Source of the DNA: an uncultured Mucilaginibacter sp.
Lineage (GTDB): Bacteria > Bacteroidota > Bacteroidia > Sphingobacteriales > Sphingobacteriaceae
NCBI RefSeq assembly: GCF_913773635.1
Contig: NZ_CAJYGQ010000003.1
Coordinates: 186,001-250,000 of the forward strand
Direction of reading: 5' to 3'
DNA length: 64,000 nucleotides
Part shown: positions 1 to 64,000 of the stretch, piece after piece
How positions within the stretch are numbered: the stretch's first letter is position 1
Layout: the number at the start of each line of letters is the position of its first letter
The notes under the pieces: model-generated
What the model saw: only the letters and a program-made list of their open reading frames with translations
Database searches by the model: none
Told to the model about the DNA's origin: nothing
Translations under genes and position numbers: made by a program

Positions 1-430
1 GGTAAATATATAGGCTTCCACCTGCGTAATTAGCCGAAAATACGTGCTTCTGATCCTTATCAACGGATATGTAGCACGGACCCGCACCCGATACCTGTTT
101 ATTAATTAAATTCAACGTGCCTACCTTAGGGTCGAAAGTAAAAGAGCTTACACTGCCTTTGCGATCATCACCAATTTCATTTACTGCGTAAACAAACTTC
201 CTGTCATTCGAAACGCAAATGTACGATGGGTTATCAACACCCTGACCGGTACGGCTTAAATACGCTACATGACCGGTTTCTGTGTAAAACCGATAAACGT
301 AAATGCCTTCGCTGTTGGTTCCGGTGGTGTAAGTGCCAATAAGTAAATCCAATATTTTAGGTCCTTTGTTTTTGCTTTGTGCACTAAGTAAGCCAGGTAG
401 TAAGCACAAAATCAGTATTAGTTTTTTCAT
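1..430 (-). CDS. Lactonase / 6-phosphogluconolactonase-like beta-propeller protein with signal peptide (partial, truncated by window edge)
   Basis: Start codon (cat) at 428-430. Reverse-strand translation begins MKKLILILCLLPGLLSAQSKNKGPKILDLLIGTYTTGTNSEGIYVYRFYTETGHVAYLSRTGQGVDNPSYICVSNDRKFVYAVNEIG, closely resembling the neighbouring 807..1886 protein. Not in the supplied ORF track because it runs off the edge. Confidence 0.85.
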   Translation of the reverse strand, partial: MKKLILILCLLPGLLSAQSKNKGPKILDLLIGTYTTGTNSEGIYVYRFYTETGHVAYLSRTGQGVDNPSYICVSNDRKFVYAVNEIGDDRKGSVSSFTFDPKVGTLNLINKQVSGAGPCYISVDKDQKHVFSANYAGGSLYIY

Positions 431-621
431 AAGGAAAACGCTTTAATTATTTGCAAGGTAGCAAATTCTTGGTTGAGGTATGGTTTACGCATGAGTGCTG
501 TTTAGTCCTCCCTCGGCGTTACGAAAGCACAGTGTTAATAGCATGGGTTGTAAGTATTTGATAGTCAAATACAATTTTTTTGTAACAAAAATGTTATATA
601 TAATGTTACTAACCTTAAATT

Positions 622-804
622 ATGAGAAAGCCGGAGTTGTGTTGTTCGAAGTGTAAGCGTCCGTATCATTATAAAAAAAATACGCCACTTATATTTAAGT
701 GGCTGGAAGATATTATTCCGGTAAAAATCTTCTTCTGTGCCTGCTGTGTCAAAAGTCGCTACCACATTATATCACGTAAGGAACTAAGTAAATACTGGAT
801 TTGA
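622..804 (+). CDS. Small Cys-rich (zinc-ribbon-like) hypothetical protein, 60 aa
   Basis: ORF with two CxxC pairs (CSKC and CACC), basic composition, in an otherwise empty intergenic gap. Confidence 0.45.
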   Translation: MRKPELCCSKCKRPYHYKKNTPLIFKWLEDIIPVKIFFCACCVKSRYHIISRKELSKYWI

Positions 805-806
805 GC

Positions 807-1886
807 TTACGCTACAGGTGAAAACTTCAGACAGCTTGGACTTCTTATTGAAACTTGCACCCTGGCGGGAGTAAGTTCACCCTTTTCGCCATTAATTTTA
901 AAAACAACTATATTATTGCTTTTTTGATTGGCCGATAACAAAAAGCCTCCGGTAGGATCAATGGCAAGGTTACGAGGCTCTTTACCACCACTATCCTGCC
1001 GTTGTACAAAAGTCAGTAAACCGCTTGCAAAATCTCTTTCAAAAACGATAATTTCATTTGCATCTCCCCGGTTACTAGCGTAGACAAAACGACCGTTAGG
1101 GCAAATTCTGATATCGCCACCGCTAATTTCTCCGTCAAAACCATCAGGTAACATGCTTTTTTTTTGAATTTGTTCAAGCGTACCGTTGTCATATTTGAAC
1201 GCGGTAACGTTGCCGCTCATTTCATTTACCAGGTAAAGGTTTTTATTGTCCGGACTGAATACCACATGTCTGGGGCCTTCACCAGGCTCCGCTTTTGCAA
1301 GAGGTGCTGAAACAGGAACTAATACATCATCATTACTGTAAGGGTTGTAATTGCGGATGTTTATATTGTCGGCACCTAAATCGGTATATACCAAGTGGTC
1401 TTCATCGGCCGATAGAAGCGCAATGTGAACGTGTGATTTATCCTGGCGTTCATGATTAGGGCCTGAGCCATGTTCCTGTATTATTTGTTTTACCGGTGCA
1501 AGAGAACCATCTTCATTTATAGGAAAAACATAAACGCTACCTCCTTCATAGTTTGCAACAAACAAGTGTTTATGTGCCCCGTCTATGGTAACATGGCAGG
1601 GGCCGGGGCCAGTGTGCTGTGTATTAAGCAGGTGTAAAGTACCATCATTAGCATCAAAAGAAAATGCACTAACGTAGCCGCTGCTTTCTATTCCAACCTC
1701 GTTAACAGTATAAACAAAGCGATTGTTAGCTGATATGCAAAGGTAAGTTGGGTTTTCAACAGGTACAGCGGTTTTATTTAAAAACGATAGTTTTCCGCTT
1801 TCTGCATCAAACCTGTAAACATATAGTCCATCGGTACCGTCTTCAGTGTACGAACCTATAATTAAATTGAAAACCAGATTCTTCAT
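807..1886 (-). CDS. Lactonase family protein (6-phosphogluconolactonase-like, seven-bladed propeller)
   Basis: Repeats such as GPGPCHVTIDGAHKHLFVANYEGGSVYVFPI, GEGPRHVVFSPDNKNLYLVNEMSG and GKEPRNLAIDPTGGFLLSANQKSNNIVVF are typical of the lactonase family. Confidence 0.9.
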   Translation of the reverse strand: MKNLVFNLIIGSYTEDGTDGLYVYRFDAESGKLSFLNKTAVPVENPTYLCISANNRFVYTVNEVGIESSGYVSAFSFDANDGTLHLLNTQHTGPGPCHVTIDGAHKHLFVANYEGGSVYVFPINEDGSLAPVKQIIQEHGSGPNHERQDKSHVHIALLSADEDHLVYTDLGADNINIRNYNPYSNDDVLVPVSAPLAKAEPGEGPRHVVFSPDNKNLYLVNEMSGNVTAFKYDNGTLEQIQKKSMLPDGFDGEISGGDIRICPNGRFVYASNRGDANEIIVFERDFASGLLTFVQRQDSGGKEPRNLAIDPTGGFLLSANQKSNNIVVFKINGEKGELTPARVQVSIRSPSCLKFSPVA

Positions 1887-1946
1887 ATAGCTATAAGTTG
1901 TATTTGTTTAACGCTATAGCAGGCTTTGGGTTTTCATAAAAGTTAA

Positions 1947-1978
1947 AAAGGGAAATTTCCTTGTAGAAATTTCCCTTT
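1947..1978 (-). terminator. Stem-loop downstream of the pseudouridine synthase gene
   Basis: Inverted repeat aaagggaaatttc / gaaatttcccttt with 6-nt loop, 3' of the 2016..3488 minus-strand gene. Confidence 0.6.
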
Positions 1979-2015
1979 ACTTATTGCTACTGTAAATTGT
2001 ACAGATAGATTGTTA

Positions 2016-3488
2016 TTAAGCTTTAACCAAATGCTTTAATTGAATTATTTCTTTTTCTTCGAGGAATCTCCAGCGCCCGCGTGGTAAATCTTTTTTGGTA
2101 AGATTTGCATAAATAGTGCGGTCGAGCTTTACCACTTCATAACCCAGGTGTTCAAAAATACGACGAACAATACGGTTTTTGCCGCTATGAATTTGGATGC
2201 CAACCTCACGTTTGGTTCCACCTTGCACATAGCTTACCATATCTGGTTTAATAAAGCCATCTTCCAGCTCTAAACCATACTCAATTTTATTAAGGTCGCC
2301 CTGGGTTAAACTTTTATTAAGTTCAACCTGGTATATTTTAGTAATGCTATTGCGTGGGTGCGAAAGCTTGTCGGCCAGTTCGCCATCGTTAGTCATTAGT
2401 ATTAAGCCTGTTGTGTTTCGGTCCAGCCTGCCTACAGGGTAAATGCGCTCTTTGCTTGCCTTGTCAACCAGGTGCATAACGGTGCGGCGCTCCTGTGGGT
2501 CATCAGTAGTGGTAATGTAATCCTTAGGTTTGTTAAGTAATACATAAACCATTTTCTCGCGCTTCAAAGTTTCACCATTGTAGCGTATCACATCTTTTGA
2601 TGGATCAACCTTATGGCCTAACTCTGATACTACCTCGCCATTTACCGATACCACCCCCGCGGTAATAAGTTCATCAGCCTTACGGCGCGAGCAAATACCT
2701 GCATTTGATATATAACGGTTAAGACGTATTAAATGACTGTCGTCGTTTTCTGAAGTTTTTTTGTTGCGGCCCCTTAAGTTCGTTTTAGAGCGGTCTTCGT
2801 TAAAATCCTCGGTAGAATTTTTACGGTAGCTTGATGACCTTTCTCCCGATTGCTCCCGGCGTTCACGAAAAGGTTTGTTACGCTCATCATTGCCGCTTTT
2901 ACGGAAGTTTGAAGATCTTTCGCCTGATTGTTCGCGGCGTTCGCGGAATGGTTTGTTACCATTGTCATCACCCGCTGGTTTATCAGCCCAGGTGCGGCTA
3001 CTACCTACAGCACGGTTAAATTTCTTTTCGCCACCTTCGCTTTGCTCACCTGTGCGTGATTTAAAGTTGCTTCTATCGCCACCTTTAAAGTCACCGCCTG
3101 TGCTTTTTCTAAATGGCCTGTCGGTGCTGCTGCCACGGCTTTCGCTATTGCGCTTAAACGGACGGTCAGCACCTGTGCTTTCGCCACGGTTGCTGCGGTC
3201 GCCAAACGGTTTTTTTCCGGCGGTAGAGCCGAAGCTCCTTTTTGGCCTGTCATCTGCGTTAAAACCACCTGATGAAGTTTTGCGTCCTGCTGTAAACGGT
3301 TTTTTGTCGCCATCGGTACCGAACCTTTTTTTAGGTGCGCCATCGTCTGATTTTTTGAAACCTGAATTAGCATTACGTGTACGCGGTGAAGAGCTGTTTC
3401 GTGGTTCGTGGCCACTGCCGCCGGTGCGCCTGCCGGCTGATTTGTTGGACTTGTCGTCGCGACTGTTCCCTGGTTTTTTGAATACCAT
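2016..3488 (-). CDS. RsuA/RluB-family pseudouridine synthase with long low-complexity basic N-terminal extension
   Basis: S4 domain (RLNRYISNAGICSRRKADELITAGVVSVNG) and catalytic GRLDRNTTGLILMTNDGELADKLSHP; about 245 N-terminal residues rich in R/K/G/S. Confidence 0.92.
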   Translation of the reverse strand: MVFKKPGNSRDDKSNKSAGRRTGGSGHEPRNSSSPRTRNANSGFKKSDDGAPKKRFGTDGDKKPFTAGRKTSSGGFNADDRPKRSFGSTAGKKPFGDRSNRGESTGADRPFKRNSESRGSSTDRPFRKSTGGDFKGGDRSNFKSRTGEQSEGGEKKFNRAVGSSRTWADKPAGDDNGNKPFRERREQSGERSSNFRKSGNDERNKPFRERREQSGERSSSYRKNSTEDFNEDRSKTNLRGRNKKTSENDDSHLIRLNRYISNAGICSRRKADELITAGVVSVNGEVVSELGHKVDPSKDVIRYNGETLKREKMVYVLLNKPKDYITTTDDPQERRTVMHLVDKASKERIYPVGRLDRNTTGLILMTNDGELADKLSHPRNSITKIYQVELNKSLTQGDLNKIEYGLELEDGFIKPDMVSYVQGGTKREVGIQIHSGKNRIVRRIFEHLGYEVVKLDRTIYANLTKKDLPRGRWRFLEEKEIIQLKHLVKA

Positions 3489-3646
3489 ATTTTTTTGTTA
3501 AAGCTTTAAAAGCGGGGAGCAAAGGTACGAAAAATTGCCTTATTGCAAAAAAAGTTTCCACATGCGAAATCGGCGTTTAAACACCCGTCAACCCATTGTT
3601 TTCACATTTTTTCCACATCGCTCAAAACACTAAGCAGGCCTAAGTG

Positions 3647-3676
3647 TTTGATTGTGTGATATGTTTTATACCTTTG
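3647..3676 (+). promoter_or_regulatory. Candidate Bacteroidota-type promoter upstream of the lytic transglycosylase gene
   Basis: TTTG, 18-nt spacer, TAccTTTG, resembling the Bacteroidota -33/-7 consensus, about 45 bp before the start codon. Confidence 0.45.
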
Positions 3677-3719
3677 CGCCACACATTTACCTGTGTATTG
3701 TTGAACTAAATTAAATTGA

Positions 3720-4484
3720 ATGATTAAAAATCACCTCATTACGTGCTCCGTAATATGTGTGCTGTTTATCATTTCAAGGCTCTTTGTTTTCAGTGTTGAT
3801 CACAAAGAGGAATTGAAAAGCAGTCCTGTTCTTTTCAACGTTTTTGAAACCAAAAAAGTTGAAGAGAAACCAAATTTAAACTTTGCCGACGAGAAAGTGC
3901 CGGTGAAAAACGTTAAAGTAAAACGCAAGATCAGCTACTCCATTTGGAAGCATAGCCGATACACCTCTCAAGCCAAACAACTGCAGGCTCAGGCCGCAAA
4001 ATGGTTTCCGATGATTGTACCCATTTTGCAGGTTTATGGTATCCCCGAAGATTTTAAATATATTCCTTTACTGGAATCGGGTTTTCAAAAACATGTGCGT
4101 TCGCCGCGAGGCGCAGCAGGTATATGGCAATTTATGCCTGGTACCGCACGTCAGTACGGTCTTAAGGTTGGACACGGCAAAGATGAACGCCTGAACAACC
4201 GTAAAGCTACTATTGCCGCCTGCAAGTACATTAAAGACTTATATGATGAAATGGGTAGCTGGACGCTGGCTGCAGCGGCTTACAACGCCGGTTCGCCGCG
4301 TATGCACAAGGCAATTAACCGCAAAAACGGCGGCAACTATTTCTTTATGCACCTTAACCGCGAAACGGGCATGTACGTTTACAACCTTGTAGCCATGAAA
4401 GAGGTTATGGATAAGGAAATAGAGGAAAACTATGGCCCTATGATGGCTAACATAGTACCTGCCGACACATTGTCATTAAACTAA
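3720..4484 (+). CDS. Lytic transglycosylase domain-containing protein (SLT/MltD-like)
   Basis: Membrane/signal N-terminus, then YIPLLESGFQKHVRSPRGAAGIWQFMPGTARQYGL and AAAAYNAGSPRMHKA motifs. Confidence 0.92.
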   Translation: MIKNHLITCSVICVLFIISRLFVFSVDHKEELKSSPVLFNVFETKKVEEKPNLNFADEKVPVKNVKVKRKISYSIWKHSRYTSQAKQLQAQAAKWFPMIVPILQVYGIPEDFKYIPLLESGFQKHVRSPRGAAGIWQFMPGTARQYGLKVGHGKDERLNNRKATIAACKYIKDLYDEMGSWTLAAAAYNAGSPRMHKAINRKNGGNYFFMHLNRETGMYVYNLVAMKEVMDKEIEENYGPMMANIVPADTLSLN

Positions 4485-4510
4485 AATATTTAGTAATTAC
4501 GGAGCAAGCG

Positions 4511-4544
4511 AGGCCTGTATGCATTGTGCATGCAGGCCTTTTTT
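4511..4544 (+). terminator. Rho-independent-like terminator after the lytic transglycosylase gene
   Basis: aggcctgtatgca-ttg-tgcatgcaggcct followed by tttttt. Confidence 0.75.
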
Positions 4545-4635
4545 AGTATATTTGCGGCTCGTTTTTAGATAATTATACACGGCCAAAAAACTTAGCGGCC
4601 GTTTACAAGTTACATACTTGTTGTTTAAAAAATTT

Positions 4636-7482
4636 ATGGCTGAAAAAACAATTGACCTGGGCGAACAAAGTGAAGTAGAGGTATACGGGGCCCGGGTGCA
4701 TAATCTTAAAAATATTGATGTTTCATTTCCGCGTAACCAGCTGGTGGTGGTAACCGGGTTGAGCGGCAGCGGTAAATCATCGTTGGCTTTTGATACTATT
4801 TACGCCGAAGGGCAACGCCGTTACATGGAAACTTTTTCGGCCTACTCGCGCCAGTTTATGGGCGGTATGGAGCGGCCCGATGTTGATAAGGTATCAGGCT
4901 TGAGTCCGGTTATTGCCATTGAGCAAAAAACAACCAGTAAAAACCCACGCTCAACAGTAGGTACCATTACCGAGATATATGATTTTATGCGCTTGCTATA
5001 TGCCCGTGCCGGTGAGGCATACTCATATGTAAGCGGGCAAAAAATGGAGCGCATGAGCGAAGATCAGATTATGCGCACCATTGCCGAAAAATTTGACGGG
5101 CAGCCGGTAAATATTCTGGCACCGGTGGTGAAAGGCCGTAAGGGTCATTACCGCGAATTATTTGAGCAAATACGCAAGCAAGGTTACCTGAAAGTATATG
5201 TTGATGGCAACATTATGGATGTTGAGCCTAAAATGCAGGTAGACCGTTATAAAATTCATGATATTGATATTGTAGTTGACCGTTTGGTGGTTAGCGAAAA
5301 AGACAGCAAGCGTTTACATACTTCGATACAATCGGCACTTAAAACAGCTAAAGGCATTATACGTATTGCCGATAAGGACAACAATGTATCTTATTTTAGC
5401 AAGTTTTTAATGGATCCGGTTTCGGGTATTTCTTATGATGAGCCGCAGCCCAATACATTTTCATTTAACTCGCCTTATGGCGCCTGTGATAAGTGCGATG
5501 GCTTAGGTTATATTTTTGTTGTAGATGAGTCATCAGTTATACCAAACCCAAAACTGAGTATTATTAACGGCGGTTTGGCGCCCCTTGGCGAGTACCGCGA
5601 AACCTGGGTTTTTCAGGTGTTAAAAGCTTTAGGTAAAAAGTATGATTTCTCTTTATCAGTGCCTATTGAAAAAATTCCACGCGAAAAGCTGGACATTATA
5701 TTAAACGGCTCACAGGAAATTATTTCTGTTGCTGTTGAATACAATAAATGGAACGTTCAAAATTACCAGGTTACTTTTGATGGTATCATCCGTATGCTTG
5801 AAGAGCAGCAAGAACGCAAAAGCGAGGATGTATCAGACGATTTAGAAGCTTACCGCACGTTAAAGGTTTGTCCCGTTTGCGAAGGCGCAAGACTTAAAAA
5901 GGAGTCATTACACTTTAAGGTTAGCGAGAAGAATATTTTCGAGCTGGCTACAATGGATATACGCACCCTGCAAGATTGGTTTGTAGGTATTGAAGACAGG
6001 CTTAGCGAGCGTCAAAACGTCATAGCACGAGAGATACTTAAAGAAATTCGGGCACGCATTGGCTTTTTGCTTGATGTAGGCTTAAGCTATTTAACGCTTG
6101 ACCGTACGGCGCGTACCCTATCGGGCGGTGAGGCGCAGCGCATACGTTTAGCTACGCAAATTGGCTCGCAGCTAATGAATGTAATGTACATTTTAGATGA
6201 GCCAAGCATAGGTCTGCACCAGCGCGATAATGATCGCCTTATCAACGCACTAAAAAACCTGCGCGATTTAGGTAACACAGTGTTGGTTGTTGAGCATGAT
6301 AAAGACATGATACTTGAGGCCGACTACGTTATTGATATGGGGCCTGCAGCAGGCGTGCATGGTGGTACTGTAGTTGCCGAGGGTACACCGCAGCAGTTAA
6401 TGGCTATGCATACACTCACTACATCATATATTAATGGTGAACGGGAAATAGCCATACCAAAACAACGCCGTAAGGGTAACGGTAAATCTGTAACCCTTAA
6501 AAAGGCTACAGGGCATAACCTTAAAAAGGTAACGGTAGAGTTTCCGTTGGGAAAGCTTATAGGTATAACAGGCGTATCGGGTAGTGGTAAATCAAGTTTA
6601 ATTACCGAAACGCTGTACCCTATTCTGAATCATCACTTTTTCAGGGCTAAAAAGCAGCCGCTACCTTATGACAAGGTTGAAGGACTCGAAAATATTGATA
6701 AGGTTATTGAGATAGACCAAACGCCAATTGGCCGCACGCCGCGCTCAAATCCGGCTACTTATACTGGTGTATTCTCGGATATCCGGGCTTTGTACGTGCA
6801 ATTGCCCGAATCAAAGATACGTGGTTATAAACCGGGCCGCTTTTCGTTCAACGTAAAGGGTGGCCGTTGTGAAACCTGCCAGGGCGCCGGTATGAAGGTT
6901 ATTGAAATGAACTTTTTGCCCGATGTGCAGGTGCCTTGCGAAGAATGTGGTGGTAAACGTTACAACCGCGAAACTCTTGAAGTGCGCTATCGTGGCAAAT
7001 CCATCAGTGATGTGCTCGATATGAGTATTGAGGATGCCACAGCATTTTTTGAGCATATCCCGGCCATCTATCGTAAGGTGAAAACATTAAATGATGTTGG
7101 TTTGGGCTACATCACGTTAGGGCAGTCATCCTTAACATTATCAGGCGGTGAGGCACAGCGTGTAAAGTTGTCAACCGAGTTGTCTAAAAAAGATACCGGA
7201 AACACATTTTATATTCTTGATGAGCCTACTACAGGTTTACACTTTGAAGATATTAACGTACTGTTAGGCGTATTGCAACAATTGGTTGATAAAGGCAATA
7301 CCGTACTGGTGATTGAACATAACCTCGATGTAATTAAAGTAGTTGACCACGTAATTGACCTTGGTCCGGAAGGTGGTTCGGGAGGTGGACAAATTTTGTA
7401 CAAAGGTACACCCGAAGGTTTGTGCAAAGTTAAAGAAAGCTTTACTGGTAAATTCCTGGCTAAGGAGATGGGTGTAAAATAG
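4636..7482 (+). CDS. uvrA: Excinuclease ABC subunit A (ORF listed from 4618; internal ATG at 4636 preferred)
   Basis: Two ABC signature/Walker sets (GLSGSGKSSLAFDT, GVSGSGKSSLI, TLSGGEAQRIRLA, LSGGEAQRVKL) and zinc-binding CxxC motifs; full length. Confidence 0.97.
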   Translation: MAEKTIDLGEQSEVEVYGARVHNLKNIDVSFPRNQLVVVTGLSGSGKSSLAFDTIYAEGQRRYMETFSAYSRQFMGGMERPDVDKVSGLSPVIAIEQKTTSKNPRSTVGTITEIYDFMRLLYARAGEAYSYVSGQKMERMSEDQIMRTIAEKFDGQPVNILAPVVKGRKGHYRELFEQIRKQGYLKVYVDGNIMDVEPKMQVDRYKIHDIDIVVDRLVVSEKDSKRLHTSIQSALKTAKGIIRIADKDNNVSYFSKFLMDPVSGISYDEPQPNTFSFNSPYGACDKCDGLGYIFVVDESSVIPNPKLSIINGGLAPLGEYRETWVFQVLKALGKKYDFSLSVPIEKIPREKLDIILNGSQEIISVAVEYNKWNVQNYQVTFDGIIRMLEEQQERKSEDVSDDLEAYRTLKVCPVCEGARLKKESLHFKVSEKNIFELATMDIRTLQDWFVGIEDRLSERQNVIAREILKEIRARIGFLLDVGLSYLTLDRTARTLSGGEAQRIRLATQIGSQLMNVMYILDEPSIGLHQRDNDRLINALKNLRDLGNTVLVVEHDKDMILEADYVIDMGPAAGVHGGTVVAEGTPQQLMAMHTLTTSYINGEREIAIPKQRRKGNGKSVTLKKATGHNLKKVTVEFPLGKLIGITGVSGSGKSSLITETLYPILNHHFFRAKKQPLPYDKVEGLENIDKVIEIDQTPIGRTPRSNPATYTGVFSDIRALYVQLPESKIRGYKPGRFSFNVKGGRCETCQGAGMKVIEMNFLPDVQVPCEECGGKRYNRETLEVRYRGKSISDVLDMSIEDATAFFEHIPAIYRKVKTLNDVGLGYITLGQSSLTLSGGEAQRVKLSTELSKKDTGNTFYILDEPTTGLHFEDINVLLGVLQQLVDKGNTVLVIEHNLDVIKVVDHVIDLGPEGGSGGGQILYKGTPEGLCKVKESFTGKFLAKEMGVK

Positions 7483-7520
7483 AGAAAGAAGTTAGAGACA
7501 GGAACCAGGACAAAATATGT

Positions 7521-7549
7521 AGAGGCACAATAATTTGTGCCTCTTTTTG
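7521..7549 (+). terminator. Terminator after uvrA
   Basis: agaggcacaa-taat-ttgtgcctct followed by ttttg; perfect 10-bp stem. Confidence 0.75.
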
Positions 7550-7577
7550 TTTAATTTGCTTATCACAGTTTTACACG

Positions 7578-8501
7578 ATGAAATATTTATACATCTGTTT
7601 TCTATTACTAGCTTTTTCTGCCAAAGCACAACAAGCAACTTACACAGCACTAATTTCTAAAGCCGACTCCTTATATCAGGCTAAAAATTATAAAGCCTCG
7701 GCGTGGGCTTATTCTTCTGCTTTTAAAAGTAACAAGTGGCAAGGGCTTATAAATGATCGTTACAATGCTGCCTGCGCCTGGGCACTTGCAAATTATACGG
7801 ATAGTGCCTTTACTAATTTACAGCGTGTAGTTTATATAGGTGGCTACCATAACTACCAGCATATTACGCAAGACACTGACTTAACCTCGTTATATGCCGA
7901 TAAACGTTGGCCTAAATTACTTAAGCAGGTAAAGTTAAATGAGCAAGAGGTTGAAAAAAAACTCAATAAACCTTTGGTAAAAGAACTTACCGGTATTTAT
8001 AACGATGATCAGTCGTACCGGTTGAAACTGGATTCGGTAGGTAAGAAATACGGACGCAATTCTAAAGAACTAAAGGATTTGTGGTCCACCATCCAGCAAA
8101 AAGATTCTATTAATTTATCAAAAGTAAAAGCAATTCTAGATGATCATGGTTGGCTTGGAGCTGATGTTGTAGGCGATAAAGGCAATTTAACCTTGTTTTT
8201 GGTAATTCAGCATGCCGATATTAAAACGCAGGAAAAGTATCTTCCTATGCTGCGAGCAGCCGTTAAGGAAGGCAAGGCACACCCGGCAAACCTGGCTTTA
8301 CTTGAAGACCGAGTTGCTATACGCCAAGGTAAAAAGCAAATTTACGGTAGCCAAATTTCAATTGATAAAACCGGCAAAGCCACTATTGATCCTATTGATG
8401 ATGAACCTAACGTAAATAAGCGTAGGGCTGCAGTTGGCTTGCAACCGCTGGAGGACTATGTTAAACAATGGGGAATTGAGTATCATCTACCAGCCAATTA
8501 G
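7578..8501 (+). CDS. DUF6624-like / TPR-like hypothetical protein, secreted
   Basis: Signal peptide MKYLYICFLLLAFSAKA; C-terminal region resembles the DUF6624 family (LWSTIQQKDSINLSKVKAILDDHGWLG...LFLVIQHAD). Confidence 0.7.
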   Translation: MKYLYICFLLLAFSAKAQQATYTALISKADSLYQAKNYKASAWAYSSAFKSNKWQGLINDRYNAACAWALANYTDSAFTNLQRVVYIGGYHNYQHITQDTDLTSLYADKRWPKLLKQVKLNEQEVEKKLNKPLVKELTGIYNDDQSYRLKLDSVGKKYGRNSKELKDLWSTIQQKDSINLSKVKAILDDHGWLGADVVGDKGNLTLFLVIQHADIKTQEKYLPMLRAAVKEGKAHPANLALLEDRVAIRQGKKQIYGSQISIDKTGKATIDPIDDEPNVNKRRAAVGLQPLEDYVKQWGIEYHLPAN

Positions 8502-8543
8502 CACTGGTTGCAAACAAAAGCGCGTAACTCATCTTAACAAGTT

Positions 8544-10052
8544 ATGCTACCATTACTTACTGCACAACAAATTCGCGAAGCCGATGCTTACACCATAGCT
8601 CATGAGCCCATAAGCTCCGTTGATTTAATGGAGCGCGCCTCTAAAGCTTTTGTAAGTTGGTTCGTAAATCATTTTCCTGATAAGCATGAAGCTATATCAG
8701 TTTACTGTGGTACCGGAAATAATGGTGGAGATGGACTGGCTATTGCCCGTTTGCTTTTTGAGCATGATTACAGGCGAATCAACGTTAAAATTGCGCGTTA
8801 TTCAACCAGGTCAACAGCAGATTTTGACATTAACTTGCAAAGACTGCAAGCCATGCAAATTCCCTTAATTGAATTATCCGAGTCGGAAACCTCACCACAA
8901 GAAAACGCCGATATACTTATTGATGCCTTATTAGGAAGCGGGTTGAATAAACCGTTAGATGGTAGTTTTAAGGCTTTGGTTGATCACCTTAACAGCTTAA
9001 GCAAATGTGTAGTAGCAGTAGATGTTCCTACCGGATTTTATACCGATGGAGTAGTAGAGTTGGAGGGGGGCGCACTAAAATCCAATTTGGTGATCACTTT
9101 CCAGCAACCTAAAATAAACTTTTTGCTACCCGAATCTGGTGCATACGTTGACTGCTGGGAAGCGGTTAACATTGGACTGGATACCAAGTTTATCCGTTCG
9201 CTGCAATCGCCTTATCAAATGGTTGAGGACAAGGATATCCAAAGCATACTTAAGCCGCGAACGAGATTTAGCCATAAAGGCACTTTTGGACATGCCTTAA
9301 TTATTGCTGGGCAGGCCAAAACAATGGGTGCTGCATTACTATCCTCATCAGCGTGCGTGTATGCAGGCGCAGGGTTAACCACAGCATGTGTACCTGAGGC
9401 TGGTTTAACCGCGCTAAACAGTTATCAGGCTGAAGTAATGGCCATTGTAAGAAACGAATATCAGTTGCCTGATTTAGAGCTGGAAAAGTTAAAGGCAATT
9501 GCTATTGGGCCTGGATTAGGCACAGGCGATGATGCTTTGGCTTTGTTGCAACATGTAATTACAGATTACCAAAAGCCGTTAGTGATAGATGCAGATGGAC
9601 TAAACTTATTGGCCGGTAACACAATACTGCTGAATCAGTTGCCCGCAAAAAGTATTATTACACCACACATGAAAGAGTTTGACCGCTTGTTTGGCAATCA
9701 CACAAGTTGGTGGCAACGCTTACAAACCATGCGGCAAAAAGCAAGTGAACTTGATATCTATATCGTTTTAAAAAACAGTTACACCATCACCGGAACCCCA
9801 GAAGGGCAACTATATTTTAACTCAAGCAGTAATGCCGCAATGGCGGTAGGCGGTATGGGCGACGTTTTGACGGGAATTATAACGGCTTTGCTAGCGCAAG
9901 GCTACAGCCCTTTGGAAGCTTGTTTAGCAGGAGTATACCTGCATGGCCGTGCCGGCGATGAGCTTGCACTGCCTGATAAATTAAATGTTGTATTGCCGGG
10001 GCAGGTTGCTGCACGTGTACCTGCAACAATAGCTAAGCTGATGCAAAAATAA
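8544..10052 (+). CDS. nnr: Bifunctional NAD(P)H-hydrate epimerase / ADP-dependent NAD(P)H-hydrate dehydratase
   Basis: N-terminal YjeF domain (CGTGNNGGDGLAIARLL) and C-terminal carbohydrate-kinase-like domain (IGPGLGTGDDA, DADGLNLLA, NSSSNAAMAVGGMGDVLTGII). Confidence 0.93.
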   Translation: MLPLLTAQQIREADAYTIAHEPISSVDLMERASKAFVSWFVNHFPDKHEAISVYCGTGNNGGDGLAIARLLFEHDYRRINVKIARYSTRSTADFDINLQRLQAMQIPLIELSESETSPQENADILIDALLGSGLNKPLDGSFKALVDHLNSLSKCVVAVDVPTGFYTDGVVELEGGALKSNLVITFQQPKINFLLPESGAYVDCWEAVNIGLDTKFIRSLQSPYQMVEDKDIQSILKPRTRFSHKGTFGHALIIAGQAKTMGAALLSSSACVYAGAGLTTACVPEAGLTALNSYQAEVMAIVRNEYQLPDLELEKLKAIAIGPGLGTGDDALALLQHVITDYQKPLVIDADGLNLLAGNTILLNQLPAKSIITPHMKEFDRLFGNHTSWWQRLQTMRQKASELDIYIVLKNSYTITGTPEGQLYFNSSSNAAMAVGGMGDVLTGIITALLAQGYSPLEACLAGVYLHGRAGDELALPDKLNVVLPGQVAARVPATIAKLMQK

Positions 10053-10257
10053 AAGGGCTACATGTATTTGAATGTAACCCTTTCACTATTAACTGACCTT
10101 ATAAAGAACAACAAATACTTTTTAAAAGTTATTCATAAGACGCGGTCAAATGTAAATAGTTACACAAAATTCAATCAAAATTTTATTTTATCTGCGAAGC
10201 TTAAAAACTTGGATTTGAAATTAAATATTGATTTATATAATTTACTAAAATAAAATT

Positions 10258-11100
10258 CTATAAACTGGCTATTACAACCATTTGCTCCATAGTTGGGTTT
10301 GAGCTTCCTCCCCTTGGTTCAATTGTAACAGCAAAAGCCTGTGCTGTGCTTACTGATTTCATAAGCTGCATATCAGCATTATCGGTAAGAGCTCCATCAA
10401 ACACGCCAAGATCAACCGGTTTTTGATCTACAATTGCCCACAATTGGTATTGCTGATCTTTGTTGGTTTCCGGAAGTTTAACACTCTTTAAATCAACCAT
10501 AACCTTTTTACGTGTTGCACTCCAGGCAACAGTAAGTGCACTGTTAGGCGCTTTAGCCGTTCCCTTTAATTGAATAAGTTTGAAAGACGGATCGCGGAAC
10601 ACACTGATTTCATCCTGCATGAAGCTTACCTGATTGGCAAACTTTTGATTGCTTTGCGCTAAAGTGATTAACTGCTGCTGCGATTGACGTAAGCGGCTGT
10701 ATAAAATTGCCGTAGCGGCAATGCTTGCGCATAATAAAAGCAAACTTGCTGCAAAACCATATTTGTAAAATACACTTACAGTAGGCTTGGCTGCAGACGC
10801 GGCATTCATTTTTCTTACAGTAGCTTCTTCATGCCTGTTTGTTACAGTCTTTAAATTTCTGTCGTCGGCTAAGTTGGTAAGTAAACTGTTTAAAACACGG
10901 TCGCGTAATACGGGAGAGGGTTCTGTTTGGTGAAGATCTGCGTAAAGGTAAGCTGCCTTTTCAATTTCCTGAAGTTCGGCTTTAACTAAGGGGTGTTTTT
11001 GAACCATAGCTTGTACCTGCAGCTTTTCTTCTGTGCTCAAATCGCCCAGAACATAAAGCTCCAAAATACCCGATTCTATATATTCCCTTGTCTCTTCCAC
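10258..11100 (-). CDS. Anti-sigma factor (RskA-like)
   Basis: Single TM, N-terminal ESGILELYVLGDLSTEE, C-terminal RskA-like region (YQLWAIVDQKPVDLGVFDG); directly downstream of an ECF sigma factor. Confidence 0.88.
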   Translation of the reverse strand: MEETREYIESGILELYVLGDLSTEEKLQVQAMVQKHPLVKAELQEIEKAAYLYADLHQTEPSPVLRDRVLNSLLTNLADDRNLKTVTNRHEEATVRKMNAASAAKPTVSVFYKYGFAASLLLLCASIAATAILYSRLRQSQQQLITLAQSNQKFANQVSFMQDEISVFRDPSFKLIQLKGTAKAPNSALTVAWSATRKKVMVDLKSVKLPETNKDQQYQLWAIVDQKPVDLGVFDGALTDNADMQLMKSVSTAQAFAVTIEPRGGSSNPTMEQMVVIASL

Positions 11101-11102
11101 TT

Positions 11103-11654
11103 TTAGTTAAAATGCTTACGTAATTGCTGTATTGCCATACGCAGGCGGGTTTTAATGGTTCCTAACGGCATACCCAGCTCATCAGCAGCTTCGGTATGTG
11201 TGTAACCTTTAAAATAAATCAAATCAAGTACTGATTTTTGCTCGGGTCTCAGCGTATTAATCAAATCCTTTACACCCAGCAGCTCAGGCTTATAAACCGT
11301 GCTGTTGTTTTGATCAATATAACCTACGTTATTTTCGAGCTCCTGGTTTTTAAATTGATTACGAAAATCTTTCGATCTTATTTTATCAATTGCAAGATTG
11401 CGTGCAATATTCACAATCCAGGTAAACAGCCTGCCTTTTTCGGCGCTGTAGCTGGCGGCAGAATGCCAAATTTTAACAAAAGTTTCCTGTAAAACGTCTT
11501 CGGCTGTCGACGTATCATTAACAATGCGTACAATCACCCCGTAAAGTGCTGCAGAATACATATCATACAATGCTTCAGCGCCTATTTTATCATGGCGCTG
11601 AAGTGCTGAAACAAGTTCTTCTTCAGTAAGGGTAATTCTATGCTTTTTGGCCAA
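11103..11654 (-). CDS. RNA polymerase ECF-type sigma factor
   Basis: Sigma-70 region 2 (TAEDVLQETFVKIW) and region 4 (YFKGYTHTEAADELGMPLGTIKTRLRMAIQQLRKHF). Confidence 0.93.
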   Translation of the reverse strand: MAKKHRITLTEEELVSALQRHDKIGAEALYDMYSAALYGVIVRIVNDTSTAEDVLQETFVKIWHSAASYSAEKGRLFTWIVNIARNLAIDKIRSKDFRNQFKNQELENNVGYIDQNNSTVYKPELLGVKDLINTLRPEQKSVLDLIYFKGYTHTEAADELGMPLGTIKTRLRMAIQQLRKHFN

Positions 11655-11687
11655 AGTGCAGTAAATATAAAATATTATACCACAACA

Positions 11688-12566
11688 TTATAAATCAAAC
11701 AAATGTTTTTCAGCATGGTAAGATGAGCGTACAAGGGGTCCGCTCTCTACATACTTAAAGCCCATTTGCAGGCCTACCTCTTTATAATAGTTAAATTGCT
11801 CGGGTGTAACCCAATCAATTACCGGGTGGTGGTTACGGGTTGGTTGAAGGTACTGGCCCAGTGTTAATATATGCACTCCGGCATTATATAAGTCCTGCAT
11901 TGCTTCCAGCACATCTTCTTGCTGCTCGCCCAAACCAAGCATTATGCCCGATTTTGTACGTAAGCCGGCAGCAGATATCTGACTAAGACATTCCAGGCTA
12001 CGGTCATATTTGGCTTGTATACGTACTTCGCGGGTTAAGCGGCGTACGGTTTCAAGATTATGAGATACTACTTCGGGGCGTACCTCCAATACACGGGCAA
12101 GGTTATCCCAGTTTCCTTTAAAATCTGGTAAAAGCGTTTCTAAAGTAGTTTCGGGACTTTCCCTACGTATGGCATTGATGGTTTCGGCCCATATAATTGA
12201 TCCTCCATCTTTAAGGTCATCCCTGTCTACCGAGGTAATTACACAGTGTTTAACCTGCATAAGTTTAACCGATGTTGCTACACGGTTTGGTTCATCCATG
12301 TCAACCGCTAATGGACGGCCTGTGGCTACGGCGCAAAATGAACATGAGCGCGTGCAAATATTACCCAATATCATGAACGTTGCAGTACCGGCACCCCAGC
12401 ACTCACCCATGTTTGGGCAATTACCGCTTTCGCAAATGGTATGCAGCTTGTGGGTATCAACCAAACTACGTACATGTGCATACTCTTTACCAACAGGCAG
12501 TTTAACCCTAAGCCAATCGGGCTTACGTTGTACCTGGTTGGCTGGAATTACCGGTAAATCAATCAT
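11688..12566 (-). CDS. lipA: Lipoyl synthase (ORF listed to 12644; internal start at 12566 preferred)
   Basis: [41 protein letters not shown]; both LipA cysteine motifs present. Confidence 0.96.
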
Positions 12567-12699
12567 AATAACAAAAGTAGGGATTTTAGGATAGAAGCAA
12601 GAGCCAGGAGTCAAGAAACAAGATTTTTTACAATACATAACCAATACGCCACATCAATTTTGGCTAATGGTTCTTGTTTCTTATCTACTATCTCTGCAG

Positions 12700-13029
12700 T
12701 TATTGTACCATCTCCAGTGTCTCTTCAACCGAGATGCCACCGTGTGATTGGTCAAGTATACACTCGCCGTCTTTAATCAAAAGCAATTGCGGCGATTCAT
12801 GATGAACTTTAAAATCTGACTCAATTTGATTAGATATTTCGCGAAATTTAATCAGGTCAAGAAAATAAAGCGGAATGCTATCGGGCAGCTGATCCCAGTC
12901 AAGTTCAAAACGGCGTTTAGCCATCATGCTTATTGAGCAACGTGTGCTGTGCTTAAAAATAATACTGTAGCCGGGTTGTTGCTTAATACTGCTTAACTGC
13001 TCAGCCGAGTCTAATGCCGTCCAGGTCAT
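12700..13029 (-). CDS. ytxJ: Bacillithiol system redox-active protein YtxJ-like (monothiol bacilliredoxin-like)
   Basis: FKHSTRCSISMMAKRRFE and YFLDLIKFREISNQI match the YtxJ family pattern. Confidence 0.85.
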   Translation of the reverse strand: MTWTALDSAEQLSSIKQQPGYSIIFKHSTRCSISMMAKRRFELDWDQLPDSIPLYFLDLIKFREISNQIESDFKVHHESPQLLLIKDGECILDQSHGGISVEETLEMVQ

Positions 13030-13122
13030 ATTTAAAATTAGTCAATTGTATAACTGTTAGCAAAAATACGCTATCTGTTACAAATGGTTTTCAGCAATTT
13101 GTCAAAATATGGCTGTGTTGGT

Positions 13123-13230
13123 TTAGCGGCGGCGTGAGTTACCGTACGCAGGGCATAATTTATTTGAGCACGATGAGAAGGTGCCGATTAAAGTGGCGGC
13201 CAGCAAGGCAATGTAAATTAGCTTTTTCAT
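13123..13230 (-). CDS. Very short lipoprotein, 35 aa
   Basis: Hand translation: MKKLIYIALLAATLIGTFSSCSNKLCPAYGNSRRR*. Lipoprotein signal with lipobox-like FSSC, then CPAYG. Below the ORF-track size cutoff. Confidence 0.65.
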   Translation of the reverse strand: MKKLIYIALLAATLIGTFSSCSNKLCPAYGNSRRR

Positions 13231-13252
13231 GTTAACTGCTTAAATCAAATAA

Positions 13253-13747
13253 TTAATCTTGTAACTGTTTGTTAAGGTCAGCCATCTTGATAGCAGTTAC
13301 AGCAGCTTCAACGCCTTTGTTTCCGTGCTTTCCTCCGGCCCTGTCTTCGGCTTGTTGCTCATTATCAGTGGTTAGTACACCAAATATAACAGGTTTTGAA
13401 TATTTAATACTAACATTACTTACACCATTTGCTACGGCATTGCAAATAAAGTCGAAATGACGTGTTTCGCCTTGTATAACGCAGCCTAAGCAAATAACGG
13501 CATCTAAGTTTTTGTTTTTAAGTAAAATATCGGCCCCTGTTGTTAATTCAAAGCTACCCGGAACAGAATAGGTGAAAATGTTTTCTTCTAACGTGCCGTT
13601 ATCAACTAAACTCTGGTAAGCACCTTCGTAAAGGGCTCCTGTAATTTTTGCATTCCACTCGGCCACTACAATGCCAAAGCGGTATGCACCCGCGTTGGGT
13701 ATGGTGGTGTTTGAAAAATCAGAAAGATTTTTAAGCTGTGTAGCCAT
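13253..13747 (-). CDS. ribH: 6,7-dimethyl-8-ribityllumazine synthase
   Basis: VAEWNAKITGALYEGA, VPGSFELTTGAD, LGCVIQGETRHFDFICNAVANG. Confidence 0.96.
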   Translation of the reverse strand: MATQLKNLSDFSNTTIPNAGAYRFGIVVAEWNAKITGALYEGAYQSLVDNGTLEENIFTYSVPGSFELTTGADILLKNKNLDAVICLGCVIQGETRHFDFICNAVANGVSNVSIKYSKPVIFGVLTTDNEQQAEDRAGGKHGNKGVEAAVTAIKMADLNKQLQD

Positions 13748-13797
13748 GCAAAATAATTAATTTGTTAACCGCAGGATGTTATACGTAAAACTATTAA

Positions 13798-14475
13798 TTA
13801 TTGTTTTGCTTCAACACGAGCAATATAAGCATCAATATTTTGAGCTTCAGTGCTTGCCGGATAGTCGGTTTTTATTTTCTTATAAGCTTCTGCAGCTTCT
13901 TTCGCCTTATTAAGTTTTTCGTAAACCAAACCTAATTTTTTAAGGTAAAACGGCGACAAAAATTTGTTATCGGCCTTATCAGCAGCTTGTTTAAAATTGC
14001 TTTCTGCTTTATCAAATTCTTTTAGTTCAACATAAGCATCGCCAATACCACCTAGTGCCTCTGCAGATACTACTTTGTCGTTGCTGCTGAAACTGTTAAG
14101 ATTATCAATGGCTTTGTTATATTCACCTTTGTTAAGGTAAGCAATACCTGCATAGTAATAAGCTAAATTAGCTGCCTTGGTGTTGCTGTAGTTAGAAATG
14201 ATTTTTTCAAAACCCGGATAGCTGGCATCACCTTTTAAAGCTTTATCCCATTCTTTTTTAGCCCAGTAATCCTGTGCTACATACATTTGGTTTGCAGCTT
14301 CAACCTCACGCGGAGCCAGGTACAGTTTTTGGTAGGCAATGTATATGGCTATCAGTGCAATAATAGCTGCACCAATAAATAGTAAACTTTTCTGGTTCTC
14401 TCTTACGAAGCCACCTGTTGGTACATGAGTTTTTCTTTCTGGTGCAACGTTGGCATTCACTTCCGTATTTGACAT
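13798..14475 (-). CDS. Tetratricopeptide repeat membrane protein (YfgM-like)
   Basis: N-terminal TM (SLLFIGAAIIALIAIYIAYQKLYL) followed by TPR units. Confidence 0.85.
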   Translation of the reverse strand: MSNTEVNANVAPERKTHVPTGGFVRENQKSLLFIGAAIIALIAIYIAYQKLYLAPREVEAANQMYVAQDYWAKKEWDKALKGDASYPGFEKIISNYSNTKAANLAYYYAGIAYLNKGEYNKAIDNLNSFSSNDKVVSAEALGGIGDAYVELKEFDKAESNFKQAADKADNKFLSPFYLKKLGLVYEKLNKAKEAAEAYKKIKTDYPASTEAQNIDAYIARVEAKQ

Positions 14476-14617
14476 TTCTATGCTAAAATTAAGTTTGCAA
14501 AACTACGTTATTCTATTTTTTTATACAATATTAAAAACCGTAAATATTTGTAGCTCTTATTTAAGCGTGTTAAAAGCTCCATTCGTCGGGTTTTAGTGCT
14601 AACTTTGAAGCCGCTTT

Positions 14618-15718
14618 ATGTATTTGCAGCAACTATCTGTTATCAATTTTAAAAATTATACCGAGGCCGAATTAACGTTCAGTAGTGGTGTAAATGCGCT
14701 TGTTGGTAATAATGGTGCCGGCAAAACCAATATTCTTGATGCTATTCATTACCTCTCGCTTTGTAAAAGCTATTTTAACCCTATTGATAGCCAGCAGATA
14801 AAGCAGGGTGCCGACTTCTTTATCATCAACGGCACGTTTGAACGTAACGAGTTGCCCGAAACAGTTGCCTGTTCGGTAAAACGTAATCAAAAGAAAATAT
14901 TCAAACGCAATAAAAAGGATTATCAGCGCTTGGCCGATCATATAGGTCTTATTCCCCTCGTGATGATTTCGCCGTATGATAGCAGTATCATCATGGAAGG
15001 AAGCGAAGAGCGGCGTAAGTTTGTTGACAACGTTATTTCGCAAACAGATAACCATTACCTTGACGAGCTTATTGTTTACAACAAAGTATTGGCTAACCGT
15101 AACGCCCTATTAAAGCGTATAGCCGATACAGGTAGGTTTGATCCTGGATTACTCGAAGTTTTGGATGAACAGCTTATAATATCCGGAACAAAAATTTTCA
15201 ATAAAAGGAAAGCATTTCTCGAAGTTTATACCCAACTGTTTAATCAATATTATCAATTTTTGAGTGAGGATGCGGAGCTGGTTGAGCTAATTTATGATTC
15301 GCAGTTACTGCAAAATGATTTTGCAGCACTTTTAAAAAAGGTAATTGAAAAAGACAGGGTGCTGGAGCGTACTACGGCGGGTATTCACCGCGATGATTTG
15401 CACTTTAGTGTACACGGTATGCCATTAAAGAAATTTGGCTCGCAGGGGCAGCAAAAGTCTTTTTTGATTGCACTTAAACTTGCGCAGTATGTTTACCTGC
15501 AGCAGCAAAAAGGGTTTAAGCCTTTGTTATTGCTTGATGATATTTTTGATAAGCTGGATGATAGCCGTATTACCAAGCTAATGCAGTTGGTGAGCAATAA
15601 GGAGTTTGGTCAGGTGTTTATAACCGATGCCAACCCTAAACGAGTTACCAATATTTTTAACAAGATAAAGGTTGAGGTGAAGTTATTTGAGGTAAGCCGG
15701 GGAGAGGTTTCCGGTTAA
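14618..15718 (+). CDS. recF: DNA replication and repair protein RecF
   Basis: LSVINFKNYTEAELTFSSGVNALVGNNGAGKTNILDAIHYLSLCKSY; C-terminal SQGQQKSFLIALKLAQ and LLLLDDIFDKLD. Confidence 0.97.
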   Translation: MYLQQLSVINFKNYTEAELTFSSGVNALVGNNGAGKTNILDAIHYLSLCKSYFNPIDSQQIKQGADFFIINGTFERNELPETVACSVKRNQKKIFKRNKKDYQRLADHIGLIPLVMISPYDSSIIMEGSEERRKFVDNVISQTDNHYLDELIVYNKVLANRNALLKRIADTGRFDPGLLEVLDEQLIISGTKIFNKRKAFLEVYTQLFNQYYQFLSEDAELVELIYDSQLLQNDFAALLKKVIEKDRVLERTTAGIHRDDLHFSVHGMPLKKFGSQGQQKSFLIALKLAQYVYLQQQKGFKPLLLLDDIFDKLDDSRITKLMQLVSNKEFGQVFITDANPKRVTNIFNKIKVEVKLFEVSRGEVSG

Positions 15719-15802
15719 TTGTAAGTCTTTAAAAAGTAGTGAGATCGAGAGTGCAGCTTTTAATAAGGTGTTGCTACTTTAAACTATATTTAATTAGAAA
15801 AC

Positions 15803-16093
15803 ATGCGCAAGCCTAACGATAAATCAATAAAGGAAGCAATTGAGCAAATGCTTAGTGTTTACAAAATAAAGCAGCGGTTTGATGAAACGTCAATGATTGC
15901 CGCCTGGCCCGAAATTGTAGGTAAGCCGGTAGCCAACCGTACAAGCGAACTTTTTGTTAATAACAAACGATTGTTTTTGCGTATAGAATCATCAGTAGTA
16001 AAAAACGAATTGATGATGATGCGTTCACAAATTATAGAGAAAATCAATGCCCGTGCAGGCAGCGCAATAATAGAAGAAATTATTCTTCTCTAA
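15803..16093 (+). CDS. DUF721 domain-containing protein
   Basis: WPEIVGKPVANRTSELFVNNKRLFLRIESSVVKNELMMMRSQIIEKIN; located just after recF, a common Bacteroidota arrangement. Confidence 0.9.
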   Translation: MRKPNDKSIKEAIEQMLSVYKIKQRFDETSMIAAWPEIVGKPVANRTSELFVNNKRLFLRIESSVVKNELMMMRSQIIEKINARAGSAIIEEIILL

Positions 16094-16283
16094 GCGCGTG
16101 ACGAACGTGAGCGCCTGGCTTGCTGAAAAGATCATCGCGTATTACAGCATAGATAATTACCAAGGCTGCAGGGATATAGAAAGTAAATTGCACTTCAGGA
16201 TGCGCCTTAACCAGTGACCAGCTTCCAATTATAAACAACACCACACAAACTGAGTAAATAGCGGCTCTTGATGCTTTCTTCAT
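16080..16283 (-). CDS. Small two-TM hypothetical membrane protein
   Basis: 67-aa ORF with two hydrophobic segments, convergent with the DUF721 gene (14-bp overlap). Confidence 0.6.
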   Translation of the reverse strand: MKKASRAAIYSVCVVLFIIGSWSLVKAHPEVQFTFYIPAALVIIYAVIRDDLFSKPGAHVRHALREE

Positions 16284-16342
16284 ATTGCTAATATAATAAA
16301 CACTCTTTTTACCAAGAAAATATTATGCCAGCAGGCTATAAA

Positions 16343-16404
16343 AAAAGACCAAATTTTACCTTAAGTGAAATTTGGATTTCTTTAAGAGTAAAATTTGGTC
16401 TTTT
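16343..16404 (-). terminator. Long stem-loop downstream of ndk
   Basis: Perfect 17-bp arms aaaagaccaaattttac (16343-16359) and gtaaaatttggtctttt (16388-16404), 3' of the minus-strand ndk. Confidence 0.65.
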
Positions 16405-16429
16405 AGCTTGAATTCCTTAAAAGGAAAAA

Positions 16430-16849
16430 TTAAAATTTCTCAAAAGCTGAGAAGAAGAAGCTACCTTCAATAGCAGCATTCTCATCAGAGTCAGAACCGT
16501 GAACGGCGTTAGCCTCAATTGATTCTGCATACAGTTTACGAACAGTTCCTTCGTCAGCTTTGCTTGGGTCAGTTGCACCAATAAGGGTACGGAAATCAGC
16601 AACAGCGTTTTCTTTTTCTAAAATTGCCGCTACAATAGGGCCTGAAGACATAAAGCCAACAAGATCTTTGTAAAAAGGACGCTCTTTGTGCACAGCATAA
16701 AACTCACCTGCTTTTTCAGGGGTTAAATAAGTGTACTTCATAGCAGTAATTTTGAAACCGCCTTTGGTAATGTGGTTTAATATAGCACCTATGTGGCCGT
16801 TGCGTACTGCATCTGGCTTAATCATGGTGAAAGTTTTGTTATTTTCCAT
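16430..16849 (-). CDS. ndk: Nucleoside diphosphate kinase
   Basis: [22 protein letters not shown] and [25 protein letters not shown]. Confidence 0.97.
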
Positions 16850-16965
16850 GTTTGTTTTAAAGTTGCGGCAAAAATAGAGTTTTGTTACTGAAACCTAAAG
16901 CTTTTTATAGAATTTGCATGGCGCGTTTTTGATATTATTATTTAGATTTGCACTTCTTTTTTTAG

Positions 16966-17979
16966 TTGATGTTAGATATAGCCTCGCTTAGCGAATTATT
17001 AAACCAGCCCCGCAAAATTGTTATCACCACGCATCATAAACCTGATGGTGATGCTATGGGTTCTTCATTGGGTTTATATAATTACCTGGTGCAGCAAGGG
17101 CACCACGCCGTAGTTATAGCACCAACAGATTATCCTGAGTTTTTATGGTGGATGCCGGGTAACGAAGAGGTTATCATCTATACCGAAAAAACCGAAACTG
17201 CAGCCCGGTTGATTGCCGAAGCTGAAATTGTTTTCTGCCTCGATTTTAATCATCTGAGTCGTATTAACCAAATGGGTGAACTGGTTGGCGAAAGCAGTGC
17301 TGTTAAAGTGATGATTGATCATCACCTTGAGCCGCAGGATTTTGATGACTATCGCTACTGGAATATTAATGCCTGTGCAACTGCCCAGTTGGTTTATAGC
17401 TTCATAGTTGAAGAGCTGCAACACCCCGAGCTTATTAATGCCGATGTTGCTACTTGCCTGTATACAGGTATCATGACTGATTCTGCTTCATTCCGTTTGC
17501 CAAATACTACTGCTGCGGTGCACCGCATTGTGGCTAACCTTATTGATGCAGGTGCTGTTAACTGGCGCATACACGAGTTGGTATACAGCAATGCTCCTGA
17601 AAACAGGCTTAGGTTTTTAGGCTACTGTTTAAGTAACAAGCTCGAAATTTTACGCGAATACAATACGGCCTTAATCAGCGTTACTAAAGAAGAACTTAAA
17701 AAATACGAATCAAACACCGGAGATACCGAAGGCATTGTAAATTATGCTTTATCAATAACCGGCATACGGTTAGCGGCCTTTATAGTTGAACGTACTGACA
17801 TGGTTAAACTATCGTTACGGTCAACAGGCGAGTTCCCGGCAAATGAAATATGTAAAAAGTATTTTAACGGCGGCGGGCACCGGAATGCAGCGGGCGGCCA
17901 GTCGGGCAATAGCCTTGAAGAGACTATTCAACAATTTAAACAAATACTACCCGAATACAAAACACTGTTAATTCAATAA
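16966..17979 (+). CDS. nrnA: DHH/DHHA1 phosphoesterase, NrnA-like oligoribonuclease/pAp phosphatase
   Basis: THHKPDGDAMGSSLG, CLDFNHLSR, MIDHHLEP and GGGHRNAAGG motifs. Confidence 0.92.
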   Translation: MMLDIASLSELLNQPRKIVITTHHKPDGDAMGSSLGLYNYLVQQGHHAVVIAPTDYPEFLWWMPGNEEVIIYTEKTETAARLIAEAEIVFCLDFNHLSRINQMGELVGESSAVKVMIDHHLEPQDFDDYRYWNINACATAQLVYSFIVEELQHPELINADVATCLYTGIMTDSASFRLPNTTAAVHRIVANLIDAGAVNWRIHELVYSNAPENRLRFLGYCLSNKLEILREYNTALISVTKEELKKYESNTGDTEGIVNYALSITGIRLAAFIVERTDMVKLSLRSTGEFPANEICKKYFNGGGHRNAAGGQSGNSLEETIQQFKQILPEYKTLLIQ

Positions 17980-17986
17980 ACAAACA

Positions 17987-18961
17987 ATGAGAAAAAGTTT
18001 AATGTTTTTAACCGCAGCAGCAATTGGCCTGGCCAGCTGTAACAGCGGATTTAAAAAGGGTGACGGCGGTTTGCTGTACACCATTCATGAAGATAAAGAA
18101 GGTGCTCCGGTTAAGGAGGGGGATTTTATAAGTGTAAACCTGATTGCTAAAACTGATGCCGATTCGGTACTTTTTAACTCTTATGATCAGGGTAAACCTA
18201 TGCCTACCTTAATGCCTAAACCACAGTATAAAGGTGATATTTATGCGGGTATAAGCAAGCTGAGCGAAGGTGACAGCGCAACCTTCAAAATCAACACCGA
18301 CTCAATGTTTAAGGCAAGCCCAACTCCGCGCCCGGCTAACTTAAAAGGTAAATACATTATTTACCAGGTGAAGGTTGTTAAAATTATTCCAAAAGGTAAG
18401 CTGAGCGATCAGGTATTTCAGGGTCGTATAACTGATTACTTTAAAGCAGAGTCGGCTAAGCTTAAAGGTGTTGAGCCAGGCAAAATCAGTAAATATATTG
18501 CTGCAAACAACATCAAAGCTACCAAAACTTCAACCGGCCTCCAGTATCAAATAACTAAACCAGGCTCAGGCCCAACTATTGCAAAAGGTGATACCGCTGT
18601 AGTAAACTACACAGGTAAACTTGTTAGCGGTAAAGTATTTGATACCAGCATCAAAGAAATTGCTCAAAAAGAAAAAACTTATGACGCTAACCGCCCTTAC
18701 CAGCCTATTCGCATTGCTGTAGGTGCAGGTGCTGTTATACCTGGTTGGGATGAAGGTTTGCAGTTGCTTAACAAGGGTGCTAAAGCTACATTGGTTATAC
18801 CATCAAGCCTGGCATACGGCGAGCAAGGCTTAGGCCCGGTTCCTCCGTTTGCGCCAATTGTATTTGATGTTGAATTGGTTGACATTGTGCATCCAAAAGC
18901 TGGTGCAGCAGCGCCAACTATGCAACTACCTGCACCAACTCAGGCTCCGGCAAAACAATAA
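17987..18961 (+). CDS. FKBP-type peptidyl-prolyl isomerase lipoprotein (degenerate N-terminal domain plus canonical FKBP domain)
   Basis: Lipobox LASC; GDTAVVNYTGKLVSGKVFDTS...PGWDEGLQLLNKGAKATLVIPSSLAYGEQGLG. Confidence 0.93.
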   Translation: MRKSLMFLTAAAIGLASCNSGFKKGDGGLLYTIHEDKEGAPVKEGDFISVNLIAKTDADSVLFNSYDQGKPMPTLMPKPQYKGDIYAGISKLSEGDSATFKINTDSMFKASPTPRPANLKGKYIIYQVKVVKIIPKGKLSDQVFQGRITDYFKAESAKLKGVEPGKISKYIAANNIKATKTSTGLQYQITKPGSGPTIAKGDTAVVNYTGKLVSGKVFDTSIKEIAQKEKTYDANRPYQPIRIAVGAGAVIPGWDEGLQLLNKGAKATLVIPSSLAYGEQGLGPVPPFAPIVFDVELVDIVHPKAGAAAPTMQLPAPTQAPAKQ

Positions 18962-18983
18962 AATTTAATATTATACTTTCTCC

Positions 18984-19048
18984 TCATTGCGAGAAACAAT
19001 GCAACTGTACGTTTAAAAAACAGCACGGTTGCGTTGTTCCTCGCAATT
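18984..19048. repeat. Imperfect inverted repeat (CATTGCGAG-type intergenic palindrome)
   Basis: cattgcgagaaacaatgcaactgt ... cacggttgcgttgttcctcgcaattg; arms are near reverse complements, between two FKBP genes. Confidence 0.65.
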
Positions 19049-19070
19049 GATGTATTAGGACATTTACAGA

Positions 19071-20099
19071 ATGAAAAAAGCTTTCTTATTAACGGTTTTT
19101 GCAGCGGCATACATTGGTCAGGCTGTTGCACAAGCCAACTATATCAAAACACCTAAAGGGGCATTATACGCTATCTTAAAAGCCGGTGGCGGTGCAAAAA
19201 TTAAACAGGGTGAGGTAATAACCTTCCAGTTTACACAAAAAAATGATCGCGACTCGCTTTTAGGCAGCTCATACCAAATGGGTAAGCCCGCAATGGTACA
19301 GGTGCAGCCCAGCCGTAGCGTTTCTGATTTAATGGAGGTGTTTACAGTGCTTAGTGTTAATGACAGCGCACGTGTACGTATACCAACTGATTCTATTTTT
19401 GCAGGGCATGAGGATGGGCGTCCGCCGTTTTTACCAAAAGGCAGCTACCTTAACTTTACTATAAAAGTTGAGAAAACGCAAAGCCTTGATGAGGCTATGG
19501 CCGAACGGAATGCTGCTATGGAAAAAGAAAAGACCGAACGCGCAGCCATGGCCGAAAAATTACGCGGTGAAGAGAAAGCAACTTTAGCGAGGTATATAGC
19601 CGATAATCAACTTACGCCACAAACCACAACATCCGGCTTAAAATATATTATTACTACTCCATCTGCCGGCAGGAAGCCCGTAAATGGCGATACATTACTG
19701 GTCAACTATGCAGGGCGTACCATGGATGGTAAACTATTTGATTCAAGCATTGAAGAGGTAGCAAAAGCCGGAGGCCTTCAGCAACCCGGCCGGAACTATG
19801 AGCCTATCAAAGTAGTAGTTGGAGACGGACAAGTGATACGCGGATGGGATGAGGGTTTGTTATTGGTTAACGAAGGCGCAAAAGCCAAATTCATTATCCC
19901 ATCGGCTTTAGCTTACGGTGAGCGCGGAGCCGGTGCTGATATTAAGCCTTATAGTCCGCTGGTTTTTGATGTTGAGGTTGTAAAGGTAATACCTGGTGTA
20001 CGCAAGAAGGCCGTTGCTAAGACGGGTGTTAAGCGAGCCCCGGCAAAAAAAGCCACAGGTAAAAGGACTGCAACTAAAAGAAAAGTCACCAAAAAATAA
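19071..20099 (+). CDS. FKBP-type peptidyl-prolyl isomerase, secreted, with Lys/Ala-rich C-terminal tail
   Basis: Signal peptide; NGDTLLVNYAGRTMDGKLFDSS...RGWDEGLLLVNEGAKAKFIIPSALAYGERG; tail KKAVAKTGVKRAPAKKATGKRTATKRKVTKK. Confidence 0.93.
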   Translation: MKKAFLLTVFAAAYIGQAVAQANYIKTPKGALYAILKAGGGAKIKQGEVITFQFTQKNDRDSLLGSSYQMGKPAMVQVQPSRSVSDLMEVFTVLSVNDSARVRIPTDSIFAGHEDGRPPFLPKGSYLNFTIKVEKTQSLDEAMAERNAAMEKEKTERAAMAEKLRGEEKATLARYIADNQLTPQTTTSGLKYIITTPSAGRKPVNGDTLLVNYAGRTMDGKLFDSSIEEVAKAGGLQQPGRNYEPIKVVVGDGQVIRGWDEGLLLVNEGAKAKFIIPSALAYGERGAGADIKPYSPLVFDVEVVKVIPGVRKKAVAKTGVKRAPAKKATGKRTATKRKVTKK

Positions 20100-20107
20100 T
20101 ATTGTGC

Positions 20108-20139
20108 AAAAGCCCTGCGTTAACATCGCAGGGCTTTTT
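20108..20139 (+). terminator. Terminator after the second FKBP gene
   Basis: aaaagccctgcg-ttaacat-cgcagggctttttac. Confidence 0.75.
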
Positions 20140-20150
20140 ACTTTCGCGCC

Positions 20151-20918
20151 ATGGTACTAACCGATACGCATACTCATCAATATTATGAAACTGATTCTGT
20201 TAAAAAGGATGAAGTTATACAGCGGTGCATAAGCAACGGTGTTAGCAGGTTGTTTTTACCTAATGTTGATAGCAGTAGTATTGCGCAAGTGATGGATATG
20301 GTAAACCGGTATCCGCAAAACTGCTTCGCCATGATGGGATTGCACCCATGCGATGTAAAAGCCAATTGGGAGGAGGAACTTGAGGTTATTTACGCTGCCC
20401 TGCAACAAAACAAAGTATATGCTGTTGGCGAGATAGGAATTGACTTATACTGGGACAAGACCTTTATAAGCGAGCAGCAGGAAGCCTTTCGCCGACAAAT
20501 TGGTTGGGCCAAAGCTGCAGGTTTACCCATTAATATTCATTGCCGCAATGCGTTTGATGAGGTATATGAGATATTAACCGAGCAGTATGATGATAAGCTA
20601 CGGGGGATATTTCACTGTTTTTCGGGAACGCTAGAGCAGGCCAATAAAATTATTGACCTGGGTTTTAAGCTTGGAATTGGCGGTGTTGTAACTTACAAAA
20701 ATGCCGGGTTGGACAAGGTTGTTGAACAAATAGACCTAAAACATGTGGTTTTAGAAACAGATTCTCCGTATCTTACTCCCGTACCGTTTCGTGGTAAGCC
20801 TAATGAAAGCTCATATTTGGTACATGTGGCCCAAAAGGTAGCCGATTTGCACCGTATAAGTATTGAGGCAGTTGCCGAAATTACAACTGAAAACTCCAAA
20901 ATGATTTTTGGGGTTTAA
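20151..20918 (+). CDS. TatD family metal-dependent hydrolase
   Basis: LTDTHTHQYY, MGLHPCDV, VGEIGIDLYWD, INIHCRNAFDE, FHCFSGT, LETDSPYLTPVPFRGKPNES. Confidence 0.95.
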   Translation: MVLTDTHTHQYYETDSVKKDEVIQRCISNGVSRLFLPNVDSSSIAQVMDMVNRYPQNCFAMMGLHPCDVKANWEEELEVIYAALQQNKVYAVGEIGIDLYWDKTFISEQQEAFRRQIGWAKAAGLPINIHCRNAFDEVYEILTEQYDDKLRGIFHCFSGTLEQANKIIDLGFKLGIGGVVTYKNAGLDKVVEQIDLKHVVLETDSPYLTPVPFRGKPNESSYLVHVAQKVADLHRISIEAVAEITTENSKMIFGV

Positions 20919-20970
20919 TGGTGTTATTAATTAACAATTTATTATTTTCAAAAGTATAACCAATTATTAA

Positions 20971-21990
20971 ATGTGCCAGATACTGATCATCTATACCGGT
21001 GGGACAATAGGTATGATGAGCGACCCACGCACTAAAGCCTTAGTGCCCATAAATTTTGAGCAAATTATGGAGAACGTTCCTGAATTGGAGCGTTTAAACT
21101 GCCGTATTAAAGTACACTCGTTTGAGGATATTATCGATTCATCAAACATGAGTCCGGCTATTTGGAGCCGCCTGGCCGGTTTAATTCAAAAGCATTACGA
21201 CGAGGTTGATGGCTTTGTGATTTTACACGGCTCAGATACGATGGCCTATTCGGCATCTGCATTAAGTTTCATGCTTGAAAACCTGGCCAAGCCTGTAATT
21301 TTTACTGGTTCGCAATTGCCTATCAGTGCTATACGTACTGACGCTAAAGAGAATTTAATGACGGCCATAGAGCTGGCCAAGGCTAAAAAGAACGATAGAG
21401 TACGCGTACCTGAGGTTTGTATATATTTCGATTACAAATTATTTAGAGGTAACCGCGCGTTTAAATATAATTCATCAAAATTTGAGGCTTTCCGCTCACC
21501 AAACTATCCGGTACTAGCCGAGTCGGGTGTACACCTGCGCTTCAGTATAAATGATATACGCAAACCAGGCGAAGGTGAATTGATTGTGCATAAAGAGTTT
21601 ACAAGTGATGTTGCCGTTTTAAAGCTGTATCCGGGTATTAGCCCTAAAGTTGTTGAAAACATTGTAAATTCTGATGTGCGTGGTATTGTAATGGAAACCT
21701 TCGGAGCAGGTAATACAACAACCGACCAATGGTTTACCGATTTACTGAAAGGTGCAATTGACAGCGGAAAGGTTATTGTTGATATATCTCAATGTAAGGT
21801 GGGTACTGTTGAGTTAGGCCGTTACGAAACCAGCAAGCAACTTAAGGATATTGGCGTTGCCAATGGTTACGATATGACGTTTGAAGCCGCTATCACTAAA
21901 ACAATGTTTTTATTAAGCCAGTTTGAAGATCCTAAGGAAGTGAACTACTGGCTTGAGCAGGATATTCGCGGCGAATTGACAGTTTCGTAA
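20971..21990 (+). CDS. ansA: Type I asparaginase
   Basis: ILIIYTGGTIGMM, GFVILHGSDTMAYSASALSFML, PVIFTGSQLPI. Confidence 0.95.
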   Translation: MCQILIIYTGGTIGMMSDPRTKALVPINFEQIMENVPELERLNCRIKVHSFEDIIDSSNMSPAIWSRLAGLIQKHYDEVDGFVILHGSDTMAYSASALSFMLENLAKPVIFTGSQLPISAIRTDAKENLMTAIELAKAKKNDRVRVPEVCIYFDYKLFRGNRAFKYNSSKFEAFRSPNYPVLAESGVHLRFSINDIRKPGEGELIVHKEFTSDVAVLKLYPGISPKVVENIVNSDVRGIVMETFGAGNTTTDQWFTDLLKGAIDSGKVIVDISQCKVGTVELGRYETSKQLKDIGVANGYDMTFEAAITKTMFLLSQFEDPKEVNYWLEQDIRGELTVS

Positions 21991-22015
21991 GAAGAAGGGC
22001 TTTATATCCCGCGCG

Positions 22016-22097
22016 TCATGCTGAATTTATTTCAGCATCCCTTATGCTAAGCCGATTGTTTGCTTGCCTAATGAGGTGCTGAAATAAATTTATTATA
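22016..22097. repeat. REP-like palindromic pair, left of the GIY-YIG gene
   Basis: gtcatgctgaatttatttcagcatcc (inner stem atgctgaa/ttcagcat) and a decayed inverse copy aggtgctgaaataaatttattataac at 22074-22097. Confidence 0.7.
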
Positions 22098-22125
22098 ACA
22101 AACAATGGCATTCAACCATGCTAAT

Positions 22126-22428
22126 CTAATCCAGCTCCAACTCAAGTTTTAAATCCTTCATAGTAGGATTAACTGAAGTAATGAGATTGATTTTCCAGTC
22201 TTTGTGCCAATTTTTTAATTGCTTCTCTCTATCAATAGCATCACTAATGCGTTCATAGTATTCGTAATAAATCAAATCATAAAGGCGATATTTCTTTACA
22301 AATTTTGAGCCTTCACTGCTGTTTAAATGCTGCCAAACTCTTGCGCTTAAGTTACTGGTAACACCAATATAGAAAGTTGTTCTGTACTGGTTCGACATAA
22401 TGTACACATGGCCTTGTTTGAATAGCAT
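22126..22428 (-). CDS. Small GIY-YIG nuclease family protein (YhbQ/UPF0213-like)
   Basis: GHVYIMSNQYRTTFYIGVTSNLSARVWQHLNSSEGSKFVKKYRLYDLIYYEYYERISDAIDREKQLKNWHKDWKINLI; complete GIY-YIG core. Confidence 0.93.
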   Translation of the reverse strand: MLFKQGHVYIMSNQYRTTFYIGVTSNLSARVWQHLNSSEGSKFVKKYRLYDLIYYEYYERISDAIDREKQLKNWHKDWKINLITSVNPTMKDLKLELELD

Positions 22429-22459
22429 ATTACTATAATCCCTTCATAACCTGTCCTGT

Positions 22460-22595
22460 GAGATGCCGAAATAAATTCGGCATGACTGTATTTCGTTAAC
22501 TAATCCTTTTAAGGTCATGTTCAACCTGTTTAGCACCCCAGATGCTTAGTTGGAAATCTGTTTTCTTGTTGTATGTGAAATGAGTTCAACGTGAT
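22460..22595. repeat. REP-like palindromic copies, right of the GIY-YIG gene
   Basis: gagatgccgaaataaattcggcatgactg (22460-22488); decayed forward copy gtcatgttcaacctgtttagcacccc (22514-22539); decayed inverse copy gtatgtgaaatgagttcaacgtgat (22571-22595). Confidence 0.6.
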
Positions 22596-22597
22596 AG

Positions 22598-23800
22598 TTA
22601 TTTGTTCACTATTTCATAGCACTGCTGCGCAATCTCCAGTTCTTCGTTAGTTGGCACAATTAAAATTTTAACCTTTGAGTTTGCCGTACTAATTTCACGA
22701 ATGCCTTTAGCGCGGGTGCTATTTACTGGAGTGTCAAGTTCAATACCTAAATACTCCAAATCGGTACAAATCAGCTCGCGTATCAGGGCGTCGTTTTCTC
22801 CAACGCCGGCAGTGAAAATGATGGCGTCAAGTCCGTTTAAAACAGCAGTATATGAGCCAATGTACTTTTTAATGCGGTAGGCATACAGGTCGTAAGCTAG
22901 TTTTGCCTGCTCATCGCCTTGTTCAATGGCTGCGGTAATATCGCGCATATCGCTGTGGCCGGTAAGGCCCAGCATACCGCTGCGCTTATTAAGCAGGTTG
23001 CTCACTTGTTCAATGTCATAGCCTAATTGGTTAACCAGGTAAAATACCACCGTAGCATCAATATCGCCCGAACGTGTGCCCATGATTAGCCCGCTCAACG
23101 GACCAAATCCCATACTGGTATCAACCGACTGCCCATCGTTAACCGCAGCCATACTGCAGCCGTTGCCCAGGTGTATGCTAATGAGTTTGCTATCAGCCTT
23201 ACCCAAGTAGTCGGCAGCTTGTTCAGTCACATACTTATGGCTGGTGCCATGAAAGCCGTAGGTGCGTATATTAAAATCTGTATAATATGAATTTGGTATA
23301 GCGAAACGAAACGCCTCAGGAGGTAAAGTTTGATGAAATGCGGTATCAAAAACACCTATTTGGGTAGCATTAACAAATATCTTTTCAGCTACCTCAATAC
23401 CTAAATAACTGGCCGGATTATGTAAGGGGGCTAATTGAAAAGTGCCTTTCAGCTCCTCTTTTACCTTGGCATCAATAATGGTAGTGGTGGTAAAACGCTC
23501 GCCGCCATGCACAATGCGATGTCCAACTACCTTAATGTCGGCAGGGTCTTGTATAACGGCAAGTTCGCCTTCTGTAAGCAAAGTGTTTACTTCTTTAAGT
23601 CCGGCTTCATGATCGGGCAGTTCTTCAGGCGTAAGTTTAATCACTTTCTCCTCGCCATCAACAAAAACCTTGTGGGTTATGGTTGGATTGCTCAAGCCAA
23701 TGCGCTCCACCAATCCGCTGCAAACAGGCGTGTTGGTTGGCATTTTAAATAACTGATATTTAATAGAGCTGCTGCCGGAATTAACTACAAAGATGTTCAT
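22598..23800 (-). CDS. ackA: Acetate kinase (ORF listed to 23839; internal start at 23800 preferred)
   Basis: MNIFVVNSGSSSIKYQLF, HRIVHGGERF, GVFDTAFHQTLP, FHGTSHKYV, MGFGPLSGLIMGTRSGDID. Confidence 0.97.
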   Translation of the reverse strand: MNIFVVNSGSSSIKYQLFKMPTNTPVCSGLVERIGLSNPTITHKVFVDGEEKVIKLTPEELPDHEAGLKEVNTLLTEGELAVIQDPADIKVVGHRIVHGGERFTTTTIIDAKVKEELKGTFQLAPLHNPASYLGIEVAEKIFVNATQIGVFDTAFHQTLPPEAFRFAIPNSYYTDFNIRTYGFHGTSHKYVTEQAADYLGKADSKLISIHLGNGCSMAAVNDGQSVDTSMGFGPLSGLIMGTRSGDIDATVVFYLVNQLGYDIEQVSNLLNKRSGMLGLTGHSDMRDITAAIEQGDEQAKLAYDLYAYRIKKYIGSYTAVLNGLDAIIFTAGVGENDALIRELICTDLEYLGIELDTPVNSTRAKGIREISTANSKVKILIVPTNEELEIAQQCYEIVNK

Positions 23801-23887
23801 GTGATTTTGTTTATGGTCAATAGACCATATATATAGCATAGTTTATCAAATTATCATAGTTAATGAACCATCAACTATGAACTAAAA

Positions 23888-25984
23888 TTAATCTTCTTGT
23901 GCCTGAATAGCCGTAATGATCACCGTATTAAAAATATCGTCTACTGTACAACCTCTGCTTAAATCATTCACCGGTTTGTTTAAGCCTTGCAACATAGGGC
24001 CAATGGCCAAAGCACCCGTTTCACGCTGAACGGCTTTATAAGTGTTGTTGCCGGTATTTAAGTCAGGAAAGATAAGTACGCTGGCCTGACCGGCAACCTC
24101 TGAGCCGGGAAGTTTACTTTTACCCACAATAGGGTCAACTGCGGCATCGTATTGTATTGGTCCTTCAACTTTAAGGTCGGGTCGCTTGGTTTTCACTATT
24201 TCGGTAGCGCGGCGTACTTTCTCTACATCTTCGCCCTCGCCGGAGGTGCCTGATGAGTAAGATAGCATGGCAATGCGTGGTTCAATACCAAATCGCTGAC
24301 TGCTTTCGGCTGATGATATAGCAATTTCGGCCAGCTGCTCGGCGGTAGGGTTGGGGTTAACGGCACAATCGCCAAATACCGAAACACGATCAGGCAAACA
24401 CATAAAAAATACCGACGAAACCACAGAAATACCCGGCTTGGTTTTAACAAACTGCAATGCCGGGCGAATGGTGTGCTGCGTGGTATGCACTGCGCCTGAT
24501 ACCATACCATCTGCGTGGCCTTTATAAACCATCATAGTGCCGAAGTATGAAACATCGGTCATCATATCGGTAGCCATTTCCATATTTACGTTCTTATTTT
24601 TACGAAGCTCGTAAAGCGTGTTTACATAGTCCTGGTAAAATTCAGAAGCAGCCGGGTTAACAATATTAATCTTGCTTACGTCGAGATTAAGGCCAAGGCG
24701 TTTGATGTTGGCAGTAATATCATCGGGGTTACCCAGCAGGGTAAGCGTTACAATATCCTGGCTTACTAAGCGAGCTGTGGCTCGTAAAATACGTTCATCG
24801 TTACCTTCGGGCAATACAATATGTTTCTTTTGGCTTTTTGCCCAATTGGTAATTTGATACTGGAACATGCGCGGCGTAATGCCTCCGCTTGGTTTAAAAG
24901 TCACAATCTGCTCATCGAGCTTGGCTACATCAACGTACTTGTTGAATACATCAATAGCCAATTGTATTTTCTTGGTATTATCGGCCGTAATTTTTGAGCG
25001 GATGTTACCAATCTCGGTAGTAGTTTGAAAGGTGCCGGTTTTAACCGCTATAATAGGTACAACAGTTTGCAAACCTTGTATCAGCCTTATAATAGGTTCC
25101 TCCGGTATAGTATCGGCAGTTAAAACTATGCCGGCAATTTGCGGATAGCTGGTAGATAGATTTGCTTGTAATGCAGCAATTATGATATCACCCCTGTCGC
25201 CCGGTGTAATAATGAGCAGGTTATCTTTAATATAGTTTAAAAAATTAGGCACCTGCATAGCACCAGTAACAAAATTATCTACCTGGTTGCTTAAGCGCTC
25301 TTCGCCAAATAGGAGTGTTGCGTTTAAGCTTTCACAAATCTCCTTCATGGTGGGCGCCTGCAATACCCGCATAGCAGGTATGATAGCAACAATAACATCG
25401 TCAGGCAGTTGGGCAGCAAGCAGTTCGCGTACGTCGTCTGTTTGTTCCTCAGTTATTTTGTTGGCAATAACAGCAAGCACCTGTATTTCGCGTGCTTCAA
25501 AGTTGCGCACCATTGTAATGGCCGAATTAGCAATCTGAGCCGTGGTTTTGTTCTCCCCTGATATTACGGCAATAACCGGTGCGCCCAGGTTTTTGGCAAT
25601 AGATGCATTTACCTCAAATTCAAACGCCGAACCTTCGCCCTGGTAATCGGTACCTTCTATAACGGTAAAGTCGTACTTGTCTTCAAGCTGTTTGTATTTG
25701 CGAATGATGGTATCAATCATTTCGCCCTGGCTGCCTGTTTCTGACTGGCGCATAGCTTCCTGCCAGCTGAGGGCATGTGCCTCATCATAGGTAATAGGTA
25801 AATCAAAGTAGCTTAGTACGGTTTGTATATGATCGCTTTTATGCTGAGTAGCCGGCCGGCTTACAATGGGTTTAAAGTAGCCTATTTTTTGAGCCTTGCC
25901 CAACAGCATATTTATAAGGCCGAGAGATACGATGGATTTACCGCTGTACGGCTCGGTACTGGTAATAAAAACGGTTTTTATCAT
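23888..25984 (-). CDS. pta: Phosphate acetyltransferase with N-terminal BioD-like/DRTGG region
   Basis: N-terminal TSTEPYSGKSIVSLGL; C-terminal PTA domain (VLPEGNDERILRA, DGMVSGAVHTTQHTIRPALQ, GPIQYDAAVDPIVGKSKLPGSEVAGQASVLIFPDLNTGN). Confidence 0.96.
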   Translation of the reverse strand: MIKTVFITSTEPYSGKSIVSLGLINMLLGKAQKIGYFKPIVSRPATQHKSDHIQTVLSYFDLPITYDEAHALSWQEAMRQSETGSQGEMIDTIIRKYKQLEDKYDFTVIEGTDYQGEGSAFEFEVNASIAKNLGAPVIAVISGENKTTAQIANSAITMVRNFEAREIQVLAVIANKITEEQTDDVRELLAAQLPDDVIVAIIPAMRVLQAPTMKEICESLNATLLFGEERLSNQVDNFVTGAMQVPNFLNYIKDNLLIITPGDRGDIIIAALQANLSTSYPQIAGIVLTADTIPEEPIIRLIQGLQTVVPIIAVKTGTFQTTTEIGNIRSKITADNTKKIQLAIDVFNKYVDVAKLDEQIVTFKPSGGITPRMFQYQITNWAKSQKKHIVLPEGNDERILRATARLVSQDIVTLTLLGNPDDITANIKRLGLNLDVSKINIVNPAASEFYQDYVNTLYELRKNKNVNMEMATDMMTDVSYFGTMMVYKGHADGMVSGAVHTTQHTIRPALQFVKTKPGISVVSSVFFMCLPDRVSVFGDCAVNPNPTAEQLAEIAISSAESSQRFGIEPRIAMLSYSSGTSGEGEDVEKVRRATEIVKTKRPDLKVEGPIQYDAAVDPIVGKSKLPGSEVAGQASVLIFPDLNTGNNTYKAVQRETGALAIGPMLQGLNKPVNDLSRGCTVDDIFNTVIITAIQAQED

Positions 25985-26068
25985 ACAGGCAGAGGTGTTA
26001 GTAAGCCAATAGCTTACATGACAAATATAGGAGCTAATAGTTCTTGTGCAATTGCTATTTGATTTGGC

Positions 26069-26257
26069 TTAATCGCCTCCGCAGCCTCCTCCAGAACCGC
26101 TGCATCCGGATGATGAACAGCCCGAGCAGCCACTGCTGCAACCATGTCCGACATCGCTATCACTATGTCCATGCCCTCCGTGGCTATGCCCACCATGCGA
26201 ATCATTGTCAAATGACGAATCATTGCTGTCACCACACCCTCCAGCCGAATTTTCATT
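26069..26257 (-). other. In-frame post-stop extension of the 26258..26911 ORF (Gly/Ser/His/Cys-rich tail)
   Basis: Hand translation in the same frame after TAA: NENSAGGCGDSNDSSFDNDSHGGHSHGGHGHSDSDVGHGCSSGCSGCSSSGCSGSGGGCGGD then TAA at 26069-26071. Confidence 0.8.
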
Positions 26258-26911
26258 TTAGCGTTGGCGTTTTTCAGTAGCATAAATACTTATGCTTATA
26301 AATAAAAAGACCCCACAAAAAAATAGGTGAATCTTTACATCATCAAAATGGCTGATAATGTAAGGTATAATAAAGCAAAGAGCTATGAATACAAATGCAA
26401 ACAGTAAAAACTGCATTTTGCTAATGATAGAGCGCTTAACTGGCTTGTACTGGCTAATATTTACCCGCTGAAAATTAATATCTGTAAAGCGGCTTTCATT
26501 ATCCAGCCATATATCTGCAGGAGGTTGAGTATCAAATTTATCTTCGTAAAGCTTGAAAGATTGTGTGTAATAACTGTCGAATTTTTCGGCTTCGGCAATG
26601 CCACCTTTGGTGGGGTTATGGTGAATGTCCTGTCCCAAAGTGTCACGGCAAAAATCAAACCAATATGAACGTGTGTAAGTGAGGTGCAGGTGCCAGGCCT
26701 GGTCAACTGCATCAGACGGGGTAACACCTGTTGGTGATATACAGCAAAGGAAAATGAATTTTTTATATTCCTCAATCACGCGTTTTGTGTAAGCGCTGCT
26801 CCAGCCGTTCTCGCGTGACAGCCGGGCCGTAAAATTAAAACTGCTTTCATCATCGTCAAGATTGAAATTCTCAATCTTGCGCCATAAGGTTTGTTCGGTA
26901 TGTGTCATCAT
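26258..26911 (-). CDS. Glycine-rich domain-containing (GRDP-like) protein, possibly truncated by an in-frame TAA
   Basis: AVDQAWHLHLTYTRSYWFDFCRDTLGQDIHHNPTKGG typical of the GRDP-like family, plus two TM segments. The same frame continues past the TAA. Confidence 0.8.
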   Translation of the reverse strand: MMTHTEQTLWRKIENFNLDDDESSFNFTARLSRENGWSSAYTKRVIEEYKKFIFLCCISPTGVTPSDAVDQAWHLHLTYTRSYWFDFCRDTLGQDIHHNPTKGGIAEAEKFDSYYTQSFKLYEDKFDTQPPADIWLDNESRFTDINFQRVNISQYKPVKRSIISKMQFLLFAFVFIALCFIIPYIISHFDDVKIHLFFCGVFLFISISIYATEKRQR

Positions 26912-26978
26912 AGTTTTATCATGACCTTTGCCGAAAGGTATTAAGAAACTTTTACATTCTCTGATGTAAATAAATTAC

Positions 26979-27668
26979 TTATATTGATTTGGTAAGCTCA
27001 GTGAGCGCATCAGTATTTACAATGGCTATGCTTTTACCGGTTAAGCTTATGCAATTTTCATTTACCAATTCATTAATTACCCTAAAAACGGTTTCGTAGG
27101 TTGCTCCTGCGTATGAGGCAAGGTCTTGCCGGCTTAGGTTAATGTTTATTAAACCACTATCGGTTTTGCCAAACTGGGCTTGTAATTTCAACAGCGCATC
27201 TGCTACCCGGCCTTTGACCGGCATATGCGCCAGGTTGCGCATACGGCGTTCTGATATGCGCAGTTCATTTGCAAAAAAGTTTACCAATTGGAAAGTAAGT
27301 TGGTTGTTTACCTTTAGCGTACTTTCAAAAAACTTCATATCTATGTAGCAAACCACCGAGTCTTCAAGTGCCGAGGCGGATATCGGATAAATTAAGTCGT
27401 CGCCAATACCCCTATGACCTAAAATAGCACCATCTTTAGCAAAACGTAAAATCAGTTCCTTATCAGCATCCCATTTTTTATAAACCTTTACGTTTCCGCT
27501 GTAAACAAAGTATATACCCGTAACAGGATCACCTTCCTTGAAAATAAGCTCACCTTTTCTTAATTTATAGTTGGTTTTGTTAGCGCATATAGCCGGACGC
27601 CATTCCTCAATGCAATTTTGACACATAAAACAGGAGTTTGCGTCACAAGTAGCTTTATTTCTTTTCAT
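26979..27668 (-). CDS. Crp/Fnr family transcriptional regulator with N-terminal cysteine cluster
   Basis: cNMP-binding fold (GELIFKEGDPVTGIYFVYSGNVKVYK), HTH (LSRQDLASYAGATYETVFRVINELVNENCI), N-terminal CDANSCFMCQNC...C. Confidence 0.93.
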   Translation of the reverse strand: MKRNKATCDANSCFMCQNCIEEWRPAICANKTNYKLRKGELIFKEGDPVTGIYFVYSGNVKVYKKWDADKELILRFAKDGAILGHRGIGDDLIYPISASALEDSVVCYIDMKFFESTLKVNNQLTFQLVNFFANELRISERRMRNLAHMPVKGRVADALLKLQAQFGKTDSGLININLSRQDLASYAGATYETVFRVINELVNENCISLTGKSIAIVNTDALTELTKSI

Positions 27669-27937
27669 TATTGCGCTTTAAATACTAAAAATTAGAGTCT
27701 TTTATTAAAATATGTCTAATTAAATGACAAAACTAATGTTTAAACGCATATAAATGTAACATCTGTATAGAATAGATGTGCGTTTGTTATGTAATTTATA
27801 TCTAAGCGTTGATTTTTGATGGTTTTGTCGTCGCGAAGTATATATTAAAAGTAAATCGATAATTTGAGTGTTCCAATATCGTATCCCTTATAAAATTGTT
27901 TATTTCGCAAAGTGAGCCAAAGGTGCTACTTTGCATA

Positions 27938-28531
27938 ATGAGTAATTTGCAGGCTGCACTACAGCTTTTTGATAGCTATAATCAGCAAGATCCGCGTGTT
28001 ATAGATAGCAATGGCAAAAGCTATCCGCAGGAATATTTTTATGCACTCAAATTATACGATTGGATAATAACGCTTAATGCTGATGCTACCAACGAATTAA
28101 TTTTAGCTTCGCGATGTCAGCACATAGGCAGGTGGGAAATACCGCGCGAATCATACCCCGAAGGACGTGACGCATATTTAAAATGGCGTAAGGATTTAGC
28201 TTTACATCATAGTGCAATAGCTGGTAAATTAATGATGGAGGCAGGCTACAACGATGCAGATATAGAACGTGTAGTGCAAATTATACTCAAAAAGCGTATT
28301 AAGGTTGATGCTGATGTACAAACTATCGAGAATGCGTTATGTCTTGTTTTCTTGCAGTACCAGTATGACGATTTTAGGTTAAAATACGAGAATGAGCCAG
28401 AGAAAATGATCAATATTCTTTACAAATCATTATTGAAGATGGATGCGCATGGGCATCATTTTGCATTACAGCTTAAATATAGTGAAGGGGGATTTAAATT
28501 AGTGCAACAGGCAATGGCTAAAATGTCTTAA
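27938..28531 (+). CDS. DUF4202 domain-containing protein (ORF listed from 27896; internal ATG at 27938 preferred)
   Basis: ILASRCQHIGRWEIPRESYPEGRDAYLKWRKDLALHHS matches the DUF4202 pattern. Confidence 0.9.
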   Translation: MSNLQAALQLFDSYNQQDPRVIDSNGKSYPQEYFYALKLYDWIITLNADATNELILASRCQHIGRWEIPRESYPEGRDAYLKWRKDLALHHSAIAGKLMMEAGYNDADIERVVQIILKKRIKVDADVQTIENALCLVFLQYQYDDFRLKYENEPEKMINILYKSLLKMDAHGHHFALQLKYSEGGFKLVQQAMAKMS

Positions 28532-28613
28532 TTGAATTAAATTTTTCTTAATTGTAAACACAGCCCGCTAATTATAGTTACTTTGTTGGTTGCAATTATA
28601 AGCGTTACCCATT

Positions 28614-30197
28614 TTGAGCGAGCATAGCCAACTGTTAAAGGAGATTGAGTTTTTAAAAGCCGAACGAAAGCTTTTAACGGAGCGTGTTGCCCTGCTTGAA
28701 TCGCAACAGGAAAGCAACAGCAGTACGGTTTTTACTGACCAGATGATGCTGCGTACAGTAGCTGATTATTTACCCGTAATGGTGTGGACTGCACAGCCCG
28801 ACGGGTTTGTTGACTTTGTAAACAAAGGCTACACAGAATACTGCGGGCAAACTATTGCAGAGGCATTAAGTGACGGTTGGGTTCATATTGTGTTTGCCGA
28901 TGACCTGGATGCTACTACAAGAGCCTGGCAAATGGCCATAGAAACCGGTAACGCTTATGAAATACAATACCGGTTAAAGCGTGCAAGTGATAATTCGTTT
29001 CGCTGGCATCAGGCCAGGGCCTTGCCTATAAGTAATGCTCAAGGGCAAACCATACAGTGGTTTGGCACCATCATAGATATACACGAGCAAAAGGAAACCG
29101 AAGCTGCAAAAGACGAGTTTTTAAGCATAGCCAGTCATGAATTGCGCACACCCTTAACAAGTGCAAAGGCGCTTATTGACTTAAGTAAACGAATGGCCGA
29201 TCCGGCTGAAAAGGTATTTCAATTTGTTGACCGTGCATCAGGGCAGCTTAAGCGTCTTGAAAGGCTAATTGCCGACTTGCTTGATGTATCAAAAATACAT
29301 GCAGGAAAGATGGTTTACAATAAAGAAAGCTTTGACTTTGCAGCCGTACTTCAAGACACCATCTCCCTATTACAGTCCACCGCCGGTAACCATCAGTTAT
29401 TACTTGAACAAAATGATGCCGTTACCATAACGGGTGACCAGGTGCGTATTGAACAGGTGATTAATAACCTTATTTCAAATGCCATCAAATATTCGCCTGA
29501 TGCCAACAAGGTTGTAATACGGTCGTCTGTACAGCATGATAACCTGGTAGTATCTGTGCAGGATTTTGGTATAGGAATAAGCGAAGAAAACCTCAACCGT
29601 ATATTTGACCGGTATTATCGCGCCGATAATAGCTATATGCGCTTTCAGGGCTTAGGGTTAGGATTGTACATAGCTGCCGAGATTATCAAAAGGCATAACG
29701 GCAGTTTATGGATTGAGAGTGAAGCAGGAAAGGGATCTACGTTCTATTTTTTATTGCCGCTTAATGGCAAACAATACTTTATAGATATAGATACCGACAA
29801 CCAAACCTTTTACAAAGGCAACTTCATAACTATAAACTACAACGAGCAAATGAACTGGCTTGATGTTAATTGGTTAGGTTATCAAAATTATGACTCGGTG
29901 AAAAAGGGTTGCCTCATTATGCTTGATCTGCTGCGAAAAAACAAATGCGCGAAGGTTTTGAACGATAACACACATGTGTTAGGAAACTGGTCGGAAGCGG
30001 CTGATTGGGGCGGCGAGTACTGGTTTCCGGCTATGCAGGAAGCGGGGCTTAAACATTTTGCCTGGATCTACTCTCCAAGCACCTTTAGCAGGCTTTCGGC
30101 ACATAAAAGCATCGATATTACCATGGGGAAGGTTACTGCTCAATTCTTTGACAGCCTTAATGAGGCCAAACAATGGCTTGCTGCTCAGGCCGGGTAA
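28614..30197 (+). CDS. PAS domain sensor histidine kinase with additional C-terminal domain (STAS/SpoIIAA-like candidate)
   Basis: PAS (WTAQPDGFVDFVNKGYTEYCG), H-box SIASHELRTPL, N/G boxes (NNLISNAIKYSP, DFGIGIS, GLGLGLYIAAEII), then about 130 extra residues after the ATPase domain. TTG start. Confidence 0.92.
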   Translation: MSEHSQLLKEIEFLKAERKLLTERVALLESQQESNSSTVFTDQMMLRTVADYLPVMVWTAQPDGFVDFVNKGYTEYCGQTIAEALSDGWVHIVFADDLDATTRAWQMAIETGNAYEIQYRLKRASDNSFRWHQARALPISNAQGQTIQWFGTIIDIHEQKETEAAKDEFLSIASHELRTPLTSAKALIDLSKRMADPAEKVFQFVDRASGQLKRLERLIADLLDVSKIHAGKMVYNKESFDFAAVLQDTISLLQSTAGNHQLLLEQNDAVTITGDQVRIEQVINNLISNAIKYSPDANKVVIRSSVQHDNLVVSVQDFGIGISEENLNRIFDRYYRADNSYMRFQGLGLGLYIAAEIIKRHNGSLWIESEAGKGSTFYFLLPLNGKQYFIDIDTDNQTFYKGNFITINYNEQMNWLDVNWLGYQNYDSVKKGCLIMLDLLRKNKCAKVLNDNTHVLGNWSEAADWGGEYWFPAMQEAGLKHFAWIYSPSTFSRLSAHKSIDITMGKVTAQFFDSLNEAKQWLAAQAG

Positions 30198-30266
30198 AAC
30201 ACTATATTAACTTATATCGGTAGCATTTACAACGTATAATGTAATGCACAAACTTTTAAACCGCTA

Positions 30267-33200
30267 CTACTGTAGCAAAAGCTTAAGGTTTATACCAAAA
30301 TTGGTAAAGGCGGTATTAAAGGTTTGCGAAGTGTAGGGCCGGGTAATGTTTGAATCGTAAAATATATTGAAGTTAAAGCGCTGATTAATTACATAATCAA
30401 TAGAGGGGCGAATGGTGATATTTTTAGCTCCTGATGATATCTCCGCGGTTTCTACATCGGCACGGTAAATCACAATCTTGTTGTCGCGCAGGGCAAAGTC
30501 AAACTTAAAGTTCAAATCATTATTGAGCTTAAAGTTGCTGAACAAGCCAAACGGAAAATGAAAGTTGCGTGTACGGTAACCAAATCCTACCACCATTATA
30601 TTCTCATTTTGCTGCGCTAACTGACTGTTAAGTACGCTTAAGCTAAGGGTACGGCTGTTGCGGTATTCGGCGCTAAGCGTCATGCTGTTTTTAAAACGCA
30701 CATCAACGCCTACAAGCGGCACAAACTGTTCAAAAAGCGTTACCTGGGTAAATTGATAAAACGGTAAGAAATCATTATTTACATCGCGCTCAACAGACGC
30801 GCCATTTACTTCACGGTAGCGGATGAGCGAATTATAGCTATTTACACTGTAGGTTGAACGGTAACCGTGGCGTAAATCAAATGAATCAAAAAAGTCTTTA
30901 AGCCAGCTTACCCGGCTCAATCCGTTATAGGTAATTTGCCAGTTTGGAATAGGTATCTGTGGAAACGAATTTAGCCCCGATTTACTCGCGTCTTTGCCAG
31001 CATAAGCGGTTAAGAATGAATTTACCAGTACATCCTGCTGGTTAGGTCCGTACCCATCGGCATAGCCATTGTTACCAGCGCCGGTGGCGTTGCTGTTTTG
31101 TGCAGCTAACCGCTGCGATATAATTTGCCGGTTGTTTAAAAGTTGTTGAAAAGCCGCAGAGGTATTATTCAATCCCCTGTCGCGGCTGAATGCGGTACCT
31201 ATTGAAAGGAATGATACACTGTAAGTACCGGATGTTATAGGGCTTTGGTCTTCAAAATTATTAGTGGCCGGATTGAATTTATAGTTAGTTTGAAAATTAC
31301 GATCGCGCGTGCGGAAGGCTGTAAGCTCGATATTTAAATCGGGTATTGGGCGTATGGTGCTGCGCAGGTGCATATCCTCATTTAGCGTGGTTGTGTATAA
31401 TTGATTTTGCAACGTATCGCGGCTGAGCCATCCATTTGCAACGGCTCTTGAACGTAAATCGGCCTGGCTGCCTAATAAAAATCCTATACCTGGCGCGTTT
31501 GCGCTAAAATCCTGTCCACCAAAGCCGGTTGTTGGCAAATATCCGGGTAAAAATGTTCCTTGTGTGCGCGTATAGGTTGCGCCCAGATTTTTTACGCTGG
31601 TTAGCAAATTCACTAAAAACTTTCCGCCACCTTTAGCATCGGCATTATTAAACTTACGTATGGCACTAAACTTATTATACAAATTGCTCAGGTTAAGGGT
31701 AGGGTTGAGTTGAACCGAACGTGAGTTTTGTATGGTATTGCCCACATCATAAGCTGCATTATCAATAGCAAATTTAGGTTGGGTTTGCCAGTTAAAATTG
31801 GTGCTGTAACGTGCAATGGCACTTACCCAATCAAATCCCGGTATTTTACTTATAGGTAATGTATAGTTAAAGTTAATGGTGTGATTATAGTTGGTAGTAC
31901 GGCCTAAACGTTTAAGGTTTTCCCAAAGCGTATCACGCTTCATTCCGTTTATACGACCGGCAGGCTCATCAATAACACCAAGGTTGGTGGCATCAATATC
32001 CATTTGCAATGATTTGGTTAAATTCCAGCCTATACCATAAACACGGGTAACGTTGAAGTTTTTGTTAAACGTTGTGGTAGGTATGGGCAGGTAATTATTA
32101 GGGTCGTTGTTACGCAGGGTGTTTTCTGAATAAAACCTATCAAAACTAATGGCAAAATTTAACCTTGAAGGAAGAATGCTGAAGTTAAAATCGCGCAACA
32201 GGTTCAGCATGTTGGTTTTTATTACTTTTTCTAAAGGCGTATAATACTTTGCCTGGTTAAGATAATTGTAAGCCAGGGCAACCTTGTATATCTTTTGAAT
32301 ATCGTTCTCGGTAATGAAGTCATGGTGCTCATACTCAGAGTAAGCATATGTAGCGTTAAGGTTCTCTACATCCCACAATTTGGCCGGTGCTGCCTGGTTT
32401 GATTTTGACTTGTGTACGTTGGTAAAGTTTATGCTTTTGCGCATGGTATAATCTTGCGCTACACGTTTTATCTCATCTTTTTTCTCCTGCGTTGGTGCAT
32501 TAGCAATAGCAGTCTTTAACTCAACATCGGGTTGTGCCGGGTTAAACTGCGGCATAGCTACCTGTTGCGATACGTTTACATACATTGGTATGCGCATACC
32601 GGTTTTAGCCGGGAAAAACTTACCTAACTCTAAACTGCCGGCCATATCAAAAGTGTGACTATCATGACGGCTACGCTCGCTTACGCGCTGCTCAATTGAT
32701 CCAAAACCAATGGTAGTTTTGCTGCCAGCCAACGTAATGTCGGCAAAATCGGCAAGTTTTGCGTTTAGGCGTGCAGTTGCAGCCCAGCCACCACGCTGGT
32801 CAAAATCGGTAAGGCGTAGTTCGTTAAACCACACAATGGCATTTTTATCGAACCCGCCCGATTGCCTGTACGGGTTACGTATACCCAGCATAATAGCCCT
32901 CAAGCGGCTTAAATCGGGCTGACCCTTAATGGTTATTTTATTGTTACCATCGGTTACCGTGAAAGGAATATTTATTGATGCAAGCTGTCCGGCTGCAATG
33001 GCGTTATCGCGCGCAAGCTTAGCGCGGGTAAGTGCGGCCAGCTCAATGTCCATGTTATTGGCAGCAGGCCATATAGCACTGGCATCTGATGTGCCGGGGC
33101 GGGTAATTTTCAGCGGAACCTCGTACTCATAGTAGCTATCCTGGTAATCGACACCTAAACGTATAAAAGCGCTTAGGTCGTTATCGTTAAGCTGTTCGCC

Positions 33201-36200
33201 TTCGGCATGTACAAAGAGTTGTAAACGTTTGTATGAGCGTAAGTCATTATAAAACGTACGGTATGCAGCCCGCGAGTAACCGTTACGCAGGTTGGTAACA
33301 TTTAAAGATAAAGATTGCTCATTAAGGCGCGTATCAGTACGGAGGTTATTGTAATCACGCTGACGCTCAATACCCGGAGGCAGCACATAAGGTATTGGCG
33401 AACGATTGCCATTAGCCTCCAGGTTTACTGCCTGTACATTTAGTACCGAAGCATCTAAAGGTGGATTGATGAGCGCAGGGTCGGCAATAACCTTGGTAGC
33501 ATTGTTTTCTACATTATAACCACGCCATTCGCCCCTTACCAGTTGAAGGGTACCCATACGCAAAACGGCGGTATCGGCAAAGTTGGTCATAAACATACGC
33601 ATGTAACGTATGGCCTTAAAATCCTGAATATTTCCCTCGCGCGAGTTATAACCAGCAATAGGAACCCTAAACTGGTACCAGTTAACACTTTGCGTGGTGC
33701 CATCAGGCAAACGCACTTGTGCGGTAACACGATCGTTAATAAAGTTTTGACCGATTACCATATCCTGCGGGCGGATGGATACTTTGTATTGGAAATACTC
33801 GTCGGCCTGGCTCATGCTGTTATCTCTGTTCAAATCTTCCCCGTCAGGAAAAGATGTGGAGGCCGAGGTAGATACGCCAAGTTCGGTTTGTGACTGCTCC
33901 GCTGTTTTAGAGTTGCCCTCAGTTCCGTTGTATTTACTGTAGCGCTGCAAGATGCCGGCACGTGATTGATCTAGTTGTGGTCCCTGGTAGTACTGGTAAT
34001 TATCTGAAGAAGGGTCGGCCGCAAGTGCGTTGGCCGCTGCCGGGCTTAACTGAGACCTTAACTGCTGTACAAAGCCAGAAAATTTAGTTTGCTCACCGGC
34101 ATCATTCAAACCATCTAAACCTATATCCTGCAGCCGGCGTGCATCTGGGTTATTGTCAAAAGCATTAATTACGGGTTGCAGGCGGGGTACGCGTCCCCAA
34201 ACGGTTTCGTCGGTTCCGTTAGCACTGCCATCAGGAGGTAAGCCGTTCTCTACAGACTTACGGCCGTCTTTCAAAATATCTTCAGATATGCTTCCAAGGT
34301 TTAAATATAAATCACCCCCTTGCGAGTTGGGTTTATAAATGAACGGATCCATCATCCAAAACTCAATATACTGAACGTTGAGCGATTCAAAATCATTAGT
34401 CTCCAGCTTACGGAACATGCCACCCCAACGGCTGCGTGGATTTTGCAGGGTACCATCAGGATTGATGCCCGTTGTGGTATAATTGTACTGACCGCGTGTG
34501 TTTGGGTAAAAAGCTAAATCGAGAGTGGGTAAAATTAACGGCTGCCCCGTTACCGACTGCCGGTAGGGTAGTACTTCGGTTTCAAGCACCTGGCGCACGT
34601 AATGGTTTGATAAATCGGCGCGTGTTAAATTGAATTGAGCGGTTGATGTATAAAATATGGGGTCGATGTTGTAAAAGGCTAAACGGGCGCGGTTATAACC
34701 GTAGCTTAAGTCATTAAACAGCCGCGACTCGTTAAACAGCTGCGGTGTTCCTGATATTTGCCAGCCAAGTGCACTTTTAAGGTCAATTACTGATTGGCTG
34801 CTTTCAAAATCATCAAGATATGACGTTCCGTTTTTTGATCCTGCAAAATTTATGGCACGCGGGCTGCCCGGCATTAACTGGGCAAATTCGCCCGAAAAAT
34901 TGATGTATGACGGAACTTTAGTGTTAATGAGCGGCAAACGATCAATAATACGAGTTAGCCAGCGCGACTCGGAACTGTAATTTACGTCGAAACCGGCAAT
35001 GGTGTTTGAAACCGACTCTTCGCCAATAATTTGCTTTTGAGTGAGAGGCTGCTCAGACAAGTGCATTATAGTGGCACCTAAGTTAAGCTTGGAGTTGGCC
35101 CTATAATCAAACCTTGAGCCGTACAGAGTTTTTTGCTGTACGCCAAAAAGCTCATTATTTTCGATGTTAACGGTAATGGGTTGACCTGATGATAGCAGCG
35201 ATTGGTTAAGGATGCGTATGCGGCCAATGCTATAATCAACCGTAAAATCGGCTCCCTCCTGCAAGCGTAAAGCTCCTGCGTTAACTACTACCGACCCTTG
35301 AGGTATGTTCACTGCGTTTAATTGGTACTCTGAGCCGGATTGTGACGTGTAAGTACCCCTGATTACATAGCGGTTGAGCTGAGGAAAATATTGTTGAGCA
35401 ATGGTACGTACCGAGTCATACAGCGGCTGGTAAACATAACGGCTTTGCAGGTTAGGGCTGTTTGATAACCGCCGGGCCAAATCGCTGCCGAAGGGCTCAA
35501 TGGTTGGGAACATAATGCGCCCGTTTTGCGAATCAATGGTAATACCTTCCAGAAAGTCAAAGTATCCATCAGGTCGCTTATCATTTTGCTGGTTAAGGTT
35601 ATCAAGGTTGGTAAGCTGAAGCCAAAGTTTGCCGCGTACGGTTGTATCACCTTCGGTAAGCAGTGGCTTTTCAATGTTTGATTGGTCGTCAACCCGCGCA
35701 ATGGTCATCCTGAAATTTACCGGACTAACCTGGTAAGCACCTAATGAGTAAATGTTTTTCATCATCAGGTCCCAGGTGGGCAGGTTGGTTTTCAATATCT
35801 CATTCTTCAGCATCTTTACATAAAGTGCCTTAGGGTTTACTGCATCAACCGGTATATCGTTTGAAAATTCGCCTACCTGATATTCCCTGCCGTTATAGGT
35901 GTACCGGTAGGCCACGGCCAACACCTCATCGTTGTTCAAAGGGTAGTTAAGTGATATATAACCTAATTGCGCATGCAGGGTGTATTCGCGCGTGGTAAGC
36001 TTACGTGCATAAGGCAGCTTTACGTAATTATCAGTAGCACCGGTAGCCTGAAAGAATGTGGCAACGTCATTTGAGTTTGTTAAACGGCCTTGATTGGGCA
36101 AAGCTTGCAGGTTTTGAAGCAAATTGTTTGATTGCTGCGTAAACCCCGGGCCAATGAACCCCGCCGGCAAGCCCGAAGTACCACCCTGAACGCGCACAGT

Positions 36201-37301
36201 ATTGTAAGGGCGGTTTTCGCCTAAATCAAGTAAACCTATAATATCGCGTGAATCGGTAGTGGAATTGGTACGGTTGGTAGTCCAAACCTCTACACGCGTT
36301 ATCGTAACGTTTGAGCTGATAATAGGAATGTTAGCAAGCGCTTTGTTATAATTATCTCTGAAGTACTGCGCCAGGAAAAAGTGACGGTTGGCTTCATAGT
36401 CGGCCGGAGTAAGCCTGAACTCTCCTTGCTGTGAGCCGTTGGTTATAGTAATGGTTTTGGCCTGCGAGCGCTGCTGCGAAAAAATACTGGTAACATCCAA
36501 TTTGCCGAACTTCATTTTGGTTTTTAAACCAAATAAGGCTTGGCTGCCACGAATTAGCGACGTGTTAAGCGGCATACTCACGGTACCTGCTTCTATTTTT
36601 TGAATGATTTCATCGGGGCGGCCGGTATAATCCAACTTAACCTGGTTTTCAAACTGAAACTGGGCATCAGTATTGTAGTTTGTAGCCAGTTTAAGCTTAT
36701 CACCAATAGCACCCGTAATGTTCATTTGAATGCGCTGATCAAAATTAAAATTGAACTGTTTGCGCTGGCGGGTATTAAACAGCGGATTTTGGTTGCTGTT
36801 TACCTGTCCTGCAAATATGAGCTGGGCTGACCCCTGCGGACGGATATCAATAGTATTACTGCCAAATATTTGCTCAAACGTACGGCTGCGTACCTTTATT
36901 TGCGGTATAAAGCCCGGTTGCTGTGAGTCATAGGCATATTTATCAGCCAGCTCCCGAAAGTATTCGCGGCGGTTTTGTTGTTGGGTAAGTTGCAGGTACT
37001 CGGTGAACATTAAATAACGCGGTGCCCGGTACATAAGGTTACCCACCTTTTCAATAAGCACATAACGGTTGGTAGCTGCATCGTACTGTATAACCCGCTC
37101 AAGGTTTGGCGGATCGGGCATGAAATCTCCCTGCCTCACACGAGCGTTGCGTGATTGCGGCTTTTTGTAAGGTACCTTAATGGTAAGTGAGTCTTTAGAA
37201 TTAGGCGTAACCTGGGCAAAAAGAGGCCTCATCCCGCCACAGGTTAACATCAACAATCCCACTAAAACACTTGCAGCAAATTTGTTTACCGAGCTTACCA
37301 A
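30267..37301 (-). CDS. sprA: SprA-like cell-surface/T9SS translocon protein, 2344 aa
   Basis: Very large protein with SprA-type signatures (PNLERVIQYDAATNRYVLIEKVGNLMYRAPRYLMFTEYLQLTQQQNRREYF; IDIRPQGSAQLIFAGQVNSNQNPLFNTRQRKQFNFNFDQRIQMNITGAIGDKLKLATNYNTDAQFQFENQVKLDYTG). Confidence 0.95.
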   Translation of the reverse strand: MVSSVNKFAASVLVGLLMLTCGGMRPLFAQVTPNSKDSLTIKVPYKKPQSRNARVRQGDFMPDPPNLERVIQYDAATNRYVLIEKVGNLMYRAPRYLMFTEYLQLTQQQNRREYFRELADKYAYDSQQPGFIPQIKVRSRTFEQIFGSNTIDIRPQGSAQLIFAGQVNSNQNPLFNTRQRKQFNFNFDQRIQMNITGAIGDKLKLATNYNTDAQFQFENQVKLDYTGRPDEIIQKIEAGTVSMPLNTSLIRGSQALFGLKTKMKFGKLDVTSIFSQQRSQAKTITITNGSQQGEFRLTPADYEANRHFFLAQYFRDNYNKALANIPIISSNVTITRVEVWTTNRTNSTTDSRDIIGLLDLGENRPYNTVRVQGGTSGLPAGFIGPGFTQQSNNLLQNLQALPNQGRLTNSNDVATFFQATGATDNYVKLPYARKLTTREYTLHAQLGYISLNYPLNNDEVLAVAYRYTYNGREYQVGEFSNDIPVDAVNPKALYVKMLKNEILKTNLPTWDLMMKNIYSLGAYQVSPVNFRMTIARVDDQSNIEKPLLTEGDTTVRGKLWLQLTNLDNLNQQNDKRPDGYFDFLEGITIDSQNGRIMFPTIEPFGSDLARRLSNSPNLQSRYVYQPLYDSVRTIAQQYFPQLNRYVIRGTYTSQSGSEYQLNAVNIPQGSVVVNAGALRLQEGADFTVDYSIGRIRILNQSLLSSGQPITVNIENNELFGVQQKTLYGSRFDYRANSKLNLGATIMHLSEQPLTQKQIIGEESVSNTIAGFDVNYSSESRWLTRIIDRLPLINTKVPSYINFSGEFAQLMPGSPRAINFAGSKNGTSYLDDFESSQSVIDLKSALGWQISGTPQLFNESRLFNDLSYGYNRARLAFYNIDPIFYTSTAQFNLTRADLSNHYVRQVLETEVLPYRQSVTGQPLILPTLDLAFYPNTRGQYNYTTTGINPDGTLQNPRSRWGGMFRKLETNDFESLNVQYIEFWMMDPFIYKPNSQGGDLYLNLGSISEDILKDGRKSVENGLPPDGSANGTDETVWGRVPRLQPVINAFDNNPDARRLQDIGLDGLNDAGEQTKFSGFVQQLRSQLSPAAANALAADPSSDNYQYYQGPQLDQSRAGILQRYSKYNGTEGNSKTAEQSQTELGVSTSASTSFPDGEDLNRDNSMSQADEYFQYKVSIRPQDMVIGQNFINDRVTAQVRLPDGTTQSVNWYQFRVPIAGYNSREGNIQDFKAIRYMRMFMTNFADTAVLRMGTLQLVRGEWRGYNVENNATKVIADPALINPPLDASVLNVQAVNLEANGNRSPIPYVLPPGIERQRDYNNLRTDTRLNEQSLSLNVTNLRNGYSRAAYRTFYNDLRSYKRLQLFVHAEGEQLNDNDLSAFIRLGVDYQDSYYEYEVPLKITRPGTSDASAIWPAANNMDIELAALTRAKLARDNAIAAGQLASINIPFTVTDGNNKITIKGQPDLSRLRAIMLGIRNPYRQSGGFDKNAIVWFNELRLTDFDQRGGWAATARLNAKLADFADITLAGSKTTIGFGSIEQRVSERSRHDSHTFDMAGSLELGKFFPAKTGMRIPMYVNVSQQVAMPQFNPAQPDVELKTAIANAPTQEKKDEIKRVAQDYTMRKSINFTNVHKSKSNQAAPAKLWDVENLNATYAYSEYEHHDFITENDIQKIYKVALAYNYLNQAKYYTPLEKVIKTNMLNLLRDFNFSILPSRLNFAISFDRFYSENTLRNNDPNNYLPIPTTTFNKNFNVTRVYGIGWNLTKSLQMDIDATNLGVIDEPAGRINGMKRDTLWENLKRLGRTTNYNHTINFNYTLPISKIPGFDWVSAIARYSTNFNWQTQPKFAIDNAAYDVGNTIQNSRSVQLNPTLNLSNLYNKFSAIRKFNNADAKGGGKFLVNLLTSVKNLGATYTRTQGTFLPGYLPTTGFGGQDFSANAPGIGFLLGSQADLRSRAVANGWLSRDTLQNQLYTTTLNEDMHLRSTIRPIPDLNIELTAFRTRDRNFQTNYKFNPATNNFEDQSPITSGTYSVSFLSIGTAFSRDRGLNNTSAAFQQLLNNRQIISQRLAAQNSNATGAGNNGYADGYGPNQQDVLVNSFLTAYAGKDASKSGLNSFPQIPIPNWQITYNGLSRVSWLKDFFDSFDLRHGYRSTYSVNSYNSLIRYREVNGASVERDVNNDFLPFYQFTQVTLFEQFVPLVGVDVRFKNSMTLSAEYRNSRTLSLSVLNSQLAQQNENIMVVGFGYRTRNFHFPFGLFSNFKLNNDLNFKFDFALRDNKIVIYRADVETAEISSGAKNITIRPSIDYVINQRFNFNIFYDSNITRPYTSQTFNTAFTNFGINLKLLLQ

Positions 37302-37319
37302 TGGTATTAAAAGCTGTAA

Positions 37320-37904
37320 TTATAAACTTTTGAGAGCCGATTTAATTAGTTGTTCCACCGTTAAAGTTTCGGTGTTTTTACCTATTTCTGCGTCGAGTAC
37401 CTTCTCGGCTGCGTTACGGGCAAAACCCAGCATAACCAGTGCAGAAAGTGCCTCATCTTTAACCGTATTGTTGGCCGGCATGCTTATGAGTGTATCCGGT
37501 CCTTCCTTTCGTAATTTGTCCTGTAACTCCAGTATTACCCGCTGGGCCGATTTGGGTCCTATACCTTTTATGCGTTGTATTTGGGTAACGTTTCCTTTTA
37601 CTATAGCGGTTTGTATTTCTTCGGGCGTAATGGATGACAGCATCATGCGCCCGGTGTTTGGGCCAATGCCCGATACCGAAATTAAATGAAGAAACAGGCG
37701 TTTTTCACCTTCATCGGCAAAACCGTAAAGCGTGTGACCATCTTCCTTAACATGCAGCCATACAAATAGCTTGCAGCGTTCGGTATCGCCCAGTTTTGAG
37801 AAAGTGTTTAATGAGATGTTTATGTGATAGCCTACCCCGCCAGCATCAATCACCACATAGGCCGGGCTTTTAAAAGCCAACTTGCCATCAATGTATGCGT
37901 ACAT
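37320..37904 (-). CDS. ruvA: Holliday junction branch migration protein RuvA
   Basis: MYAYIDGKLAFKSPAYVVIDAGGVGYHINISLNTF; HhH motifs (ISVSGIGPNTGRMML, IKGIGPKSAQRVILEL). Confidence 0.96.
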   Translation of the reverse strand: MYAYIDGKLAFKSPAYVVIDAGGVGYHINISLNTFSKLGDTERCKLFVWLHVKEDGHTLYGFADEGEKRLFLHLISVSGIGPNTGRMMLSSITPEEIQTAIVKGNVTQIQRIKGIGPKSAQRVILELQDKLRKEGPDTLISMPANNTVKDEALSALVMLGFARNAAEKVLDAEIGKNTETLTVEQLIKSALKSL

Positions 37905-37913
37905 GTATAATCA

Positions 37914-37964
37914 ATAAGTGTGTGTTTATTATTTTTCGTTAAAAATAATAAAACATACGCTTAT
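37914..37964. repeat. AT-rich imperfect hairpin upstream of ruvA
   Basis: ataagtgtgtgtttattattttt / aaaaataataaaacatacgcttat; 23 pairs including two G-U (as + strand RNA) and one bulged A, loop cgtt. Confidence 0.6.
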
Positions 37965-37984
37965 ACGGCGGGCTTGTAAAAAAG

Positions 37985-38015
37985 ATTTAGGCCTATCTGC
38001 AAGATAGGCCTAAAT
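37985..38015 (-). terminator. Terminator of maeB
   Basis: atttaggcctatct-gca-agataggcctaaat, 14-bp perfect stem followed on the minus strand by cttttttac. Confidence 0.75.
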
Positions 38016-38059
38016 GACTTTAAATTGATAATAAATATAAGTGCTAAACCAGCGGAAGC

Positions 38060-40360
38060 TTATAATGCGCCGTCTTTAGCTTTTTGCTGAGCATCAACTA
38101 CAGCAATGGTAATCATGTTCACAATTTCACGTACCGAACTGCCTAACTGAAGTACGTGTACAGGCTTTTTAAGGCCTAGTAAAATCGGACCAACAGCCTC
38201 GGCTCCGCCAACTTCCTGTAAAAGCTTGTAAGCAATATTGCCCGACTCCAGGTTAGGGAAAATTAAGGTGTTAGCAGCCTTGCCGTTTAAGGTTGAGAAT
38301 GGGAAGTTGTCTTCTAACAACGCCGGGTTCATGGCAAAGTTAGCCTGCATTTCACCGTCAACAACCATATCAGGGTATTGCTTATGCAAAATCTTGACTG
38401 CCTCGCGTGTTTTATCAGGCACGTCTCCATCATTCGAACCAAAGTTTGAATAAGATAGCATTGCTATACGCGGGCTGATGTTAAACTGTTTAACTGATTC
38501 CTCCACCAGTACAGTAATGTCAACCAAATCCTGCACGGTTGGGTTTACATTTACTGTGGTATCTGCAAAAAACAGCGGACCTTTTTTAGTGATCATCATG
38601 TACATACCCGCTACACGGCTAACACCTTCGGCAGTACCAATAATTTGCAGGGCAGGTTTTACAGTTGATACATAGTTTTTGGTTAAACCTGAAATTAAGG
38701 CATCGGCATCACCAAATTCAACCATGCTTGCACCGTAATAGTTACGGTCGCGCATCATTTTTTTAGCCTCATAAAGCGTTATACCACGGCGCTGGCGCTT
38801 TTGGTACAAGTGTTGTGCGTATTCATCCTGGCGGTCACATGGCAGCAGGGTGTTAATGATTTTTACATCACCCAAATCAAGTTTGTGATCGGCAATTATC
38901 TTTTGAATTTTTTCGGTGTTGCCCAGCAAAATTGGAATGGCAATGCCTTCATCTTTTACTATTTGTGCAGCACGTAATATTTTGTAGTTATCGGCCTCTG
39001 CAAAAACCACACGTTTTGGATCTTGCTTGGCTTTACCGCTTAAGTTACGCATCAGCTTATTATCGCTTCCTATGCGGCCGTGTAGTTTTTCGGCATATTC
39101 GGCCCAATCGGTAATTTCGGTACGGGCCACGCCTGATTCCATTGCAGCTTTAGCCACCGCGGCCGATACCTCCACAATAAGGCGCTGATCCATTGGTTTT
39201 GGAATGATGTAATCTTTACCAAAACGCAGGTTGGTGGTGTTATAAGCCAAGTTAACTTCTTCCGGAACAGGTTTACGGGTAAGTTCGGCAATGGCATGTA
39301 CTGCGGCAATTTTCATTTCCTCGTTAATTGCAGTAGCGCGCACGTCTAATGCACCACGGAAAATGTAAGGAAATCCTAAAACGTTATTAACCTGATTTGG
39401 ATAATCACTGCGGCCGGTAGCCATAATAATATCCTGGCGGGCTGCTACGGCAATATCATAGGTAACCTCAGGCTCAGGATTGGCCATAGCAAACACAATA
39501 GGGTTGGGTGCCATGCCTTGCAGCATTTCGGCAGTAACCACGTTACCTGCAGATAGTCCGATGAAAACATCAGCGCCTTTCATGCCTTCGGTAAGGTTGC
39601 TTACATCAGTACGGTGCGTAGCAAACTCCAGGCGTATATCATCAAGGTCGGTACGGTTGGGCGTAATCAAACCATTAATATCAAACATGATAAGGTTTTC
39701 TTTTTTCACACCTAACTGCAAATACATTTTAGTACATGATACTGCAGCGGCACCGGCTCCGTTAATCACCAGTTTTATCTCACTAAGCTTTTTGCCTTGA
39801 ATTTCACATGCATTCATCAGCGCAGCGCCCGAAATTATAGCCGTGCCATGCTGGTCATCGTGCATAACCGGAATGTTCATTTCAGCTTTTAGCCTGCGCT
39901 CAATTTCAAAACAGGTTGGTGCCGAAATATCCTCGAGGTTTACACCGCCAAAGGTAGGCTCCAACGCTTTTACAATATTTACAAACTCATCAACGTTTTT
40001 GGTATTCAACTCAAGGTCAAATACGTCAATATCGGCATATATTTTAAACAACAGGCCTTTGCCTTCCATTACCGGCTTACTGGCCTCAGGGCCAATATCA
40101 CCCAAACCTAATACCGCGGTACCGTTGCTTATTACCGCCACCAAATTACCTTTGGCAGTGTACTTATAAACATCGTCGGTGTTTTTGGCAATCTCGCGGC
40201 AGGGCTCGGCCACACCCGGAGAGTACGCCATAGTTAAATCGCGCTGTGAATTAGTTGGTTTTGTTGGAACCACCTGTATTTTACCGGGGCGGCCTTTAGC
40301 ATGGTAGCTCAAAGCATCCTGACGGCGTTTAGCATTATTATTGTTGTTGGTTGTGCTCAT
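38060..40360 (-). CDS. maeB: NADP-dependent malic enzyme with C-terminal phosphotransacetylase-like domain
   Basis: [32 protein letters not shown], then PTA-like half ([28 protein letters not shown]). Confidence 0.96.
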
Positions 40361-40644
40361 TCTTCTCGAATTTTCAGGTTGGCAAAATTACGATTCCTTT
40401 TTAACATGCTGCATATTACCTCAATATTATGAAGTTGGCAGCATTCGCAGGGTTTGGTTGCGTAAATATTAAAGGCATTATTTTATTTTTCTACATTAAC
40501 GCTGTGCGCCCAAATTTTATTCGGCCAGCTGATGTTGAGTTACTGCAATTGCTTATCAAATAAGGTCAATTTAAAGCTTATATAATATTTTTTAAGAATA
40601 AATATTGTTGCTTATATTAGGTAAATGTAGTTACTACAATACCG

Positions 40645-41511
40645 ATGGGTAAAAAGTTTGTTTTAAAGCTGATGCTTGGATATGTTGCCGCCGGGTTATT
40701 ATGGCTGGTTGGCGGTACATGGTTAATTGACCAATTGAAGTTACATGATTACTTTGCCGGGTTTGACTTGGCATTAGTAATTAAAAACATATTATTTCTG
40801 GTTGTAAGCGTAATAACTCTTGTTTACATCGTGGCTAACTATTACAGCCAGTTACTGGCACGCCAAACTATATTAAACCGCCAGCTTACAGAAAGTGAAG
40901 GTAGGCTAAGGCACTTGCTTAATACTTATGAATATGTAATGAAGGCCACCAATGATGTAATTTGGGATTATGATATAGCAAATAATAAGCTTAAATGGTT
41001 AAGCGGATACAGTGAAGTATTTGGCTATGCCAGCGACGACGAATTACCGGTTGAGAATGCCTTTTGGAACATGAACCGTATACATGAGGATGATAGAAAG
41101 GCAACTATAGAAAGTTTTAAAACAGTACTGGAGGGAAAAGAGCGCAAATGGAACGCAGAGTACCGCTACTTATGCGCCGATGGTGCATATAAGTATGTTG
41201 CCGATAGGGGATATCTGATATTAGACGAGCATGGTGAGCCTGTGCGCATGCTGGGCGCAATGCAAGACATTGACGTGCGAAAAAACTACGGGTTGCGCCT
41301 GGAAGCACAAAATGAAAAATTGAAGGAAATTGCATGGCTAAACTCGCATGAAATAAGGCGCCCGCTTTGTAACATGCTCGGACTTATGCCTATGGTTAAA
41401 GCTAACGTGAATGATGATGCAGCATTACCTGAGCTTATAAACTATTTAGAAACTTCGGCTAATGAGCTCGACGAAACTGTAAAGAGAATAAACGCACAGG
41501 TTTGTTTTTGA
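40645..41511 (+). CDS. Membrane PAS protein with H-box-like segment but no ATPase domain
   Basis: Two TM helices, PAS/PAC (DVIWDYDIANNKLKWLSGYSEVFGY), H-box-like LNSHEIRRPLCNMLGL; ORF ends shortly after. Confidence 0.85.
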   Translation: MGKKFVLKLMLGYVAAGLLWLVGGTWLIDQLKLHDYFAGFDLALVIKNILFLVVSVITLVYIVANYYSQLLARQTILNRQLTESEGRLRHLLNTYEYVMKATNDVIWDYDIANNKLKWLSGYSEVFGYASDDELPVENAFWNMNRIHEDDRKATIESFKTVLEGKERKWNAEYRYLCADGAYKYVADRGYLILDEHGEPVRMLGAMQDIDVRKNYGLRLEAQNEKLKEIAWLNSHEIRRPLCNMLGLMPMVKANVNDDAALPELINYLETSANELDETVKRINAQVCF

Positions 41512-41628
41512 TAGGTGCTTGTAAGAGCTAAGCGAACTTATTAGTATGGCATACATGTTATTGCCGATGTTTTGAAAGTTAGAATAATAAACTATAACTT
41601 TATTTTTGCTAACCTAATCTACCTCCTT

Positions 41629-44424
41629 ATGCTAAAATGTTTAATAACCTGGTATGTTCTTATTACCGGTATAATCATTTGCGGTAATTGCTTTGCGCAA
41701 TCGCCAACGCGGGCTTACCTTAATAGCGTAATTACAACAGTAAATTCAACTACCGAAAAACTTGCTATTGAAAAATTATACCTCCAAACCGATAAACAAT
41801 CTTACCAGGCCGGTGATACCCTGTGGTTTAAAGGTTATTTGTTAAACGAGGCATCGCTTAGCTCATCAACTAAAAGTGGTTTGTTATATGTTGAATTGGC
41901 CAGTGACAGCAACCGGTTAGTTAAGCGCGTTATGCTGCCGGTTTACATGGGCTTAACTTATGGTAACATTGTGCTGCAACCGGAGGATGTGCCGCAAGGC
42001 GGATATGTTTTAAGGGGCTACACCAATTGGATGCGCAACTTTGGTGAAGATGCAGCGTTTCAAAAGCACTTCTATGTATCGGGTGCTGCCACTAACGATA
42101 GCTGGCTGGTGAACTATAATGCTGCAACAACAAGCTTAAATGGTAAAGATAACGTGCGCCTTAAATTGTTGGTTAACCAGTTAGACAAAGACCCGGTACG
42201 GGTAAGAGAGATGCAACTGCGGCTGAGTGATGGTAAACGTACCTTGCTCCGGAGCGATGTACAAACCGACCTGGGGGGCGAAATGGATGTCAATTTTAAT
42301 TTGCCTGATAAGGTCAATATCCAAAACCTTTCATTAAGCCTTAAAGACATGCGCAAAAATGCGGGTAACCGTGTTATCGAAATGCCCCTCATGCTTAACC
42401 GTAGGGAAAATATTGATGTGCAGTTTATGCCCGAAGGTGGTAACCTTGTTGCAGGTATACCTGCGCATGTTGCATTTAAAGCAGTTACCGAAAACGGTTT
42501 AAGTACAAACGTTAGCGGAAAGGTTTTCAACAGAAAGATGGAGGAAGTGGCTTCATTTGCATCAATACATAAAGGAATTGGTGTTTTTGATTTTACTCCT
42601 GCTGCAAATGAGGTTTATACCGCCAGGCTTCAAAATAATGGCGTATTATCTAAAAGTTTTACTTTGCCTGCTGTTGCCTTAAAAGGGCTCAGTTTACGGG
42701 TTAGTAATCCGTACAAAGCCGACTCTTGTGAGGTAATAATTAATGGCTCTGCCGATTCGTTAATTGTTGGCCGAACGTATTACTTAATTGCGCAGGCACG
42801 TGGCATGATTTGCTACGGAGCATCGTTCAAATTGCTGGCCGAACCAACGAAACTTTGCATTGCAAAAAATCTACTGCCTACAGGTATTACACGCTTTATG
42901 CTGCTTGACGCCAGGAAGACGGTTTTAAACGAACGTATGATTTATATTGATCATGCCGATAAGCTTAAAATAAAGCTATCTGCTTCAAAGCCGGCTTACG
43001 GGCGCAGAGACAGTGTTGCCTTACAAATGGAAGTGAGGGATAAAGATGGCAACCCCGTTATAGGATCATTTTCTTTAGCCGTGACAGATGATAGTCAGGC
43101 TAAGACCGATACGCTTGCTGCCAATCGTATCAATAGCTATTTGTACGTTACCTCAAGTTTGAATGGTGTAATTGAAGATCCCGGGTACTATACTAACCCT
43201 GCCGCCGATGCACTTAAGTGGCAGCAAACCGATCAGTTACTTATGGTGCATGGATGGGTAGGCTACAAATGGGATAATTATTTTAAACCGGCAGCACCAA
43301 TGACATTTAATGCCGAACAGCAGTTTTCCATACGTGGTAAGGTAACCAACGCTTTTAACAAACCTGTATCAAATTCAGGTATAACGCTGTTTTCAAAAAA
43401 GCCATTTTTAATTACTGATACTACGTCTAACGATAAAGGCATATTTATATTTAATGGTATTTACCCGTCTGATACGGCAGTTTATTTCTTGCAGGCAAAA
43501 AATAAGCGCGGCAAAAGCTTCAACGTAGGTATTGAAATGGAAGAGTTTGTACCACCTGTTTTTAAAGCTCCGGCAGGGAGGCTTGTGCCATGGTATGTGA
43601 ATATTGATACCACACAGTTGCGCTTAAAGAATAAACAAAAGCAACTTAAAGAAGAGCAGAACCGCGTTACGCAAGGCAATGTGTTGAAAGCCGTAGAGGT
43701 AAAAGCAAAAAAGGTAATTAAGGGTTCAAAAAACCTCAATGGCGCAGGCGGGTCTGACGTGGTTATAGACGAGGAAGAGCTAAAACGATCGGGCCGTACA
43801 GCCTTGCGGCAACTACTCGAAAAAAGGGTAAAAGGCTTTTATCTTAAAACGTTAAAGAATTTTAACAAAGAGTATGTAATCAATAGCAACTTGCTGCACT
43901 TAATTATTGATGGCGTTGAAATTGACTACTTTTTTAACCCTGATGGTGGCTTGGCACGCTATCAATATTATGACCAGTACCTGGATTATTACGATGCCGA
44001 GGAAATTAAGGGAATTGAGGTGATGTCGAGCTCAAAATATTCGCTAAACTACTTTTCGGCGTTTATTGCATCTAAAAACCCATTAGCTATTCCGTTTGAG
44101 CATTGCTTTGTTGAGGTTACCACACGCAGCGGCAGCGGGCCTTTCATGAAAAAGGCGGTTGGTACTTATGTTTACCGCCCTATGCCATTTGCACTGCCTA
44201 AAGTTTTTTATGCCCCAAAATATAAGGCAGGTGCTAATCCGGATATGACTGATATACGTTCAACAGTACACTGGGACCCTAATATTGTTACCAGTAAAGA
44301 TGGCAAGGCAAAAATTACCTTTTACACTGCTGATAACGTGGGCAGCTATACTATTAATATTGAAGGTGCCGATTTGCAGGGTAATGTTGGTATACAAAGG
44401 TCAACAATAAGGGTTGAAAAATAA
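41629..44424 (+). CDS. Large secreted protein with MG2/carboxypeptidase-regulatory-like and TonB plug-like regions (ORF listed from 41572; start uncertain)
   Basis: IEKLYLQTDKQSYQAGDTLWFKGYLL; ELKRSGRTALRQLLEKRVKGFYL...LHLIIDGVEIDYF; typical of Bacteroidota surface/TonB-associated proteins. Confidence 0.8.
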   Translation: MLKCLITWYVLITGIIICGNCFAQSPTRAYLNSVITTVNSTTEKLAIEKLYLQTDKQSYQAGDTLWFKGYLLNEASLSSSTKSGLLYVELASDSNRLVKRVMLPVYMGLTYGNIVLQPEDVPQGGYVLRGYTNWMRNFGEDAAFQKHFYVSGAATNDSWLVNYNAATTSLNGKDNVRLKLLVNQLDKDPVRVREMQLRLSDGKRTLLRSDVQTDLGGEMDVNFNLPDKVNIQNLSLSLKDMRKNAGNRVIEMPLMLNRRENIDVQFMPEGGNLVAGIPAHVAFKAVTENGLSTNVSGKVFNRKMEEVASFASIHKGIGVFDFTPAANEVYTARLQNNGVLSKSFTLPAVALKGLSLRVSNPYKADSCEVIINGSADSLIVGRTYYLIAQARGMICYGASFKLLAEPTKLCIAKNLLPTGITRFMLLDARKTVLNERMIYIDHADKLKIKLSASKPAYGRRDSVALQMEVRDKDGNPVIGSFSLAVTDDSQAKTDTLAANRINSYLYVTSSLNGVIEDPGYYTNPAADALKWQQTDQLLMVHGWVGYKWDNYFKPAAPMTFNAEQQFSIRGKVTNAFNKPVSNSGITLFSKKPFLITDTTSNDKGIFIFNGIYPSDTAVYFLQAKNKRGKSFNVGIEMEEFVPPVFKAPAGRLVPWYVNIDTTQLRLKNKQKQLKEEQNRVTQGNVLKAVEVKAKKVIKGSKNLNGAGGSDVVIDEEELKRSGRTALRQLLEKRVKGFYLKTLKNFNKEYVINSNLLHLIIDGVEIDYFFNPDGGLARYQYYDQYLDYYDAEEIKGIEVMSSSKYSLNYFSAFIASKNPLAIPFEHCFVEVTTRSGSGPFMKKAVGTYVYRPMPFALPKVFYAPKYKAGANPDMTDIRSTVHWDPNIVTSKDGKAKITFYTADNVGSYTINIEGADLQGNVGIQRSTIRVEK

Positions 44425-44556
44425 TTACCGGCAGACTGTATTTAACACAACTAATTAATAGTTAAAATTATTAAATCCGTCAACTATTTTTAGATTTTTA
44501 GGTTAAGATTATTAATGCTATTTTGCGGTTAGCCAATTTACTATAATACTACTATC

Positions 44557-47500
44557 GTGAGTGATTCTACCATATTCCTGCATGGCGGAGGCCAGACCGG
44601 CAAGCTACTGCGCTCAACTGACTGGTCCAACCATCCACTGGGAATGCCCGATGCCTGGCCCGAAAGTTTGAAGCAGGCGATTAGTATAAGTCTTAATTCA
44701 GGCTTTCCAATTGCAATATACTGGGGCCCTCAGTATATATTATTATATAATGATGCTTACAGCTCTATCCCTGGTGATAAACACCCATGGACTTTGGGCA
44801 AACCCGGTGCAGTTGCCTGGGCCGAAATTTGGGATGGCTTAAACAGCGAGTTTGAAGGCGTATTATACCAAGGTCAATCCATACGCAAGCCTGATGCATT
44901 ATTACTGATGCGCCGTTATGGCTATACCGAAGAATGTTATTTTGATTACACGCTTTCGCCCATTATAAATAAAGATGGTGTTGTTGAGGGTGTATTTAAT
45001 GCAGTTATTGAAACTACCTACAAGGTAATTAACGATAGGCGTAATAAGATTTTGCAAAGCCTGCAGCATGCTGTTAACAGTGCGCATAGTGTGCAGGAAA
45101 GCCTTGCCATTATACAGCAAATTTTAGCCACCTGCAGTAGCGATATTCCATTTTATAAACTGCAGCTGTCAGGCAATATTAATGTACCTGAGGCCGGGCA
45201 AACTGTTGTAAGTACAAACCTGCCCCTTAATCAACACATATTTGATGCGGCAGTTAAAAAGGTGATGGTTAGCAGCAGTCCGGAGCATATTGAAAACCTT
45301 GATGAGCTAGCGGAGCCTGTAACAAGTGAATGGAACGAAACTTGCCGTGAGGCGTACGTTGTATCTATAAGCGGGGGCGAGGCCAATGTTAAAGGAAGTT
45401 TGGTGTTAGGCGTGTCGCCCAGGAAAAAGCTGGATAATGACTATGAGCATTTCCTCGCATCTGTTGGCAATTATGCGGGTATTATACTTAATAACGGTTA
45501 TAACTTTAGTTTAAGCACAGCCTTGCAACGCGAGCAGGCTTTAAATGAAGAGCTTGCTGCAACTAATGAAGAACTGGGTGCTACTAATGATGAGTTGCAT
45601 AAATCTCAGCAAAATCTGGCCGATTTGAATAATGAACTGGAAGATCGCATCAGCAGTCGTACTCAGGCTCTTACTGAAAGCGAATCTCGGTTCAGGCAGT
45701 TGGTTGAACAATCGGCCGTTGCTATGCTGGTACTGCGTGGCCCGCAGTTGCTATTTGATATTTTTAACCAGCCTATGCTTGATATGATAGACCGCACGGC
45801 GGATGTCAAAGGCAAGCCCCTGCTGGAAGTAATTCCCGAGCTTATTGGGCAACCTATAGTTGATAAATTAAATGAGGTCCTCAAAACCGGCATTGAATGG
45901 AAAGGTCATGAGCAACCCGTTGTATTAAAACGCAACGGGCAGCAGTCACGCGGCTTTTTTAATGTATCATACCGGCCATTGTATGAAAACGGCGAAATAA
46001 AAGGCATTGTTCAATCGGCTGTTGATGTTACAGCGCAGGTTGAGGCACGCAAGGCAATTGAGCAAAGTGAACACAGCTTACGCAACCTGGTAATGTCGGC
46101 TCATTATGCCTTGATGATACTACGTGGCCGTGATTGGGTTATTGACGTCGCCAACCAGCAATTAGTTAAGCTATGGGGAAAAAGTATAGAGGAAGTAACC
46201 GGCAAAAGGCTGCTTGATGTACTCCCTGAATTGGAAGGACAACCATTTCCCGGATTATTAACCCGCGTTTATAATACCGGTACATCATATGGGCAAGAAG
46301 AGGAAGCTTTTCTTCTTGATACGCCAAAAGGAGCTGTAAAAAAATACGTAAGCTTTTATTATGATCCTGTTTTTGATGCCGATGGTAATGTTACGGGCAT
46401 AATTGTAGCGGCCGAAGATATTACAGAAACAGTAGAGAACCGGCTATTACTGGAGAAGAGCTATAGCGAACAGCAATCATTAAACGAGGAGCTGACAGCA
46501 ACTAACGAGGAAGTAGCAGCCGCTAATGAAGAATTGGTGACTACTAACGAAGAGTTAGCGCATACTCAAGAAAGTTTGCAGCGCACTGTTGCTCAGCTGG
46601 CAGAAAGTGAAGCTCGTATACGCTATATGGTGGCTGATGCGCCTGTAGCCATTGGTATAATTACCGGTCAAGACCTTATTGTTGAAGCAGCTAATAACAA
46701 GTTGCTGGAGGTTTGGGGTAAAGATAAGGCTATATTGAATTTGCCATTGCATATTGCCCTTCCGGAGTTGGAAGGGCAGGCCTATATAGGGCTTTTGCAA
46801 AACGTTTATGAAAGCGGTGTTCCTTACTCAGGAGATGAAGCAAAAGTACTATTAGTACGCGGGGGTGTTTTAGAAGAATGCTACTTTAACTATGTATATC
46901 ATCCTATAAAGGATAATAATGGCAATACCTTTAGCATAATGGTAGTTGCTAACGAAATTACAGAGCAGGTAAGGGCGCGCAACACTGTTGAACAGGCCGA
47001 AGAGATGTTGCGCTTGTCTATAGAGGCTGCAAGGGTAGGCACATGGTATTTGGATATCAACTCCCGCGAGTTCAGGGTATCGGGCAGGATGAAAGAGCTG
47101 TTTGGCTTTTATGCCGATGATGTGGTTGATTACGCAGATGCAGTTAACTGTATACCCGATGAACACCGTGCTTTGGTTGAAAAGGCAGTTGCCAAGGCAA
47201 TTGCTGACGGTGAGGTATATAATATTGAACACCCGGTAATTGGGCACCATGACAAGAAGATACGTTGGATCAGAGCATCGGGCCGGTTAAATGATGATAA
47301 CAAAAGCGGTGTAACCTACTTTTCGGGCGTAATTATTGATATTACTGAGCAAAAGCAGGATGAGCAGCGTAAAAATGATTTTATAGGCATGGTAAGCCAT
47401 GAGCTTAAAACGCCGCTCACATCATTAAGTGCTTACGTTCAAATGTTGCATGCAAAGGCTCGTAACAGCAGTGATAGCTTCACTACAAATGCATTGGATA

Positions 47501-48039
47501 AGGTAAGTATTCAGGTTAGAAAAATGACTACCATGATCAACGGCTTCCTTAATGTTTCGAGGTTGGAATCAGGTAAAATCCATTTAGATAAGCAGATCTT
47601 TGACTTAGCTACTTTGGTACATGATATGGTTGAAGAAACACAGCTTACTACATCAAGTCACAGCATTAGTTTGCATCAATGCGACAGCCATAACGTAAAC
47701 GCCGACAGGGAAAAAATAGGAACTGTTATATCAAATCTGTTAAGTAACGCAATAAAATATTCGCCACGTAATACCCACATCAAAGTTGGGTGTGAGATAC
47801 TAGATGGTGTAATACGTGTGAGCGTAAAAGACCAGGGAATTGGCATAAAAATGCAGGATTTAGAAAAACTATTTGAGCGCTATTACCGGGTAGATAACAA
47901 CCAAACACAAACCATATCAGGGTTTGGTATAGGGCTTTACTTATGCGCCGAAATTGTGAACCGCCATGACGGCAAAATTTGGGCAGAAAGTGAAGCTGGT
48001 GCTGGTTCTACATTTTACTTTAGCTTGCCCCTAGCTTAA
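44557..48039 (+). CDS. Multi-PAS sensor histidine kinase
   Basis: Several PAS domains separated by NEEL-rich coiled-coils; H-box GMVSHELKTPLTSL; ATPase motifs (SNLLSNAIKYSP, DQGIGIK, GFGIGLYLCAEIV). GTG start. Confidence 0.95.
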   Translation: MSDSTIFLHGGGQTGKLLRSTDWSNHPLGMPDAWPESLKQAISISLNSGFPIAIYWGPQYILLYNDAYSSIPGDKHPWTLGKPGAVAWAEIWDGLNSEFEGVLYQGQSIRKPDALLLMRRYGYTEECYFDYTLSPIINKDGVVEGVFNAVIETTYKVINDRRNKILQSLQHAVNSAHSVQESLAIIQQILATCSSDIPFYKLQLSGNINVPEAGQTVVSTNLPLNQHIFDAAVKKVMVSSSPEHIENLDELAEPVTSEWNETCREAYVVSISGGEANVKGSLVLGVSPRKKLDNDYEHFLASVGNYAGIILNNGYNFSLSTALQREQALNEELAATNEELGATNDELHKSQQNLADLNNELEDRISSRTQALTESESRFRQLVEQSAVAMLVLRGPQLLFDIFNQPMLDMIDRTADVKGKPLLEVIPELIGQPIVDKLNEVLKTGIEWKGHEQPVVLKRNGQQSRGFFNVSYRPLYENGEIKGIVQSAVDVTAQVEARKAIEQSEHSLRNLVMSAHYALMILRGRDWVIDVANQQLVKLWGKSIEEVTGKRLLDVLPELEGQPFPGLLTRVYNTGTSYGQEEEAFLLDTPKGAVKKYVSFYYDPVFDADGNVTGIIVAAEDITETVENRLLLEKSYSEQQSLNEELTATNEEVAAANEELVTTNEELAHTQESLQRTVAQLAESEARIRYMVADAPVAIGIITGQDLIVEAANNKLLEVWGKDKAILNLPLHIALPELEGQAYIGLLQNVYESGVPYSGDEAKVLLVRGGVLEECYFNYVYHPIKDNNGNTFSIMVVANEITEQVRARNTVEQAEEMLRLSIEAARVGTWYLDINSREFRVSGRMKELFGFYADDVVDYADAVNCIPDEHRALVEKAVAKAIADGEVYNIEHPVIGHHDKKIRWIRASGRLNDDNKSGVTYFSGVIIDITEQKQDEQRKNDFIGMVSHELKTPLTSLSAYVQMLHAKARNSSDSFTTNALDKVSIQVRKMTTMINGFLNVSRLESGKIHLDKQIFDLATLVHDMVEETQLTTSSHSISLHQCDSHNVNADREKIGTVISNLLSNAIKYSPRNTHIKVGCEILDGVIRVSVKDQGIGIKMQDLEKLFERYYRVDNNQTQTISGFGIGLYLCAEIVNRHDGKIWAESEAGAGSTFYFSLPLA

Positions 48040-48057
48040 AGCCTGGGCATTTAGTCA

Positions 48058-48756
48058 TTAAATCAGCCCTTCATCGGCAAAGCTAAAATAGCCGCCGTCG
48101 GTAATAATTAAATGATCGAGAACGCCTATATCCAGAATTTTTCCGGCCTGGTGTATTTTACGGGTTAAATCAATATCCTGCTGGCTGGGTTTAAGGTTGC
48201 CCGAAGGATGATTGTGGGTTAAAATAATGGAGGATGCCTGATGTTGCAGGGCAACATGGAAGATTATTTTAGGGTCGGCAACTGTTCCTGAAAGTCCACC
48301 TTTGCTAATTAACTCTTTAGAAATAATTTTGCAGCTTCGGCTTAGCAGTAAAATCCAAAACTCCTCATGGTTTAAATCAACTAAATGCCTTTTCATAACT
48401 TGGTAAACACTTTTACTACCGGCTACAGTTTCAGGCACCTTTACATCGGTATCGGTACGTCGCCTGCCCAATTCAAGTGCCGCAATAATGGATATTGCTT
48501 TTGCCTCACCAATACCTTTGAATTTCGAAAGCTCAGCAACTGAAACCTTCCCAAGCTTTTGCAGGTCGTTATCATAATGGTGCAAAATTCGCTTGCTTAG
48601 TTCAACTGCCGATTCGGTACGGCTGCCCGAGCCAATCAAAATAGCAATCAATTCGGCATCACTTAACGCACGGCGTCCCTGGCTGTTAAGTTTTTCACGC
48701 GGACGGTCTTCCTCTGCCCAGGCCTTTATGCTTATTTTGCTTTCATATGCTTCCAC
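48058..48756 (-). CDS. radC: RadC family JAB-domain protein
   Basis: LSDAELIAILIGSGSRTESAVELSKRIL and LTHNHPSGNLKPSQQDIDLT. Confidence 0.95.
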   Translation of the reverse strand: MEAYESKISIKAWAEEDRPREKLNSQGRRALSDAELIAILIGSGSRTESAVELSKRILHHYDNDLQKLGKVSVAELSKFKGIGEAKAISIIAALELGRRRTDTDVKVPETVAGSKSVYQVMKRHLVDLNHEEFWILLLSRSCKIISKELISKGGLSGTVADPKIIFHVALQHQASSIILTHNHPSGNLKPSQQDIDLTRKIHQAGKILDIGVLDHLIITDGGYFSFADEGLI

Positions 48757-48837
48757 GGCTTGAAACTATTGAAAATTTATCATCAGTGCAATACCTTGAA
48801 TGTTAGCCAAAGCTTTCAATTCAACAAAGCTTAAATA

Positions 48838-48874
48838 TAAAAGGCCACAGTGAAACTTCACTATGGCCTTTATA
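48838..48874 (-). terminator. Stem-loop downstream of the S9 peptidase gene
   Basis: ataaaaggccacagtgaa ... ttcactatggcctttat inverted repeat with near-perfect arms. Confidence 0.55.
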
Positions 48875-48916
48875 TTACAGGTAAAGCAGTTAATTGCTAA
48901 GCCCTGTAGGCTGATT

Positions 48917-51253
48917 TTATCTTATATCAATTTGTGGTTTTAATTGGTATTCTTTAGGCGTTTCAGCCCCCATCAGGTAACGCACAAAATAATCCCAGCG
49001 CCTGCGGGTCATGTAATAGCTGTATTGGCCATAGCCGTGCGCGCTGTTAGGAAATATTACTAGGTCATAGTCTTTACCTGCTTTTTCAAGTGCTTCCACA
49101 ACAAGTAACGTGTTGTAAGGAGGTACGTTGTCATCCATCATGCCATGAGCCAGCATCAGTTTTCCTTTCAAATTTTTTGCAAAATTTTGGTTGGCCTGGT
49201 CTTCATAGTTTGATTTGCCGCTTGCGTCCTTGGTAAGTAAGCCAATATAGCGTTCACCCCAATCATCCTCGTAGTTACGGTTGTCATGATTGCCTGATTC
49301 TGATATACCTACTTTGAAAAAGTCTGGATATTTAAACATAGCACATGCAGTAGCAAAACCACCACCCGAGTGCCCCCACATACCAGCCCTGTTAATATCA
49401 ATGTACGGATACTTTTGAGCCAGTTGCTGCATTCCGGTAACCTGATCGGGTAGTGTGTTTTCTGACATTTTACCATAAGCCATATCATGGAAGCTTTTTG
49501 AACGAAGCGGATTGCTTGTGCCTTCTATAAGTACAACTACGAATCCAAGTTCGGCCAGAGCCTGGTGATCGCCACGGGCAGCCGAAAAGCCCCAGTTGCC
49601 GCCCATACTGCCACCCTGCGGACCAGGGTAAATGTAGTTTATGATAGGATACTTTTTGCTTGGGTCAAGGTTGGTGGGTGTAAACATTAAACCGTACAAA
49701 TCAGTCTTGCCATCATGTGCTTTCACTGTAATGGGAGTGGGCGCTTTCCAACCTGATGCACTAAGCCTTGATACATCTGTTTTTTGTACAGTAGTAATTA
49801 CTTTGCCGTTTTTATTACGCAGTACTGTAACAGGCGCAACGTTAGGTTGTGAGTAAGTATCTACCAAATAGTTGCCTGATGGTGAAAACGTAACCTGATG
49901 AAAGCCGGTTTCAGGCGTTAAATCAGTAAGTTTTTTGCCATCGAAACCGATTTTAAAAACATGGCTAAAGTAAGGGTTTATCTTATCGTGCCCGTTAGCT
50001 ACAAAGTAAATGAGCCTGTTTTTTTCATCTACTTTAAGTAAACGTGTAACAACCCAATTGCCTTTGGTTATTTGGTTTTTAAGTTTGCCGTTAGCTGCAT
50101 TATATAAATAAAGGTGTCCCCAGTTATCGCGCTCTGAAAACCAAATTATTTCGTTTGATTGGGGCAGGTAGCGCCAGTTAATGCTTCCCCAGCCTGATTC
50201 ATATTGTGTGGGTACAACCTCTTCAAAAACCTCACGCACCGCGCCTGTTGCTGCGTTGGCAATACGCACCTTTTCCTGTTTGTGATCGCGCGATGTTGAT
50301 ACGAAGGCCAGTTGAGTAGCGTCGGCGCTCCAGTTTACATCATCTAACGAGCCGCTGCTTGAAATATCATCACTTAAGGTAGCGCGGTGAGGGTCTGCTT
50401 CTACCTTAAGCATTATTACTTTGGGGTTGTCCACCTCTACAATGCAACGATGAATCATGGCAATATCCTTATCGCCGGGAAGTGGATACTTCCATGCTTT
50501 CAGGGCAGGCGTACCTACATTTGTTGTTACGAGGTACATGTCACCAACTTTACGCTGGTCTTGCTTAAAGGTGGCTATTTTTCTAGAATCGGGCGACCAT
50601 TTCAGAATGGCAGCGTCACTATGCGACCAGCCTGCATTGTCTGTTGCGTAACCAAAGTCCTTCTCGCCATCGGTTGTTAGCTGGGTTTGTTTACCTGTGG
50701 CTAAATCACGTACCCAAAGATTATAATCATTAATATAAGCCATGCGTTTGCCATCAGGCGAAATGACGCCACCTGCCATAGCGTTACGCCTGTTCATAGT
50801 TGCGCTACGGTTGCCTTGAGCAGGGTTGGTGTTTTCGCTTAAAGTACCCGTTTGGAGATTGTAGTTCCAGTATTTATTACCTGCGTAAACGGTCGCAAAA
50901 TTACCATCGTCAGTAAAGCTAATGCTTGCAGGCAGCGCTTCGGCCTTAAATGTGCTTTGAGTGGCCTTTGATAGTTCGCTGGCAAATTTATCATGATCAA
51001 ATGCGAGGTTGCGTGTGCCTTTTGCCGCATCAACAATTATGTACTCTGAGCCTTTAGGGGTAAGGTTGCGATACCAAAAGCTATCTCCTGTGAACCAGTT
51101 AGGGCGTACGTTTGCTCCGTCAATAAGCGGAGCCGTGTTGTAGCCCATAAACTTTTCGGCCCGTTCATAATCAGTAACCGTAAGTGCTTTGCTGTTTTGA
51201 GCATTGGCAGCAGCACAGCTTAGCAGCAAAACAGGTAGTAAAAGTTTTCTCAT
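48917..51253 (-). CDS. S9 family peptidase (DPP-IV-like prolyl oligopeptidase)
   Basis: Signal peptide, DPPIV_N propeller, catalytic MWGHSGGGFATACAM, AHGMMDDNVPPYNTL, FPNSAHGYGQ. Confidence 0.95.
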   Translation of the reverse strand: MRKLLLPVLLLSCAAANAQNSKALTVTDYERAEKFMGYNTAPLIDGANVRPNWFTGDSFWYRNLTPKGSEYIIVDAAKGTRNLAFDHDKFASELSKATQSTFKAEALPASISFTDDGNFATVYAGNKYWNYNLQTGTLSENTNPAQGNRSATMNRRNAMAGGVISPDGKRMAYINDYNLWVRDLATGKQTQLTTDGEKDFGYATDNAGWSHSDAAILKWSPDSRKIATFKQDQRKVGDMYLVTTNVGTPALKAWKYPLPGDKDIAMIHRCIVEVDNPKVIMLKVEADPHRATLSDDISSSGSLDDVNWSADATQLAFVSTSRDHKQEKVRIANAATGAVREVFEEVVPTQYESGWGSINWRYLPQSNEIIWFSERDNWGHLYLYNAANGKLKNQITKGNWVVTRLLKVDEKNRLIYFVANGHDKINPYFSHVFKIGFDGKKLTDLTPETGFHQVTFSPSGNYLVDTYSQPNVAPVTVLRNKNGKVITTVQKTDVSRLSASGWKAPTPITVKAHDGKTDLYGLMFTPTNLDPSKKYPIINYIYPGPQGGSMGGNWGFSAARGDHQALAELGFVVVLIEGTSNPLRSKSFHDMAYGKMSENTLPDQVTGMQQLAQKYPYIDINRAGMWGHSGGGFATACAMFKYPDFFKVGISESGNHDNRNYEDDWGERYIGLLTKDASGKSNYEDQANQNFAKNLKGKLMLAHGMMDDNVPPYNTLLVVEALEKAGKDYDLVIFPNSAHGYGQYSYYMTRRRWDYFVRYLMGAETPKEYQLKPQIDIR

Positions 51254-51371
51254 TTGCTTGAGTGAATAAGTAATACAGTTTTAAACAACCAATATACAGC
51301 TTTTAAATATGCTGCTCATTGAACATGGTTGTATAACCTGTTTTTTACGTTTGTAAACTGCAAACAAAAAA

Positions 51372-51398
51372 AGCCGCTCCATTTGCATGAAGCGGCCA
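51372..51398 (-). terminator. Stem-loop downstream of rpsT
   Basis: gccgct...agcggc arms; minus strand continues into a T-run. Confidence 0.6.
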
Positions 51399-51419
51399 TA
51401 TCAGCATAAAACTGAAATA

Positions 51420-51674
51420 TTATTTTAAGCCGTTAACAAATTTAGTCAGTTTTGACTTATTGTTAGATGCTTTGTTTTTGTGAATTACGTTTTTCTTAGC
51501 TAAACGATCAAGCATTGAAATTACTTTGCTCAATAAAGGAGTAGCTTCCTCTTTGCTGGTAGAAGCCCTTAACTTTTTGATAGCATTTCTCGTAGTTTTA
51601 GCCTGATATCTGTTACGCAGACGCTTCGCAGCGTTAGCCCTGATTCTTTTAATTGCTGATTTATGATTTGCCAT
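51420..51674 (-). CDS. rpsT: 30S ribosomal protein S20
   Basis: [36 protein letters not shown]. Confidence 0.97.
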
Positions 51675-51783
51675 TTTAGCTAATTATCTTTTTTAATTTC
51701 GGACTGCAAATGTAGTACAAATATTTACAAGTTGCAAATCTCTTACAAAATAATTTTCAGCACGTTATATAGTTTGCACAGGA

Positions 51784-52503
51784 CTATTTGTTGGTAAATA
51801 CACCCACGCTAAATGCTTGGTTGCCGGTTCCGCCAACCAGGCCTTTTGCATAAACAGTATAAATTTTACCGCTTTCAAGGTTTACTGTTGCTGCGGCTGA
51901 TGGAAACGCACCAGTGTTATAAGCACGTAAAGTATAGCTGCCAGCATTAACCTCGGTAGTTGCCGCAACACCTCTGAAGTTTTGTGCGCCTACCAATACT
52001 GTGCTTCCGTTGTTAAGTGTAACGCCCGATGAGTTTGGCGATGCGTTTACATATCTTATTTTAGCTTTACCTGATGCAGGTGCCGCCAAATCATCAGTAA
52101 CGGCCAATACGCTCAATGCACTGTTTTGACCGATAAGCATGTAAGTGTAACTTGTTTCTACATCAAAGCCGGCATTGGTGGTAGCAAGCGTTGCCTCGCC
52201 CGAAGCAGATTTGATGATTACATCCTGCGTACCCGAAAATGTATCATAGTAGCCTGATGCCTCACCAAAATTTACACCGTTAGGGGTGCGTAATACATCA
52301 TCAACATATAAACGTGCGGCAGGAGCATCGGGGCTTGCATTAATTAAGTTAACACGTGAATGCAGGGTTTCTTCAAAATTGTAAGGGTCGTCTTTTTTAC
52401 AGGAAGAGAAAAGGCTTAAACTTAACAAACTCATAAATGCATAACGAGCCGTAATTTTAAATGCAGAAGTGAAATTTTTCATAGATGATTTTAAGATGAA
52501 CAA
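51784..52503 (-). CDS. DUF4397 domain-containing lipoprotein
   Basis: Lipobox SSC; VNLINASPDAPAARLYVDDVLR and KIRYVNASPNSSGVTL; paralogue of the genes at 54335 and 55084. Confidence 0.88.
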   Translation of the reverse strand: MFILKSSMKNFTSAFKITARYAFMSLLSLSLFSSCKKDDPYNFEETLHSRVNLINASPDAPAARLYVDDVLRTPNGVNFGEASGYYDTFSGTQDVIIKSASGEATLATTNAGFDVETSYTYMLIGQNSALSVLAVTDDLAAPASGKAKIRYVNASPNSSGVTLNNGSTVLVGAQNFRGVAATTEVNAGSYTLRAYNTGAFPSAAATVNLESGKIYTVYAKGLVGGTGNQAFSVGVFTNK

Positions 52504-52667
52504 ATTGGGTTGTATAGCAACCGTGTTATTTGTATAAGTACGTAAAACATGGTGTTATAGTATTTGTTTGCCACGGGTTTTGTTCGTTAATTAGCTTAAA
52601 AGAATTAACACAACTATTTCAAGGGTTTATAAATGAAAAGTGCAAGGTGAAATTTTCAGTGCGTTTA

Positions 52668-53675
52668 ATGCTGTATACTGCGTTGCTTTTCCTGATGAGT
52701 TCGTGGGGTTTTTACGCTCATTTCAGAATAAACAGAGTAGCTGTTTATACCCTCCCTGCCTCAATGAGTGCCTTTTACCGGGCAAATATTGAATTTATTA
52801 CTGAACATGCAATTAGTGCCGATAAACGACGCTATGTTGATTCGGCCGAAATACCGAGGCACTTTTTTGATGCCGATCATTACGGTAAAGATCCCTTTCA
52901 TACCGTACCACAAAAGTGGAAAGATGCCATCAAAAAATATTCGGCCGATACCTTATATAAATATGGTACACTTCCCTGGACAATTCAGTACAACTACTAT
53001 AAGCTTGTTGATGCATTTAAAAGCCATGATACATCATTAATAAGGCATTACTCGGCTTACTTAGGCCACTACGTGGCTGACGCTTGTGTACCCTTGCATA
53101 CAACAATGAACCACGATGGGCAACTAACCCACCAAAGCGGGCTACATGCTTTATGGGAAAGCCGTTTACCCGAGCAGTTTGGCAATACTTATAATTACAA
53201 CGTAGGTAAGGCGCGCTACATTGAGAATCCGTTATGGCAGGCGTTTATACTATGCAGGAGCTCCTTTAAATGCACCGATTCGGTGTTGCGTGTACAGCGT
53301 TTGGTTGATAGGGCGTTTCCGGCCAATGAGAAGTATGAGACCATATTGCGCGGTAAGCGCAAAATAAAAGACTTTTCGGCTGCTTACTGCCGTGCTTATC
53401 ACACAGCATTAAAAGGTATGGTACAGCGGCGGTTGCGTATAGCCATTCTTAACACAGGAAGCTATTGGTATTCGGCTTGGGTTGATGCAGGCCAGCCTGA
53501 TTTAGGTAAGCTAACTGATTTGCTGGCCGACTCCGTAAAACAAAAAACCGCTCATGAAGCGGCTTTGTATAAAATTGGAAAGATTGCAGTATTACCCGCA
53601 TACGGCACAGTTAACAAACCGCTGCCTGAGGTAAAATCATCATCATTACGCGCTACGCGAGAACCTGCTCCGTAA
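52668..53675 (+). CDS. Zinc-dependent phospholipase C / S1-P1 nuclease-fold protein (ORF listed from 52530; start uncertain)
   Basis: RHYSAYLGHYVADACVPLHTTMNHDGQLTHQSGLHALWESRLPE; conserved His/Asp ligand pattern. Confidence 0.85.
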   Translation: MLYTALLFLMSSWGFYAHFRINRVAVYTLPASMSAFYRANIEFITEHAISADKRRYVDSAEIPRHFFDADHYGKDPFHTVPQKWKDAIKKYSADTLYKYGTLPWTIQYNYYKLVDAFKSHDTSLIRHYSAYLGHYVADACVPLHTTMNHDGQLTHQSGLHALWESRLPEQFGNTYNYNVGKARYIENPLWQAFILCRSSFKCTDSVLRVQRLVDRAFPANEKYETILRGKRKIKDFSAAYCRAYHTALKGMVQRRLRIAILNTGSYWYSAWVDAGQPDLGKLTDLLADSVKQKTAHEAALYKIGKIAVLPAYGTVNKPLPEVKSSSLRATREPAP

Positions 53676-54335
53676 TGCTGCCCATATAGGCGGAAGTAAC
53701 GACACTACAACTATACCCAGTGCTATCAGCGAAAAGTTTTTCTTGAAAAACGGAACGTTACCTAGTAAATAACCTAAAAATAAGAAGGTTACAATCCAGG
53801 CAAACCCTCCAACAATGTTATACAAACTGTAACGGCCAAATGGCATACGCCCAACGCCCGCTACAAATGGTGCTATAGTTCTGATGATGGGCATAAACCT
53901 GCTAAATATAACCGCTTTACCGCCATGCTTATCAAAAAAAGCTTTGGTTTTAAGATAATAATCAAGTTTAAGTACTTTATTTTCGGGCTTAAAAACGCGT
54001 GCTCCTAAATAATGGCCTAGCTGGTAGTTTACTGTGTTGCCTAAAAATGCAGCAATAATAAGTAAAATAGCCAGCAGGTAAATATCAAGACCTGAGCTAC
54101 CGGTAGCTATTAAAGCTCCTGCAGCAAATAGCAGTGAATCGCCGGGCAAAAACGGTGTTACTACAAAGCCCGTTTCAGCAAAGATGATAACGAAGAGGAT
54201 GAGATAAGTCCAGGCTTGGTACTGGCTGGTTATTTGCACAAGATGCTTATCAATGTGCAAAATAAAGTCAATAAGTTCTTTTATAATTTCCACCGTTGTT
54301 ACAGTTTGGCGTAAAAGTAACAAATATTTGCACAC
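53646..54335 (-). CDS. DedA family protein (start uncertain)
   Basis: FAETGFVVTPFLPGDSLLFAAGAL, GARVFKPENKVLKLDYYLKTKAFFDKHGGKAVIFSRFMPIIRTIAPFVAGVGRM. Confidence 0.94.
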   Translation of the reverse strand: MCKYLLLLRQTVTTVEIIKELIDFILHIDKHLVQITSQYQAWTYLILFVIIFAETGFVVTPFLPGDSLLFAAGALIATGSSGLDIYLLAILLIIAAFLGNTVNYQLGHYLGARVFKPENKVLKLDYYLKTKAFFDKHGGKAVIFSRFMPIIRTIAPFVAGVGRMPFGRYSLYNIVGGFAWIVTFLFLGYLLGNVPFFKKNFSLIALGIVVVSLLPPIWAALRSRFSRSA

Positions 54336-55081
54336 TACCGGTTATTTTCCGGCGGGTTATTGGCAAGCACCGCTATGTTGAATGCAGCACTATCAGTAGG
54401 GGCGCGGCCTACTATTCCGCGCGAGTAAATGGTGTACAGCCGGCCATCCTGAACGGTAATGTTATTGAGTTCGGCAAGGCTGGTGGCCGAGGTATTTGCC
54501 GGATAAATTCTGAAGTTGTAATTGCCGGGTGGCAATGTGAAATAGTTTGACACTTCGGCAAAGCCAACATTCCTAATGATAGCTACTCCGTTGGCATAAA
54601 TATCATGAGCACCTGTATTACGGGCGGCAGTGTTTACAAAGCGTACCCGGCCACCCTTGCCTATAGGCGGTAATGAAGCAGTATCATCAACAGTTAATAT
54701 TGTTCTTAAAGTTTTTTCTGAACGCAAACCGGTGAAAAATAAACTGTAACGCGTATTAGGCAAAGTCACAGAATCTGAGCTGAGTGTTACGCCATTATCA
54801 TCGGTACGGGTGGAGCGCAGTTGAAGTGGAAATCTGGCCTGGTCAGAAGTGAGGTAAAAATAAGCGGGCGTTGTGTTGTAGCTATAACGGTTTAATCCGC
54901 CACCATTAATAAACAATTGTACCGGATATGCATCGGGACTAAGGTTAAGTATTTGTATTCTTATATCGGAGGCAGCTCGGGTAGTGTCATCTTCTTTGCC
55001 GCATGAGCTTAGCATGGGCAACGCAAGTAATAAAAAGTTAAGTGTAAATAAACTATAAAATATAGTGTTCTTTTTTAACAT
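54335..55081 (-). CDS. DUF4397 domain-containing lipoprotein
   Basis: Lipobox LSSC; IQILNLSPDAYPVQLFINGG, VRFVNTAARNTGAHDIYANG. Confidence 0.85.
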   Translation of the reverse strand: MLKKNTIFYSLFTLNFLLLALPMLSSCGKEDDTTRAASDIRIQILNLSPDAYPVQLFINGGGLNRYSYNTTPAYFYLTSDQARFPLQLRSTRTDDNGVTLSSDSVTLPNTRYSLFFTGLRSEKTLRTILTVDDTASLPPIGKGGRVRFVNTAARNTGAHDIYANGVAIIRNVGFAEVSNYFTLPPGNYNFRIYPANTSATSLAELNNITVQDGRLYTIYSRGIVGRAPTDSAAFNIAVLANNPPENNR

Positions 55082-55083
55082 GT

Positions 55084-55773
55084 TTATTGATTTACGATTA
55101 AACCTGCCCTGAAACTATTGCGCCTTCCTTGACTAAACAGCGTGTAAATGGTGCCGGCGTTAAGAGTTATATTCGATGTATACAAAACCTCGTTGGTATT
55201 CAAAGGCGATATTCTGATTGTTTTTTTTCCGTTACCTACAGGTATGAAAGCACTTACAGCCTTAAAACTACTGCTGGTAAATCTTAAAGTATCATTTAAA
55301 TAAACCCTCACCTGCGGCATCTCCTGTGTTGCAGGTACAAATCTCAATAGGGCATTTTTAGCGTCGGATGCAAGCGTGTCTTTTATTAAAAAAGCCGAAT
55401 TGCGGTTGAGGCCGCTTAAAAATAAAGAATAGCTCACATTTGAGGCAGCCGAATCAAGCTTTACCGGAAGAGTAAAAAGTGTATCGGCATAGTTATAGTT
55501 CTGATTATCAAACAAACGCCTGAAAGCAATCACGGTTTCTCCGCGGTTTACTGCGCTATAACCGCTGTTTGCCAATGGGTAAATACCTGTAACACTGTTT
55601 TGACGTGCGCCATTTATGTAATAATTAATTACGATAGATGTATCGGTAATAGCATTAATTACATTTAAGTTCACCGTGCCCGGATTGGCAACCGGAGGAT
55701 CATTTTTTACGCACGAGCAAAAAGCCAGCAAAACTGTTGCAATTAAAACGGTTAAATTGGCTTTTTTATACAT
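55084..55773 (-). CDS. DUF4397-like lipoprotein
   Basis: Lipobox FCSC; same architecture as the adjacent DUF4397 gene (INYYINGARQN, LLRFVPATQEMPQVRVYLND, IYTLFSQG). Confidence 0.8.
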   Translation of the reverse strand: MYKKANLTVLIATVLLAFCSCVKNDPPVANPGTVNLNVINAITDTSIVINYYINGARQNSVTGIYPLANSGYSAVNRGETVIAFRRLFDNQNYNYADTLFTLPVKLDSAASNVSYSLFLSGLNRNSAFLIKDTLASDAKNALLRFVPATQEMPQVRVYLNDTLRFTSSSFKAVSAFIPVGNGKKTIRISPLNTNEVLYTSNITLNAGTIYTLFSQGRRNSFRAGLIVNQ

Positions 55774-55825
55774 ATCCGAATTTATAACTGCTTTTTCTAC
55801 GGTTTGTTATATACGGCTAACTAAA

Positions 55826-55851
55826 AAAGTCCGGTTTGGTAACCGGACTTT
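55826..55851 (-). terminator. Terminator of dnaN
   Basis: aaagtccggtt-tggt-aaccggacttt; minus strand continues tttttag. Confidence 0.75.
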
Positions 55852-55878
55852 AATTTGGATTTATAATTAAGTTAAAAC

Positions 55879-57003
55879 TTATGCATAGCTATTAAGCATC
55901 ACCGGCATAACCAGCATCAGCACATCCTCGTTTTCATCACCGCCTTGAGGCAATAGCAAACCTGCCCTGTTAGGAGTTGACATATGCAATGCTACTTCTT
56001 CGCTGCTTAAATTTTTAAGCATTTCAATTAAGAAACGGGCATTAAAGCCAATCTCAAGATCGTCGCCCTCGTATTGACAGCTTAAGCGCTCATGCGCCTC
56101 ATTAGCAAAATCAATATCTTCTGATGATATATTTAACTCGCTTCCGCTAACTTTTAAGCGTACCTGGTGTGTTGTTTTATTTGCATAAATGGCCACACGC
56201 TGTAATGAACCAAGGAAAGACTGACGGTCAATAGTCATCTTATTAGGGTTGCTTTGTGGTATTACAGCTTCATAATCAGGGTAACGCTCATCAATTAAAC
56301 GGCACACCAGGTTAATGTTACCAAACTTGAAGAAAGCACTGGTATTATTGTATTCAACAGATACATTAACATCTTCTGATGGCAAAGCCGATTTTAGCAG
56401 GTTTAATGCTTTCTTTGGTAATATAAATGATGTATTGCTGGCGGCCTGTGCATCTTTACGACGGTAACGAACCAACTTGTGCGCATCAGTAGATACAAAA
56501 GTTAAATATGAAGTTGACAGCTGGCAAAATACACCTGTCATGGCAGGGCGCAACTCATCATTACTTACAGCAAAAATAGTTTTGTTAATTGCCTCGGCTA
56601 AAACAGATGCCGGTAAGTTAACTGACGATGCGTTTTCAACAACAGGAATTTTTGGGAAATCCTCACCGTTTTCACCACTTAGCTTATATTTTCCATCACC
56701 GGCACTTATCTCAATAGCAAAGGTTTTGTCATCTACCGAGAAAGCAATAGGCTGCTCAGGTAATGATTTCAGCGTATCAAGTAAAATGCGTGATGGGATA
56801 GCAATACGACCATTCTCTTTTGCTTCTACCGATAATGACGTAGTCATGCTCGTTTGCAAATCTGTAGCCGATATGGTAAGGTTGCCTTCTTTAATTTCAA
56901 ATAAAAAGTTTTCCAGTATTGGCAACACTGTGCTGCTGCTTAAAGCGCCGCTTACAGCCTGCAATTGCTTCAGTAAAGTTAACGTCGAAACAATGAATCT
57001 CAT
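55879..57003 (-). CDS. dnaN: DNA polymerase III subunit beta (ORF listed to 57009)
   Basis: MRFIVSTLTLLKQLQAVSGALSSSTVLPILENFLFEI; C-terminal VLMLVMPVML. Confidence 0.97.
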   Translation of the reverse strand: MRFIVSTLTLLKQLQAVSGALSSSTVLPILENFLFEIKEGNLTISATDLQTSMTTSLSVEAKENGRIAIPSRILLDTLKSLPEQPIAFSVDDKTFAIEISAGDGKYKLSGENGEDFPKIPVVENASSVNLPASVLAEAINKTIFAVSNDELRPAMTGVFCQLSTSYLTFVSTDAHKLVRYRRKDAQAASNTSFILPKKALNLLKSALPSEDVNVSVEYNNTSAFFKFGNINLVCRLIDERYPDYEAVIPQSNPNKMTIDRQSFLGSLQRVAIYANKTTHQVRLKVSGSELNISSEDIDFANEAHERLSCQYEGDDLEIGFNARFLIEMLKNLSSEEVALHMSTPNRAGLLLPQGGDENEDVLMLVMPVMLNSYA

Positions 57004-57037
57004 AAACAAGTATTAGTCCATCCAAAAGTATAAAATT

Positions 57038-59434
57038 TTAACGGGCATACTTGCGTTTCCGTAAAGATTGTTGAAAAATTGCAAAAATTAACAACACCGC
57101 AACAGGTACCACTGTATTAATGGTTTGCCAGTACGTTTTCTCTGTGCGGAGACGAGCCCTGTCTAACAAACGCAGTTTTATTTCTTTGTTACGCAAGGCT
57201 ATAAGTCCGGTATCATCAGTAAGGTAGTCAACCAAATTTAACAGTAAATTTTTGTTGCCATAGGTTTGCTGTGTATACCGGTCAAACCCTAAAGTAAACG
57301 GAGAGCCATCACTTCCAACCTGATTTTTGATGATATCGCCATCGCTTAATACCACCATTTTTGCTGCCTTACTATGCGGTACAATTTCAATAGCTTCAGT
57401 AATACCGGCAGGAACTGGTCTGTTAACAAAAGCAGAATTAAAGCTTCCTTGCAGTAAAACACCTGTAATTTTAGGCTGGCTTTTAAACTCATTGGGGTTT
57501 GGCTCCTGCTCAAGCGCTTGTAAAGAGAGCGCATGGGGTGCTGTAATCTTTTTGTTATACGGTGATGAAGCAAGTAACACCGTTTGCTGTATACCTTTAA
57601 CCGGCAGCAAGTCAATGGTACTTGCAAATTCGCTTCGTATGCCTTCTAAATTTTTAACTACTGGATGACTGCCAAGCGGCATAAAAACCGGGTAAAAAAG
57701 CCATGGTAACATTTGTATTTGAGCCTGACCACCTGCATTGCCCGTGGAAACCGGTATTTGTGAACAATTTAAATCGGCAACGAGGTCATAATTAATACGC
57801 ACTCCGTACCTGAACAGCTGATCATCAATATTTAATTGCTTTGGAAATGCAAGCTGCTCACCACCGTGCCCGCGCAAACTGTCAAGCTCGGCACTTACCT
57901 GGTCTATAGCCCAAATAATACTGCCGCCCCGCATGAGGTATTGATCTATTTTAAATTTTTCAACCTCGTTAAACGGCTTGTCAGGTTTGGGCACCACTAA
58001 CAATTTCATGGTTTGCAGTGTGGAAAACGGCATGGTTTGTAAGTTAATGCGGCCTACCTCAAAGCCGTCTGAAAGGGTTTGAAGGGCATCATTGAGCTGT
58101 ACGTTATTCAGCTCATTATGGCCTTCTGTGAATCCAATGCGTGGCCTGCCACCTGAAACTACTTTTTTTATAGCAGAGGTAAACGCATATTCAAGGTTTT
58201 GAATAGAGTTGTTAAGCACTTCATCGGGCGAGAGGCCAATACGCGTTTGCAGCAGTTTTACACCAATACTTTTATCGCCGGCGTTTACCAGTGCTGTTGG
58301 AAAGATTATTTTTTGCGATACCCCGTTGTCGGTTTTTACGCTGAGGTTGGTAGCTTCAACACCTTTACTTTGAAGATCCTGAATGGTTTGTTCCTGTTCC
58401 TGCTCGTTTAAGCCATCTAAGGGATTTATAAATTCGAATTGTAAACGGCGGTTGCTGTAGGCTTTCAGGTCACTCAGCATGTCGCGAGTTGCCTGTTGTA
58501 ATCTTTTCATTCCGCCGGGCAAGTCTTTGCCCTGAAGGTAAACAGTTACTTTAACAGGCTGGGGCAGGGTATCCATCACACCGCGGCTTACATCAGAAAG
58601 TGTAAAGCGCTTCTCTTTGGTAAAATCAATACGGGTGAAGGTTAATAATGAAAGTATGATGATTGCAACAAGTGAACCTGCTATGACTGGTAGCGCAGTG
58701 TGTTGCAGTTTTTTTTGACGCTGATTGGTTACTACCAAAAGCGTAAGTGTTAAAAAAAATCCTGTTAAAACTAAAAAGTAAGCCAAATCGCGCGTGTCGA
58801 GCACGCCACGGCTTACCGAATCATAATGGCGGGTAATACCTAAATTTTGTATATCCCAATTCTGAAGTGATAGCAACTGGCTTACCGAATCGAACCCGCT
58901 GTATAAAAGGTAGCTGATAAATACCGCAATGGTAAATGCAATGATCTGGTTTTTACTAACCGATGATGCAAATAAACCAACCGCTACAAAAACAGCTCCT
59001 AATAGAAATAAGCCTATGTATGAGCCTATAACTGCACCCGTATCTAAATTGCCTTGAGGGTTGCCCAGTATCCAAACCGAAAATGCATATAGCAATGTTG
59101 GCAGCAGTGCAAATAAAACCAGCAACAGGCAGGCTACATATTTGCCCGCTACTATTTGCCAATCGGTAAGCGGACGCGTGGCCAATAATTCTAAGGTACC
59201 TTCACGGCGTTCTTCGGCCAGCGAACGCATGGTTATAGCCGGTATCAAGAACATAAACAGGTAAGGCGCAGTACTGAACAAGCTTTCCAGGCCAGCGTAA
59301 CCATACTCCAGTATGCTCGACTCTGGAAAGACCCATAAGAATAATCCGAGCACCAGTAAAAATACTCCTATAGTTACATAAGCAACCAGGGAGCTGAGGT
59401 AAGAACTGATTTCTTTTTTTAAGATGCTGAGCAT
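57038..59434 (-). CDS. GldF-GldG fusion (gliding-motility-associated ABC transporter permease plus auxiliary protein)
   Basis: N-terminal about 240 aa is a GldF-like ABC-2 permease (MRSLAEERREGTLELLATRPLTDWQIVAGKY). The remainder is GldG-like (ALPVIAGSLVAIIILSLLTFTRIDFTKEKRFTLSDVSRGVMDTLPQPVKVTVYL). Confidence 0.9.
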   Translation of the reverse strand: MLSILKKEISSYLSSLVAYVTIGVFLLVLGLFLWVFPESSILEYGYAGLESLFSTAPYLFMFLIPAITMRSLAEERREGTLELLATRPLTDWQIVAGKYVACLLLVLFALLPTLLYAFSVWILGNPQGNLDTGAVIGSYIGLFLLGAVFVAVGLFASSVSKNQIIAFTIAVFISYLLYSGFDSVSQLLSLQNWDIQNLGITRHYDSVSRGVLDTRDLAYFLVLTGFFLTLTLLVVTNQRQKKLQHTALPVIAGSLVAIIILSLLTFTRIDFTKEKRFTLSDVSRGVMDTLPQPVKVTVYLQGKDLPGGMKRLQQATRDMLSDLKAYSNRRLQFEFINPLDGLNEQEQEQTIQDLQSKGVEATNLSVKTDNGVSQKIIFPTALVNAGDKSIGVKLLQTRIGLSPDEVLNNSIQNLEYAFTSAIKKVVSGGRPRIGFTEGHNELNNVQLNDALQTLSDGFEVGRINLQTMPFSTLQTMKLLVVPKPDKPFNEVEKFKIDQYLMRGGSIIWAIDQVSAELDSLRGHGGEQLAFPKQLNIDDQLFRYGVRINYDLVADLNCSQIPVSTGNAGGQAQIQMLPWLFYPVFMPLGSHPVVKNLEGIRSEFASTIDLLPVKGIQQTVLLASSPYNKKITAPHALSLQALEQEPNPNEFKSQPKITGVLLQGSFNSAFVNRPVPAGITEAIEIVPHSKAAKMVVLSDGDIIKNQVGSDGSPFTLGFDRYTQQTYGNKNLLLNLVDYLTDDTGLIALRNKEIKLRLLDRARLRTEKTYWQTINTVVPVAVLLIFAIFQQSLRKRKYAR

Positions 59435-59560
59435 AAATGTAAAAGGCTTGAAAGGTTGATGTTGTTTAAAAAAAATTAAGCCGGTAAGGCAGCATCTGTT
59501 TAATTGTGGGTTAATTAAGATTTTTAGAAAAGAGCGTTTGCAATTGCTTAGCGATATGTA

Positions 59561-60091
59561 TTAAAGATGAAAGCGGTAAGCAACCCTTATGGCAAACTGC
59601 CTGAGCCGGTTTTGTGACCAGTTTTCAAACCGCAGGCCAATATCAACATGATTGGTTTTTTCGCTGTTAACAGGCAATAAAAATCCTGTTCCTAATGAGT
59701 AAGCAAACAAATTGCTTGTACTGCCACTATTATTTTTGTTGTTAAAAACGGTACCCAGTTCGCCCGCAAGGTACAGTTTGGCATCAGGGTAGTATTTTAC
59801 ACCTGCTTTTAGCGGCGTGAAGTAATCGGGGCCAGGCTTTATGTAATTATTAAACCCAAAGTTTTTATGGTTATAACGGTGGTACCCTGCAGCAACCATT
59901 AAATTGACGCTGGCCGCTACCGGAAGTTCGAAATTTGCCGATGCGCCATAGCCAATAGTGTAACCGCTGCGTTGAGGTACGTTTAGTTCAGGGCCTAAGC
60001 TAATGGCCGGTTTTCTGTCTGTCTGGGCATTGGCTACAACTGATAAAAAGACTAATATAAAAAACAGGTTTAGCTTAACCATTGCGGGCAT
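59561..60091 (-). CDS. Small outer-membrane beta-barrel protein
   Basis: Signal peptide, alternating beta-strand pattern, C-terminal FAIRVAYRFHL; paralogous to 60190..60723. Confidence 0.8.
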   Translation of the reverse strand: MPAMVKLNLFFILVFLSVVANAQTDRKPAISLGPELNVPQRSGYTIGYGASANFELPVAASVNLMVAAGYHRYNHKNFGFNNYIKPGPDYFTPLKAGVKYYPDAKLYLAGELGTVFNNKNNSGSTSNLFAYSLGTGFLLPVNSEKTNHVDIGLRFENWSQNRLRQFAIRVAYRFHL

Positions 60092-60135
60092 ATTGTTGCG
60101 TAAGCAGTAAAGTAAATGATAAGTTTTTAAACAAA

Positions 60136-60168
60136 AAAGCCTTGATTAAATATATCAATCAAGGCTTT
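60136..60168 (-). terminator. Terminator after the 60190..60723 barrel gene
   Basis: aaagccttgatt ... aatcaaggcttt; minus strand continues tttgttt. Confidence 0.7.
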
Positions 60169-60189
60169 CTGTAAAGTGTAAAGTTAAAA

Positions 60190-60723
60190 CTACAAGCCAA
60201 ACTTGTAAGCAATTCTAAATACAAATTGCTGAGCATTTGCGTCAACAGTCCATCCTTCAAAGCGGGCACCAAAATCAATATCATGACCGTTGCTTACCGG
60301 GAACGAGAATCCAAGTCCGGGAGCATACACAAATGCAGTACCTGTACCTTTATTAGTACCTATGCGTGCACCAATTTCACCCTCGCCATAAAAATTTGGA
60401 GAAAAATAGTATTTACCACCAGCTTTTAAAGGCACAAATCCTAAATAGGTATCGCCACCTACTGCTTTAATTGCGTCACGCACTGGTTTATCATAATAAT
60501 AGCTAATGTAGCCAGCTGTTACTGTAAAGAAGAAATTTGATGATAAAGGTAATTCAGCTTTACCGGCACCACCAAAACCAATGCTGTGTATGTCGGCAAA
60601 ATCACCAATAGGCACACCAAAATCTAAACCAATACCAAGCTTAGCAGCTGATGAACGTTTGCGTTGTGCAAAAGAGGCAGTAACTAATAATGCCAGAGTT
60701 AATGTAAGTAATATTTTTTTCAT
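60190..60723 (-). CDS. Small outer-membrane beta-barrel protein
   Basis: Signal peptide MKKILLTLTLALLVTASFAQ; C-terminal QQFVFRIAYKFGL. Confidence 0.82.
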   Translation of the reverse strand: MKKILLTLTLALLVTASFAQRKRSSAAKLGIGLDFGVPIGDFADIHSIGFGGAGKAELPLSSNFFFTVTAGYISYYYDKPVRDAIKAVGGDTYLGFVPLKAGGKYYFSPNFYGEGEIGARIGTNKGTGTAFVYAPGLGFSFPVSNGHDIDFGARFEGWTVDANAQQFVFRIAYKFGL

Positions 60724-60884
60724 AGTTTTTTTGATAAATCGTAGGTGTAACCAAAACCATACAATATTGTTTTGCTTTTTGCTACAAAGTTCATATTCAT
60801 AAGTTTATTATAGACTTACTACCCTTATGGCATAAATGTTGTTCGGTAGTTACAAATTTTAAATTCTTACACATATCTATTTTT

Positions 60885-61355
60885 ATGAAGAAATTTATCC
60901 TTTTGGCCGCTATTGCAGCTTTATTTGCCACTACAAACACGTATGCACAACGAGGAGGTTCAGGTTACACTACTGCCTTAGGTTTAGGAATTGATTTTGG
61001 CGATGGTTCAACTTTGGTTGGTCCAAGCATTAAACATTTCTTTAGCCCAAATGATGCTATACAAGGAGATTTATTATTTGGCGGAGATGCCACATGGATT
61101 GGCGGTTCTTACAACTATCATCAGCCATTCAGAGAAGCTCCTGAATTGAAATGGTATATCGGCTTAGGTCCGCAGGTTGCTCTTTATGACGGTGGTTCAA
61201 CCTGGTATTTAAGACCAGCTGCTGGTTTAGATTACAAAATTAAATCGGCTCCTATAAGCCTTGTATTTGACTGGAGACCAGCAATCGGATTGAGTAATAA
61301 TGTTGGTACAGCCGCAGCACGCTTTGGCTTAGGCTTCCGTTACGCTTTCCAATAA
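60885..61355 (+). CDS. Small secreted/outer-membrane beta-barrel-like protein
   Basis: Signal peptide MKKFILLAAIAALFATTNTYAQ; Gly/aromatic-rich strands ending RFGLGFRYAFQ. Confidence 0.8.
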   Translation: MKKFILLAAIAALFATTNTYAQRGGSGYTTALGLGIDFGDGSTLVGPSIKHFFSPNDAIQGDLLFGGDATWIGGSYNYHQPFREAPELKWYIGLGPQVALYDGGSTWYLRPAAGLDYKIKSAPISLVFDWRPAIGLSNNVGTAAARFGLGFRYAFQ

Positions 61356-61384
61356 AAAATTAAACATATCTACCTATAAAGACT

Positions 61385-61418
61385 AAACCCCTGCTTTATA
61401 TAAAAGGCAGGGGTTTTT
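61385..61418 (+). terminator. Terminator after 60885..61355
   Basis: aaacccctgc ... gcaggggttt followed by ttat. Confidence 0.7.
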
Positions 61419-61443
61419 ATCTTTATAAGATTATATTAAAACG

Positions 61444-61488
61444 CTACAATCCAAATTTGTAAGCAGTTCTAAGAGCAAGCTGTTCTAT
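61444..61488 (-). pseudogene. Relic of the C-terminus of a third small beta-barrel paralogue
   Basis: Reverse strand reads NIEQLALRTAYKFGL* immediately after a stop codon; aligns with NAQQFVFRIAYKFGL* of the 60190..60723 protein. Confidence 0.55.
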
Positions 61489-61541
61489 ATTTTATAAAAG
61501 GATTAAGTATGGCACAAACTTACTACCAGTTTGCGTAAAAC

Positions 61542-62246
61542 TTAATTGGTGAGCGAAATAAAGATTTCTTCCAAAGATTTACCCAAATGCTCCTCTTTTA
61601 ATCCTTGCAGTGTGTCATTTGCTGCAATGTTGCCTTTATTAATGATAATTACTTGGCTGCAGGTAGCCTCAACTTCTTGCATAATGTGGGTAGAAAGAAT
61701 CACAGTTTTTGTAGCACCCAAATCACGAATGAGTTGCCTTATACCTATGAGCTGGTTAGGATCGAGTCCTGAAGTTGGTTCATCAAGAATAAGCACCTCA
61801 GGGTTGTGCAAAATTGCCTGTGCTATACCTACTCTTTGTTTGTAACCTTTAGATAGCTGATGTATTTTTTTATGTTGTTCGGGCGTGAGGCCGGTTTGTT
61901 CAATTACCTCTTTTATACGGCTGTCGGCGTTTGGCAACTGGTGTATGCCTGCCATAAAGCTTAGCGCCTCTTTAACATACATATCCATATACAGCGGGTT
62001 ACTTTCGGGTAAGTAACCAATACGCCGTTTTACTTCAATGCTGTTTTTTACCGTATCAAAACCGCATACACTTGCATAGCCCGACGATTGCGGAACAAAG
62101 CCGGTAAGCATTTTCATGGTGGTTGATTTGCCTGCACCATTTGGCCCTAAAAAACCAAGCACACCCGGGCCGGCAGTAAAGCTTATGCCATTTACTGCTG
62201 TTTGCGAACCGTAAACTTTGGTCAATTTGTCAACCTTAATGCTCAT
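61542..62246 (-). CDS. gldA: ABC transporter ATP-binding protein, GldA-like
   Basis: GFLGPNGAGKSTTMKMLTGF, LSKGYKQRVGIAQAILHNPEVLILDEPTSGLDPNQL. Confidence 0.9.
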   Translation of the reverse strand: MSIKVDKLTKVYGSQTAVNGISFTAGPGVLGFLGPNGAGKSTTMKMLTGFVPQSSGYASVCGFDTVKNSIEVKRRIGYLPESNPLYMDMYVKEALSFMAGIHQLPNADSRIKEVIEQTGLTPEQHKKIHQLSKGYKQRVGIAQAILHNPEVLILDEPTSGLDPNQLIGIRQLIRDLGATKTVILSTHIMQEVEATCSQVIIINKGNIAANDTLQGLKEEHLGKSLEEIFISLTN

Positions 62247-62329
62247 GGCTGTTAAATTTATGATATAATAATACAGCTACAATAGGTAACACCTATAACA
62301 GTACTAAGTTTTTAAGTAGTGTTGTGGCG

Positions 62330-63301
62330 TTATTTATTGCGCTCGGTGGTATACCTTACCAGCTGTTCAAGGCCTGTCCGGGCTTCCCCGGGAGGGAAGG
62401 TGTTAAGAATTTCAAATGCTTCGTTTTGGTACTTTTGCATCTGAGTTTCGGCGTATTCCAGTCCCCCGTTTTGTTTTACAAAGCTTATAACTTGGCTTAT
62501 CTTTTCGGGGTTGTCTTTATGGTTTTTTACCAGACTTATAATTTTTTTTCTTTCAGCTGATGATACGTTGTTTAAAGCGTAAATAAGTGGCAGGGTTACC
62601 TTCTTCTCTTTAATATCGATGCCTAACGGCTTGCCAACATCATCAGTGCCAAAGTCAAACATGTCGTCCTTAATTTGAAAGGCAATGCCTATTTTTTCGC
62701 CAAACAGTCGCATTTTTTCAATGGTATCAGCATCAGCGCCGGCAGAGGCCGCCCCACAGGCACAGCAAGATGCTATAAGTGATGCTGTTTTTTGTCTTAT
62801 CACCTCGTAGTAGATGCCTTCGTCGGTATTGGTCTTACGTGCTTTTTCAACCTGCAGCAATTCACCTTCACTCATTTGCTTTACGGCATTTGAAAGTATT
62901 TTTAGCAGATCAAAGTCATTATGATCTAATGACAGCAGCATGCCTTTGGTTAGTAAAAAATCACCAACTAAAACAGCTATCTTATTTTTCCATAAAGCGT
63001 TAATGGAAAAAAAGCCACGACGCTGGTAAGCATTATCTACCACGTCATCATGCACAAGTGAGGCGGTATGAACCAGTTCCACCAGTGCTGCACCACGATA
63101 AGTAGCCTCATTTATGCCCCCACACAAGCTGGCGGCAAAAAATACAAACATGGGTCTTATTTGCTTGCCTTTGCGCTTTACAATATAATGCGTTATCCTA
63201 TCGAGCAACGGAACCGAGCTTTGCATCGAAGCCTTAAACTTCTCTTCAAAAACATCAATTTCAGCAGCAATGGGCTTCTTTATTTCGTTAAGGCTCAGCA
63301 T
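62330..63301 (-). CDS. Polyprenyl synthetase family protein
   Basis: GKQIRPMFVFFAASLCGG, LVELVHTASLVHDDVVDNAYQRRG, FQIKDDMFDFG. Confidence 0.95.
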   Translation of the reverse strand: MLSLNEIKKPIAAEIDVFEEKFKASMQSSVPLLDRITHYIVKRKGKQIRPMFVFFAASLCGGINEATYRGAALVELVHTASLVHDDVVDNAYQRRGFFSINALWKNKIAVLVGDFLLTKGMLLSLDHNDFDLLKILSNAVKQMSEGELLQVEKARKTNTDEGIYYEVIRQKTASLIASCCACGAASAGADADTIEKMRLFGEKIGIAFQIKDDMFDFGTDDVGKPLGIDIKEKKVTLPLIYALNNVSSAERKKIISLVKNHKDNPEKISQVISFVKQNGGLEYAETQMQKYQNEAFEILNTFPPGEARTGLEQLVRYTTERNK

Positions 63302-63512
63302 TAAAAACTTAGCAAACAGTTTATTTAAGTGTACTTTTTACCCATTAAGGCAAGCAATCGCAAACATACTAAAATAATTTAAGTGACTGTTTGCCATCAT
63401 TAAATTTAGAGGGGGTTTAAACCTTTGATAGGTACGCAGGTCTTGAAAATGTATTTCCCTGGTGGTTGCAGGATAAATGCATAGGGTTTTTATATTAGTT
63501 GAAGTTTTGCTT

Positions 63513-63547
63513 GCAAAGCCCCGCAGTAGCGGGGCTTTGCTTTTTTG
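63513..63547 (+). terminator. Strong intrinsic terminator with no same-strand gene immediately upstream
   Basis: gcaaagccccgc-agta-gcggggctttgc followed by ttttttgttg; perfect 12-bp GC-rich stem. Confidence 0.8.
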
Positions 63548-63591
63548 TTGTGTATAAACACCTATTAGTTTACATTTGCAAACATTTTTTT

Positions 63592-63680
63592 GGAGAGGTG
63601 TCTGAGTGGTCGAAAGAGCACGCCTGGAAAGTGTGTATACGTCAAAAGCGTATCGAGGGTTCGAATCCCTCCCTCTCCGC
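63592..63680 (+). tRNA. tRNA-Ser (anticodon GGA)
   Basis: Acceptor stem ggagagg/cctctcc, anticodon loop ct-gga-aa, long variable arm, T-arm ggttcgaatcc; discriminator G at 63680. Confidence 0.95.
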
Positions 63681-63878
63681 CCAAATTTTATCATCGTTTT
63701 TCAATATTCCACTTCAAACGTAGTTGAATAGTAACTGTGCCTTCTGACTTAGTTTAACTGTCAATTCTGTATTGTGATTGAAAGAATAAGAAGCGTTATT
63801 TCCAAACGGCTGTCATATTAATATTGCGATGTACAACGCGAGTTTATCTTAAACTGGAAATAGTTTGTAAATTCAGGT

Positions 63879-64000
63879 ATGATATGGATAACGCGTGATC
63901 GGCCGAAGATTGATAGAATTGCCTGCCCATGGCTAATTAAGCGCTTTATTGACCCTGATGCTGAAATAATTTTTGCCCCTCATCAGCAAGTTTTGCAAAA
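63879..64000 (+). CDS. ChrB-like (chromate resistance protein) N-terminal fragment, truncated by window edge
   Basis: Hand translation MIWITRDRPKIDRIACPWLIKRFIDPDAEIIFAPHQQVLQ; the TRxRPKIDRIACPWLIxRFIDP motif is characteristic of ChrB-type proteins. Not in the ORF track. Confidence 0.8.
   Translation, partial: MIWITRDRPKIDRIACPWLIKRFIDPDAEIIFAPHQQVLQ

Follow-up and report, generated by a model that had tools for sequence, protein, structure and literature searches.

A GIY-YIG nuclease gene between inverted CGTC-type REP palindromes in Mucilaginibacter: a probable nuclease-repeat cassette

The 64-kb stretch of DNA analysed here (the window) contains a small GIY-YIG nuclease gene that is bracketed by two perfect palindromes, the REPs at 22015-22039 (+) and 22462-22486 (-) (Table 1). 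We consider it likely that this locus is a nuclease-repeat cassette, in which the enzyme would recognise its cognate REP and cutting would enable the spread of REP-bounded units. The first-pass annotation had described a 100-aa GIY-YIG gene flanked by inverse palindromes, and our analysis confirmed this: the window nuclease matches Pfam GIY-YIG PF01541 with E=1.6e-14, and no match like the two strong REPs appeared in 100 shuffles of the window (chance expectation 0.00). The forward palindrome had been placed at 22016-22040; it is a genuine palindrome, and its start had been set one base late. The host genome (G000) belongs to the genus Mucilaginibacter, and its assembly comprises 4.05 Mb in 13 contigs.

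Both intact REPs have an 8-bp stem (ATGCTGAA in the 22015 copy and ATGCCGAA in the 22462 copy) and a 5-nt loop, and in both the GTC end points outward. The z-scores of their ssDNA folds are -4.2 and -5.9, respectively. Three additional decayed copies had been proposed, at 22074-22097, 22514-22539 and 22571-22595. The second of these is clearly related, with a local score of 47 versus 30 for the top site in the shuffled window, and the CCCAGATGCTTAG that follows it resembles the inner sequence beside intact class A REPs of relatives (e.g. at locus L009). The other two are at chance level when taken alone: the copy at about 22074-22099 scores 30, equal to the best of shuffled or unrelated window positions, and the copy at 22571-22595 scores 27. 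We accept these two weak copies solely because an outward-facing pair would be expected to have a partner there. Copies 22015 and 22075 form such a pair, a 38-nt inverted repeat that is 71% complementary, and the 22571 copy is credible because its spacing and orientation suit a partner of 22514-22539. The order along the window is a REP pair (22015/22075), the nuclease gene, a REP (22462) and a degenerate REP pair (22514/22571). The genes ansA (+) and ackA (-) end convergently on either side of this interval, which, as had been stated before, consists essentially of the nuclease gene and palindromes; we found little else in it, and an Rfam search of the interval gave no match. The ansA gene was found in 34 of the 37 genus genomes, and ackA was not beside ansA in any relative examined.

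Table 1. Features of the nuclease locus and its flanks, with positions in the 64-kb window
Feature	Position	Strand	Basis
ansA, asparaginase, host flank outside the cassette	20971-21990	+	ORF list
REP class A, CGTC tag, sequence GTCATGCTGAATTTATTTCAGCATC	22015-22039	+	motif match, fold
Decayed class A REP, partner of 22015-22039	about 22074-22099	-	inverted repeat, 5 mismatches
GIY-YIG nuclease gene, single-domain, 100 aa, frame intact	22126-22428	-	ORF list, Pfam
REP class A, sequence GTCATGCCGAATTTATTTCGGCATC	22462-22486	-	inverted repeat, motif match, fold
Decayed class A REP, then CCCAGATGCTTAG	22514-22539	+	local score 47
Possible decayed partner of 22514-22539	22571-22595	-	spacing and orientation alone
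ackA, acetate kinase, host flank outside the cassette	22598-23839	-	ORF list

The window protein is small and consists of one GIY-YIG domain with the full catalytic motif. Catalytic-type residues are invariant in alignments of 12 and 47 rows, and the AlphaFold model of the protein has a pLDDT of 91. A PDB profile search returned 1zg2 and 1ywl, which are UPF0213/YhbQ-type small GIY-YIG proteins, as the nearest structures, with weak sequence matches only; proteins of this type are not known to be associated with repeats. A fold search pointed to UPF0213 (1zg2), Slx1 and UvrC GIY-YIG domains, none of them at E<=0.001. The PADLOC defence models gave one marginal match (E=0.014), and phage records contained no homologue at E<=1e-5.

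A homologue search of the host genome and its relatives yielded about 90 genes in 44 genomes. Association with REPs was analysed in a sample of 80 loci, each with up to 10 kb per side, using a hairpin detector that requires GTC, a 5-bp stem beginning AT, a loop, the matching stem and C, and no further motif. The enrichment of palindromes near GIY-YIG genes that the first-pass annotation implied was borne out: REP density in the 80 loci was 3.7/kb at <=250 bp from the nuclease gene, 0.79/kb at 250-500 bp and 0.066/kb at 4-10 kb, and scrambled-tag controls gave no hairpins within 250 bp of the nuclease genes of these loci. Exact-stem REPs were present on both sides within 250 bp for 35 of 71 family genes, but for none of 721 other ORFs of the same loci (Fisher p about 2e-41). 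A strict first detector overlooked REPs with mismatched stems (e.g. GGCACC), and its counts are lower bounds. Three GIY-YIG genes without REPs lie together in a separate clade of the tree, and REPs were absent from all four UvrC-type loci. Such REPs were also lacking within 450 bp at all 30 Y1-transposase loci of the relatives, and a Y1 transposase search of the host genome found no match. The latter two results speak against mobilisation of the REPs in trans by a Y1 transposase (RAYT), with the GIY-YIG gene as a passenger. Although several relatives have Y1 genes and mobilisation by RAYTs has been proposed elsewhere (PMC2817692), we find this explanation scarcely credible for the present repeats, and the survey of Di Nocera 2013 (PMC3733652) likewise saw no CGTC REPs around any Y1 gene.

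The REPs fall into several classes. Class A reads GTCATGCYGAA-loop-TTCRGCAYC, class B GTCATTGCGAG...GCAATC, class C GTCATTTCGA...GAAATC, class D GTCATNCTGA...GAAGNATC and class E GTCATTCCGAG...GGAATC, and further classes exist; in relatives, the centres of classes B and C are longer or imperfect. When the flanking REP class was mapped onto a tree of 80 proteins, 8 changes sufficed for 6 states, compared with 30-42 in 500 label shuffles. The window nuclease belongs to the class A clade, and its 14 close members as well as L051 all have class A REPs. Nuclease and REP have thus diversified together, and since each nuclease branch lies between its own version of the REP, the enzyme very probably recognises it. 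The stem positions of class A co-vary (GC with CG, TA with CG) and are 96% Watson-Crick, versus 70% when shuffled, and this points to conservation of the hairpin itself.

The correspondence between nuclease clade and REP class bears on two alternatives raised in the first-pass annotation. It refutes the possibility that the gene simply came to lie in a spot rich in repeats. The same match disfavours the view that the repeats act as terminators only. In its fuller form, that view would make the palindromes ordinary bidirectional terminators or mRNA-stabilising hairpins, with the GIY-YIG gene there by chance. A site between convergent stops would suit such a role, and the palindrome at 22463-22483 fits a loose terminator pattern; this is, however, a single terminator-like site in the region, near the shuffled expectation of 0.5. 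The flanking REP class follows the nuclease clade, none of the 721 other ORFs has REPs on both sides, and we regard this explanation as highly improbable.

REP abundance follows the cognate nuclease for three of four classes. Among 37 congeneric genomes, compared by one-sided p values that are not corrected for phylogeny, REP density in genomes with the cognate nuclease versus those without it was 8.3/Mb versus 2.2/Mb for class A, 12.3/Mb versus 4.7/Mb for class B and 9.0/Mb versus 1.2/Mb for class D (p 0.003-0.005 for these three classes). The difference for class C (4.7/Mb versus 1.5/Mb) was not significant (p 0.09). No family nuclease was detected at E<=1e-8 in genomes G003 and G007, and REPs of classes A-D are absent from both. 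In genome G017, 460 class B REPs were counted and an intact nuclease of the family was not detected; its gene has either been lost or falls into a gap of the assembly. The host genome has 20 REPs of class C and no nuclease of that class was found; these REPs are possibly the relic of a lost one. The persistence of REPs in these two genomes, which counts against the cassette reading, indicates that the enzyme is not needed for it, or that the genes are absent from the assemblies. The assembly of the host genome contains only 5 good copies of the window palindrome, and because class A REPs are so few the window cassette may be inactive or have arrived recently.

REPs usually occur in pairs. Of 131 neighbouring REP pairs, 78 were outward-facing, 27 inward and 26 tandem, and the outward-facing pair, mostly 75-95 bp in length, is the usual unit. 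REPs without a nuclease gene reach tens to hundreds of copies. Orthologous sites differ in their occupancy by these units. The nuclease gene of L106 (genome G013) has class B REPs on its two sides and lies in an intergenic region between convergent genes; the counterpart of this region lacks the nuclease in both G031, where it contains remnants of class B together with pairs of class C, and G017, where it contains a class B-like pair. Similarly, the site of L083 in the relative G029 is occupied by a single class B pair, with the nuclease absent. In G013, the GCATGCTATACAG inside the cassette ends is the sequence found inside gene-less pairs. Over 110 collinear kb, G013 and G031 are about 93% identical, and many sites differ in whether they carry a REP pair or in which pair they carry. 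Many class B pairs in these two genomes are bordered by AT...AT; their boundaries are too diverged for a clean target-site duplication or a precise empty site to be resolved. Judged from these comparisons, the occupancy data are consistent with REP-bounded units having been gained and lost, at a resolution short of the precise junctions and of proof of transposition.

GIY-YIG enzymes include homing endonucleases, and the window nuclease might accordingly be a free-standing homing endonuclease with an intergenic target, the REPs being remnants of repair. Its similarity to a group I intron endonuclease model, which is weak and under the model cut-off, and the variation in occupancy between species would agree with this. 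A homing endonuclease would be expected at one shared target, whereas no two of the 14 class A copies have a common flank; the copies of this one clade are at unrelated sites, with the REP as the only common target seen. Gene-less REPs in such high numbers do not suit homing either, and we judge it very unlikely.

Two further observations concern G031. The flanks of the nuclease locus L109 of G013 are about 14 kb apart in G031 and in opposite orientation, which indicates a rearrangement breakpoint near a REP cluster. In addition, class C REPs form a tandem array with a period of 147 bp beside a truncated GIY-YIG gene (G031:C1:970238-970856).

The family extends well beyond the genus. Genome records and plasmids were scanned, and the 91 loci with family homologues that were recovered span Cyanobacteria, Chloroflexota, Armatimonadota, several candidate phyla, Bacteroidota, and Alpha-, Beta-, Gamma- and Deltaproteobacteria. 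Exact REPs were present at 70 of the 91 loci, on both sides at 44 and on one side at 26, and the outermost REP was outward-facing in 89 of 114 cases. In Azospirillum, the family nuclease gene lies between sufB and sufC. On a plasmid of Planktothrix agardhii (L207), a REP-flanked family nuclease gene has an MmeI-type restriction enzyme on one side and the DISARM gene drmA on the other. Two further single-domain GIY-YIG genes, L151 (G017:C5:111344-111556) and L149 (G003:C26:22835-23050), have no GTC REPs and lie beside repeated tRNA or tRNA-like sequence. Upstream of L151, a truncated tRNA-Val-like copy separates two tRNA-Val genes, and downstream there is a tRNA-like gene called as tRNA-Stop; in the truncated and the downstream copies, a palindrome (CCCGATTTTATATCGGG / CCCGATTTTACATCGGG) replaces the anticodon arm. 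L151 and L149 are possibly a second type of GIY-YIG cassette that uses tRNA-derived repeats.

The homologue of N. gonorrhoeae, L211, is 42% identical to the window protein over 90 aa, and we take it to be Ssn. In work by Chenal, Veyrier and colleagues in Nature Communications in 2025, Neisseria Ssn reportedly cuts ssDNA site-specifically at its repeat and affects transformation, and it is said to have thousands of homologues with different specificity. Like Ssn, the window protein has a single GIY-YIG domain, and as in Neisseria the gene lies amid its own repeats, with a repeat class specific to the enzyme clade. Unlike Neisseria Ssn, the window nuclease is from another phylum and is associated with another repeat class; several nuclease/REP classes, moreover, coexist within the one genus studied here. 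If Ssn acts as reported, the window locus would be a member of the Ssn/repeat type.

The likeness to Ssn brings in a further explanation, namely that the nuclease recognises REPs but mainly controls DNA exchange by cutting incoming ssDNA during natural transformation, while the REPs spread passively by recombination. Such control is the role reported for Ssn, and the N. gonorrhoeae homologue was found here together with its REPs. Competence is reported in some Bacteroidota, such as Riemerella columbina (PMC7965970). The outward-facing bracketing by REPs and the narrow size of gene-less pairs, as well as the changing chromosomal positions and the many phyla involved, suit a mobile unit better. 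We therefore hold a main role in DNA exchange to be somewhat unlikely.

The repeats studied here have most of the defining features of CGTC REPs, a group that includes Neisseria dRS3 and Rickettsia RPE-4/RPE-6 (Di Nocera 2013, PMC3733652). CGTC REPs are defined by an unpaired CGTC (or TGTC/CCTC) tag at one end, an 8-9 bp stem beginning AT and a 4-5 nt loop, and they form mostly outward-facing (HH) dimers (PMC3733652). In agreement with this definition, the stems of both intact window copies begin with AT and are of matching length, as are their loops, and pairs are mostly outward (78/131). The tag is CGTC in the 22015 copy and AGTC in the 22462 copy, and most relatives have CGTC or TGTC. L211 lies amid CGTCATTCCCGCGCAGGCGGGAATCTA repeats, which match the Neisseria CGTC-1 repeats, i.e. 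dRS3 (PMC3733652). The survey found no transposase associated with CGTC REPs (PMC3733652), whereas here a GIY-YIG nuclease gene accompanies them.

In other bacteria, RAYTs were proposed to establish and mobilise REPs on the basis of inverted flanking REPs, co-evolution and abundance (Nunvar 2010, PMC2817692). The locus resembles RAYT/REP systems in that the gene lies between two inverted REPs, enzyme and REP have co-diversified and REP abundance follows the cognate enzyme, although not significantly for class C. It differs from them in its enzyme, a GIY-YIG protein without a Y1 (HUH) tyrosine transposase domain, and in its tag, which is GTC instead of GTAG. Of the earlier description as a REP/RAYT-like cassette, the architecture consequently holds, as judged from inverted REPs, co-diversification, abundance, gene-less pairs and shifting positions; the RAYT enzyme has to be replaced by a GIY-YIG enzyme, which is not of Y1/HUH type.

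We propose the following model for the nuclease-repeat cassette. The gene of a small GIY-YIG endonuclease would have, on either side, copies of the CGTC-type REP that is cognate to the enzyme and that the enzyme probably binds and cuts. It would most likely recognise the REP as a hairpin, probably in single-stranded DNA such as the lagging strand or incoming DNA; specificity of the window nuclease for single strands is suggested by homology. The nick would be placed at or next to the GTC tag. Cutting of the REP followed by repair could then copy the REP-bounded unit with its gene, and also gene-less REP pairs, to new sites, and in this way the nuclease may mobilise REPs. Such spread would be RAYT/REPIN-like in manner and different in chemistry. 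As a tentative extension, to which we give somewhat less than an even chance, small GIY-YIG nucleases could be the missing enzymes of the whole CGTC REP superfamily, with the cassette as the autonomous and REP pairs as the non-autonomous element, and would then represent a second origin of REP-type elements, independent of RAYT/REP and driven by GIY-YIG chemistry.

If Ssn acts as reported, the pairing of a nuclease with a repeat is not new in principle; the present analysis contributes an explicit connection to CGTC REPs, the match of clade and class inside a single genus, and data on presence and absence at orthologous sites. Should the enzymes cut single-stranded hairpins specifically, they would offer a ready choice of ssDNA tools that differ in specificity. 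CGTC REPs are short repeats that occur widely in bacteria, and no enzyme was known for them as of the 2013 survey (PMC3733652). The clade-by-clade match between nuclease and REP supplies a candidate enzyme and links the repeats of Bacteroidota to Neisseria dRS3, and with several ready enzyme/repeat pairs in one genus the origin of REPs becomes testable at the bench.
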